From an uncultured Candidatus Poseidoniales archaeon (lineage in GTDB: Archaea > Thermoplasmatota > Poseidoniia > Poseidoniales > Poseidoniaceae): DNA of 34,931 nt. The notes beneath the pieces were generated by a model. That model was not told the origin of the DNA. It ran no database searches and saw only the letters and a list, made by a program, of their open reading frames with translations. Shown one piece after another: positions 1-34,931 of the stretch (position 1 is the stretch's first letter; each line of letters opens with the position of its first letter). The stretch is from assembly GCA_902563095.1 (NCBI GenBank), contig CACEWA010000013.1, forward strand, positions 1 through 34,931, read 5' to 3'. Made by a program: the position numbers and the translations under genes.

Positions 1-1
1 T

Positions 2-160
2 TGCGAAATGGCATATATCGCAGTTCCAACTCCTGCTAATGATGATGGTTCCTGCGACACTAGTATTGTCGAGGGGATTTTAGATGAGTTGCCTGATGGG
101 TTTATCGCAGTGATTAAGAGCTCTTTTCATATCCGTAATTTGGCCAATTGCAATATTTAA
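2..160 (+). CDS. Possible 3' end of a gene entering from the left edge
   Basis: An open frame runs from the first bases of the window to a TAA at 158-160. It encodes about 52 residues, including the acidic, protein-like stretch NDDGSCDTSIVEGILDELPD. No function is recognisable; a DDGSC string occurs in some calcium-binding surface repeats, but one copy proves nothing. Its last 80 bases overlap the 3' end of the better supported minus-strand gene at 80-340. Such a long convergent overlap is unlike the other gene pairs here. Another plus frame stops at 81-83, which would overlap that gene by only a few bases and could be the real gene end. Sequence to the left of the window is needed to decide. 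Confidence 0.3.
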   Translation, partial: CEMAYIAVPTPANDDGSCDTSIVEGILDELPDGFIAVIKSSFHIRNLANCNI

Positions 161-340
161 TTCGCTTTCAAGCGATGTCGCTTTATGACGTAGATGACTT
201 TTCGCACTTGCCTGAATCATTGATTCAGACATAAAGGCTGCAAAGATTCCTACGCCAATAGCCACATGTGGCCTGACCTCTAATATCACCATCACCCACC
301 ATGCTGAAATCCCAATTATTGTTGATCGTATTAGGCCCAT
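80..340 (-). CDS. Small membrane protein, hypothetical (86 aa)
   Basis: The product has an N-terminal hydrophobic segment (about residues 5-40, probably one long or two short membrane spans) and then a polar, probably helical tail rich in Lys, Glu and Gln. No known family is recognised. The start is supported by a TATA-like element at 361-370, centred about 26 bases upstream of the ATG, which would give a leaderless mRNA. The gene is followed on the same strand by nothing visible within the window. A small membrane-anchored coiled-coil protein is the most that can be said. Confidence 0.6.
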   Translation of the reverse strand: MGLIRSTIIGISAWWVMVILEVRPHVAIGVGIFAAFMSESMIQASAKSHLRHKATSLESELNIAIGQITDMKRALNHCDKPIRQLI

Positions 341-360
341 GATAAATCATTACGCATCCG

Positions 361-370
361 GTATATATTG
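361..370 (-). promoter_or_regulatory. Archaeal TATA box for the 86-aa membrane protein gene
   Basis: Read on the minus strand, an AATATATAC element is centred about 26 bases before the ATG at 340. That is the spacing expected of an archaeal promoter with transcription starting at or next to the start codon. Confidence 0.6.
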
Positions 371-402
371 AACCGAAGCAGGGAGTCCATGGGAGCCCAC
401 GT

Positions 403-1017
403 TCACTCGTCGGGAATGAAGCAATCATCATCAATCTCGTGAATTTGACTGGTCATCAATAAATGATCCAAAGCTTCGTCACATTCTTCTTGCGAGATTC
501 CGTTTTCGAGGAGAGGAGAGAAAAGGTCATCCAAATCAATCCAGCTAGCGCCCCTTCCAACCTTTTCTTGAGCAATAATTAACATCATTTGCGCAGTAAC
601 TGCAAGCAAAGGGTCATCGCATCCCTCATGAGGTAGTAGATTGATGAAAGTCCCTGCAGGGTGAGGCTCTTCGTTTTCAATTTCTTCAATTCTATCTGTA
701 AGGTGCTTCAATGGAAGAGGGATATCAAAGCAATCGAATAGATTAGTTTGTCCTTTAGGAATTTCTCTGATATCTTCAGGGTTCAGTCTTTTAGCAAGAG
801 CCTCTAATCGATGAATTCGCTGTTCCAACTGCCTTCTCTCTCTTTGGATATCTAACTGAATTAGCGCTAAATCTTCATTCGCTTTTTGGATTAACCAATC
901 TTCGATTTCGAAGTTAGGGTCAATTCCTATCATCGTGTCCACAAGTCGTTTGACAGCGAGAGGCAGTTGGTCCACTCGCAATCTTCTCTCCGATTTATCG
1001 CGACTGTCCTCAGCCAT
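403..1017 (-). CDS. Hypothetical protein with coiled-coil segment (204 aa)
   Basis: This is a soluble, acidic protein with no signal peptide or membrane span. It contains a helical, coiled-coil-like stretch (QLDIQRERRQLEQRIHRLEA) about 60-80 residues from the chosen start. The C-terminal half is acidic and ends in IDDDCFIPDE. An in-frame extension upstream to 1074 exists. The ATG at 1017 (MAEDSRDK) is preferred because a TATA-like ACCTTTATGG lies at 1041-1050, about 27 bases upstream, which would make the transcript leaderless, and because the extension reads poorly as protein. No family is recognised; it is probably a lineage-specific gene. Confidence 0.75.
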   Translation of the reverse strand: MAEDSRDKSERRLRVDQLPLAVKRLVDTMIGIDPNFEIEDWLIQKANEDLALIQLDIQRERRQLEQRIHRLEALAKRLNPEDIREIPKGQTNLFDCFDIPLPLKHLTDRIEEIENEEPHPAGTFINLLPHEGCDDPLLAVTAQMMLIIAQEKVGRGASWIDLDDLFSPLLENGISQEECDEALDHLLMTSQIHEIDDDCFIPDE

Positions 1018-1040
1018 GATATTATGCTCGTAGTGGCGCT

Positions 1041-1050
1041 CCATAAAGGT
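1041..1050 (-). promoter_or_regulatory. Archaeal TATA box for the 204-aa hypothetical gene
   Basis: The minus strand reads ACCTTTATGG, centred about 28 bases before the ATG at 1017. This spacing predicts transcription starting within a few bases of that ATG. Confidence 0.5.
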
Positions 1051-1202
1051 ACAGTATGAGACATACAGGTACACTTCTATTGGAATAGTGTATTACTGCG
1101 CGGTTGCGCACATGGTTTACTCTTTCCAATGGACACAACCGTCTGAAAATCTGAAACATTACTCGGGCGCGCGTTCATGTAGGTGCGCCTTTTGCCGTGA
1201 GT

Positions 1203-2384
1203 ATGAGCGACCACCGCATCGCGATTTTGCCTGGCGACGGAACCGGCAGAGAAGTTGCTCTTGAAGCGATGCGGATCCTCGACACCGTTCAAGCACACAC
1301 TAATCATGGATTTGAACAGGTCATGATTCCGTGTGGCGGCCAACACTACAAAGAAACCGGCGAGGAGTGGGCTGAAGGCTCGTTTGAATTTTGCCGTGAT
1401 GAAGCAGATGCGATTTTCTTAGGGGCGATTGGCTACCCTGGAGCCAGACTTCCGAATGGAGATTTAGCGGGCGGATCAGTAATTCTTGGAATGAGGGCTG
1501 GTTTGGATTTGTATGCAAATGTTAGGCCGATTAAATTGTACGAAGGAGTCCCTCACAAGGTACACGGACGGTTCACACAAATTTGGGAGCCTGGGATGGT
1601 AGATATGACTGTTCTAAGGGAGAATACAGAGGGATTGTATCACTCATTACTTCGCCGAAGTGCCGACAGAGCACTTGGACGAGAAGAATACACTCCTCCC
1701 GAAATGTCATTCCCTGGATTGGAAGGAGAAGTAGCATACGACCCTCGTCCTATATCGGCCAAAGGAACCGAACGGTTAGTCAAAATGGGATTCGAAATAG
1801 CCCAAACCCGAAGTGGGGCACCCGTCGACGGTATAAGCCGCGTATCCTGTATTGACAAGAGCAATGTAACTAGAGGGTGCCAATTATTCCGTAGGGTGTT
1901 TGATGAAGTGGCTTCATCACACCCTTCAATCGAAACTGATCATGGCTACATCGATGCATTCATGCAGTGGTTGACAAGAACTCCAGAATTCTATGACGTC
2001 GTTGTATTGTCAAACATGTTTGGCGACATCGCTACCGATTTAGGAGCAGTTCTACAAGGGGGCATGGGCATGGCGGCTTCTGGTAACGTAGGGGACAACC
2101 ACGCTTTCTTTGAGCCAGTTCATGGCAGTGCTCCAAAACACGCAGGTCTGAATAAAGTGAATCCGATTGCCAGTATTAATTCAATACAAATGATGCTAGA
2201 CTGGTTGGGCCGCAAGAATGGAGATGAAGGACTAGTACATGTGGCTCAGTTAATTGATGACAGTGTCGCAGACCATCTAAGAGGCGGTATGTCATTGACC
2301 TATGATTTAGGCGGCTCAGCATCTTGTAGCGATGTTGGTGAATCCATCAGCAATATCCTATCAACAAAATTACGAGAACTTTGA
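1203..2384 (+). CDS. Isocitrate/isopropylmalate dehydrogenase family protein
   Basis: This is an NAD(P)-dependent beta-decarboxylating dehydrogenase, probably 3-isopropylmalate dehydrogenase or a relative acting on isocitrate, malate or tartrate. Visible hallmarks are the N-terminal RIAILPGDGTGREV, the ADAIFLGAIGYPG segment, the substrate and active-site motif VLRENTEGLY, the metal-binding region VVVLSNMFGDIATDLGAVL, and the nucleotide loop FFEPVHGSAPKHAG. The length (393 aa) is slightly above the usual 350-370. An in-frame GTG lies two codons upstream of the chosen ATG. The gene stands alone between genes on the other strand and no other leucine biosynthesis gene is visible, so substrate assignment is open. 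The family is certain; the exact enzyme is not. Confidence 0.9.
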   Translation: MSDHRIAILPGDGTGREVALEAMRILDTVQAHTNHGFEQVMIPCGGQHYKETGEEWAEGSFEFCRDEADAIFLGAIGYPGARLPNGDLAGGSVILGMRAGLDLYANVRPIKLYEGVPHKVHGRFTQIWEPGMVDMTVLRENTEGLYHSLLRRSADRALGREEYTPPEMSFPGLEGEVAYDPRPISAKGTERLVKMGFEIAQTRSGAPVDGISRVSCIDKSNVTRGCQLFRRVFDEVASSHPSIETDHGYIDAFMQWLTRTPEFYDVVVLSNMFGDIATDLGAVLQGGMGMAASGNVGDNHAFFEPVHGSAPKHAGLNKVNPIASINSIQMMLDWLGRKNGDEGLVHVAQLIDDSVADHLRGGMSLTYDLGGSASCSDVGESISNILSTKLREL

Positions 2385-2385
2385 A

Positions 2386-3138
2386 TCACTCGAATTTGTT
2401 TGACATCGAAGTTGTGATGTGGTCTAAAGCTGATTGTAGTGACTTATTGTTATCCCAATCTGTAACCGGGGGTTTTTCAGGAATCATCTGAATCAGATTC
2501 TTTGCAACTCTTGTTACTTCGTCCACAATACCCACGGTCCCTCCTCTGGATGAGCGCGAAAGGGGATTCAGATCGATTACTAGAACCTCTTTCCCCATAG
2601 CAACCAAAGCTTCACAGCGGTCTCCGTCTTCCAGAGGTACCAATATTGTGTCAGATCGGAAAATACCGTCACTTTGGCAAGCACCTCTAGGGCCTTCAAG
2701 ACCTTCAATTCTAGCATCGGGGACTCCGCCGAGAATTTCAACATCAAGTCCTAACTTTGTATTCAACATTTTCAGGTGCCCAATGAGTGCGCCCATTCTT
2801 TCTGGTGTGCGGTAAAAGATATTGATTTCAACTGGGCAGTCTAGTTGGCTAGCAATTGTCAAAAAATCTTGACCTGCAAGAGCAATAGCATTTCCATTTA
2901 ATGAAAGCACAGGATTCTTCGCTCGAACTAATCTCGCAGCAGCTTCTCTAGTGGCTTCTTCGGCTGAAGGTATGGTCTGTTCACCCAATAGATAATCGAA
3001 AGCCTCTCCTCTTCCATGGGCAATCATTGCTGAATCAGCGAGCATACCCTTTACTCCAGCATCAGCAACTTTCTTCCTAATCATCAACGACTCATATCGT
3101 GGATGTGACGGGTCTACAACATTTTCATCATCAGTCAT
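2386..3138 (-). CDS. 4-phosphopantoate--beta-alanine ligase (archaeal phosphopantothenate synthetase)
   Basis: The enzyme joins 4-phosphopantoate and beta-alanine using ATP to make 4'-phosphopantothenate, the archaeal route to coenzyme A. Family hallmarks are SHPRYESLMIRKKV near the N terminus, the signature IAHGRGEAFDYLLGE (about residues 40-55), AARLVRAKNPVLSLNGN, and the C-terminal VLVIDLNPLSRSSRGG. The length (250 aa) matches the family. It starts at an ATG 12 bases after the nadC stop codon, so the two are almost certainly one transcript. Its stop lies one base from the stop of the convergent dehydrogenase gene. Confidence 0.93.
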   Translation of the reverse strand: MTDDENVVDPSHPRYESLMIRKKVADAGVKGMLADSAMIAHGRGEAFDYLLGEQTIPSAEEATREAAARLVRAKNPVLSLNGNAIALAGQDFLTIASQLDCPVEINIFYRTPERMGALIGHLKMLNTKLGLDVEILGGVPDARIEGLEGPRGACQSDGIFRSDTILVPLEDGDRCEALVAMGKEVLVIDLNPLSRSSRGGTVGIVDEVTRVAKNLIQMIPEKPPVTDWDNNKSLQSALDHITTSMSNKFE

Positions 3139-3150
3139 ATTAATTCCTCA

Positions 3151-4092
3151 TTACTCATTTACTAGCATCGATAAGTCCAATGGAGTTGTTCCGCGATTAA
3201 TTGTACTCGTTGAAAGCACATCAAGCCCACATTCTCTCCAATCTTCTAGATTCTCAAGTAGAATCCCTCCACTCGCTTCTAGGACAACATGTTCTCGCAG
3301 GCCCATTTCAACAAGTTCGTCTGCTACCGCTTTAGATCTCTCGGGGCTGAAATTATCGAGCATAATTACTAATCTGTCAAAGCCTTCAATCATGCGTCTT
3401 TCAGACCAAGTAAATGCAGCCATTATTGCTTCTTTTTCTTCACGAACTTCGATTTCGATAAATGCTCCAGCCTCAGAGGGGTCAACTTCACCTAAGAATT
3501 TTGAGATTCTAGCACCATTACTATTGGCATCTGGGTACATTATTGCAAGGTCATTTTCCTTTATCATTAACGCATCTTGTTTTGTTAGTCTGTGGGTAAG
3601 GCCTCCGCCTAGATGAACGGCCCACTTGTCAAGCAGCCCCCAAATCGTTTTGCGCGTGCAAGCGATTTGACCAGGCGCTTTCGATGACCATTTTTTAGCT
3701 TCAGTAGCAATTCCTGATAATTGCCCCAGTATGTTTAGAATTGTTCTTTCTAAGGCTAATATTGCTTCTTTATCGCCACTAATTGTAGCGACTTCATCGC
3801 CAGCACCAATACTCCTTCCTTCACCATGACTCCATGAAATTTGTAAACTTCCAGCCCAAATCTGAATCATGTGGTCAACAGCAGCGCAGCCAGCTAGAAT
3901 TCCACTAGATTTTGCGATTATTTTCGCATCGACCTTTTCGCTTCCGCCCATGAATGGCATATCTACTCCATCATCTGCAAGCAGGGCACTGGTCCACCTA
4001 TCCATGCTAGAAAGAAGGAGCCTACTTGCTCCTTCTGATGCTCCCCACAATTCTGAGCCCCTATCATGAGGGGGTCGTTGATTGTCGGGCAT
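3151..4092 (-). CDS. nadC: Nicotinate-nucleotide pyrophosphorylase (quinolinate phosphoribosyltransferase)
   Basis: NadC converts quinolinate and PRPP to nicotinate mononucleotide, CO2 and pyrophosphate in de novo NAD synthesis. The core is clear: LALERTILNILGQLSGIAT, the substrate-binding CTRKTIWGLLDKWAVHLGGG followed by LTHR, then LMIKENDLAIM, IEIEVREEKE, VIMLDNFSPE and VVLEASGGI. An in-frame GTG at 4131 would add 13 residues; the ATG at 4092 is chosen because the extension is not protein-like. At 313 aa it is somewhat longer than the usual 270-290, mainly at the N terminus. Phosphopantothenate synthetase follows after 12 bases, giving an NAD/CoA cofactor operon. Confidence 0.94.
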   Translation of the reverse strand: MPDNQRPPHDRGSELWGASEGASRLLLSSMDRWTSALLADDGVDMPFMGGSEKVDAKIIAKSSGILAGCAAVDHMIQIWAGSLQISWSHGEGRSIGAGDEVATISGDKEAILALERTILNILGQLSGIATEAKKWSSKAPGQIACTRKTIWGLLDKWAVHLGGGLTHRLTKQDALMIKENDLAIMYPDANSNGARISKFLGEVDPSEAGAFIEIEVREEKEAIMAAFTWSERRMIEGFDRLVIMLDNFSPERSKAVADELVEMGLREHVVLEASGGILLENLEDWRECGLDVLSTSTINRGTTPLDLSMLVNE

Positions 4093-4145
4093 ATTCGTGG
4101 CTATAGGTGCGAGGATTTGATGGTTATGCACCTCGTGGGATGTGC

Positions 4146-5039
4146 ATGAAGCGAGTATTAGTGGTGGGGGCTGGCATCCATGGACTTGTTACCGCAGCTC
4201 GCGAACATATAGCAAAAAACCAGGTTTTTATTGTTGAGAAACGCAAAAGAATTGGAGGCAGAGGAACTAGTGAAGAATCGTTTGGACATCAGTTAGAACA
4301 TGGCCCTCATCTTTTACTCAAAGGAGGAGAGTTGCACAAGATGGTGAAGAAACTGAGTAAAGTAAAACCTTCACTTAGACCACTCAGGCCAAACAAAATT
4401 CTGGTCGTTGGTCATGGAATTCTTTATCCAGTGAACAATCCAAAAGAAATGCTGAATTTGAAAATGGGAAGAGATCAGGTTAGGGAGAACGCATTACGCC
4501 TAATTTCAGGCTGGGGCCAAGATATTCCAGAAAGACGCAAAGCTCTGTTGAAGGGCCGCTTATGTGTAGTCGGAGAGGGCTGGGCAGGATTGATTGGTCG
4601 TCTAGCGTCAACTTTGGAGGAAGTAGGTGTGCCAATTCAAACTGGAATGAAGATAACCGAGAGTTACGAGGGAGGAGTAGTTACTTCCAAAGGCCTGAAA
4701 ATTGAAGCAGACGAGGTACGAATGTGTGATGGCGCTCCCGTTGGCGATGCAATAAAAGTTGCAACATTGGATGTAGTATTAGACAACCGGCCACTCAAAG
4801 GATTACATGGTTTGGTCAAAGGCGATGTTGCAATTTTAGATTTGGCTGCAATACATTCGAAAAAGGCACCAGGAATGAGCCACTTTTCGTGCATTGCCCT
4901 ATCGGGCGGAGTAGATGCAATTGAGGAGTTATTAGACGAGAGAGTATCGGGTTGGCGCTCTCATATAATCACAAAAAGAGAGAACAAATCAATTACATTA
5001 ACAGATTCAAGAGGCCATCTTTCTGATGGGGTCATATGA
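4146..5039 (+). CDS. Short FAD/NAD(P)-binding protein of the amine oxidase/phytoene desaturase type
   Basis: The N terminus is a Rossmann dinucleotide-binding fold: KRVLVVGAGIHGLVTAA (GxGxxG), then a strand ending in VEKRKRIGGRGT, as in flavin amine oxidases and phytoene desaturases. The middle part, LCVVGEGWAGLIGRLASTL and VPIQTGMKITES, resembles the region of these enzymes that rebuilds the FAD site. At about 298 aa it is much shorter than typical relatives (400-500 aa), and the usual C-terminal FAD-contacting GD...G segment is not seen. No other frame continues past the stop, so a simple frameshift is unlikely. ATG codons at 4140 and 4146 are both possible starts. The xth gene follows 27 bases downstream on the same strand. 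The substrate is unknown. Confidence 0.75.
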   Translation: MKRVLVVGAGIHGLVTAAREHIAKNQVFIVEKRKRIGGRGTSEESFGHQLEHGPHLLLKGGELHKMVKKLSKVKPSLRPLRPNKILVVGHGILYPVNNPKEMLNLKMGRDQVRENALRLISGWGQDIPERRKALLKGRLCVVGEGWAGLIGRLASTLEEVGVPIQTGMKITESYEGGVVTSKGLKIEADEVRMCDGAPVGDAIKVATLDVVLDNRPLKGLHGLVKGDVAILDLAAIHSKKAPGMSHFSCIALSGGVDAIEELLDERVSGWRSHIITKRENKSITLTDSRGHLSDGVI

Positions 5040-5055
5040 AGCACCGGCTAGTATT

Positions 5056-5062
5056 GAGGTGG
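5056..5062 (+). promoter_or_regulatory. Shine-Dalgarno site of the exonuclease III gene
   Basis: GAGGTGG lies four bases before the ATG at 5067. It is one of few clear ribosome-binding sites here and fits translation of an internal gene in a two-gene transcript. Confidence 0.55.
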
Positions 5063-5066
5063 AAAT

Positions 5067-5843
5067 ATGCGAATCGTAACATGGAATGTCAATGGAATTC
5101 GAGCAGCAATCCGCAAGGGATTCGACAAATTTGTAGACAAAATCGATGCGGACGTATGGTTGCTTCAAGAATTTAGATGCCTTCCTGAACAACTCCCTTC
5201 AAACTGGTCAATACCCAAGGGTAGTGAAATGATTCTTCACCCTGCTCAAAAGAAAGGTTACTCGGGCGTAGCTACAATCTCTAGAGTACAAATGACAGAA
5301 TTAGGCAGGGGGATGGAGGGGAGTTTGGACCCCGATGATTCAGAAGGTCGAGTTTTAGTTACAAAGCATGGAGACATATTGTTGGTTAACACATATCTTC
5401 CAAGCGGTTCTTCAAAAGAAGAAAGACAGCAATACAAGGAAACATGGATGTCGCAGTGGCGCGATTTCATTCGACCCTTGTTAGAATCCGACCAGACGGT
5501 TATTGTGGCTGGCGATTTGAATATCGCACATACTGAGAATGATATTTGGAACCCCAAAGGCAATGCAAAAACAAGCGGCTTTTTACCACATGAAAGAGAA
5601 TGGTTTAGTGAGTTGTTGAGCGATGGTTGGCATGACTTATTCAGAGAGCACGTAGGCCCGGAAGCCAAGATATTCTCATGGTGGTCTAATCGAGGACAAG
5701 CGCGAGTCAAAGATAGAGGTTGGAGGATTGATTATTTGCTAGGAAATAAAGCAGCAAGAGACCGGCTAGTTTCAGTAGAAATCGATCGTCAAGGTGGATT
5801 GGAAGTGAGCGACCACGCTCCAGTTATCCTAGACCTTCATTGA
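5067..5843 (+). CDS. xth: Exodeoxyribonuclease III / AP endonuclease
   Basis: This Mg-dependent EEP-family nuclease acts at abasic sites and on 3' ends in base excision repair. The motifs appear in order: MRIVTWNVNGIRA (Asn and metal site), LLQEFR carrying the metal-binding Glu (LQETK in many bacteria), VNTYLPSG, GDLNIAH (catalytic Asp and Asn), SGFLPHERE, FSWWSNRGQAR, GWRIDYLLG and the terminal SDHAPVIL with the catalytic His. The length (258 aa) is typical and the protein looks complete. The start has a Shine-Dalgarno sequence. It is probably co-transcribed with the FAD-binding protein upstream, although no functional link is evident. Its 3' end overlaps the convergent Pcc1-like gene by seven bases. 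Confidence 0.96.
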   Translation: MRIVTWNVNGIRAAIRKGFDKFVDKIDADVWLLQEFRCLPEQLPSNWSIPKGSEMILHPAQKKGYSGVATISRVQMTELGRGMEGSLDPDDSEGRVLVTKHGDILLVNTYLPSGSSKEERQQYKETWMSQWRDFIRPLLESDQTVIVAGDLNIAHTENDIWNPKGNAKTSGFLPHEREWFSELLSDGWHDLFREHVGPEAKIFSWWSNRGQARVKDRGWRIDYLLGNKAARDRLVSVEIDRQGGLEVSDHAPVILDLH

Positions 5844-6049
5844 TCTTGGTCAGAAAAAAGTGTCAGCAAATCATCCACTGATTTTCTTAGGGCTTCAAGG
5901 TCATTAGCCGAGACATTCACCATTAGGACTGCAAAACCGTCTTCTTCAGTCAATTCATATTCGAAACCGTCTGGAATTAGATTTGATAATCTAATGCCAA
6001 TTTCCATTGAGCCGTGCCACTTTAGCGTGGTTGAGCATTCATCGGCCAT
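5837..6049 (-). CDS. Pcc1-like KEOPS subunit (putative)
   Basis: This small protein of 70 residues has the layout of Pcc1, the dimerising subunit of the KEOPS complex that makes the t6A modification on tRNA. It shows an N-terminal strand, a helix with RLSNLIPDGFEYELTEEDGF, a strand AVLMVNVSANDLEAL, and a C-terminal helix RKSVDDLLTLFSDQDQ. Pcc1 proteins typically run about 75-85 residues and carry a similar xDLxxLRxxxNxxL C-terminal pattern. No other KEOPS gene is in the window. The match is by pattern only, so this is a putative assignment. Confidence 0.6.
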   Translation of the reverse strand: MADECSTTLKWHGSMEIGIRLSNLIPDGFEYELTEEDGFAVLMVNVSANDLEALRKSVDDLLTLFSDQDQ

Positions 6050-6125
6050 GTACCGAACTAAAGCATCCCCTCAATGAGAGTTACGATTTTGGAATCACTT
6101 TTGAACAACATCTCTTCACAGCACC

Positions 6126-7451
6126 ATGGATGAGCCAATCCAAGTTCTCGCGGGAACTGGCGGCGTAGCATTGGGTGAAGCCCGAACTGACCATGAAGGG
6201 CGCAAGGCTGTGTTGCTTCATAGGGAAGGAGACCCCGCCGAATTGATTTCTTTGGCAGAAACTATGGGGATAGACGTACTTGACGTCCAGTATCAGAAAG
6301 GTAAGGATGACCCCAGAACGTATTTTGGAAAAGGTCGTTTACAGGATGTAGCTGACGAAATATCTACTGCGGTTGAAGGACATCCATGGCACGACGTAGA
6401 CTTGGTAATCATACATTCAAATGCATCACCTAGACAACTGGTAAATATTCATGAATCACTCCAAGTAGAGGTGTGGGATAGAGTTAGATTATTGCTCTCA
6501 TTGTTTATTTCTCATGCCGGAAGCGTTGAGGCTAGGACTCAGGTTAGATTAGCCCAATTGCAAGCAGATAGAAGTGTGCTTAGGGAGTTGGTTAACCAGC
6601 AAACTACGGGTGAGAGAGCAGGTTTCGGTGCAGGAGGGAGGCAAGCGATCCAAGGCGTATTGGCAACCGTTTCAAGAGAGTTAACTCAATTGAGGAAAAA
6701 GCAGAGAAAGCATGCTCTGTCCCGCAAAGAGAGAAGGAGACAAAGAGCTAGAGGCGGAGCAAGAACCGTTGGCTTAGCAGGTTATACTAACGCGGGAAAG
6801 TCGTCCTTGTTTCTGGCGTTATCTGGTAAGGAAGTATTGATCGAAGACAAATTGTTCTCCACACTCGAAACAACGGTTGGCCGAATGGAGATGAGCCCCA
6901 GGATTCTACTAGCCGACACAATTGGTTTTATTGACGAACTTCCCTCTGATTTACTAGATGCATTCCACGCGACTTTGGACGAATCCTTACAATGCGATTT
7001 GTTACTATTAGTAGTAGATAGCAGCGATGAAACCACTGAATTTCAGAGAAAACTCTCAACCACGAGAAGAGAGGTTCTCGATAGAGGTGACGAATCGGGC
7101 ATTAATCTGAAAGTAGTTCTGACAAAGAGCGATTTGGGTGGAGACATTGATGCTGCAATAGAGATAGTATCCGCAATGGGTATGTCTGAACCTTTGGTAA
7201 TCTCTTCTCATAATGGAGAAGGGCTCGATGAACTGCGTGAAGCGATTATGTATTCATTATACGGCCCTAAAACGACACTTGTTGTCTCAGAGGCTCAACA
7301 CGATCAACGCAACGCAGAAGCCTATGTCAGTCAAATTTACGATTTGGGGATTGTAACAGACAAAAATGGGTTGGAGATGACTTTGTGGTGCGGTCAAGCC
7401 GAACTTCAAAAGTTAATTTCGAAATCAGAAGGACGCATTTCAATCAAGTAG
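6126..7451 (+). CDS. hflX: HflX-type GTPase
   Basis: HflX GTPases bind ribosomes and can split or rescue stalled 70S-type particles. The N-terminal HflX domain is clear, with DPRTYFGKGRLQDVADEI, SPRQLVNIHESLQVEVWDRV and the glycine-rich ERAGFGAGGRQAIQ. A basic coiled coil (LRKKQRKHALSRKERRRQRA) leads into the G domain: G1 GYTNAGKSS, G2 in FSTLETTVG, G3 ADTIGFI, G4 LTKSD, G5 SSHNGEG. The length (441 aa) is normal. It starts directly with ATG and no clear Shine-Dalgarno site. It heads a co-directional set with the two following genes at gaps of 21 and 39 bases. Confidence 0.95.
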   Translation: MDEPIQVLAGTGGVALGEARTDHEGRKAVLLHREGDPAELISLAETMGIDVLDVQYQKGKDDPRTYFGKGRLQDVADEISTAVEGHPWHDVDLVIIHSNASPRQLVNIHESLQVEVWDRVRLLLSLFISHAGSVEARTQVRLAQLQADRSVLRELVNQQTTGERAGFGAGGRQAIQGVLATVSRELTQLRKKQRKHALSRKERRRQRARGGARTVGLAGYTNAGKSSLFLALSGKEVLIEDKLFSTLETTVGRMEMSPRILLADTIGFIDELPSDLLDAFHATLDESLQCDLLLLVVDSSDETTEFQRKLSTTRREVLDRGDESGINLKVVLTKSDLGGDIDAAIEIVSAMGMSEPLVISSHNGEGLDELREAIMYSLYGPKTTLVVSEAQHDQRNAEAYVSQIYDLGIVTDKNGLEMTLWCGQAELQKLISKSEGRISIK

Positions 7452-7472
7452 GACTGCCGCTTAGGGCTAAGC

Positions 7473-8345
7473 ATGTCCGAACTGCTTGAGGATGTACCTT
7501 CTCTTCCCGAAGAAGAGCCGGTTTTCCAATCAAGCGGTGTTGCTTTCGAAGTCAAAAGTGAGGATGGGCACCCTGTTTTACGAATGATTGGGATTTTCGT
7601 TTTCGTGATATGTGCTCTCGGATTCGCTAATGGCCTAGATTTCATAAATCCAGAATCTGGACTGGTTCGCCCTCATGAATGGATAAATGGAATGGCGCAG
7701 GGAGCGCCGCATGATTCTGCTGAATTTTCTGGCACAATTACTTCGGGCGGCGAGCCATTGGTAAATGCAACAGTATTGTTAGAGCACAAAACCGCTGACG
7801 GAATTATCGATGTGCCATTAGAAACTGTTACTGATGAAAATGGCTATTTTGAATTCACAGGTGCAACCCCAGGTCTAACATCTATCGAAATTAAACGGCA
7901 TAATGATGATGGAAAACATGATGCAGTTAGACATAGATTAATTCTAAACCCTCCTTCGTTTTTCGAAAAGACCGGTTTTACAACCATCGATTTTGATGTT
8001 CCGGAAACTAGCGAATTTTCGGAAGTTGAGTGTAAAGGAAACTACGCAGATGGCTCATGCGTGAGGACAATCAGTTACTTCGATGAGCAGATGGACTTCC
8101 CTTTACTCGATGAGTCAGCAGCTGGATTATACATTATGATAGGCTGGGCAATGATTGGATTAGCACTAATTTCTGCAGGTTTCGCATTCTTTGGAATAAA
8201 GAAAGGGTCTCGAGGGATGATTCAGACATCTTGTGTTTTAGTATTCTTCACAGCAGGGCATTATTACAGCGCTTGCTTGTTCTCTGTAATGGCATTCGCC
8301 CTAACCTTCACAGTACCTCGTAAGTCAATTATTCTAGACGCTTGA
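7473..8345 (+). CDS. Membrane protein with transthyretin-like (carboxypeptidase regulatory-like) domain
   Basis: The protein has a short acidic cytoplasmic N terminus, a membrane span around residues 30-52 (IGIFVFVICALGFANGL), then an extracytoplasmic region. That region contains a beta-sandwich of the carboxypeptidase regulatory-like/transthyretin type, with the typical string FSGTITSGGEPLVNATVLLE and then TDENGYFEFTGATPGLTSIE. The last 80 residues form two or three further spans (GLYIMIGWAMIGLALISAGF; VLVFFTAGHYY; CLFSVMAFALTF). No enzyme motif is seen. It probably follows hflX in one transcript and may be a surface-facing structural or sensory protein; the function is unknown. Confidence 0.8.
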   Translation: MSELLEDVPSLPEEEPVFQSSGVAFEVKSEDGHPVLRMIGIFVFVICALGFANGLDFINPESGLVRPHEWINGMAQGAPHDSAEFSGTITSGGEPLVNATVLLEHKTADGIIDVPLETVTDENGYFEFTGATPGLTSIEIKRHNDDGKHDAVRHRLILNPPSFFEKTGFTTIDFDVPETSEFSEVECKGNYADGSCVRTISYFDEQMDFPLLDESAAGLYIMIGWAMIGLALISAGFAFFGIKKGSRGMIQTSCVLVFFTAGHYYSACLFSVMAFALTFTVPRKSIILDA

Positions 8346-8384
8346 AGCCGACATCCTATTGACTCAACCCGGTTTAGGGTTACT

Positions 8385-9407
8385 ATGGATTTGATTCAGG
8401 CGGCCTGGATGATTCGAGATTTAGGCCAACCAGTCAGTTCCTTAGACATCGAAGAAGATTCGATAATTGCAGGAGGGTGGAATGGGGCTCTCAAGATGTG
8501 GAATGGAGATGGTGATATTCTTTGGTCTACTCAATGCGAAGACCGAATCGAAGCAATATTACGAATCGATGAAATTGTAGTAGTAACTTCTGGTTTACAC
8601 ATCGCCTGTGTAAAAGCGGGGGAAATTCTTTGGAGCAATCCATTGGAAGGATCGGCAGATTTGTTAGCATATCATGATGGTAATATCGTTGCCACCTCAA
8701 GTGTTTATGATATCGAGCATGGAGATTTTATGGAAAGCGCAATATGGCGTTTTTCGCTTGATGGAGAGTTAATCGAAGTGACTCGCATGGATGAGAGGCC
8801 ATGGTTTTTGCATTCAGGCCAAGATTTGATACTTGCACTTGGTCGGCCTAAATGCGGGCTATTGGTTAACGGCGAGCATAGGGATTTACCCAGTATGTCG
8901 CCAGTAATGTGTGGTTTGTCTGGGCGAAAAAACATCTTGTTAGGCCATGCTGATGGGACAGTATCATCTTCTAAAGGAGAAGAGATTAGTAAAGAACCAT
9001 TCTCTATCGAATCTCTTACTTGTGTAGAGAAAGGATTCGTTGCAGCTTTAGAAAACGGCCAATTAGTCGCTAGAACTCCAGAATCGGCAGAGATGTGGAC
9101 TGCCAGCGGGCCACAAATCACAACACAAATAGCAGGATTTGACGATTTACACTGGTGCGGAAGATGGAATTCCATGCGTGGACAGATTGAGGTTAGGGAC
9201 GAGATTGGAACTCTAGTGGTTTCAGCAGAAACTTCTAGACCCAGGGTATCAGATTCCTCCGAGAATCGAATTGGATTCGGTTTTGAAGATGGCCAAATCT
9301 TGATTTGGGAAAGAGAATTATTTCATCGCCGTTCCAAGCAAGAAAACGTAGAAGAAAATAGTAGGAATTCAGCACTTGCAGCCAAACTCAGATCATTGCG
9401 AAAATAA
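8385..9407 (+). CDS. Cytoplasmic beta-propeller (WD40/PQQ-like) repeat protein
   Basis: Repeated strand units with small-residue turns and Trp-rich closures suggest a seven-bladed-type propeller: IIAGGWNGALKMWNGDGDILW, then VVTSGLHIACVKAGEILW, then NILLGHADGTVSSSKG, then FVAALENGQLVARTPESAEMW, and finally IGFGFEDGQILIWERE. No signal peptide or membrane span is present, so it should be cytoplasmic. The C terminus is a charged helical tail ending AAKLRSLRK. It is the last gene of the hflX run, and a structured RNA region begins just after its stop. The partner or ligand cannot be told from sequence. Confidence 0.8.
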   Translation: MDLIQAAWMIRDLGQPVSSLDIEEDSIIAGGWNGALKMWNGDGDILWSTQCEDRIEAILRIDEIVVVTSGLHIACVKAGEILWSNPLEGSADLLAYHDGNIVATSSVYDIEHGDFMESAIWRFSLDGELIEVTRMDERPWFLHSGQDLILALGRPKCGLLVNGEHRDLPSMSPVMCGLSGRKNILLGHADGTVSSSKGEEISKEPFSIESLTCVEKGFVAALENGQLVARTPESAEMWTASGPQITTQIAGFDDLHWCGRWNSMRGQIEVRDEIGTLVVSAETSRPRVSDSSENRIGFGFEDGQILIWERELFHRRSKQENVEENSRNSALAAKLRSLRK

Positions 9408-9427
9408 TGTTATTTATTGCCAAAACC

Positions 9428-9479
9428 TTCCAGTGGAAGCAGTGGAAACCTTGCTCGCAAGCCCCCATTTCCGCTGGAA
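9428..9479 (+). other. Hairpin element just after the beta-propeller gene
   Basis: TTCCAGTGGAA (9428-9438) can pair with TTCCGCTGGAA (9469-9479) with one G-U pair. Inside it CTTGCTCGCAAG (9450-9461) folds into a second, four-base-pair stem capped by CUCG. The element lies between the stop codon at 9407 and the promoter at 9495-9508. It may be a 3' processing or termination structure for the hflX run, or a separate small RNA. Confidence 0.5.
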
Positions 9480-9494
9480 AAGGGCCAAAAAAAG

Positions 9495-9508
9495 CGTAAA
9501 GTTTATTT
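9495..9508 (+). promoter_or_regulatory. Archaeal BRE/TATA promoter of the structured RNA
   Basis: CGTAAAG followed at once by TTTATTT is a close match to the euryarchaeal BRE plus TATA arrangement, the type seen at strongly expressed stable-RNA genes. With the usual spacing, transcription would start near 9530, just before the first hairpin of the G+C-rich region (9534-9551) and with no start codon nearby. Confidence 0.6.
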
Positions 9509-9529
9509 GCCTCCTCGCCACAAGGGAAA

Positions 9530-10363
9530 ATTGCCGCTCCACAAGGAGTGGTGGAGGACTTCCTCGGAAGGCCTCCGGGACCCTTGCCAACCGGCCTGCT
9601 CAAACCGAGCAAAGTGTTGGTCACGAACCTTGGAGACAAGGTAAGTGAGGCGTCAGGGAAGATACGAGATTTTCGGAGATCGTAAGTTCCCCCGCCCACA
9701 GGATGACTCGGAGCTTCGGCAAAGAGTCAGCCACACAACCTTCGGGAAGTGTGGAACAGGGAGGGCTGCGACCTAGTCGCAGAAGTACCAACGACTGTGC
9801 ATCGCCGGTAGGAGTGACAGTAACAGTTCTTCGGGACAACCTCTGTCACAAATAACGGCACGGCGAAACCGCGCCAGGAAAGAGACCTTCGGGAAACGGA
9901 ACTGGAAACGGACGCCACGGACGGAAACCGCGCCATCCGCCTCTTGGGGCGGATGGAGACGGACCTCCACGCCGGGACCGCGTCTGAGGCTTGCTTCAGA
10001 AAACGGACGGCACCGCTGGAACAAATAGGACCACTTCGGTGGAAATACGAGAACTAGCAACCGGTAGAGAGGAACGCATCTTTCGGGGTGCAGGAATCGA
10101 TACCACCCTGGGAGCTAACCACTTCGGTGGAAGGCGAACAGAAACCCGGCCGCTGGGAAGAAGGCGTCTTGGCAACAAGGCGTCAACGATCTGGAAGATG
10201 CTCTTCGGAGTAAACGAAGGTGACGACGACCCGGCAGCCACCAGCGGAGGCTGGCAAGGGGGCGGATATCCCACCCGGATGAAACCCCCTTGCCAGTTCT
10301 CCCATCCTGCTCTCACAGGTAATCGGGTGCCAGTGCGTTCCGCTTATGACTGTTAAGGGTCAT
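9530..10363 (+). ncRNA. Large UUCG-rich structured non-coding RNA of unknown class
   Basis: About 830 bases, visibly richer in G+C than the surroundings, with no credible protein frame. Short stems are capped again and again by UUCG: TTCGG occurs nine times between 9671 and 10208. Supported hairpins include 9534-9551, 9553-9576, 9705-9728, 9731-9754, 9814-9849 (7-bp outer stem), 9933-9956 (9 bp), 9984-9999, two identical copies of CCACTTCGGTGG (10031-10042 and 10119-10130), 10076-10091, the GCAA-capped 10168-10179, and a perfect 12-bp stem 10251-10262/10285-10296. Single-stranded joints are rich in GGAAAC-like purine runs, as in RNAs with tertiary contacts. The strand is set by UUCG reading correctly on plus, the promoter at 9495-9508 and the end hairpin at 10346. 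A few strings resemble RNase P RNA (GCCACGG, AAACCG, CAAATAGG, ACAGAAACCCGGC at 10138), but other universal blocks are absent. Exact ends are estimates. Confidence 0.8.
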
Positions 10364-10374
10364 TTCTTATCTTA
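10346..10374 (+). terminator. Terminator-like hairpin and T-rich tract after the structured RNA
   Basis: ATGAC (10346-10350) pairs with GTCAT (10359-10363), followed by TTTCTTATCTT. T-rich tracts end archaeal transcripts, and this is the first such tract after the G+C-rich RNA. It lies about 20 bases before the stop codon of the convergent fumarase gene. Confidence 0.45.
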
Positions 10375-10394
10375 CAACCACTTTTACAGAGTGA

Positions 10395-11786
10395 TTATTT
10401 TGAGCCGGTCATTTCTTCTGGCCGGACCCATTGATCAAATTCTTCATTGGTCAAATAATCAAGTTCTAGAGCGGCTTCTCTTAACGTAGTACCTTCTTCG
10501 TGGGCCTTTTTCGCGATCTTTGCTGCCTTATCATAACCAATGTGATTGTTCAAAGCTGTAACCAACATTAATGAATTTTCAAGGTGATTTCTGATTACTT
10601 CTTCATTCGGCTCAATGCCTTCAATGCATTTCGTCCTGAAAGCGCGCATAGAATCTGAAAGAATTCTAACACTGTGCAAAAGATTGTGAATCATCATGGG
10701 TTTGAATACGTTCAACTCAAAATTCCCTTGGCTACCGCCTACAGTGATTGCGACATGATTCCCCATAACTTGACAGCAAACCATCGTCATTGCTTCAGAT
10801 TGAGTCGGGTTTACCTTGCCTGGCATAATCGAAGAACCGGGCTCGTTTGCAGGCAGAGATAGTTCCTGTAATCCACATCTGGGTCCAGATCCTAACCACC
10901 TGACATCGTTTGCAATTTTCATCAAACTTACTGCTAAAGTGTTCAATGCGCCACTTGCAGCAACAATTGCATCATGCGCAGCCAATTGTGAAAATTTGTT
11001 GGGCGCAGTTGTGAAAGGAAGATTTGTCTTCAGTGCTATTGCAGAAGCTACACGCTTAGCGAATTCAGGATGAGTATTCAAGCCGGTACCTACCGCTGTA
11101 CCGCCCAATGCCAACTCATGCAAATCCTCCAAAGCAAACTCTACTCTCCTTAGGTCTGCATCAAGTTGGGCAACCCATCCACTCGCTTCTTGCCCTAGAG
11201 TAAGTGGCACTGCATCCATAAGATGAGTTCTACCTATCTTGACAATATCTGACCACTGTTCCGACTTTTGTGAAAGCGCATCTCTAAGCAAAGTTAGGTT
11301 AGGAATCAGGTCATGAGTTATCGCTTCAGCACTTGCGATGTGCATAGCAGTAGGGAAGGTATCATTGGATGATTGAGCACGATTCACATGGTCATTTGGA
11401 TGAACTGGAGATTTTGAACCAAGAACTCCGCCAGCCATTTCAATCGCTCTATTAGCGATTACTTCATTGGCATTCATATTGGATTGAGTACCGGAACCAG
11501 TTTGCCAAACCCTTAGTGGAAAATGGTCATCCAACTCACCATTGATTACTTCCTCAGCGGCCGAAATGATGAGTTTAGCAACATCGGAATCTAGTTGTCC
11601 CAAATCAGAATTTACCTTAGCAGCAGCCTGTTTAAGAATACCGAATGCGCGTACAACTCCTCTTGGCATTTTGTCATCACCAATATCGAAATTGATGAGC
11701 GACCTAGCGGTTTGACAACCATAGTATCTGTCTGCAGGGACTTCTAGTTCACCCATGGTATCAGCTTCAATTCGTACTTCTCCCAT
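10395..11786 (-). CDS. fumC: Fumarate hydratase, class II
   Basis: FumC interconverts fumarate and L-malate in the citric acid cycle. Conserved blocks are easy to see: [13 protein letters not shown] at the N terminus, [69 protein letters not shown], and the superfamily signature [13 protein letters not shown]. The length (463 aa) matches. The ATG at 11786 (MGEVRIEAD) is chosen over an in-frame ATG nine codons upstream because homologues begin near this point. The gene is monocistronic as far as can be seen, divergent from the sulfotransferase and convergent with the structured RNA. Confidence 0.97.
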
Positions 11787-11864
11787 ATTCTTCCGGCATA
11801 GCCGACCGTCCATGTCCCTTTCCCTCTAGTAAGCGTCAAAGGGGTGAATCTCGAGCAGAGAATA

Positions 11865-12581
11865 ATGGCCGCCTACCGACTCGTATGGTTCCAGCACCTG
11901 CATAAGGCCGCTGGCACATATGTGATTAGAAGAGCAATGGCCAACGGAGAGTCATTTTGGCCTGACCATCAAAATGCAAACCCAGTCAAAAATGGTGAAG
12001 TAATCCCACTGTGGGATTTAGACTCAAACGAGTTGACTTCCTTTATCGATGAATGCGAACAAAAGGGAGTCACCTTTGTTGCATGTGAGTGGGGTGGACC
12101 CGATTTCAAAACGCTCGCACAGGACGAGAGAGTGACCCTCTTAACTTGCCTAAGACACCCAATTAAGAGATTGGTTTCAAATTACAATTATGATCACTAC
12201 TGGATGTGGACTAAAGCATCTTCATACCAAGAATATCTGGCAGAAGGGCACCTCCATTCCTCTTCAGAATACTACAGCAAAATTTTCGCGCGTGGAGAAA
12301 TAGATATTGAAAAAGCACAGACAAATCTTGGATTGTTTGACCACATTATAATCGCTGAAGATGGCATGCAAGCATTAAATGAACTTGGCTGGCCTAAAGA
12401 AAGCGATACTACACACCCAACCTTTGGAGATAAGAAAAGAGCAATGATTCTATTTGCAAAACTTAGATGGTTTAGATTATTCAATTATCTTAAGAAGAAA
12501 AAGTTCCAACCTCCAAGTGAACTAAGAATAGAAGATGCAAACAAAAACGACCTGGAAATATACAACTCATTGAGGAGTTAA
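11865..12581 (+). CDS. Sulfotransferase family protein
   Basis: The protein looks like a PAPS-dependent sulfotransferase of the carbohydrate or membrane-lipid type. The 5'-phosphosulfate-binding loop is FQHLHKAAGTYVIRRA near the N terminus. The 3'-phosphate-binding motif is CLRHPIKRLVSNYNYDHY, about residue 100. The rest is helical with a basic C-terminal stretch (YLKKKKF). At 238 aa it is near the small end of the family. The start is ATG 11865; an in-frame GTG at 11844 would add seven residues. Its 3' end overlaps the convergent isoaspartyl peptidase gene by 15 bases. The acceptor is unknown; a surface glycan or lipid is plausible. Confidence 0.75.
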   Translation: MAAYRLVWFQHLHKAAGTYVIRRAMANGESFWPDHQNANPVKNGEVIPLWDLDSNELTSFIDECEQKGVTFVACEWGGPDFKTLAQDERVTLLTCLRHPIKRLVSNYNYDHYWMWTKASSYQEYLAEGHLHSSSEYYSKIFARGEIDIEKAQTNLGLFDHIIIAEDGMQALNELGWPKESDTTHPTFGDKKRAMILFAKLRWFRLFNYLKKKKFQPPSELRIEDANKNDLEIYNSLRS

Positions 12582-13514
12582 ATCGGGACCGATTCCAGTC
12601 ATAATTTCCCCATCTTTCCAAAACCCTCGGTACATCAACATCGTTTGGAAAGGGATTTCGATATTTCCGTCGCAATCAATGGCGATAACACCGCCACGCC
12701 CGCCTAGAGGTGCAACCATGTCCAACATATTTTCACACGCCTCAGTTAGCGACTCGCCCAACCTTAGTCTGCTGGCAACTTCATGTGCAGCGCATGTTCT
12801 GATGAACGCTTCACCAACCCCTGTGCAAGAGACGGCCACTCTGTTATCAGCCCACGTTCCAGCTCCAATTATTGGAGTATCTCCAATCCTACCATTTGGT
12901 TTTCCAGTCATCCCTCCTGTGCTGGTGGCAGCAGCCAATACGCCTTTCGAATCTATCGCGACTGCACCGACGGTTCCCATACCTTCGTTATCGTGATCAA
13001 GCATTGCTTCATCATCTTCGTCAGTCGACCCCGGTCTTGATTTTGCAGCCTTCCATTTTTTCCATTGTGCTTGACGCAAATCTGTAATCAACCATTCTTG
13101 GGATACTTGTTCAACCCCATTTTTAATTGCAAAATCATCTGCTCCTTTCCCATTTAACATAACAGGCCAATTATTGTCTAGAACTAATTTTGCAGCTCTA
13201 ATCGGATGTCGAATTTTCTTGACATTGACTACCGAACCGGCAGCAGCATCAGAACCTCGCATGATACTAGCATCCATTGTCACGCTTCCATCAGCAGCGA
13301 TAACCGAACCAATTCCAGCGTTGAATAGTGGTTCATTCTCCATCATTTCAACTGCAATTGTAACCGCCTCAAGGGCATCAATTCCATCTTCTAACATCGA
13401 GCCGACCGTAGCAAGCACGTTGTGCATACAGACAATTCGTTGAGGATCTAAATCAGTTGGGCCTTTCCAAGGACCATCTCCGCCAGCTCCACCGTGAATG
13501 GCGAGGCCAACCAT
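12567..13514 (-). CDS. Isoaspartyl peptidase / L-asparaginase (Ntn hydrolase)
   Basis: This enzyme is made as a precursor that cuts itself to expose a catalytic Thr, then hydrolyses isoaspartyl dipeptides or asparagine. It has the N-terminal LAIHGGAGGDGPW, LFNAGIGSVIAADGSVTMDA, the self-cleavage site GMGTVGAVAID with the nucleophilic Thr after Gly, STGGMTGKPNGRIGDTPIIGAGTWAD, and CTGVGEAFIR. The segment before the cleavage site is long, charged and acidic (STDEDDEAMLDHDNEG), as expected for a flexible linker. The ATG at 13514 is preferred to a TTG just upstream. The cyclophilin stop lies nine bases before this start, so the two are one transcript, both linked to protein quality. Confidence 0.93.
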   Translation of the reverse strand: MVGLAIHGGAGGDGPWKGPTDLDPQRIVCMHNVLATVGSMLEDGIDALEAVTIAVEMMENEPLFNAGIGSVIAADGSVTMDASIMRGSDAAAGSVVNVKKIRHPIRAAKLVLDNNWPVMLNGKGADDFAIKNGVEQVSQEWLITDLRQAQWKKWKAAKSRPGSTDEDDEAMLDHDNEGMGTVGAVAIDSKGVLAAATSTGGMTGKPNGRIGDTPIIGAGTWADNRVAVSCTGVGEAFIRTCAAHEVASRLRLGESLTEACENMLDMVAPLGGRGGVIAIDCDGNIEIPFQTMLMYRGFWKDGEIMTGIGPDLTPQ

Positions 13515-13523
13515 CAACTCACC

Positions 13524-14006
13524 TTATGCTCTAGAAACTGAGATCATTTGTTGTGGTTCTGCAGGTCTGTCGCCAGGGAGTTTTCTGCACCCTTCGATAG
13601 CCTTGACCACATCCATGCCCTCAACAACTTCTCCGAATACAGCGTGGTTACCATTCAACCAAGGAGTTGAGACAGTTGTTAGGAAGAATTGCGAACCGCC
13701 AGTATCTCTTCCTGCATTTGCCATGGATAAAATTCCAGGGCGGTCGTGGGCCATGTTTAGAGCGCTTGCTTCACAAGGAATCTTCCAGCCAGGGCCGCCA
13801 GTTCCTGCCATTCTGCTCATAGGGTCTTTGGAATGCGGGCAACCACCTTGAATCATAAATTGCTCAATGACTCTGTGGAAGTGTAGTCCGTTGTAGTATC
13901 CATCGTCAACTAGTCGAAGGAAGTTAGCGGTTGTATCTGGGGCTTCATCGGTAAATAGTCGGATTCGAATATTGCCGGCACTTGTTTGCATCATGACGTC
14001 TGTCAT
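13524..14006 (-). CDS. Peptidyl-prolyl cis-trans isomerase, cyclophilin type
   Basis: This single-domain cyclophilin of 160 aa, without signal peptide, should act in the cytoplasm. Hallmarks are TSAGNIRIRLFTDEAPDTTANF, YYNGLHFHRVIEQFMIQGGCP (active-site Arg and Gln), GILSMANAGRDTGGSQFFLT and WLNGNHAVFGEVVEGMDVV. It resembles the compact bacterial-type cyclophilins in length. The start is ATG 14006; a second Met four codons in is less likely. It is followed at a few bases by isoaspartyl peptidase and preceded by the surface protein gene 46 bases away. Confidence 0.96.
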   Translation of the reverse strand: MTDVMMQTSAGNIRIRLFTDEAPDTTANFLRLVDDGYYNGLHFHRVIEQFMIQGGCPHSKDPMSRMAGTGGPGWKIPCEASALNMAHDRPGILSMANAGRDTGGSQFFLTTVSTPWLNGNHAVFGEVVEGMDVVKAIEGCRKLPGDRPAEPQQMISVSRA

Positions 14007-14052
14007 GGTAGGGTCTGGGCGAAGCCCGTTGATGACCCTTACTATCTACTAA

Positions 14053-17000
14053 TCACTGGTTTAGCCAAGGGCGGAAGTGCTGGTCAGCATATGCTCTTGC
14101 TTGTTCAGCAGTATAGCCATGAGCCAGAAGTTGCTGTTCATATTGCAATTGTTCCGGAGTAATACTCGGGTCAGCAGCAGCCATTCCAGCCATCGGCTGA
14201 TTGAATGCAGCATTTGCAAATGCATCTTCTGCGAGGTCATTGTTTCCACGACCCTTACGGATAATCAAGAATGTAAGCAGTATGATAACTACTACTCCGA
14301 AACCGATTCCTCCGATCATTACAGCGTCAGTACCGCCTTCTGCTGAATCATCAGTGCTTTCTCCCTCGTCTGCAGAGTTGCCATTGTTATCGGATCCGCC
14401 ATCTCCTGTTCCACCACCATTGTCGCCGCTTCCGCCGCCATTGTTATCGACGACTTCACAACCCATCGAGTCCACAGTTACGCCGACTCCGGTAGCTGGA
14501 CAATCGTCCATAGAATCTACAACTCCGTCACCGTCAGTATCGACTTCACAGCCGTTTTCATCAACGGTAACTCCTGCAGGGGTAGAATCACAATCATCGT
14601 CAGAATCCTGCACTCCATCTTCATCAGTGTCTACGAATGGTGGAGGGCATCCATCTCCGCCTTCTCCGTTTTCAACACCATATACACCAGGACATTGGTC
14701 GCCTAGGTATCCGGAACTGTTGTCTCCAAATCCATCTTCATCTTCGTCGACCCATTGGCTTTCATCCAATGGTGAGAAGTCATTCAGGTTAGACCATCCA
14801 TCTCCATCAAGGTCAGCACATCCATAGCGGTCGCCCCAACTTTCACCATACTTGTCTGGGCAATCGTCAACGATTCCATCACCAGTATCAGTGGTGTTGT
14901 AACCGTCTCTATCAGCATCGTTAGCCCACAATTCTTCTTCGTTCTGAATTGTGAAGTTTTCACCCATCAGCTCATTGTTGATAAGTTCCATTTCATCGAT
15001 AGCGCGGTCCATGTTAATCATGACATGGCATGAATAAGTTCCCGATGCAGTAGTTGCATCAATGAATGTAGAAGATGCTCTTTCGAGAACTAATTGTCCA
15101 TATGTTGAGTATGTACTCATTGCTGAGGAATCAATCTCCTCTACGATTACTCCATTTTCATCAGTTAGATGGATACTCCAGTTGAAGTCACCAACAGCTG
15201 GGCCACGTAGATTGTGAATTTCGAATGAATAGAACAATTCCTCATTGCTAACCATTTCTCCACCACAGGATAAGTTGCTAACCGCTAGGTCTGCTGGTGC
15301 AGGCGCCATTGAATTGATTGAAAGATTGTAGAAACCTTCTCCTCCTGCAGAGTCGATGACTAAGGTAAACATTCCATTCTGTCCTTCGTATTCAGAATCA
15401 CCCATTGACATCCACTCAGTGCCATTCCAACCCGCAACCATGTTGCTTTCTTCATTATACAGGCTCGCAGTGAAAGGTGAGCCCGCATCAGGTGAGAACA
15501 TCACGTTGATGTTGTTGTAATCTTCAAGATCGAATTGGTAAGCATCAGAAGTATCTTGGCCATCAAGGCAACCTTGTCCCATTAAGGCAGGATTTGTTCC
15601 TAATACGATAGCATTCGACATATCAGTTCCAGCATCTGTGCCTGTTCCGGCATCAGAGTGACCTGTGCATGTGAATGGCGCTACATACCCAGCAGGGCTG
15701 CCAATAAGCAACCTGTAGGTTCCTGCGCCACCGGATTCAAGCCATGATGTGGAGCGGTTTATCATCAGAGTGTAAGTTCCCGCCAGCCCTTCACTAGAAG
15801 TGCCGTAAGTCGAAACTTCAGCATCGGAGAACCAACTAGAATCAGAATCGACCACGTTACCACTAGAATCCACCATTACTAGGTTTACAGCCCCCGATGG
15901 AGGGTCGACTAGAGTGACATTCAGGTTTTGTCCTGCACTTAGAGTGATTGTGTAGTAGTCGCTAGTGTCACCAGAGTCAATACACCCACGGTATTCAGCA
16001 TCTGCGTAATTCCCTAAGTCGTATGCACCAGCTGTATTGTTGGCAGCATCGCCGCCCATTCCAGCATCATTTTGTGTTACACAGGAAGTCTCTGCATTAC
16101 CAATTGAGAATTGTCCAGTACGGGAACCTTGGTTGTTTGTTTCATCTCTCTCCAAGATCAAGTCATCTTGGTCAGCAACAACATAGAGGTAATAGTCTCC
16201 TTCAACTATATCTGCTGGAATAGTAGAACTGATTGTTACGCTTGTATTGGTATCGATTGGGATTCCGCTTGTAGTAGTGGAACCAACTTCGTGGTCATAC
16301 CATTCGACGCCGGTATTTACAGAAAGTATGGCTACCAATTCCACACTAGATACACCATCAACAGTACCTTGGTTTTCTAGAACCGCAGTTACATCAAACA
16401 TATCTCCTGGTTGTCCACTGCCAGCACTGGTAACAGAATCAATGACGTAATCAGGCGCAGGAATACTTTGGTTAGTCCAAACATCCAGTGTGTAATTTGA
16501 AACACCAGAGTAGTGTGATACGTTGACGTAATATGTTCCACCTACGCCTTCGTAATCCGTCAACTTTGCAGTAGCTGTTTCGGGATATGAAGAGGTATAT
16601 CCTCTATCAACTTCTGAACCATTTGAATAATGGATGAAAATATCTAGATCTGAAGTCTGGTCCTCAGCATCTAATTCAATTTCTAGGAAATATCCTGCTG
16701 GAACATCAAAGGCGAAGATATCGTCGCCATCAGCTCCATCCATACACCCAGTGTAAGTTGCAGTGACGTTGCTGCCCATGTTAGTAGCATTTGCAGTATC
16801 ACCTGCAGCATCTGCACCCAGCCCACCGTCATTTTGAGTTCCACCCATTAGGTCGGCACAATCATTCCCAACAATAGTTATCCCAGTGGACCACATGTTG
16901 TTGTTTGAAGAATCACTTTCAGTAATATTCCCATAGCCATCTGCCCATACTAACCAGTAGTAGGAATCGTTTGTCAAATTAGCAGGAAGTGTAATGCTCA

Positions 17001-17835
17001 TAGTAGTATTTCGTGATGCACCAGCACCTAAGTCCGCTTCTTTGGATACATCGTCAAGTAACTCGTCTCCGGCATCATAGGTTGTATCGGTTGATAAGAT
17101 AAAGAAAACATCAAACGCTCCAGTGGTTGCACTAGAGTTGTTTGCTAGGTTTTCTACAGTGTAGTTTACTGAAACAGTATCACCAGCTTGCGCCTTTACA
17201 GGGACATCTACCATAGTGATGGTTATGTCAGGTTTAGGAACGCTGTTGTTTGTCCAAACACGTAGAGTATAGGTTCCATCTCCACTGTATGCGTTAACCC
17301 ATACATAGAATGTCGTGGCATTACCTTCCAATGCTGTGCCGCCAGTAGTTACTTGTTCTAGCGGGTCGTTATACTCTGAATAATCGTAGAATGTTGATTT
17401 GGTTGCATCTACTAAGTATAGGTCGAAATCTGCATTTGCAGGGACTACGAGTTCTACATCGACTTCTTTTCCGGAAGTAGTGGTGATACTGTACATATCT
17501 TCAGGATCGTTTGCATCTACACAGCCAGTCACTCCGCTTGGGCCATTTGTTGGGTCTGTACCAAGGCTCTTGGCAGTTGCACTAGTATTTCCAGCATCAC
17601 CTGCAGAACCAGCATCTGTCTGTACGGCACTACATGGAGCGCGACCAGAAGCACCGGTGTCAATTCTTGGTCCAAACGCGTCTATCGTTTTGGCCGGTAG
17701 GTCGAAAATTGAAGAGTCCTCATACTCTTTCCCTTGTTCAATTCCTTTGTCATAATCCGCTGAAACTAGCGGAGTCATAGACATCATAATCATCAGGCTG
17801 GCAAGAAGGATAGTACGTGTACGCATGGCCCTCAT
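14053..17835 (-). CDS. Large secreted, membrane-anchored surface protein with CARDB-, PPC- and TSP3-like repeats
   Basis: The N terminus is a signal peptide (MRTRTILLASLMIMMSMTP, cut near VSA). The ectodomain alternates PPC-like units, each opening with a Cys and a DAG..GDA..N block, with CARDB-like beta-sandwiches (QAGDTVSVNYTVENLANNSS; PGDMFDVTAVLENQGTVDG). About residues 1000-1130 are thrombospondin type 3-like calcium-binding repeats (DLDGDGWSNLND; DTDEDGVQDSDDDCDS; DTDGDGVVDSMDDC). Then come a Gly/Asn/Asp-rich stalk, one membrane span (MIGGIGFGVVVIILLTFLII) and a roughly 65-residue cytoplasmic tail ending HFRPWLNQ. Starts at 17826 or 17838 (TTG) are alternatives. Composition is strongly acidic with many N-glycosylation sequons. 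Adhesion or cell-envelope structure is likely; no catalytic motif is seen. Confidence 0.92.
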   Translation of the reverse strand: MRAMRTRTILLASLMIMMSMTPLVSADYDKGIEQGKEYEDSSIFDLPAKTIDAFGPRIDTGASGRAPCSAVQTDAGSAGDAGNTSATAKSLGTDPTNGPSGVTGCVDANDPEDMYSITTTSGKEVDVELVVPANADFDLYLVDATKSTFYDYSEYNDPLEQVTTGGTALEGNATTFYVWVNAYSGDGTYTLRVWTNNSVPKPDITITMVDVPVKAQAGDTVSVNYTVENLANNSSATTGAFDVFFILSTDTTYDAGDELLDDVSKEADLGAGASRNTTMSITLPANLTNDSYYWLVWADGYGNITESDSSNNNMWSTGITIVGNDCADLMGGTQNDGGLGADAAGDTANATNMGSNVTATYTGCMDGADGDDIFAFDVPAGYFLEIELDAEDQTSDLDIFIHYSNGSEVDRGYTSSYPETATAKLTDYEGVGGTYYVNVSHYSGVSNYTLDVWTNQSIPAPDYVIDSVTSAGSGQPGDMFDVTAVLENQGTVDGVSSVELVAILSVNTGVEWYDHEVGSTTTSGIPIDTNTSVTISSTIPADIVEGDYYLYVVADQDDLILERDETNNQGSRTGQFSIGNAETSCVTQNDAGMGGDAANNTAGAYDLGNYADAEYRGCIDSGDTSDYYTITLSAGQNLNVTLVDPPSGAVNLVMVDSSGNVVDSDSSWFSDAEVSTYGTSSEGLAGTYTLMINRSTSWLESGGAGTYRLLIGSPAGYVAPFTCTGHSDAGTGTDAGTDMSNAIVLGTNPALMGQGCLDGQDTSDAYQFDLEDYNNINVMFSPDAGSPFTASLYNEESNMVAGWNGTEWMSMGDSEYEGQNGMFTLVIDSAGGEGFYNLSINSMAPAPADLAVSNLSCGGEMVSNEELFYSFEIHNLRGPAVGDFNWSIHLTDENGVIVEEIDSSAMSTYSTYGQLVLERASSTFIDATTASGTYSCHVMINMDRAIDEMELINNELMGENFTIQNEEELWANDADRDGYNTTDTGDGIVDDCPDKYGESWGDRYGCADLDGDGWSNLNDFSPLDESQWVDEDEDGFGDNSSGYLGDQCPGVYGVENGEGGDGCPPPFVDTDEDGVQDSDDDCDSTPAGVTVDENGCEVDTDGDGVVDSMDDCPATGVGVTVDSMGCEVVDNNGGGSGDNGGGTGDGGSDNNGNSADEGESTDDSAEGGTDAVMIGGIGFGVVVIILLTFLIIRKGRGNNDLAEDAFANAAFNQPMAGMAAADPSITPEQLQYEQQLLAHGYTAEQARAYADQHFRPWLNQ

Positions 17836-17907
17836 CAAAGAACCCTAACATTGGTTCGCTATCAAACTACGGATTTGCCGTATTTGTCATAATCGCGCAA
17901 AAAACGC

Positions 17908-19500
17908 TCAAACAACGCTGGGTGCTGCGGCATTTACTTCATCAGAAACGCCAGCAGAGTATCTCTCAAAGTTCTCATTGAACATAGCAGCTAACTTGTC
18001 TGCTGTAGCATCGTAAGCAACACCGTCGCCCCATGTTTGTCTTGGTACTAACACATCAGAAGGAACCCCTGGGCATGATTTAGGAATTTCAAATCCAAAC
18101 CGCTCATCTGTGGTATATTCAACATCGTCGAGTTCACCGTCTAATGCAGCATTCAACATTGCACGAGTGTATTTGATCTTCATGCGACTTCCAACGCCGT
18201 AAGATCCTCCGGACCACCCCGTATTGATTAGCCAAGCAGTAGAGCCATGTTCAGCCATTTTACTGGATAACAAATCTGCATAAACGCCGGGATGCATTGG
18301 CATGAAAGGTTCACCAAAGCACGCCGAGAAAGTTGCTTGTGGTTCGGTGACGCCGATTTCTGTTCCTGCTACTTTAGCGGTGTAGCCTGAGATAAAGTGG
18401 TAAGCGGCCTGCGAAGGCGTCAGTCTGCTGATCGGTGGAAGAACACCAAATGCATCACATGTGAGGAAAATCACGTTTTGAGGATGGCCGCCTTTACTGT
18501 CCAATGTTCTGTTTTCTATTGCTTCAATTGGATACGAGCCTCGAGTATTCTGCGTTTTGCTGGTATCAAAGAAATCAGGAATGCCGTCTGAGTCAACGAC
18601 GATATTTTCCAAGACAGTCCCTTTCTGCCTTGTTGTTCCAAAAATTTCTGGCTCATCCTCTTCAGAGAGGTTGATTAGTTTAGCATAGCACCCGCCTTCG
18701 AAGTTGAAAACTCCATTAGACCCCCATCCATGTTCGTCGTCACCGATTAGAGCGCGCTTAGGGTCAGCGGACAAAGTGGTCTTTCCAGTGCCAGACAATC
18801 CGAAGAAAATCGCCGTATTTTCGCCATTTGTATTGGCAGAGCAGTGCATAGGGAGAATCCCCTTCTTTGGAAGAATCAGATTCATTACACTGAAAATTGA
18901 TTTCTTTATCTCACCAGCATATCTGGTTCCACCGATGATTACTTCTCCGAGTTGATAATTTACTATTACAAAGCACTGTGAATTCAAATCTTCATCATTT
19001 GCTTCAAAGTGCGGCGCATGGTAAACAGTAAATTGCGGCTTATGTGTTTCAAGTTGTTCACTGGTAGGTCGCACGAACATGTTCCGAGCAAACGCATTAT
19101 GCCAAGCATTTTGATTAATGACTCTGATCGGTAGAGCTTCACTTTCTTCAGAACCACAGAACAAATCTTGTACAAACAAAGAATCCCTTTGTGACAAATA
19201 ATCGATAACTTGTGCTTTCAACCTATTGAACACCACTTCATCAGTAGAGATGTTCACATCTCCCCAATTTACATCTTGATTTGTGGTAGGTTCATCGACG
19301 ATAAACTTGTCATTAGGAGAACGGCCCGTTCTTTCCCCGGTTTCTGTAACTAGAGCTCCATCTGAGGTCAGAAAACCTTCATTTCTTTCGACAGCAAGGT
19401 CGATTAGAGTAATATTATCCAAGTTCCAAAAAATCTTGGCATTGGTTTGGATGCCACTTTGGGATAGGTCGCCTGAAGGGACGCCCACTATCTCGGCCAT
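17908..19500 (-). CDS. pckA: Phosphoenolpyruvate carboxykinase (ATP)
   Basis: PckA converts oxaloacetate and ATP to phosphoenolpyruvate, CO2 and ADP at the start of gluconeogenesis. Diagnostic features are ERTGRSPNDKFIVDEP, VIIGGTRYAGEIKKSIF, the P-loop-like kinase motif FFGLSGTGKTTLSADP, GDDEHGWGSNGVFNFEGGCYAK and the C-terminal LINTGWSGGSYGVGSRMKI. The length (530 aa) is typical of the ATP-dependent type, and this fold is distinct from the GTP enzyme found in many other archaea. The start is ATG 19500. The gene lies 70 bases upstream of the surface protein gene on the same strand; that gap makes co-transcription uncertain. Confidence 0.97.
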   Translation of the reverse strand: MAEIVGVPSGDLSQSGIQTNAKIFWNLDNITLIDLAVERNEGFLTSDGALVTETGERTGRSPNDKFIVDEPTTNQDVNWGDVNISTDEVVFNRLKAQVIDYLSQRDSLFVQDLFCGSEESEALPIRVINQNAWHNAFARNMFVRPTSEQLETHKPQFTVYHAPHFEANDEDLNSQCFVIVNYQLGEVIIGGTRYAGEIKKSIFSVMNLILPKKGILPMHCSANTNGENTAIFFGLSGTGKTTLSADPKRALIGDDEHGWGSNGVFNFEGGCYAKLINLSEEDEPEIFGTTRQKGTVLENIVVDSDGIPDFFDTSKTQNTRGSYPIEAIENRTLDSKGGHPQNVIFLTCDAFGVLPPISRLTPSQAAYHFISGYTAKVAGTEIGVTEPQATFSACFGEPFMPMHPGVYADLLSSKMAEHGSTAWLINTGWSGGSYGVGSRMKIKYTRAMLNAALDGELDDVEYTTDERFGFEIPKSCPGVPSDVLVPRQTWGDGVAYDATADKLAAMFNENFERYSAGVSDEVNAAAPSVV

Positions 19501-19625
19501 AGTCCCTCGACCCGCACCCGCTCTTTGTCCCTTGCGGTTCGCCGTTGGAAAAAAACACGCGAATACTTCCTATAATCAATCCTCGAAGGGAGATATTGAA
19601 AGCCAATTCAGTTAGTGCCCCATCA

Positions 19626-22600
19626 ATGGAGAAGGAAACCGAAGATGAAATCCTCTCCAAGAGAAATTTTGAGAAAGATTCAGGGGTCAATATTGACAAA
19701 TTTTTGATTAAAGATGTAATCGAAGAAGAACCACAAAAAGAATCTTCAGAACCAGAATCCAAAGAAGTAGATATTGCTGTTGGGGAAGTTGCAGAGATAT
19801 TTTCTCGGGGCGATATACCTAGCCGAATTAAACGAGATGGAACGGTAGAATCAGCTCCTGAAGTCGACAGCGTAACCGAATATGCGATGGAAGGAGAAAA
19901 AAGATTGCATTATGGTCTAATGATTTCGATGATTGTAGTCTGGTCTGCAATAGGTACAATTGTAGGAACTTCACCAATCTTTAGTCATACAATTTCAGCG
20001 ATTGGATTGTTACTTATGGCTGGCTTTGGAATGTGGCTGGGCCAAATATGGATTCCGCAAGAAAGAATGCATCTACTCGGAATAACTTGGGTTATCATTT
20101 CGATGAAAATTCTCTATGGTTTGGCAATCTCTATGTATGCATGGGATTGGATTGGAGAATCTGAATTAGGGGCATCATTACTGGGCCTAGTAGCGCTAAA
20201 TATTGCGATTGCACAGTACCATAATGAAGATGCAATCGCAACTCAAGCCACACTCGTTTTACTTGCAATAGGCTCCGCAGCAGGCGGACCGTATGGCGAA
20301 GAGGGCGTAGCAATAATGATTGGAATTGGAACTTTACTTTTCCACGGGCTCGCTTACCTTAGGAGTTCAGGAAATCTTGCTTCATTGGGGATTGCGGTCT
20401 CATATCTATGGATCGGGCTGCATGCAATCAGCAATGATTGGACACTCTTTGGCATTGAGATAAAACCGTTCGACGATGAGTTACTTCTATTCTTGCTGAT
20501 GTTTGCTGTTACTGGAATAAATGCAGTAACAGCTACTAGGTTTGCAAAGGCAGAGAATTGGTTTTCATCAGCATTCAAAGCGATGGGGCTTGGAAAGCCA
20601 GGTCTCTGGTCAGTATCAGTAGGACTGGGCATGATAGGAGCACTACTTGCAATCGCTTCTAACCGTCTTGAAACGGGGTACGCTCTTGCTCAATTGATAC
20701 TACTATTGTCAGCATTTACACCATCATATCTTGTAGTCCGAGGAGAAGATTGGCAAAGATTGCAACGCTATGCTTTGTGGCCTGCACCTGTATTACTGGG
20801 AGTCCTAATCTTGATGGTAAGAGGAATAATCGATACTCCGTTTTCTGAACCATGGTCGATATACGCTGTATTCAGTGCTGGAATTACTACCTTCGCAATA
20901 TTGAACCATCAGCACGCGGTATCAGACCATGTATTGTGGATTGGGTCAATAGTGATTGCAATTTTACTGACCCTGTTGATTCCTGCAGAAGAAACTAACA
21001 TGGCAAGAGTTCTATTGGCTTGTCAAGCAATAGTTTGGATAGGACTAGCATTCTTAGCTATACAAAGAGACTCACCTTCTTTAGCAGGAACTGCGACTTT
21101 AGTTCCATGGATTTGGTTGATTCTCTTTGCAAGTAATTTGGAAGGAAGGTTAGTTTCTGTAGACATTCTTCCAATGAATTTCTCCGAATTAGATGTTTCA
21201 CTTTACTTAATCACATTATTATTGATTCAAGTGCCATTGAATTTCAAACTTGGAGAGAGTGGAGTTAATCTTGCAGGCCGATTAGTGGGAATGTCTGAAT
21301 TAAGTGCAAGAATGAGAGATAGTGGAATGATGCGATTATGGAACATTAGTTTCATCACAATCATTTGTTCAATGTTATTCATTACTAATCCAGGGGTTGT
21401 TCCATCATATGGAATGATTTCAGTAATGGGATTATTGTTAATTTATCACTCAATTGCTATGAGAATGGATAGACATCAAGGCACTCCAAGAACAATTCTT
21501 GTATCCTGGGCAATAGCAGCTTTAGTGCTCCAATGGAGATATGGCTTCGGAGCGATATGGATCGCATTATTCGGAATTTCATCGGTTCTGATAATCAATT
21601 GGTCAGAAATGAACGCTAAGCGTTTAATGGAAGGCGAGAAACTCTCAAATCAGGCATTGATGCCTGGAAATTTAATTTCGATTGTTTTAGGCTTCATAGC
21701 AATTATGCTGATGATCATTGGATTGAACGAACCATTGACATCCACATTATCCCATAGCGACATATTACCTAATGATATTACTAATCTGCGTCTATCTGGT
21801 CTAGCAGCAATTTGCACTGTATTCGGACTATATCTGCCTCGAGCATCTACCTTGGAGAGATTACTTCCTTCTGCAGTTGCAAGTATAGCGGTATTGGTTA
21901 CTGTAGGCTTAGCAGCAGTCAGTTTCGAGGACGACATGACTCTTTACCTTACAGGAATTAGTTTCATAATTACCGGGGCATGGCTCGCTGCACAAGGTGA
22001 AATCAGGTCACGATTGCGCCAAGTTTCTCAGCGAGAAGAGAGATTGGAGAAATATCTCGAACGCCAAGAACTGAAATCACAAATTGAAGAAGAGAGCGAA
22101 GGTTCACAGATAAAAATGATCGATGCAGAATTACTTCAGTTATCTGAGATGCAGAAAAAGCGTTCACGTCGCCGCTCATCATCTGGAGATTATGATTTGG
22201 TTGTGGGTGATATACATCACAAACCGACTATTGTAATTTCATTCATCATTGTAACAATCCTTGTCGGAGTATTCTTTGCTTGGACCAGCGGTGAATCGCT
22301 CTCTGCAATTGCGGTAGCCTCTTTCATCTCGGTACTGTTCATCGGAATCGCTCGTTGGAGGGCAGACCAAGTCAATTTACAACTTCCAGACATAATGGGG
22401 ATCGAGTCGCCCGTTGCAATAACGATGGGCGGTCTAACTCTAATCCAAATTGCAGGCCGATTAGGAGATGCCAATGTATCTGCAGAATATCAGTGGGAAG
22501 TACTCGTTCTTCTTGGCGCATTAATCCTCTTAGCTGGAATCTCACTACTAGGTAGAAAGGATCTCGGGCTGAGAATACCATCTGTTTTGGAAGGGATTGT

Positions 22601-23390
22601 CCTTCTATTGCTGAGTTCTAGAGTTCTTACTTCGCTAATGGGCGTTGACACGATTCAACTTGTTCCAACATTTAGCGATGAACTATCGTGGATTGTTCCA
22701 GTGATTTCTTTGGAGGTATTCTTAGTCATAGCAGTATTACTGTTTGAATGGGTTGAATCCGAGAGGATTAAGCGCGGTTTAGGTGACCACAGGGGGGCAG
22801 TGGGGAGAATATCTTGGGCGGTTATGGCCATTGCAATCTCATTTGGAATAGCCGGTATTTTAGCAAGTATATTCGCTCTTAAGAATGCAATAAAATGGGT
22901 TCAGCCTGCAGTATTAGTCGGTGTCACATTGTTCTTACCAATCAGTTGGAATGCATTAGGAGAATGGATTTCTATTCTTGATGGAACCACTGCAATATTC
23001 ATGATTGCATCCGGTTGTATCGGTCTACTATATTCGGTTTATTGTGTTGTAAGCGACAACCAAGTTTGGATATCATCTGGCCTATGGATAGGCCATCTTT
23101 TGATACCTTCTGGAGCATTTGGACACTATGAGCATACCACTGTTTTGATGATGACTCTGATGATAGTGGTTTCAACAACATCTTGGCTGATTGGAGTTGT
23201 AACTTTGCGTCGTGGCTGGAGAGTATTCGGAGCACTTGACCTAATTTTAGCGTGGATAATTGCTGGTGTGTTAATGCTTTCAGGAGCAACATCATTGATG
23301 CTTCTGATAATGCTGATGGCAACGGCTGTGTTACTCGGATTAGTCACCTGGTTAGGTCAAAAGTTTGAGGCAGAATTAGCTAACACCTAG
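19626..23390 (+). CDS. Giant polytopic membrane protein, function unknown (1254 aa)
   Basis: An acidic cytoplasmic N terminus of about 80 residues is followed by dozens of hydrophobic segments, probably 30 or more spans, in two blocks. Between the blocks lies a cytoplasmic, charged helical linker (LRQVSQREERLEKYLERQEL, then KKRSRRRSSSGDYDLVVGD) ending near residue 860. Small sections look repetitive (GNLASLGIAVSYLWIGLHAI; LAGISLLGRKDLGLRI), suggesting internal duplication, and the overall character recalls large DUF2339-type membrane proteins. No transporter or enzyme motif is recognised. The ATG at 19626 (MEKETEDEI) is chosen; an in-frame TTG at 19545 would overlap the pckA promoter region. 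Its stop codon shares the tetranucleotide CTAG with the stop of the convergent phosphohexomutase gene. Confidence 0.85.
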   Translation: MEKETEDEILSKRNFEKDSGVNIDKFLIKDVIEEEPQKESSEPESKEVDIAVGEVAEIFSRGDIPSRIKRDGTVESAPEVDSVTEYAMEGEKRLHYGLMISMIVVWSAIGTIVGTSPIFSHTISAIGLLLMAGFGMWLGQIWIPQERMHLLGITWVIISMKILYGLAISMYAWDWIGESELGASLLGLVALNIAIAQYHNEDAIATQATLVLLAIGSAAGGPYGEEGVAIMIGIGTLLFHGLAYLRSSGNLASLGIAVSYLWIGLHAISNDWTLFGIEIKPFDDELLLFLLMFAVTGINAVTATRFAKAENWFSSAFKAMGLGKPGLWSVSVGLGMIGALLAIASNRLETGYALAQLILLLSAFTPSYLVVRGEDWQRLQRYALWPAPVLLGVLILMVRGIIDTPFSEPWSIYAVFSAGITTFAILNHQHAVSDHVLWIGSIVIAILLTLLIPAEETNMARVLLACQAIVWIGLAFLAIQRDSPSLAGTATLVPWIWLILFASNLEGRLVSVDILPMNFSELDVSLYLITLLLIQVPLNFKLGESGVNLAGRLVGMSELSARMRDSGMMRLWNISFITIICSMLFITNPGVVPSYGMISVMGLLLIYHSIAMRMDRHQGTPRTILVSWAIAALVLQWRYGFGAIWIALFGISSVLIINWSEMNAKRLMEGEKLSNQALMPGNLISIVLGFIAIMLMIIGLNEPLTSTLSHSDILPNDITNLRLSGLAAICTVFGLYLPRASTLERLLPSAVASIAVLVTVGLAAVSFEDDMTLYLTGISFIITGAWLAAQGEIRSRLRQVSQREERLEKYLERQELKSQIEEESEGSQIKMIDAELLQLSEMQKKRSRRRSSSGDYDLVVGDIHHKPTIVISFIIVTILVGVFFAWTSGESLSAIAVASFISVLFIGIARWRADQVNLQLPDIMGIESPVAITMGGLTLIQIAGRLGDANVSAEYQWEVLVLLGALILLAGISLLGRKDLGLRIPSVLEGIVLLLLSSRVLTSLMGVDTIQLVPTFSDELSWIVPVISLEVFLVIAVLLFEWVESERIKRGLGDHRGAVGRISWAVMAIAISFGIAGILASIFALKNAIKWVQPAVLVGVTLFLPISWNALGEWISILDGTTAIFMIASGCIGLLYSVYCVVSDNQVWISSGLWIGHLLIPSGAFGHYEHTTVLMMTLMIVVSTTSWLIGVVTLRRGWRVFGALDLILAWIIAGVLMLSGATSLMLLIMLMATAVLLGLVTWLGQKFEAELANT

Positions 23391-24907
23391 TTAGATAATG
23401 CTTCTCGTAATGTCGCAAGAATTTGCTCCATTGCCTCTAATGATTGGAAATAATCCTTGCCCGATGCAACCCGTAGTGAAACATTCGTTTTCGCCTGAGT
23501 GCCTGAATTTCGAATCCCTAATGAAATGCCATCTTTTTCTAATAACATCAGATTAGATTCGCCAACCAATCCGCTACGTTTCATTTCGCCTAGATTTTTG
23601 GTGGCGATGTGTTCGACAGTATTTGCCAAATCATTATCTCCGGTCCATTTAGAACGATTAGATGGAGAAACAGAAATTCTTCGTTTGAATCCTTTTGTAA
23701 ATGCGGGACTCCTGTCTTCACACGACATAGCACAAAGTACGGCTAAAAGACTAGCTACGCCGTCTCCTACGAGACACCTCCCTCCGTGGGGATTTGGAGA
23801 AGACATCACTAAGTGTCCTGAATCTTCAACGCCCAAGACTCTAGATTCAGATGCCCTTAGGGCATGCGATAACCATCTATCACCAACCGCTGTTTGAGAG
23901 AATTCGATATCAGCATTTAATCGGCCGAGCGATGATGCTAGAGACAAGTCAGATTCAATACTTGCAGCCAAATGCCACTTGCCATTAGCAGAACGCAAAA
24001 TGTGGTCTGCCATTTCATCACCATCCACAATTCTACAGCCATCTTCTGTCGATTCGATAAGTAGGCACCTATCGCCATCTCCATCTAATGCAGCCGCAAT
24101 AATCTGGCCTTTGCTTGTCTTTTGAAGTGAATTGATGAGAACATGCGAATCTTTTGCGGCTTCTTCCCAAGTCCAAGTGTCTGTGGGGCTAAACTCGCCA
24201 GCACCGCAGTTTTGGTTTAATGCACTTGCATGGACAGAAACCTCCTCCGCCTCAACGCCTGCTTTACCAAGAAATCTAGACAACCATTCACTTGCAGCGC
24301 CTTTGGATGAATCGATCAAAATTTTGTCTATTGAAGGAGGAGAAAACATTCCTTCGAATTCGGCTAGTCTCACGATTAACAAATTTTGGTGTGCCAAGTC
24401 AGCATCGAAAAACGAGTCAGGGTTCGCTAAACCCGCGATTTCACTTTCGTCAACCTCTCTTTCTTCAGCCGCCAATTGCACTACTAATTCTGAAATTTCT
24501 TTCTCCAAAGATGGGCTGGTTTTGAATCCTGAAGAATCAAACACTTTGATTCCAGAATCAGAAACTGGGTTATGGCTTGCAGTAATCATACAACCAAGTG
24601 CAGATTTGGTTTCTAGCAGGGCGTTATGCAGCCCCGGAGTAGCGCATATACCTCCATGAATAACGTTGCAGCCACCCAAATGTAATCCTACAGTTAGCGA
24701 TGCGACCAATTCTGCATTCTTAGGCCGGTCATCCCAGCCGATAATCACCTGAGATCCGACCGGTGCATTTCTAGAGAGTGCTTCACCAACCAACTTCATC
24801 AGTCTAGGAGAAATCTTACGTTCATCTACTAGGTACGAAATTGCATCCTCGTCATTGTTTGGAGAGTCTACAACTTCGCCACGGATTCCATCGGTGCCGA
24901 ATAGCAT
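23387..24907 (-). CDS. Phosphohexomutase (phosphoglucosamine mutase / phosphomannomutase)
   Basis: A member of the alpha-D-phosphohexomutase family, most likely phosphoglucosamine mutase (GlmM) from its context. The protein begins MLFGTDGIRGEV. The phosphoserine loop is MITASHNPVSDSGIK, the metal-binding loop ALDGDGDRCLLIE, the sugar-binding loop GVEDSGHLVMS, and the phosphate-binding loop GIRNSGTQAKTNVSLRV. Length (506 aa) is a little over the usual 450. The ATG at 24907 is chosen over an in-frame upstream ATG at 24937. The upstream gene on the same strand encodes a GlmU-type acetyltransferase and ends four bases before this start, which supports the glucosamine role. Mannose or glucose phosphate cannot be excluded. 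Confidence 0.92.
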   Translation of the reverse strand: MLFGTDGIRGEVVDSPNNDEDAISYLVDERKISPRLMKLVGEALSRNAPVGSQVIIGWDDRPKNAELVASLTVGLHLGGCNVIHGGICATPGLHNALLETKSALGCMITASHNPVSDSGIKVFDSSGFKTSPSLEKEISELVVQLAAEEREVDESEIAGLANPDSFFDADLAHQNLLIVRLAEFEGMFSPPSIDKILIDSSKGAASEWLSRFLGKAGVEAEEVSVHASALNQNCGAGEFSPTDTWTWEEAAKDSHVLINSLQKTSKGQIIAAALDGDGDRCLLIESTEDGCRIVDGDEMADHILRSANGKWHLAASIESDLSLASSLGRLNADIEFSQTAVGDRWLSHALRASESRVLGVEDSGHLVMSSPNPHGGRCLVGDGVASLLAVLCAMSCEDRSPAFTKGFKRRISVSPSNRSKWTGDNDLANTVEHIATKNLGEMKRSGLVGESNLMLLEKDGISLGIRNSGTQAKTNVSLRVASGKDYFQSLEAMEQILATLREALSN

Positions 24908-24911
24908 TCTA

Positions 24912-25571
24912 TCACCTGATTGTAGAATCTGAATCATGGATTCCCGTTATTGTTGAATTAGGCATAATCATACATCTTGGCCCTAATACGACTCCTGGAT
25001 TAGTTACAGCATTACACCCTAGCTGCGACGACTCACCAATTATTGCGCCAAATTTCCTTAGCCCGGTAGCGATTCTTTCACCATTTAGTCGAGTGTATAC
25101 TTCACCACCATCGTTTCTTAGATTTGATAGTTTAACTCCCGCTCCAAGATTTACATTTGGTCCGAGTATGGAATCTCCAACATAGTTGAAATGAGGTGCT
25201 TTTGCACCAGGAAGTAGAACACTATGTTTGGTTTCACTAGCGTGCCCTACTAACGAATTCGCACAAATCCAAGAATATTCTCTGATATATGCTCCGTGTC
25301 GAATTGTTGCATTTGGTCCAATGTATGCTGGGCCAATTATGTGAATTCCTGGCTCAATAATTGCAGAATCATCGATGTGAACAATCCCTTTCGATGAATC
25401 AATGCTGACACCTTCGCGATGATTCGGGCCTATTTCTCCCAACATGTCCTCAATTTGCCCTTTCAAAGTAGGCAAAACCGCCCATGCAGGGCCTGAAGGA
25501 AAGCAAGGTTGACGCCCTATCGATTCATCGAGTGAAGGCCAAAGGTCCTCTGCATTAGGGGCGCTCATCAT
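24912..25571 (-). CDS. GlmU-type left-handed beta-helix acetyltransferase
   Basis: Residues from about 60 to the end are hexapeptide repeats of a left-handed beta-helix: SAIIEPGIHIIGPAYIGPNA, then SVLLPGAKAPHFNYVGDSIL, then GPNVNLGAGVKLSNLRNDGG, then GAIIGESSQLGCNAVTNPGV. GAKAPHFNYVGDSILG closely parallels the GSKAPHLxYxGDA segment of GlmU that acetylates glucosamine-1-phosphate. The preceding 60 residues are not a nucleotidyltransferase domain, so this is an acetyltransferase without the uridylyltransferase half. It lies directly upstream of the phosphohexomutase on the same strand. The pair is a plausible two-step route from glucosamine-6-phosphate to GlcNAc-1-phosphate. Confidence 0.87.
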   Translation of the reverse strand: MMSAPNAEDLWPSLDESIGRQPCFPSGPAWAVLPTLKGQIEDMLGEIGPNHREGVSIDSSKGIVHIDDSAIIEPGIHIIGPAYIGPNATIRHGAYIREYSWICANSLVGHASETKHSVLLPGAKAPHFNYVGDSILGPNVNLGAGVKLSNLRNDGGEVYTRLNGERIATGLRKFGAIIGESSQLGCNAVTNPGVVLGPRCMIMPNSTITGIHDSDSTIR

Positions 25572-25603
25572 AGCATCCCATTACACACAGCGATTTGACC
25601 TTT

Positions 25604-25852
25604 TCATGCGGTGCTGTATATTCTCTTACCAGTAGAACGGTCAAGTGTGAACATTACTATGTTCTTCAGGTACCTTGGAATAAAGAATCCAACCTTTCTT
25701 GATGTCAGTCCGTGATTACGCATACGTAGAGTGTTAGAGAGATGATCTACAATATCTGCAGCCGAGCAACCAGGGTTTCTAGTAACATACTCTGTAATTT
25801 CCATTTTCAAACGTTCTAGCCTAGCTGTTTTCTGAGAGCCCCTTCCATTCAT
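25604..25852 (-). CDS. Small winged-helix-like protein, hypothetical (82 aa)
   Basis: The product starts MNGRGSQKTARLERLKMEIT. Its pattern, helix EITEYVTRNPGCSAADIVDHL followed by NHGLTSRKVGFFIPRYL, resembles a winged helix-turn-helix. The C terminus is basic. An in-frame extension upstream to 25924 exists, but a TATA-like AGAATATATT at 25871-25880 lies about 24 bases before the ATG at 25852 and argues for the short form as a leaderless mRNA. The stop lies 32 bases before the acetyltransferase start, so co-transcription is possible. A DNA-binding role is inferred from fold pattern alone. Confidence 0.7.
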   Translation of the reverse strand: MNGRGSQKTARLERLKMEITEYVTRNPGCSAADIVDHLSNTLRMRNHGLTSRKVGFFIPRYLKNIVMFTLDRSTGKRIYSTA

Positions 25853-25870
25853 GTAATGTAATACGGCATG

Positions 25871-25880
25871 AGAATATATT
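25871..25880 (-). promoter_or_regulatory. Archaeal TATA box for the winged-helix-like gene
   Basis: On the minus strand AATATATTCT sits about 24 bases upstream of the ATG at 25852. It supports that start and a leaderless transcript. Confidence 0.6.
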
Positions 25881-25983
25881 GACGTAATTTGGGTAATCCC
25901 CGGGGTCCCAAGACGATGCTGCAATTTATTCCAATTTACACTCAGTGGTTTGAATTATTGAATAATAGGAAATTACATTTGGG

Positions 25984-25995
25984 TTAAATTATTAA
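25984..25995 (+). promoter_or_regulatory. Archaeal TATA-like element for the lipoprotein esterase gene
   Basis: TTAAATTATTAA is centred about 28 bases before the ATG at 26018, placing transcription start within a few bases of it. The 25853-26017 interval is an A+T-rich divergent promoter region with little else visible. Confidence 0.5.
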
Positions 25996-26017
25996 CATTT
26001 TGCTAATTGGTATTAAC

Positions 26018-26965
26018 ATGGGCAAACCTATGATGCCATTGATGGTGGTTTGTATCTTGTTGGCATTTCCTCTTGCAGGCTGTACAGAAGAAATAGTCGA
26101 TGAGCCAAAAATAGATGCTGAAGAGTTAGTCCAAGTGGAAACGCCCTGTTCAGTTCCTTCTGAACCAATTAACCAATCAATGACTGTGGTTTTAGTTAAT
26201 GGAGAAGAGAGATATTTCCGATTAACTGCTCCTAGTTCTGATGCCGGAACAAAATTACCGGTAATCTTAGCCTTCCACGGTGGCGGCGATGCAGAAGAGG
26301 ATTTCCCACAGCAGGAAGAATTTGATGATTTGGCCGAGCAAGAGAAATTCATAATGGCTTATGTTATTGCAGAAGATGATAGAACCGCTTCAGAGGGTGA
26401 ATGGTTCCTAAATAGCGCTGCAACCTCAAGGGACGACAATGATTTTTCAGAAACAATTGTCGATGAATTGTCAAAGGTGTATTGTTTAGACCAAGATAAG
26501 TTGTATGCAATTGGATATTCATTAGGTTCTATGTTCACTTACGAAGTAGCATGCCAATTGAATAGCAGATTTGCAGCGGTTGCATCATTTGCTGGAACTA
26601 TGCCAGTAAACCCTGCTACTTGTGATTTGTACGGAAGTATGGCGGTTATGCACATACATGGTAAATTGGATTTAATTATCGATTATGATGAAGATTGGGA
26701 TTGGAAAGATGGGGAGCATGAAGGCGTTGGAACCATGAGTAATATTCCCGGCATGATCGACTATTGGGCTGATAAATCAAACTGTCAGGATGAAAATTCA
26801 CACTATCATTTAGACATTGAACACATTGTACATAGTGACTGTTCTAATGGCGTCCTTGTCGAGCATTATGGATTAGAATTTGGTGGTCATACTTGGCCAC
26901 AAGAGATATCTGGAACAGGAACTTATCAAGTTCTTTGGCAGTTTTTAATCCAATTCTCAAATTGA
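26018..26965 (+). CDS. Secreted lipoprotein esterase (PHB depolymerase/feruloyl esterase type alpha/beta hydrolase)
   Basis: A lipoprotein signal with lipobox LAGC (MMPLMVVCILLAFPLAGC) predicts a protein anchored outside the cell. The alpha/beta hydrolase fold shows VILAFHGGGDAEED, a typical oxyanion-hole region of this family, the nucleophile elbow AIGYSLGSMFTYEVA with Ser, VMHIHGKLDLIIDYD (likely acid region) and the catalytic His in FGGHTWPQ. These features match LpqC/feruloyl esterase-like and PHB-depolymerase-like esterases. Several Cys may form disulfides. The ATG at 26018 is chosen over an in-frame TTG at 26000. The substrate is not predictable; a polymer or ester from phytoplankton is plausible. 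Confidence 0.88.
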   Translation: MGKPMMPLMVVCILLAFPLAGCTEEIVDEPKIDAEELVQVETPCSVPSEPINQSMTVVLVNGEERYFRLTAPSSDAGTKLPVILAFHGGGDAEEDFPQQEEFDDLAEQEKFIMAYVIAEDDRTASEGEWFLNSAATSRDDNDFSETIVDELSKVYCLDQDKLYAIGYSLGSMFTYEVACQLNSRFAAVASFAGTMPVNPATCDLYGSMAVMHIHGKLDLIIDYDEDWDWKDGEHEGVGTMSNIPGMIDYWADKSNCQDENSHYHLDIEHIVHSDCSNGVLVEHYGLEFGGHTWPQEISGTGTYQVLWQFLIQFSN

Positions 26966-26978
26966 AAGATGTTGAATT

Positions 26979-27842
26979 TCACAAATAATTCAACATCTCG
27001 TCCCACTTGAATGAAGAACCTCTTCTGAACAGTGTTTCATGGAATTCTGTCTGTGGATAGTGTGCACAGCGAATCACCCTTCCACGACTATTGTAACACC
27101 CAGAACGGGTATTAATTGGTACCATTATTGTCGACAAATCAAGAGCAGGGCCATTAGGTGCGGGAACAGCGACTTCAACTCTTTCTTCAATCCCATCCCA
27201 TGAAATTTCTTCAAATTTCGGGAACACTATGTCCATATCATTTTCTAGTCGAATAACTCCTTCAGCCAGTCTTTTTGGAGCCCACGTCATGGAGTTTGGG
27301 CCATCTAGCCAAGAGACCAATTTTTTCATGTCAGGTAACTCAAGTAAAGTGATGAAAGAACGCTCCCACCAGCCAGGAGATCTTGCCAGAGTTACATGAT
27401 GAATCCCCGGTTGAATATCTCTGGCATCTAGATTATCAGCCCAAGTTCTACAGATTCCTTCCAATCTTACTGGAATGATTGGCATGTCTGGAGCCATAAG
27501 GTCACACAGACGATACGGGTTTGCCAATTCTCCAACAATTAGTAAGGGCCTTCGCTTATCCAAATCGATAATTTCCTTGACCATTTTACCATTCTCAAGC
27601 GTGAATTTTCCAATATATTCTTTCAGGCCATTTAGATCGATGTTATCCCCAGTCGGCATATTGGGGAATGACATTTCACTCAACTGTGCCATAGAGAAAA
27701 ACATCGGTTGCGAAGGCAATGGAAGTGGCGAGTTGCCCGGAGGATTTGCCCACAAACGAGGAGAGTTGGCCATATGCAGTCCACTGGCGAGTTGTTGTTG
27801 AAATTTGCTAAGAGGGAAATCTAAGCATCTGGATGCAGTCAA
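26979..27842 (-). CDS. Hypothetical protein, no family recognised (287 aa)
   Basis: This soluble protein has no signal peptide or membrane span. The middle shows RRPLLIVGELANPYRLCDLM and MPIIPVRLEGICRTWADNLD, with a Trp-rich segment around SPGWWERSFITLLELPDMKK. The C terminus has MVPINTRSGCYNSRGRVIRC and HETLFRRGSSFKWDEML. No catalytic signature is convincing. The start is uncertain: a TTG at 27842 opens the frame, while the first ATG is at 27773 (MANSPRLW), which may be the true start. Codon use looks coding throughout. It lies convergent to the esterase (13-base gap) and divergent from the zinc-ribbon gene. Confidence 0.7.
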   Translation of the reverse strand: MTASRCLDFPLSKFQQQLASGLHMANSPRLWANPPGNSPLPLPSQPMFFSMAQLSEMSFPNMPTGDNIDLNGLKEYIGKFTLENGKMVKEIIDLDKRRPLLIVGELANPYRLCDLMAPDMPIIPVRLEGICRTWADNLDARDIQPGIHHVTLARSPGWWERSFITLLELPDMKKLVSWLDGPNSMTWAPKRLAEGVIRLENDMDIVFPKFEEISWDGIEERVEVAVPAPNGPALDLSTIMVPINTRSGCYNSRGRVIRCAHYPQTEFHETLFRRGSSFKWDEMLNYL

Positions 27843-27879
27843 AACGAACCTTCAATGGGAATGAGGTTAACGCCCTCTC

Positions 27880-28311
27880 ATGGCGCTTCCACAAGACGTA
27901 CTGGCTCGACTTGCAAGTCTTACTGGCTATGACCAAATGCTAGAGATGGATACTGTAAGTAGAACCCACGGGGTTGGGTTGGCCGAAATAGAATCTCAAC
28001 TCGCAGTTTTCAAAGCCGGCGCTGCACAACCCGAAGAAACTAATCAACCAGCAGACTTTTCGCCAGTTGCAAGTAAAGAATTAGTTGATTTGGAAACAGC
28101 TCAACCGGTGAATTCAGCACCAAATTTTATTGATAATCCGGACCAATATCGAATGAAATACGACCCTTCGGCTCAAGGCCAGTCTAATCAATCAAGAGTT
28201 AATCAAGCGATAATCTGTCCAGAATGCTCCGCTCCGCTTGGCATACCTGACATCAGACCAATTAAAGTGACATGTCCACAGTGCATGCATGAAGCGGTAT
28301 TCTATTCCTGA
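27880..28311 (+). CDS. Small protein with C-terminal zinc ribbon
   Basis: The 143-residue product has a helical N terminus (MALPQDVLARLASLTGYDQM), a low-complexity Gln/Ala/Pro-rich middle, and a C-terminal zinc ribbon: CPEC (in AIICPECSAPLGI) and CPQC (in KVTCPQCMHEAVF), spaced by about 18 residues. No enzyme domain is present. Such proteins are often adaptors or nucleic acid or protein binders, but nothing here shows which. Its stop codon abuts the stop of the convergent DUF373 gene with no spacer. Confidence 0.8.
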   Translation: MALPQDVLARLASLTGYDQMLEMDTVSRTHGVGLAEIESQLAVFKAGAAQPEETNQPADFSPVASKELVDLETAQPVNSAPNFIDNPDQYRMKYDPSAQGQSNQSRVNQAIICPECSAPLGIPDIRPIKVTCPQCMHEAVFYS

Positions 28312-29430
28312 TTAGATACCCCAGTATCTTTCAGATTGGGCTTGTCTTGCCTGTACCGCACGAACGATTGTGGTAGTAACCCATAGTACTGCAATCCACA
28401 TCAGTGGTTCAAGCATATCATTCCATATTTCTTGAACACTGAATTCATAACCTGCTCCAGTCAAGACCTCCATTGCAATTGTCAAGCCTTGGTCCAAGAA
28501 GGAATAGACAACCATGCCGAATACTGCTAGAATAATCAATCTTCCAGAGAACGAACCTTTCTTCAAACGCAGTAACATGAATCCGGCAGTAGAGGTAAGG
28601 AATGCAATGACGATCCATGCCAGTGCAGATTGAACAACGCCAATCCATACTACGGAGGTGTTCGTAGTTGCCTCCAATTCGATATATCTGTCATAGCCCA
28701 TTGCTACGGCAAAGATTGCACTGAAAACCGTAGTAGTCCACAGTAGTGAAGAGAACATAGCAGCATCTGCGTTTTCTCGCATTTCTTGAGCAATTCTTCC
28801 AACGGTCGCTTCTAGTCCAAGTCCCTTAGAAAGAATAAACAGGCCAAATACAAGAGGTAGCGAACCAATTACAATTCCACCTAAGGTGTCTGGAAGCATT
28901 ACTCCGAGGCCGAAGATTGCCATAATCGCACCTAGTGGGACCAGCATCTTCGCACGCCATTTTGGGTCTTCAAGGGCCTTGACGATGTAGTAGTATGTGC
29001 CTTCAATACCCTTAGATTGCTTCACAATAATTTTCTGCACATGGTCGATTCTGACCTGGCTCTGAATAATTGGTAACACCGATTCATCCTCTGCACCATC
29101 TGTGACCAATATCGCTTGGTCAGGTTGAAACTCAGTAACTACTTCTTCCAATTGTGCAGCAATGGCTCTATCGGAGCGAACTCCCACCTTTTCGTCACCG
29201 GTTAAAATTGCAATTTCAACCTCATCACTTTCGCCATTGGTTTCGTCAATTTTATCGTGCTGATGTAGGGCGCCAAGAATCGCATTTGTATCGCTTTCTT
29301 CTGGGTCAGCAATACCTAACTTAAGCGCAGCAGTTAGAACCTGTTTTCGTCCAACGACAGGTCCACGAATTGCTGTTTTTTGACCAAGATCATTATCTCG
29401 GTCTACAGTTAACACTAGTGTCCTTGTCAC
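28312..29430 (-). CDS. DUF373 family archaeal membrane protein
   Basis: The N-terminal 150 residues form a soluble alpha/beta domain: LVLTVDRDNDLGQKT, EVEIAILTGDEKVGVRSDRA, then QAILVTDGAEDESVLPIIQS, as in the archaeal DUF373 family. The remainder holds about six or seven membrane spans (MLVPLGAIMAIFGLGVML; GIVIGSLPLVFGLFILSKGL; VVWIGVVQSALAWIVIAFLT). The GTG at 29430 gives the usual family N terminus (MTRTLVLTVDRDND); a TTG at 29439 would add three residues. The function is unknown. The primase large subunit lies upstream on the same strand with a gap of about 45 bases. Confidence 0.9.
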   Translation of the reverse strand: MTRTLVLTVDRDNDLGQKTAIRGPVVGRKQVLTAALKLGIADPEESDTNAILGALHQHDKIDETNGESDEVEIAILTGDEKVGVRSDRAIAAQLEEVVTEFQPDQAILVTDGAEDESVLPIIQSQVRIDHVQKIIVKQSKGIEGTYYYIVKALEDPKWRAKMLVPLGAIMAIFGLGVMLPDTLGGIVIGSLPLVFGLFILSKGLGLEATVGRIAQEMRENADAAMFSSLLWTTTVFSAIFAVAMGYDRYIELEATTNTSVVWIGVVQSALAWIVIAFLTSTAGFMLLRLKKGSFSGRLIILAVFGMVVYSFLDQGLTIAMEVLTGAGYEFSVQEIWNDMLEPLMWIAVLWVTTTIVRAVQARQAQSERYWGI

Positions 29431-29475
29431 AGAATCCAACCTCGGCTACGATTGCCCTGACGCGCTTCCTGTTCA

Positions 29476-30657
29476 TCAACCATCGCCCGGTTTGGGTACC
29501 TCGGCATTAACTTCCAGACTTTCTTGGCGCTTTCGTCGCCTCTGTTTAGCGCGTATGTATTTTAGCGGGTGGTCCATCCATGGTTGGTCACACAATTTGT
29601 CATCACCTGTTCGAACAGCGCAATTGTGGTTCACCTTCAATTTTGAACACCCGGATGGCGTATATTCTCTTTCATAGAGGTGGTTTACTTGGTAAGCAGT
29701 GGTGCTTTCACTGAAGTCAGGTGCTCCTCTGAAAAAATCTACAGTTGTTTCTTGAGGCAAACCAATACATCTAGACATTGAGCCGAGGAAAACTCTTCCG
29801 AAGTGATTCACATTCACTCCCTCTGAAAGCTCGCCCACAATCTTTCTCATACATGGTGGCCAATCTTCTTCACCAGCCCCAATCAATGCAATTGTTTCTG
29901 CTGTTTTCGAAGCCACCAATCCTCGGATCATCCCAACTGGCTCAGAAAGTCTGATCAGTAGACTTTCATCCATCTTAACCATCTTATCAAGAGCATCAAT
30001 CTTGATGTCTTCTTTCATTCTTTCACGTAGCAATCTAGCGACCTTGGCCCGAGAAGAATAGCGGTCTCCTTCATCGTGCAGTGTTACCCAACCGTCATTA
30101 ATTTCACAATTAGGTAGTCTCCACCTAGAGCCGGTAATTCCTGTACATAATTCAATGAAATCAGAAAGGCCGATTTTCCAAATACCCCTTTCATCACATG
30201 AGATTTCAGATAGGTAGGTGTTAGCAATTATTTCGATTGAATCATCTCTTTCAAGAATGCGTTGTGCCCGTTCTGCTTCTGCTTGTGCCCATCTGGAAAT
30301 TAATCTCTCATCTTCGCTGGCTCCAACAACTAGTCTCGCATAATAGAATGAGAAAGCTTCGAGTAACCGACCTTCTTCAGTATGTATATCTCCTATCGAA
30401 GCAACCTCTACTCCATCTTTGCTATCAACCGAATCGACTAACCTAGACCTTGCTCTAATTCGAGATCTATCCATCATCCCCCCGTCTAGCAACTCGTCAA
30501 TGTCGATTCCATGCTTAACAGCCATACTAGCAATCCAAGATTTCGCTTGTGGCAAGAAAGGATATCTTGCAAGCGTGACCTCGTCAGAGAGGTCTGGAAT
30601 AGTAAGTGGCTTTGGCACGATTGAGAATTCTGAGAGGAGGCATTTGAACCCTCTCAT
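29476..30657 (-). CDS. priL: DNA primase large subunit PriL
   Basis: PriL partners the catalytic PriS to make primers at archaeal replication forks. The N-terminal half is helical (ARYPFLPQAKSWIASMAVKH; EGRLLEAFSFYYARLVVGAS). The C-terminal 4Fe-4S domain is recognisable by its cysteines: WPPCMRKIVGEL, MSRCIGLP, SGCSKLKVNHNCAV and LCDQPWMDHPLKYI. The C terminus is basic (RAKQRRRKRQESLEV). The start is uncertain: ATG 30657 lies two bases from the divergent MptE start, while GTG 30618 (MPKPLTIPDLSDEV) would leave room for a promoter. No PriS gene is in the window. Confidence 0.92.
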   Translation of the reverse strand: MRGFKCLLSEFSIVPKPLTIPDLSDEVTLARYPFLPQAKSWIASMAVKHGIDIDELLDGGMMDRSRIRARSRLVDSVDSKDGVEVASIGDIHTEEGRLLEAFSFYYARLVVGASEDERLISRWAQAEAERAQRILERDDSIEIIANTYLSEISCDERGIWKIGLSDFIELCTGITGSRWRLPNCEINDGWVTLHDEGDRYSSRAKVARLLRERMKEDIKIDALDKMVKMDESLLIRLSEPVGMIRGLVASKTAETIALIGAGEEDWPPCMRKIVGELSEGVNVNHFGRVFLGSMSRCIGLPQETTVDFFRGAPDFSESTTAYQVNHLYEREYTPSGCSKLKVNHNCAVRTGDDKLCDQPWMDHPLKYIRAKQRRRKRQESLEVNAEVPKPGDG

Positions 30658-30659
30658 TC

Positions 30660-31325
30660 ATGTGGGGTATCGATGTGGGCAGAGCGATGAAGCCAGTGGC
30701 TGAAGATTTGATTCTCATTCAAGATGAGATTAGGGAATCTTTTGACTGGGACCTCAAATCAGATTATGAAAGCGCTAAATCATTAGTTCTGAAATGTAAA
30801 AATCCAACCTCCTCAATGTGCTTTAATTCTAAAGTAACCGTAGTAGGCGCGGCAGCATCTCCAGGCATCGTCCCACAGCATCCTGCAATAGTCGCCGATG
30901 GGGCAATAGGGGCCATTTCAGACCTTTCCAAAGTAGCGCTAATCGTTACTGATGGCGACGGTACACCTCATTTAGAAAAGGCACTGAATAAAGGAATTCC
31001 AATCTGCTTACACGCACATGGGGATAATCAGGAATCATGGGCCCGTATTCTCTCTCTGATTGATGAAAATCAAGAAGTCATCTTGACTCATCAAACTCCA
31101 TATCACATCGAAGGAATGCATAACCCCGGAGGATTTACCGATGGTGACCGCGCGGTATGTATTGCACTAGCATTGGGTGCAACCGATGTAGAATTAGTTG
31201 GATTCTCGATTAATGATGTAGGACAATGGTCTGGAGTTACAGATGAAAAACGAAAACTAATCAAGTTGAAGTGGATGAATAAAGTGTTGCAAATTCTTTC
31301 TTTGAGGGTTAATGATGAAGAATAG
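30660..31325 (+). CDS. mptE: 6-hydroxymethyl-7,8-dihydropterin pyrophosphokinase, archaeal MptE type
   Basis: This archaeal enzyme transfers pyrophosphate from ATP to 6-hydroxymethyldihydropterin, on the way to folate or methanopterin-like cofactors. Family features: KVTVVGAAASPGI with the nucleotide-binding loop, ALIVTDGDGTPHLEKAL, ICLHAHGDNQESWARI, TPYHIEGMHNPGGFTDGDRA and LGATDVELVGFSIND. The length (221 aa) is typical. The start could be ATG 30660 (MWGIDVGRAM) or ATG 30687 (MKPVAEDL). Its 3' end overlaps the following membrane protein gene by 14 bases, implying translational coupling. The pyrophosphokinase is unrelated in sequence to bacterial FolK. Confidence 0.9.
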   Translation: MWGIDVGRAMKPVAEDLILIQDEIRESFDWDLKSDYESAKSLVLKCKNPTSSMCFNSKVTVVGAAASPGIVPQHPAIVADGAIGAISDLSKVALIVTDGDGTPHLEKALNKGIPICLHAHGDNQESWARILSLIDENQEVILTHQTPYHIEGMHNPGGFTDGDRAVCIALALGATDVELVGFSINDVGQWSGVTDEKRKLIKLKWMNKVLQILSLRVNDEE

Positions 31326-31881
31326 TTACTGGTTGTGGATAATCGCATTGATTGTAGTAAACGCTGGTTGGTATGTGGTTAGTCAACAAGGTGCGGCCCA
31401 AGAAATAAACAGACCAGGAGCAGACTTTTCTGATTCTCGTGATGCAGAACTTTCGAGCCTTGTCGGCTCTGAAGTAGAATATGAAATAGAACACTGCTTT
31501 GATTCAACCAATGGCGGAGTATACAACGCCAGTATTACTGTCAATCAGGGTTCAAAGACACTCTATTCATGGAATGGTACTACCGACGAAGGTTGTGTGA
31601 CGTATTCCTCAACAGCCGAAGAAGGTGAAATTGTGGTAATCACCTACATCGAAGAAGGCGTAGAAGCAACAACGACTTTGACAACATGGCCACTGAAGAA
31701 CGCCTTTACTATTGGATTGGTTATATTCTCAATCGGTACTGTTGTCATTGCTTTTGGTGAAACCTTTGTGCGTACAATAATCAAGAAGAAAATCGAACAG
31801 GAGCCCTTAGAAACTACAGTTCAAACCTCATCTTTCACAGAGCCGAGCGGTATTTGGCAAGACCCACTAAGGCCGAATTAA
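31312..31881 (+). CDS. Small two-span membrane protein, hypothetical (189 aa)
   Basis: Layout: an N-terminal span or signal-anchor (WLWIIALIVVNAGWYVV), an extracytoplasmic domain of about 100 residues with two cysteines (EIEHCFDSTNGGVYNASI; GCVTYSST) that may form a disulfide, a second span (AFTIGLVIFSIGTVVIAFGE) and a basic then acidic cytoplasmic tail. No family is recognised. The start overlaps the mptE 3' end; two Met codons (31312, 31315) compete. The stop codon abuts that of the convergent PolD gene. Confidence 0.8.
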   Translation: MMKNSYWLWIIALIVVNAGWYVVSQQGAAQEINRPGADFSDSRDAELSSLVGSEVEYEIEHCFDSTNGGVYNASITVNQGSKTLYSWNGTTDEGCVTYSSTAEEGEIVVITYIEEGVEATTTLTTWPLKNAFTIGLVIFSIGTVVIAFGETFVRTIIKKKIEQEPLETTVQTSSFTEPSGIWQDPLRPN

Positions 31882-34800
31882 TCATAGGAAATCAGCCAAG
31901 CTCAATTGTTTGGCATTATCGTTATTGAATAGGCTTTCAACGCTTTCTGCTAACCATTCAACATTCTGTCGAGTGTATTGATCTACACCATAAGTCTCCA
32001 TAACGTGTTTTGTGACTTTGATATATTTTCTAACCGCACCTTCAGTAACAGTTAGTGCAAGGTTTCCGTTACACATTTCGCCCTCGGATTTGCGCACACC
32101 GAAAGCGCTCATCCCTCTCCCCGTTTGTTTTGGAGGTTGAATGCACTTAGCAGCGAGAGGCATTCTACGATAGGAATGGCCACACTTCAAGCAACGAACT
32201 TTTTGTCTAGTGAATGCAACAAGATTTCCTCTCAAGTCTGGTAAGAAGTGTGAGCGAATTACACTTGATGCAACAGTGCGAACATTCACCCCTCTAAGTC
32301 TATGGCCTAGAGATAGTTGTCCGTTCATCTTGTCAATCATGGTTTCTAGAGTCTTGTAAGCGGAAAGAGATGGACCTTCTGCCATACTCTTTGTTGAGTG
32401 AGTGAACCCTAGTCCACGCACAGCACCAATAGTGCCTAGTCTTCTTTCAATGAAATCCATTTTGTCGGCAAGAGCTTTAGGGTGAGGTTGGTCAAGAGTC
32501 GCTTCGTAAAACCATCTTTCATAGTGCCATGCAGAATCAACATTCAGTGCTTCTTTGTCTACTTCAGTGGGGTTCAACCTAGTAGTTAGTACCAGCGGGG
32601 CATCCATTTTTCCACCTCTATTTGATGGCAAAATCTCTCTACTGAAATTTAGCAATCCATCCATTAGTAGCATGATTGCATCTTCATCACCGTCACAATT
32701 CCTTCTCTTTGCAGCATGGAATAATGGATGAGCATATCCTCCTGAACTATTCGAGAAACCTATCAACCTTGAAAGAACACCTCCGGAGGTGTGAGGTGCT
32801 AATGCACAGATCAAATGCCCTACCAAATCTTCAGGTTTGTCAACATGATAGTAGGGTTCCATTCCATAAAATCGGACTAGCAATTCATCGATATACTGGG
32901 CAGCGCGGACGAAATAATCTGCGCCATTTTTTGCTAGGATGAAATCTTGAGGGAATAATTCTAGCATCTGCGTGTCACTTTGTAATTCATTTCCGAAGCA
33001 ATCATGCGTGTAACCAAGATGTTTCAATTGGCTCCATCCAACTCCAATCTCTTCTGGTGTGAAGTGAGTCACCGGTACGTCACTCATATCGAATCTAATC
33101 GTCCCATCTCTGAATACTGGTAGCCCATGTCTTGCTCTGAGTATGCCTTTTTCTACGGCTTCGGGAGTCTGATTTTTACTCATCAATTTCTTTACTCCCT
33201 TCATTTTCTTAGGGACTCTATCGATTCCTAACGATATTCTTGCATCTTCGAGTAAGTTGTCTATTCGAATGGTTTGTAATTCGCCTCTTCGTCTAGCATT
33301 TTGCTTTTCACTAGAAACTCTCAACTCGGTTCGCCCTCCACAAACTTCGCCAGGTTTCTCTTCTCCAAAATCATCTAATTTCCTGTGATGACATGTTATC
33401 ATTGGAGATTTTTTCCCGCAAACAGTACAGAATCTAGCACCCATCTCTACACGCAAATCCTGTTGTTCTGCAGAATTTGCGATTAACCTTTGATTCCCTC
33501 CAGAAAGGGCAATAGGGAACAATGAGTGAACAGTTGGCTTCTCCCTAGGGGCACTCTTTTCAGGCCTCCCCATTCTACAACCTACTCTTACAGGCGCCGA
33601 ATGCTCCCAACGAAGGCGCGAGATTTGTCGGATTTGAGTAAGAACCCCGTCCACACCATGGTCGTCTTCTAAAATTTGAGCGCGCAAATATTCATCAGGG
33701 TTTTTTGGGCCAGGGTCAGGCAATTTACTTGCGGCTTCTTTACCGATTTTATCGGTTTCAGCAATTCCTAACCCCCTCTGCCTAGCATCCGTTTCTGCAG
33801 CGATTTTTACTGATGATCGCTTCTGCTCTAGTTCATTTTTACGTGCCCGTTCTTTCGCAAGAATAATTTCAGCATTTCGCAACTCTTCGATTCTATTTTT
33901 GAACACCTGCTCTGCATCTTCTATTCGCATTGGGGCCTTACCTTTAATCGAGAAGCCCAAACCATCCAACATTGCTTGCCAGCCACTTGTTATTACCAGG
34001 TCATCACCATCGTGATGATGAGCCAACCCAAGCATTAGGGCACTGCCTTTGACCAGCCCATGAATTCTTAGGACCCAACTATGAGGTACAGAATCAGAAA
34101 AAATTCCGTTTTCAACAGGGATACTAGGTCCAGGAATTGAAGCATAATCCAAGTTGTTTTCTTTCTCTGGACGTAATTCATCCATCTCATCAGCATTCCA
34201 CCCCTTTACCCCGCCAATAAAGTGTAAATTTTCATCTCTAACAGTTGCAGATTCAATTGCTTGTAATAATGCAGGAACCCATTCAATCGGTAAGTCGAGC
34301 CACCAAGGATTGTGGGCTCCCACTAAAGATGTTGAAAATCTTACAGCGATTTCCTTGGCAGATTCCCAGGAAGGGTTTAGCGAGATGAGAGAATCTCTCC
34401 ATTTTCTGCGTATGTGAAAACGTTCATCCAAATCTATCGATTGATTAATTGGCAATCCTGGAGTGCCTTCGGGCATGTCTTTACGCTCGGTTCCAATAAT
34501 TCTACAGAATTCTTCTACAGCTTGATCGCTATCCAAAGCATCGATTAAATCAGCAGCCCACCAATCATGAGAATAGGCTGCTGGGACCAAATTTTTGTTA
34601 TTCTCCATGAATTCTCCATACCCTAAGACCAACTCACCATTATCCCAAATCGAGGATATCATAGGCCTGTCTTTACGAAATGAATCGAGGTCATTGTATT
34701 GTTTGAAATCTCCATTTCTTAGAATCGCCCATGGTCCTTCAGCAATGTCACAAGGGGTGATGGCGCAAGCCTTTCCCGGCCTTTCAATTTTCATTTGAGT

Positions 34801-34931
34801 ACCAACAGCGATGAAATCATCCATCGCTGCCATTGATGCAGCATTACAAGATCCTGCTGCAAGGCCTGAAGGCCTAGCCCGCCCATATCTTAGACGGAAA
34901 CCCCCGGGTTCTAGCGGGGCTCCAAAAACAG
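31882..34931 (-). CDS. polC: DNA polymerase D large subunit (DP2), 5' end cut by window edge
   Basis: PolD is the archaea-specific replicative polymerase; DP2 carries its catalytic centre. About 1015 residues are visible, out of some 1100-1300 usual. The frame stays open to the window end: the first visible residues include GGFRLRYGRARPSGLAAG, the typical DP2 N-terminal region. The catalytic segment NCDGDEDAIMLLMDG is at about 32671-32700. Zinc motifs include FCTVCGKKS (about 33420) and VRCLKCGHSYRR (about 32190) with later Cys. The last residues, KQLSLADFL, form a textbook PCNA-interacting (PIP) box. No intein interrupts the catalytic region. The stop abuts that of the small membrane protein gene. 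Confidence 0.97.
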   Translation of the reverse strand, partial: VFGAPLEPGGFRLRYGRARPSGLAAGSCNAASMAAMDDFIAVGTQMKIERPGKACAITPCDIAEGPWAILRNGDFKQYNDLDSFRKDRPMISSIWDNGELVLGYGEFMENNKNLVPAAYSHDWWAADLIDALDSDQAVEEFCRIIGTERKDMPEGTPGLPINQSIDLDERFHIRRKWRDSLISLNPSWESAKEIAVRFSTSLVGAHNPWWLDLPIEWVPALLQAIESATVRDENLHFIGGVKGWNADEMDELRPEKENNLDYASIPGPSIPVENGIFSDSVPHSWVLRIHGLVKGSALMLGLAHHHDGDDLVITSGWQAMLDGLGFSIKGKAPMRIEDAEQVFKNRIEELRNAEIILAKERARKNELEQKRSSVKIAAETDARQRGLGIAETDKIGKEAASKLPDPGPKNPDEYLRAQILEDDHGVDGVLTQIRQISRLRWEHSAPVRVGCRMGRPEKSAPREKPTVHSLFPIALSGGNQRLIANSAEQQDLRVEMGARFCTVCGKKSPMITCHHRKLDDFGEEKPGEVCGGRTELRVSSEKQNARRRGELQTIRIDNLLEDARISLGIDRVPKKMKGVKKLMSKNQTPEAVEKGILRARHGLPVFRDGTIRFDMSDVPVTHFTPEEIGVGWSQLKHLGYTHDCFGNELQSDTQMLELFPQDFILAKNGADYFVRAAQYIDELLVRFYGMEPYYHVDKPEDLVGHLICALAPHTSGGVLSRLIGFSNSSGGYAHPLFHAAKRRNCDGDEDAIMLLMDGLLNFSREILPSNRGGKMDAPLVLTTRLNPTEVDKEALNVDSAWHYERWFYEATLDQPHPKALADKMDFIERRLGTIGAVRGLGFTHSTKSMAEGPSLSAYKTLETMIDKMNGQLSLGHRLRGVNVRTVASSVIRSHFLPDLRGNLVAFTRQKVRCLKCGHSYRRMPLAAKCIQPPKQTGRGMSAFGVRKSEGEMCNGNLALTVTEGAVRKYIKVTKHVMETYGVDQYTRQNVEWLAESVESLFNNDNAKQLSLADFL

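Follow-up and report, generated by a model that had tools for sequence, protein, structure and literature searches.

An 831-nt stretch on the forward strand (9527-10357) of the analyzed window, a 34,931-nt contig sequence from an uncultured Candidatus Poseidoniales archaeon, constitutes an independent, gene-like unit encoding a large structured RNA that is conserved across the order Poseidoniales. We regard it as nearly certain that this locus is a real structured RNA gene. Its 5' end is placed from the TATA box and its 3' end where conservation stops, near 10357; in relatives, the core measures roughly 500-1,270 nt. The locus is present once in the genome of origin, a Poseidoniales assembly in 50 contigs that is 63% complete. 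An earlier note on this DNA, made from its letters, had proposed a large structured RNA here, and that proposal is upheld by conservation in relatives, strong covariation in two separate alignments, and a lack of Rfam matches. The RNA most likely represents a new class: it matched none of the known families against which it was tested and, judged by length, is probably distinct from the previously described RNA Tan1.

The composition of the locus agrees with the description in the earlier note. G+C content is 0.55-0.61 over positions 9500-10300 versus about 0.43 in the flanking genes, confirming a G+C-rich stretch. The nine reported TTCGG loops all lie on the forward strand, where dinucleotide shuffles (n = 500) give a mean of 0.97 and a maximum of 5, and CCGAA does not occur. 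The minimum free energy is -360.8 kcal/mol (z = -4.7), a value reached by none of 20 shuffles. ORFs tested within the RNA region have no Pfam match, and indel lengths between relatives are not multiples of three (105, 48, and 20 cases with remainders of 1, 2, and 0, respectively). Thus, a protein-coding reading is ruled out, in line with the claim that the region lacks a protein-like frame. The reverse strand also folds with low energy (z = -4.0), but paired columns hold 279 G-U cells versus 61 A-C cells, and these counts, together with the promoter, support the forward strand. Adenine makes up 44% of unpaired bases versus 13% of paired bases, so the joints between hairpins, noted earlier as purine-rich, prove to be A-rich.

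We examined the fold by counting compensatory changes. The counted structures were derived from the same alignments, which favors them over versions with slid partners; the margin is nonetheless large, at 5- to 8-fold. In an alignment of 17 sequences of the genus (A5), the fold comprises 239 pairs in 44 helices, with 95.6% of cells pairing, so that the earlier count of at least eleven hairpins was an underestimate. Two-sided changes occur in 97 of these 239 pairs, giving 313 compensated cells versus 91 in shuffled controls and 37-50 when partners are slid. Across genera (48 sequences), the 5' domain has two-sided changes in 22 of 29 pairs, with 202 compensated cells versus 15-34 in slid versions. 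For the second Poseidoniales family, aligned separately (12 sequences, 564-652 nt), two-sided changes affect 82 of 154 pairs, and the compensated cells number 196, versus 62 shuffled and 27-39 slid; the terminal helix of this family differs by genus, appearing as GCAGGGGG/CCCCCUGC, GCAGGGAAAA/UUUUUCCUGC, or ACAGAGAACA/UGUUCUCUGU. Compensatory change is therefore well above both kinds of control in the two separate alignments, and the secondary structure is under purifying selection.

From its 5' end, the RNA contains helix P1 (9533-9552, forward strand like all elements of the RNA; GCCGCTCC-loop-GGAGTGGT), which is the most widely conserved element, followed by helix P2 (9553-9576), which covaries within and between genera. 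Helix P3 (9586-9621) pairs GCCAAC with GTTGGT around an inner GCTC/GAGC hairpin; it is invariant within the genus and uses AU, GC, and CG pair types between genera. A long-range pairing suggested by RNAalifold, GTTGG (columns 90-94) with CCAGC (777-781), was replaced by this local helix because P3 covaries between genera. The variable middle (9622-10141) consists of UUCG-capped hairpins and A-rich single-strand joints, with covarying helices throughout. The 3' domain comprises an outer multi-branch region (10148-10239) with the GAAGAAGG hairpin, GTCAACGATC, and GTGACGACGAC, and a 17-bp GC-rich helix with the conserved loop GGATATCCCACCCGGATGAAA (10246-10302), which is near-invariant in the genus and whose equivalent covaries strongly in the second family. 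The 3' tail (10303-10357) carries a CCTG/CAGG hairpin and the conserved GCTTATGACTGTTAAG. Near-invariant unpaired stretches of the 3' domain include GGATATCCCACCCGGATGAAA, CACAGGTAA, and GTCAACGATC.

The RNA is conserved in its 5' and 3' domains, and its middle is variable and evolves by module duplication. Genus g16 carries six copies of a 63-nt module with a purine-rich GAACCGGAGAGAACTGGACGCAAGGAAGGGGGAGG / GAACYGGACGCAAGGAAGGGG unit (L125:4214-4787), g19 carries two copies of a 207-nt module, and g15 carries two copies of a 117-125-nt module that includes the 3' core, the core copies lying about 330 nt apart inside one gene (L134, L088, L090, L092, L093, L094). No direct repeats of at least 30 nt occur inside the window copy. 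CTTCGG hairpins are enriched in most lineages, and the repeated unit varies by lineage, with UUCG hairpins in the window's family (family 1) and GCAAGGAAG units in family 2.

At the level of conserved sequence elements, the RNA has its own promoter. Both families conserve the motif AARRTTTAW some 22-30 nt upstream of the first hairpin, and in the window a conserved archaeal TATA-box-like element, AAAGTTTATTTG, lies at 9498-9509 (forward strand), matching the promoter that the earlier note had placed before the RNA. Upstream of the TATA box, TTCC/GGAA half-sites and the near-palindrome TTTCCRSTGGAAA occur at similar positions in both families. In the window, these correspond to two putative operator boxes. 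Box 1, TTCCAGTGGAAG then an CAGTGGAAA half-site (9428-9448, forward strand), is conserved in the genus alignment, and further genera of the two families keep it in the form of half-sites; box 2, the near-palindrome TTTCCGCTGGAAA (9468-9480, no strand assigned), has a conserved position before the TATA box. The exact TTTCCRSTGGAAA is found at a single genomic place in each of four genomes (G000, G012, G014, G024), always in the promoter of this RNA, and exact palindromes elsewhere in other genera fall partly inside coding sequence. The motif was not seen upstream of the RNase P or SRP loci looked at, so an operator common to those genes was rejected. We infer that a dedicated transcription factor may recognize TTTCCRSTGGAAA. 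At the other end, the T-rich hairpin described earlier is present in the window (ATGAC...GTCAT then TTTCTTATC, about 10346-10374); its proposed role as a terminator is unsupported, because the stem is broken in relatives.

A blastn search recovered the RNA from 23 of 27 genomes of the same genus, with identities of 73-96%. More distant copies were sought with covariance models of the 3' domain (R1, built from alignment A1) and of the 5' domain (R2, a separate model, and R3, a broader one). With R1, matches were obtained in two further genera of the window's family, at E = 1e-15 to 2e-20, and in three genera belonging to the other Poseidoniales family, at E = 3e-9 to 6e-15; scores drop from about 200 to 16-60 bits between families. 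R2 matches the same loci upstream, on the same strand and at a sensible distance. Syntenic intervals of other genera were fetched via a fumC search. R3 matches family-2 genera g12-g18 and g20-g22, and g19 weakly, and the RNA is present in every examined genus of that family. In the family-2 loci where both genes were found, the beta-propeller gene and fumC are separated by 660-1,461 nt, and most such intervals match one or both models; within and between many of these genera, the RNA can be aligned end to end over about 560-800 nt. In both families, the locus lies nearly always between these two genes, so the homologous intergenic regions to which the earlier note had pointed do carry the RNA.

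The RNA is apparently absent from several genera of the family to which the window belongs. It was not found in g3-g6 and g8-g11 with R1 or with R3 under lax filters, including in one single-contig genome; strongly diverged copies could escape, since even the syntenic g19 copies reach no better than E = 0.2-0.4 with R3. In g3, g5, and g6 (L098, L102-L106), the propeller gene and fumC abut, 6-9 nt apart, without the RNA, which represents either a clean loss or the state before gain. Beyond the order, no match was obtained in 293 sampled genomes of the phylum. With one exception, carrier records are Poseidoniales or marine Euryarchaeota MAGs, including a single-cell genome (AG-461-G23), and its presence there indicates that the RNA is not a binning artefact. 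The exception is a SAG labelled 'Deltaproteobacteria bacterium AH-558-G13' (L219, JAOMAZ010000026.1), which carries a Poseidoniaceae RNA that groups with genus g7; the label is probably wrong or the genome contaminated. Genome G018 has two different copies on two short contigs (L007, L024), probably reflecting a strain mixture.

The neighboring genes serve here as context only. The upstream gene (8385-9407, forward strand) encodes an 8-bladed beta-propeller (AlphaFold2 mean pLDDT 90.7), whose model best matches designed 8-bladed propellers and BamB in the PDB; the window protein has no Pfam assignment above cut-off. The propeller evolves fast, with about 31-38% identity between genera. Downstream, fumC (10395-11813, reverse strand) is convergent and contains the Pfam domains Lyase_1 and FumaraseC_C. 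Since the propeller persists beside fumC where the RNA is absent, this obvious candidate partner is not tied to the RNA, and we rejected it as an obligate one.

We compared the RNA with known families. None of the window and 14 further loci matches an Rfam 15 family, OLE, GOLLD, and ROOL included, at gathering score, and neither window positions 9400-10420 nor six loci of the other family match at E<=1. Two short matches for the window at E<=10 (E = 4 and 6.2) were attributed to chance, leaving no confident match to a known family. In size and complexity, the RNA is nevertheless of the order of OLE, GOLLD, and ROOL, as the earlier note had judged for its complexity. Like OLE (Firmicutes, about 600 nt), it is single-copy, chromosomal, large, and intricate, with an unclear function, but it belongs to another domain of life and shares no sequence or structure match with OLE in the Rfam scans. 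GOLLD and ROOL, from bacteria and phages (about 500-800 nt), are often viral; they resemble it in size, in having a well-conserved end and a more variable part, and further in a possible viral copy of the RNA described here, but the latter has no Rfam match, lies outside tRNA arrays, and occupies a fixed syntenic locus over the order. In a loose sense, it joins the large ornate RNAs.

By elimination and analogy, we favor, with a probability of about 0.55, a regulated trans-acting scaffold of an RNP or of an RNA-only particle. The RNA would be transcribed from about 9527 and would present its conserved 5' and 3' domains with an extensible hairpin array between them. The terminal domains would bind constant partners, and the middle would act as a spacer or multivalent platform, drifting in length and module content, with a specific transcription factor that turns expression on or off in response to some condition. 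Because the operator implies such a factor, a constitutive housekeeping role is improbable for this RNA, in keeping with the fact that several genera apparently lack it. The duplication of modules in the middle is easier to reconcile with a scaffold or platform than with a catalytic core of fixed form; counting against a scaffold, the invariant unpaired stretches of the 3' domain would suit a catalyst equally well. The scaffold reading and its rivals partly overlap, and their likelihoods are not meant to sum to one.

Among other functions, titration of a protein, in which repeated short hairpins bind and sequester one protein, is unlikely. 6S RNA acts on RNA polymerase and CsrB on CsrA, and the RNA described here shares with such RNAs a putatively regulated promoter, as would suit a regulator, and, in some relatives, repeated hairpins, up to the six GAACYGGACGCAAGGAAGGGG units of g16 and the CTTCGG hairpins enriched in most lineages. 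It has no homology to them, however: the repeats, which differ between lineages and reach no direct repeat of at least 30 nt in the window copy, are not its conserved part, and what is kept are the single-copy 5' and 3' domains. The size, complexity, and near-invariant unpaired GGATATCCCACCCGGATGAAA, CACAGGTAA, and GTCAACGATC could instead belong to a large ribozyme, which we consider rather improbable, as the 3' core is not sequence-invariant between families (the R1 drop from about 200 to 16-60 bits) and no Rfam ribozyme or intron matches. The constant placement between propeller and fumC in two families raises the prospect of action in cis, as a 3' UTR of the beta-propeller mRNA or an antisense or convergent regulator of fumC. 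Such a role seems quite doubtful, given that a promoter and an operator of its own separate the RNA from the propeller stop codon, that the fold itself is what is conserved, and that g3, g5, and g6 retain both genes without the RNA.

Other alternatives concern identity and origin. No description of this RNA was found in the papers searched, the only published MG-II RNA of unknown function that we found being Tan1 of Ca. Thalassoarchaea (229 nt, structured), which ranked fifth in transcript abundance in an RNA-Seq set from the Red Sea (PMC5069720). The shared archaeal group, complex fold, and unknown function, and the high abundance of Tan1, would fit an identity of the two, or Tan1 as a fragment of the present RNA, but we give this little weight: judged by length and not by sequence, 229 nt contrasts with the 560-800 nt alignable end to end in the same family, and if Tan1 were a piece of it, blastn matches to homologues should extend further. 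We therefore lean towards Tan1 being a different RNA or a fragment. It is highly improbable that the locus is a known RNA such as RNase P, SRP, or tmRNA in strongly diverged form, for which only size and fold complexity speak. The RNase P and SRP RNAs, likewise large and stable in archaea, are separate genes: RNase P RNA (RF00373) lies elsewhere in the same genome (G000:C16:7164-7460, 220.8 bits) and archaeal SRP RNA (RF01857) lies elsewhere in 10 of 10 relatives searched, although it was not found in the 63%-complete genome of origin. The locus contains no tmRNA or tRNA, and the Rfam scans are empty.

A viral contig of 72 kb, IMGVR_UViG_3300007514_000005, bears on origin from, or exchange with, mobile elements or viruses of Poseidoniales. 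It is magrovirus-like and encodes a terminase, a portal, PolB, and a chaperonin of archaeal type, a gene content from which we assign it, as a probable virus of Poseidoniales, to this host group. In an apparently non-coding promoter and P1-like stretch (L197:1530-1880), it carries AAGGTTTATTAA, about 22 nt, TTTGCCGCTCCTGTGGAGTGGTGTG, a second stem, and GCGGG, thus sharing the TATA box, the spacing, and the exact P1 hairpin. A viral origin or exchange is nonetheless doubtful. The R3 match (25.8 bits, E = 0.004) is to a contig chosen by pattern, one of 31 matches of which the other 30, and five of six in a second scan, look coding or chance; a third scan was too loose for use. The 3' model does not recognize a 3' domain there, the fold z is only -1.4, neither phage records nor the stretches examined around relatives of the viral polymerase contain the RNA, and the cellular copies are syntenic, not mobile. 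The same contig has a possible 3' hairpin CGCAGGGAAGGACTGCGCCCACC at L197:1530-1880, a second promoter-like AAAGGTTTAAGTGC followed by a long, well-paired, apparently non-coding stretch (L197:2458-2890), and many AATTTGTAGC repeats. A bolder combination, a new large archaeal RNA class that builds particles or catalyzes, is switched by a transcription factor, and has a viral version serving in virus-host conflict or exploiting a host process, is a minority possibility that we hold as speculative.

The carriers of this RNA are archaea abundant at the ocean surface. The alignments of two families, the covariance model, the fixed locus, and the near-unique operator motif make its expression, partners, and structure directly testable. 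If it proves to be particle-forming or catalytic, the small group of giant natural RNAs now represented by OLE, GOLLD, and ROOL would come to span a second domain of life.
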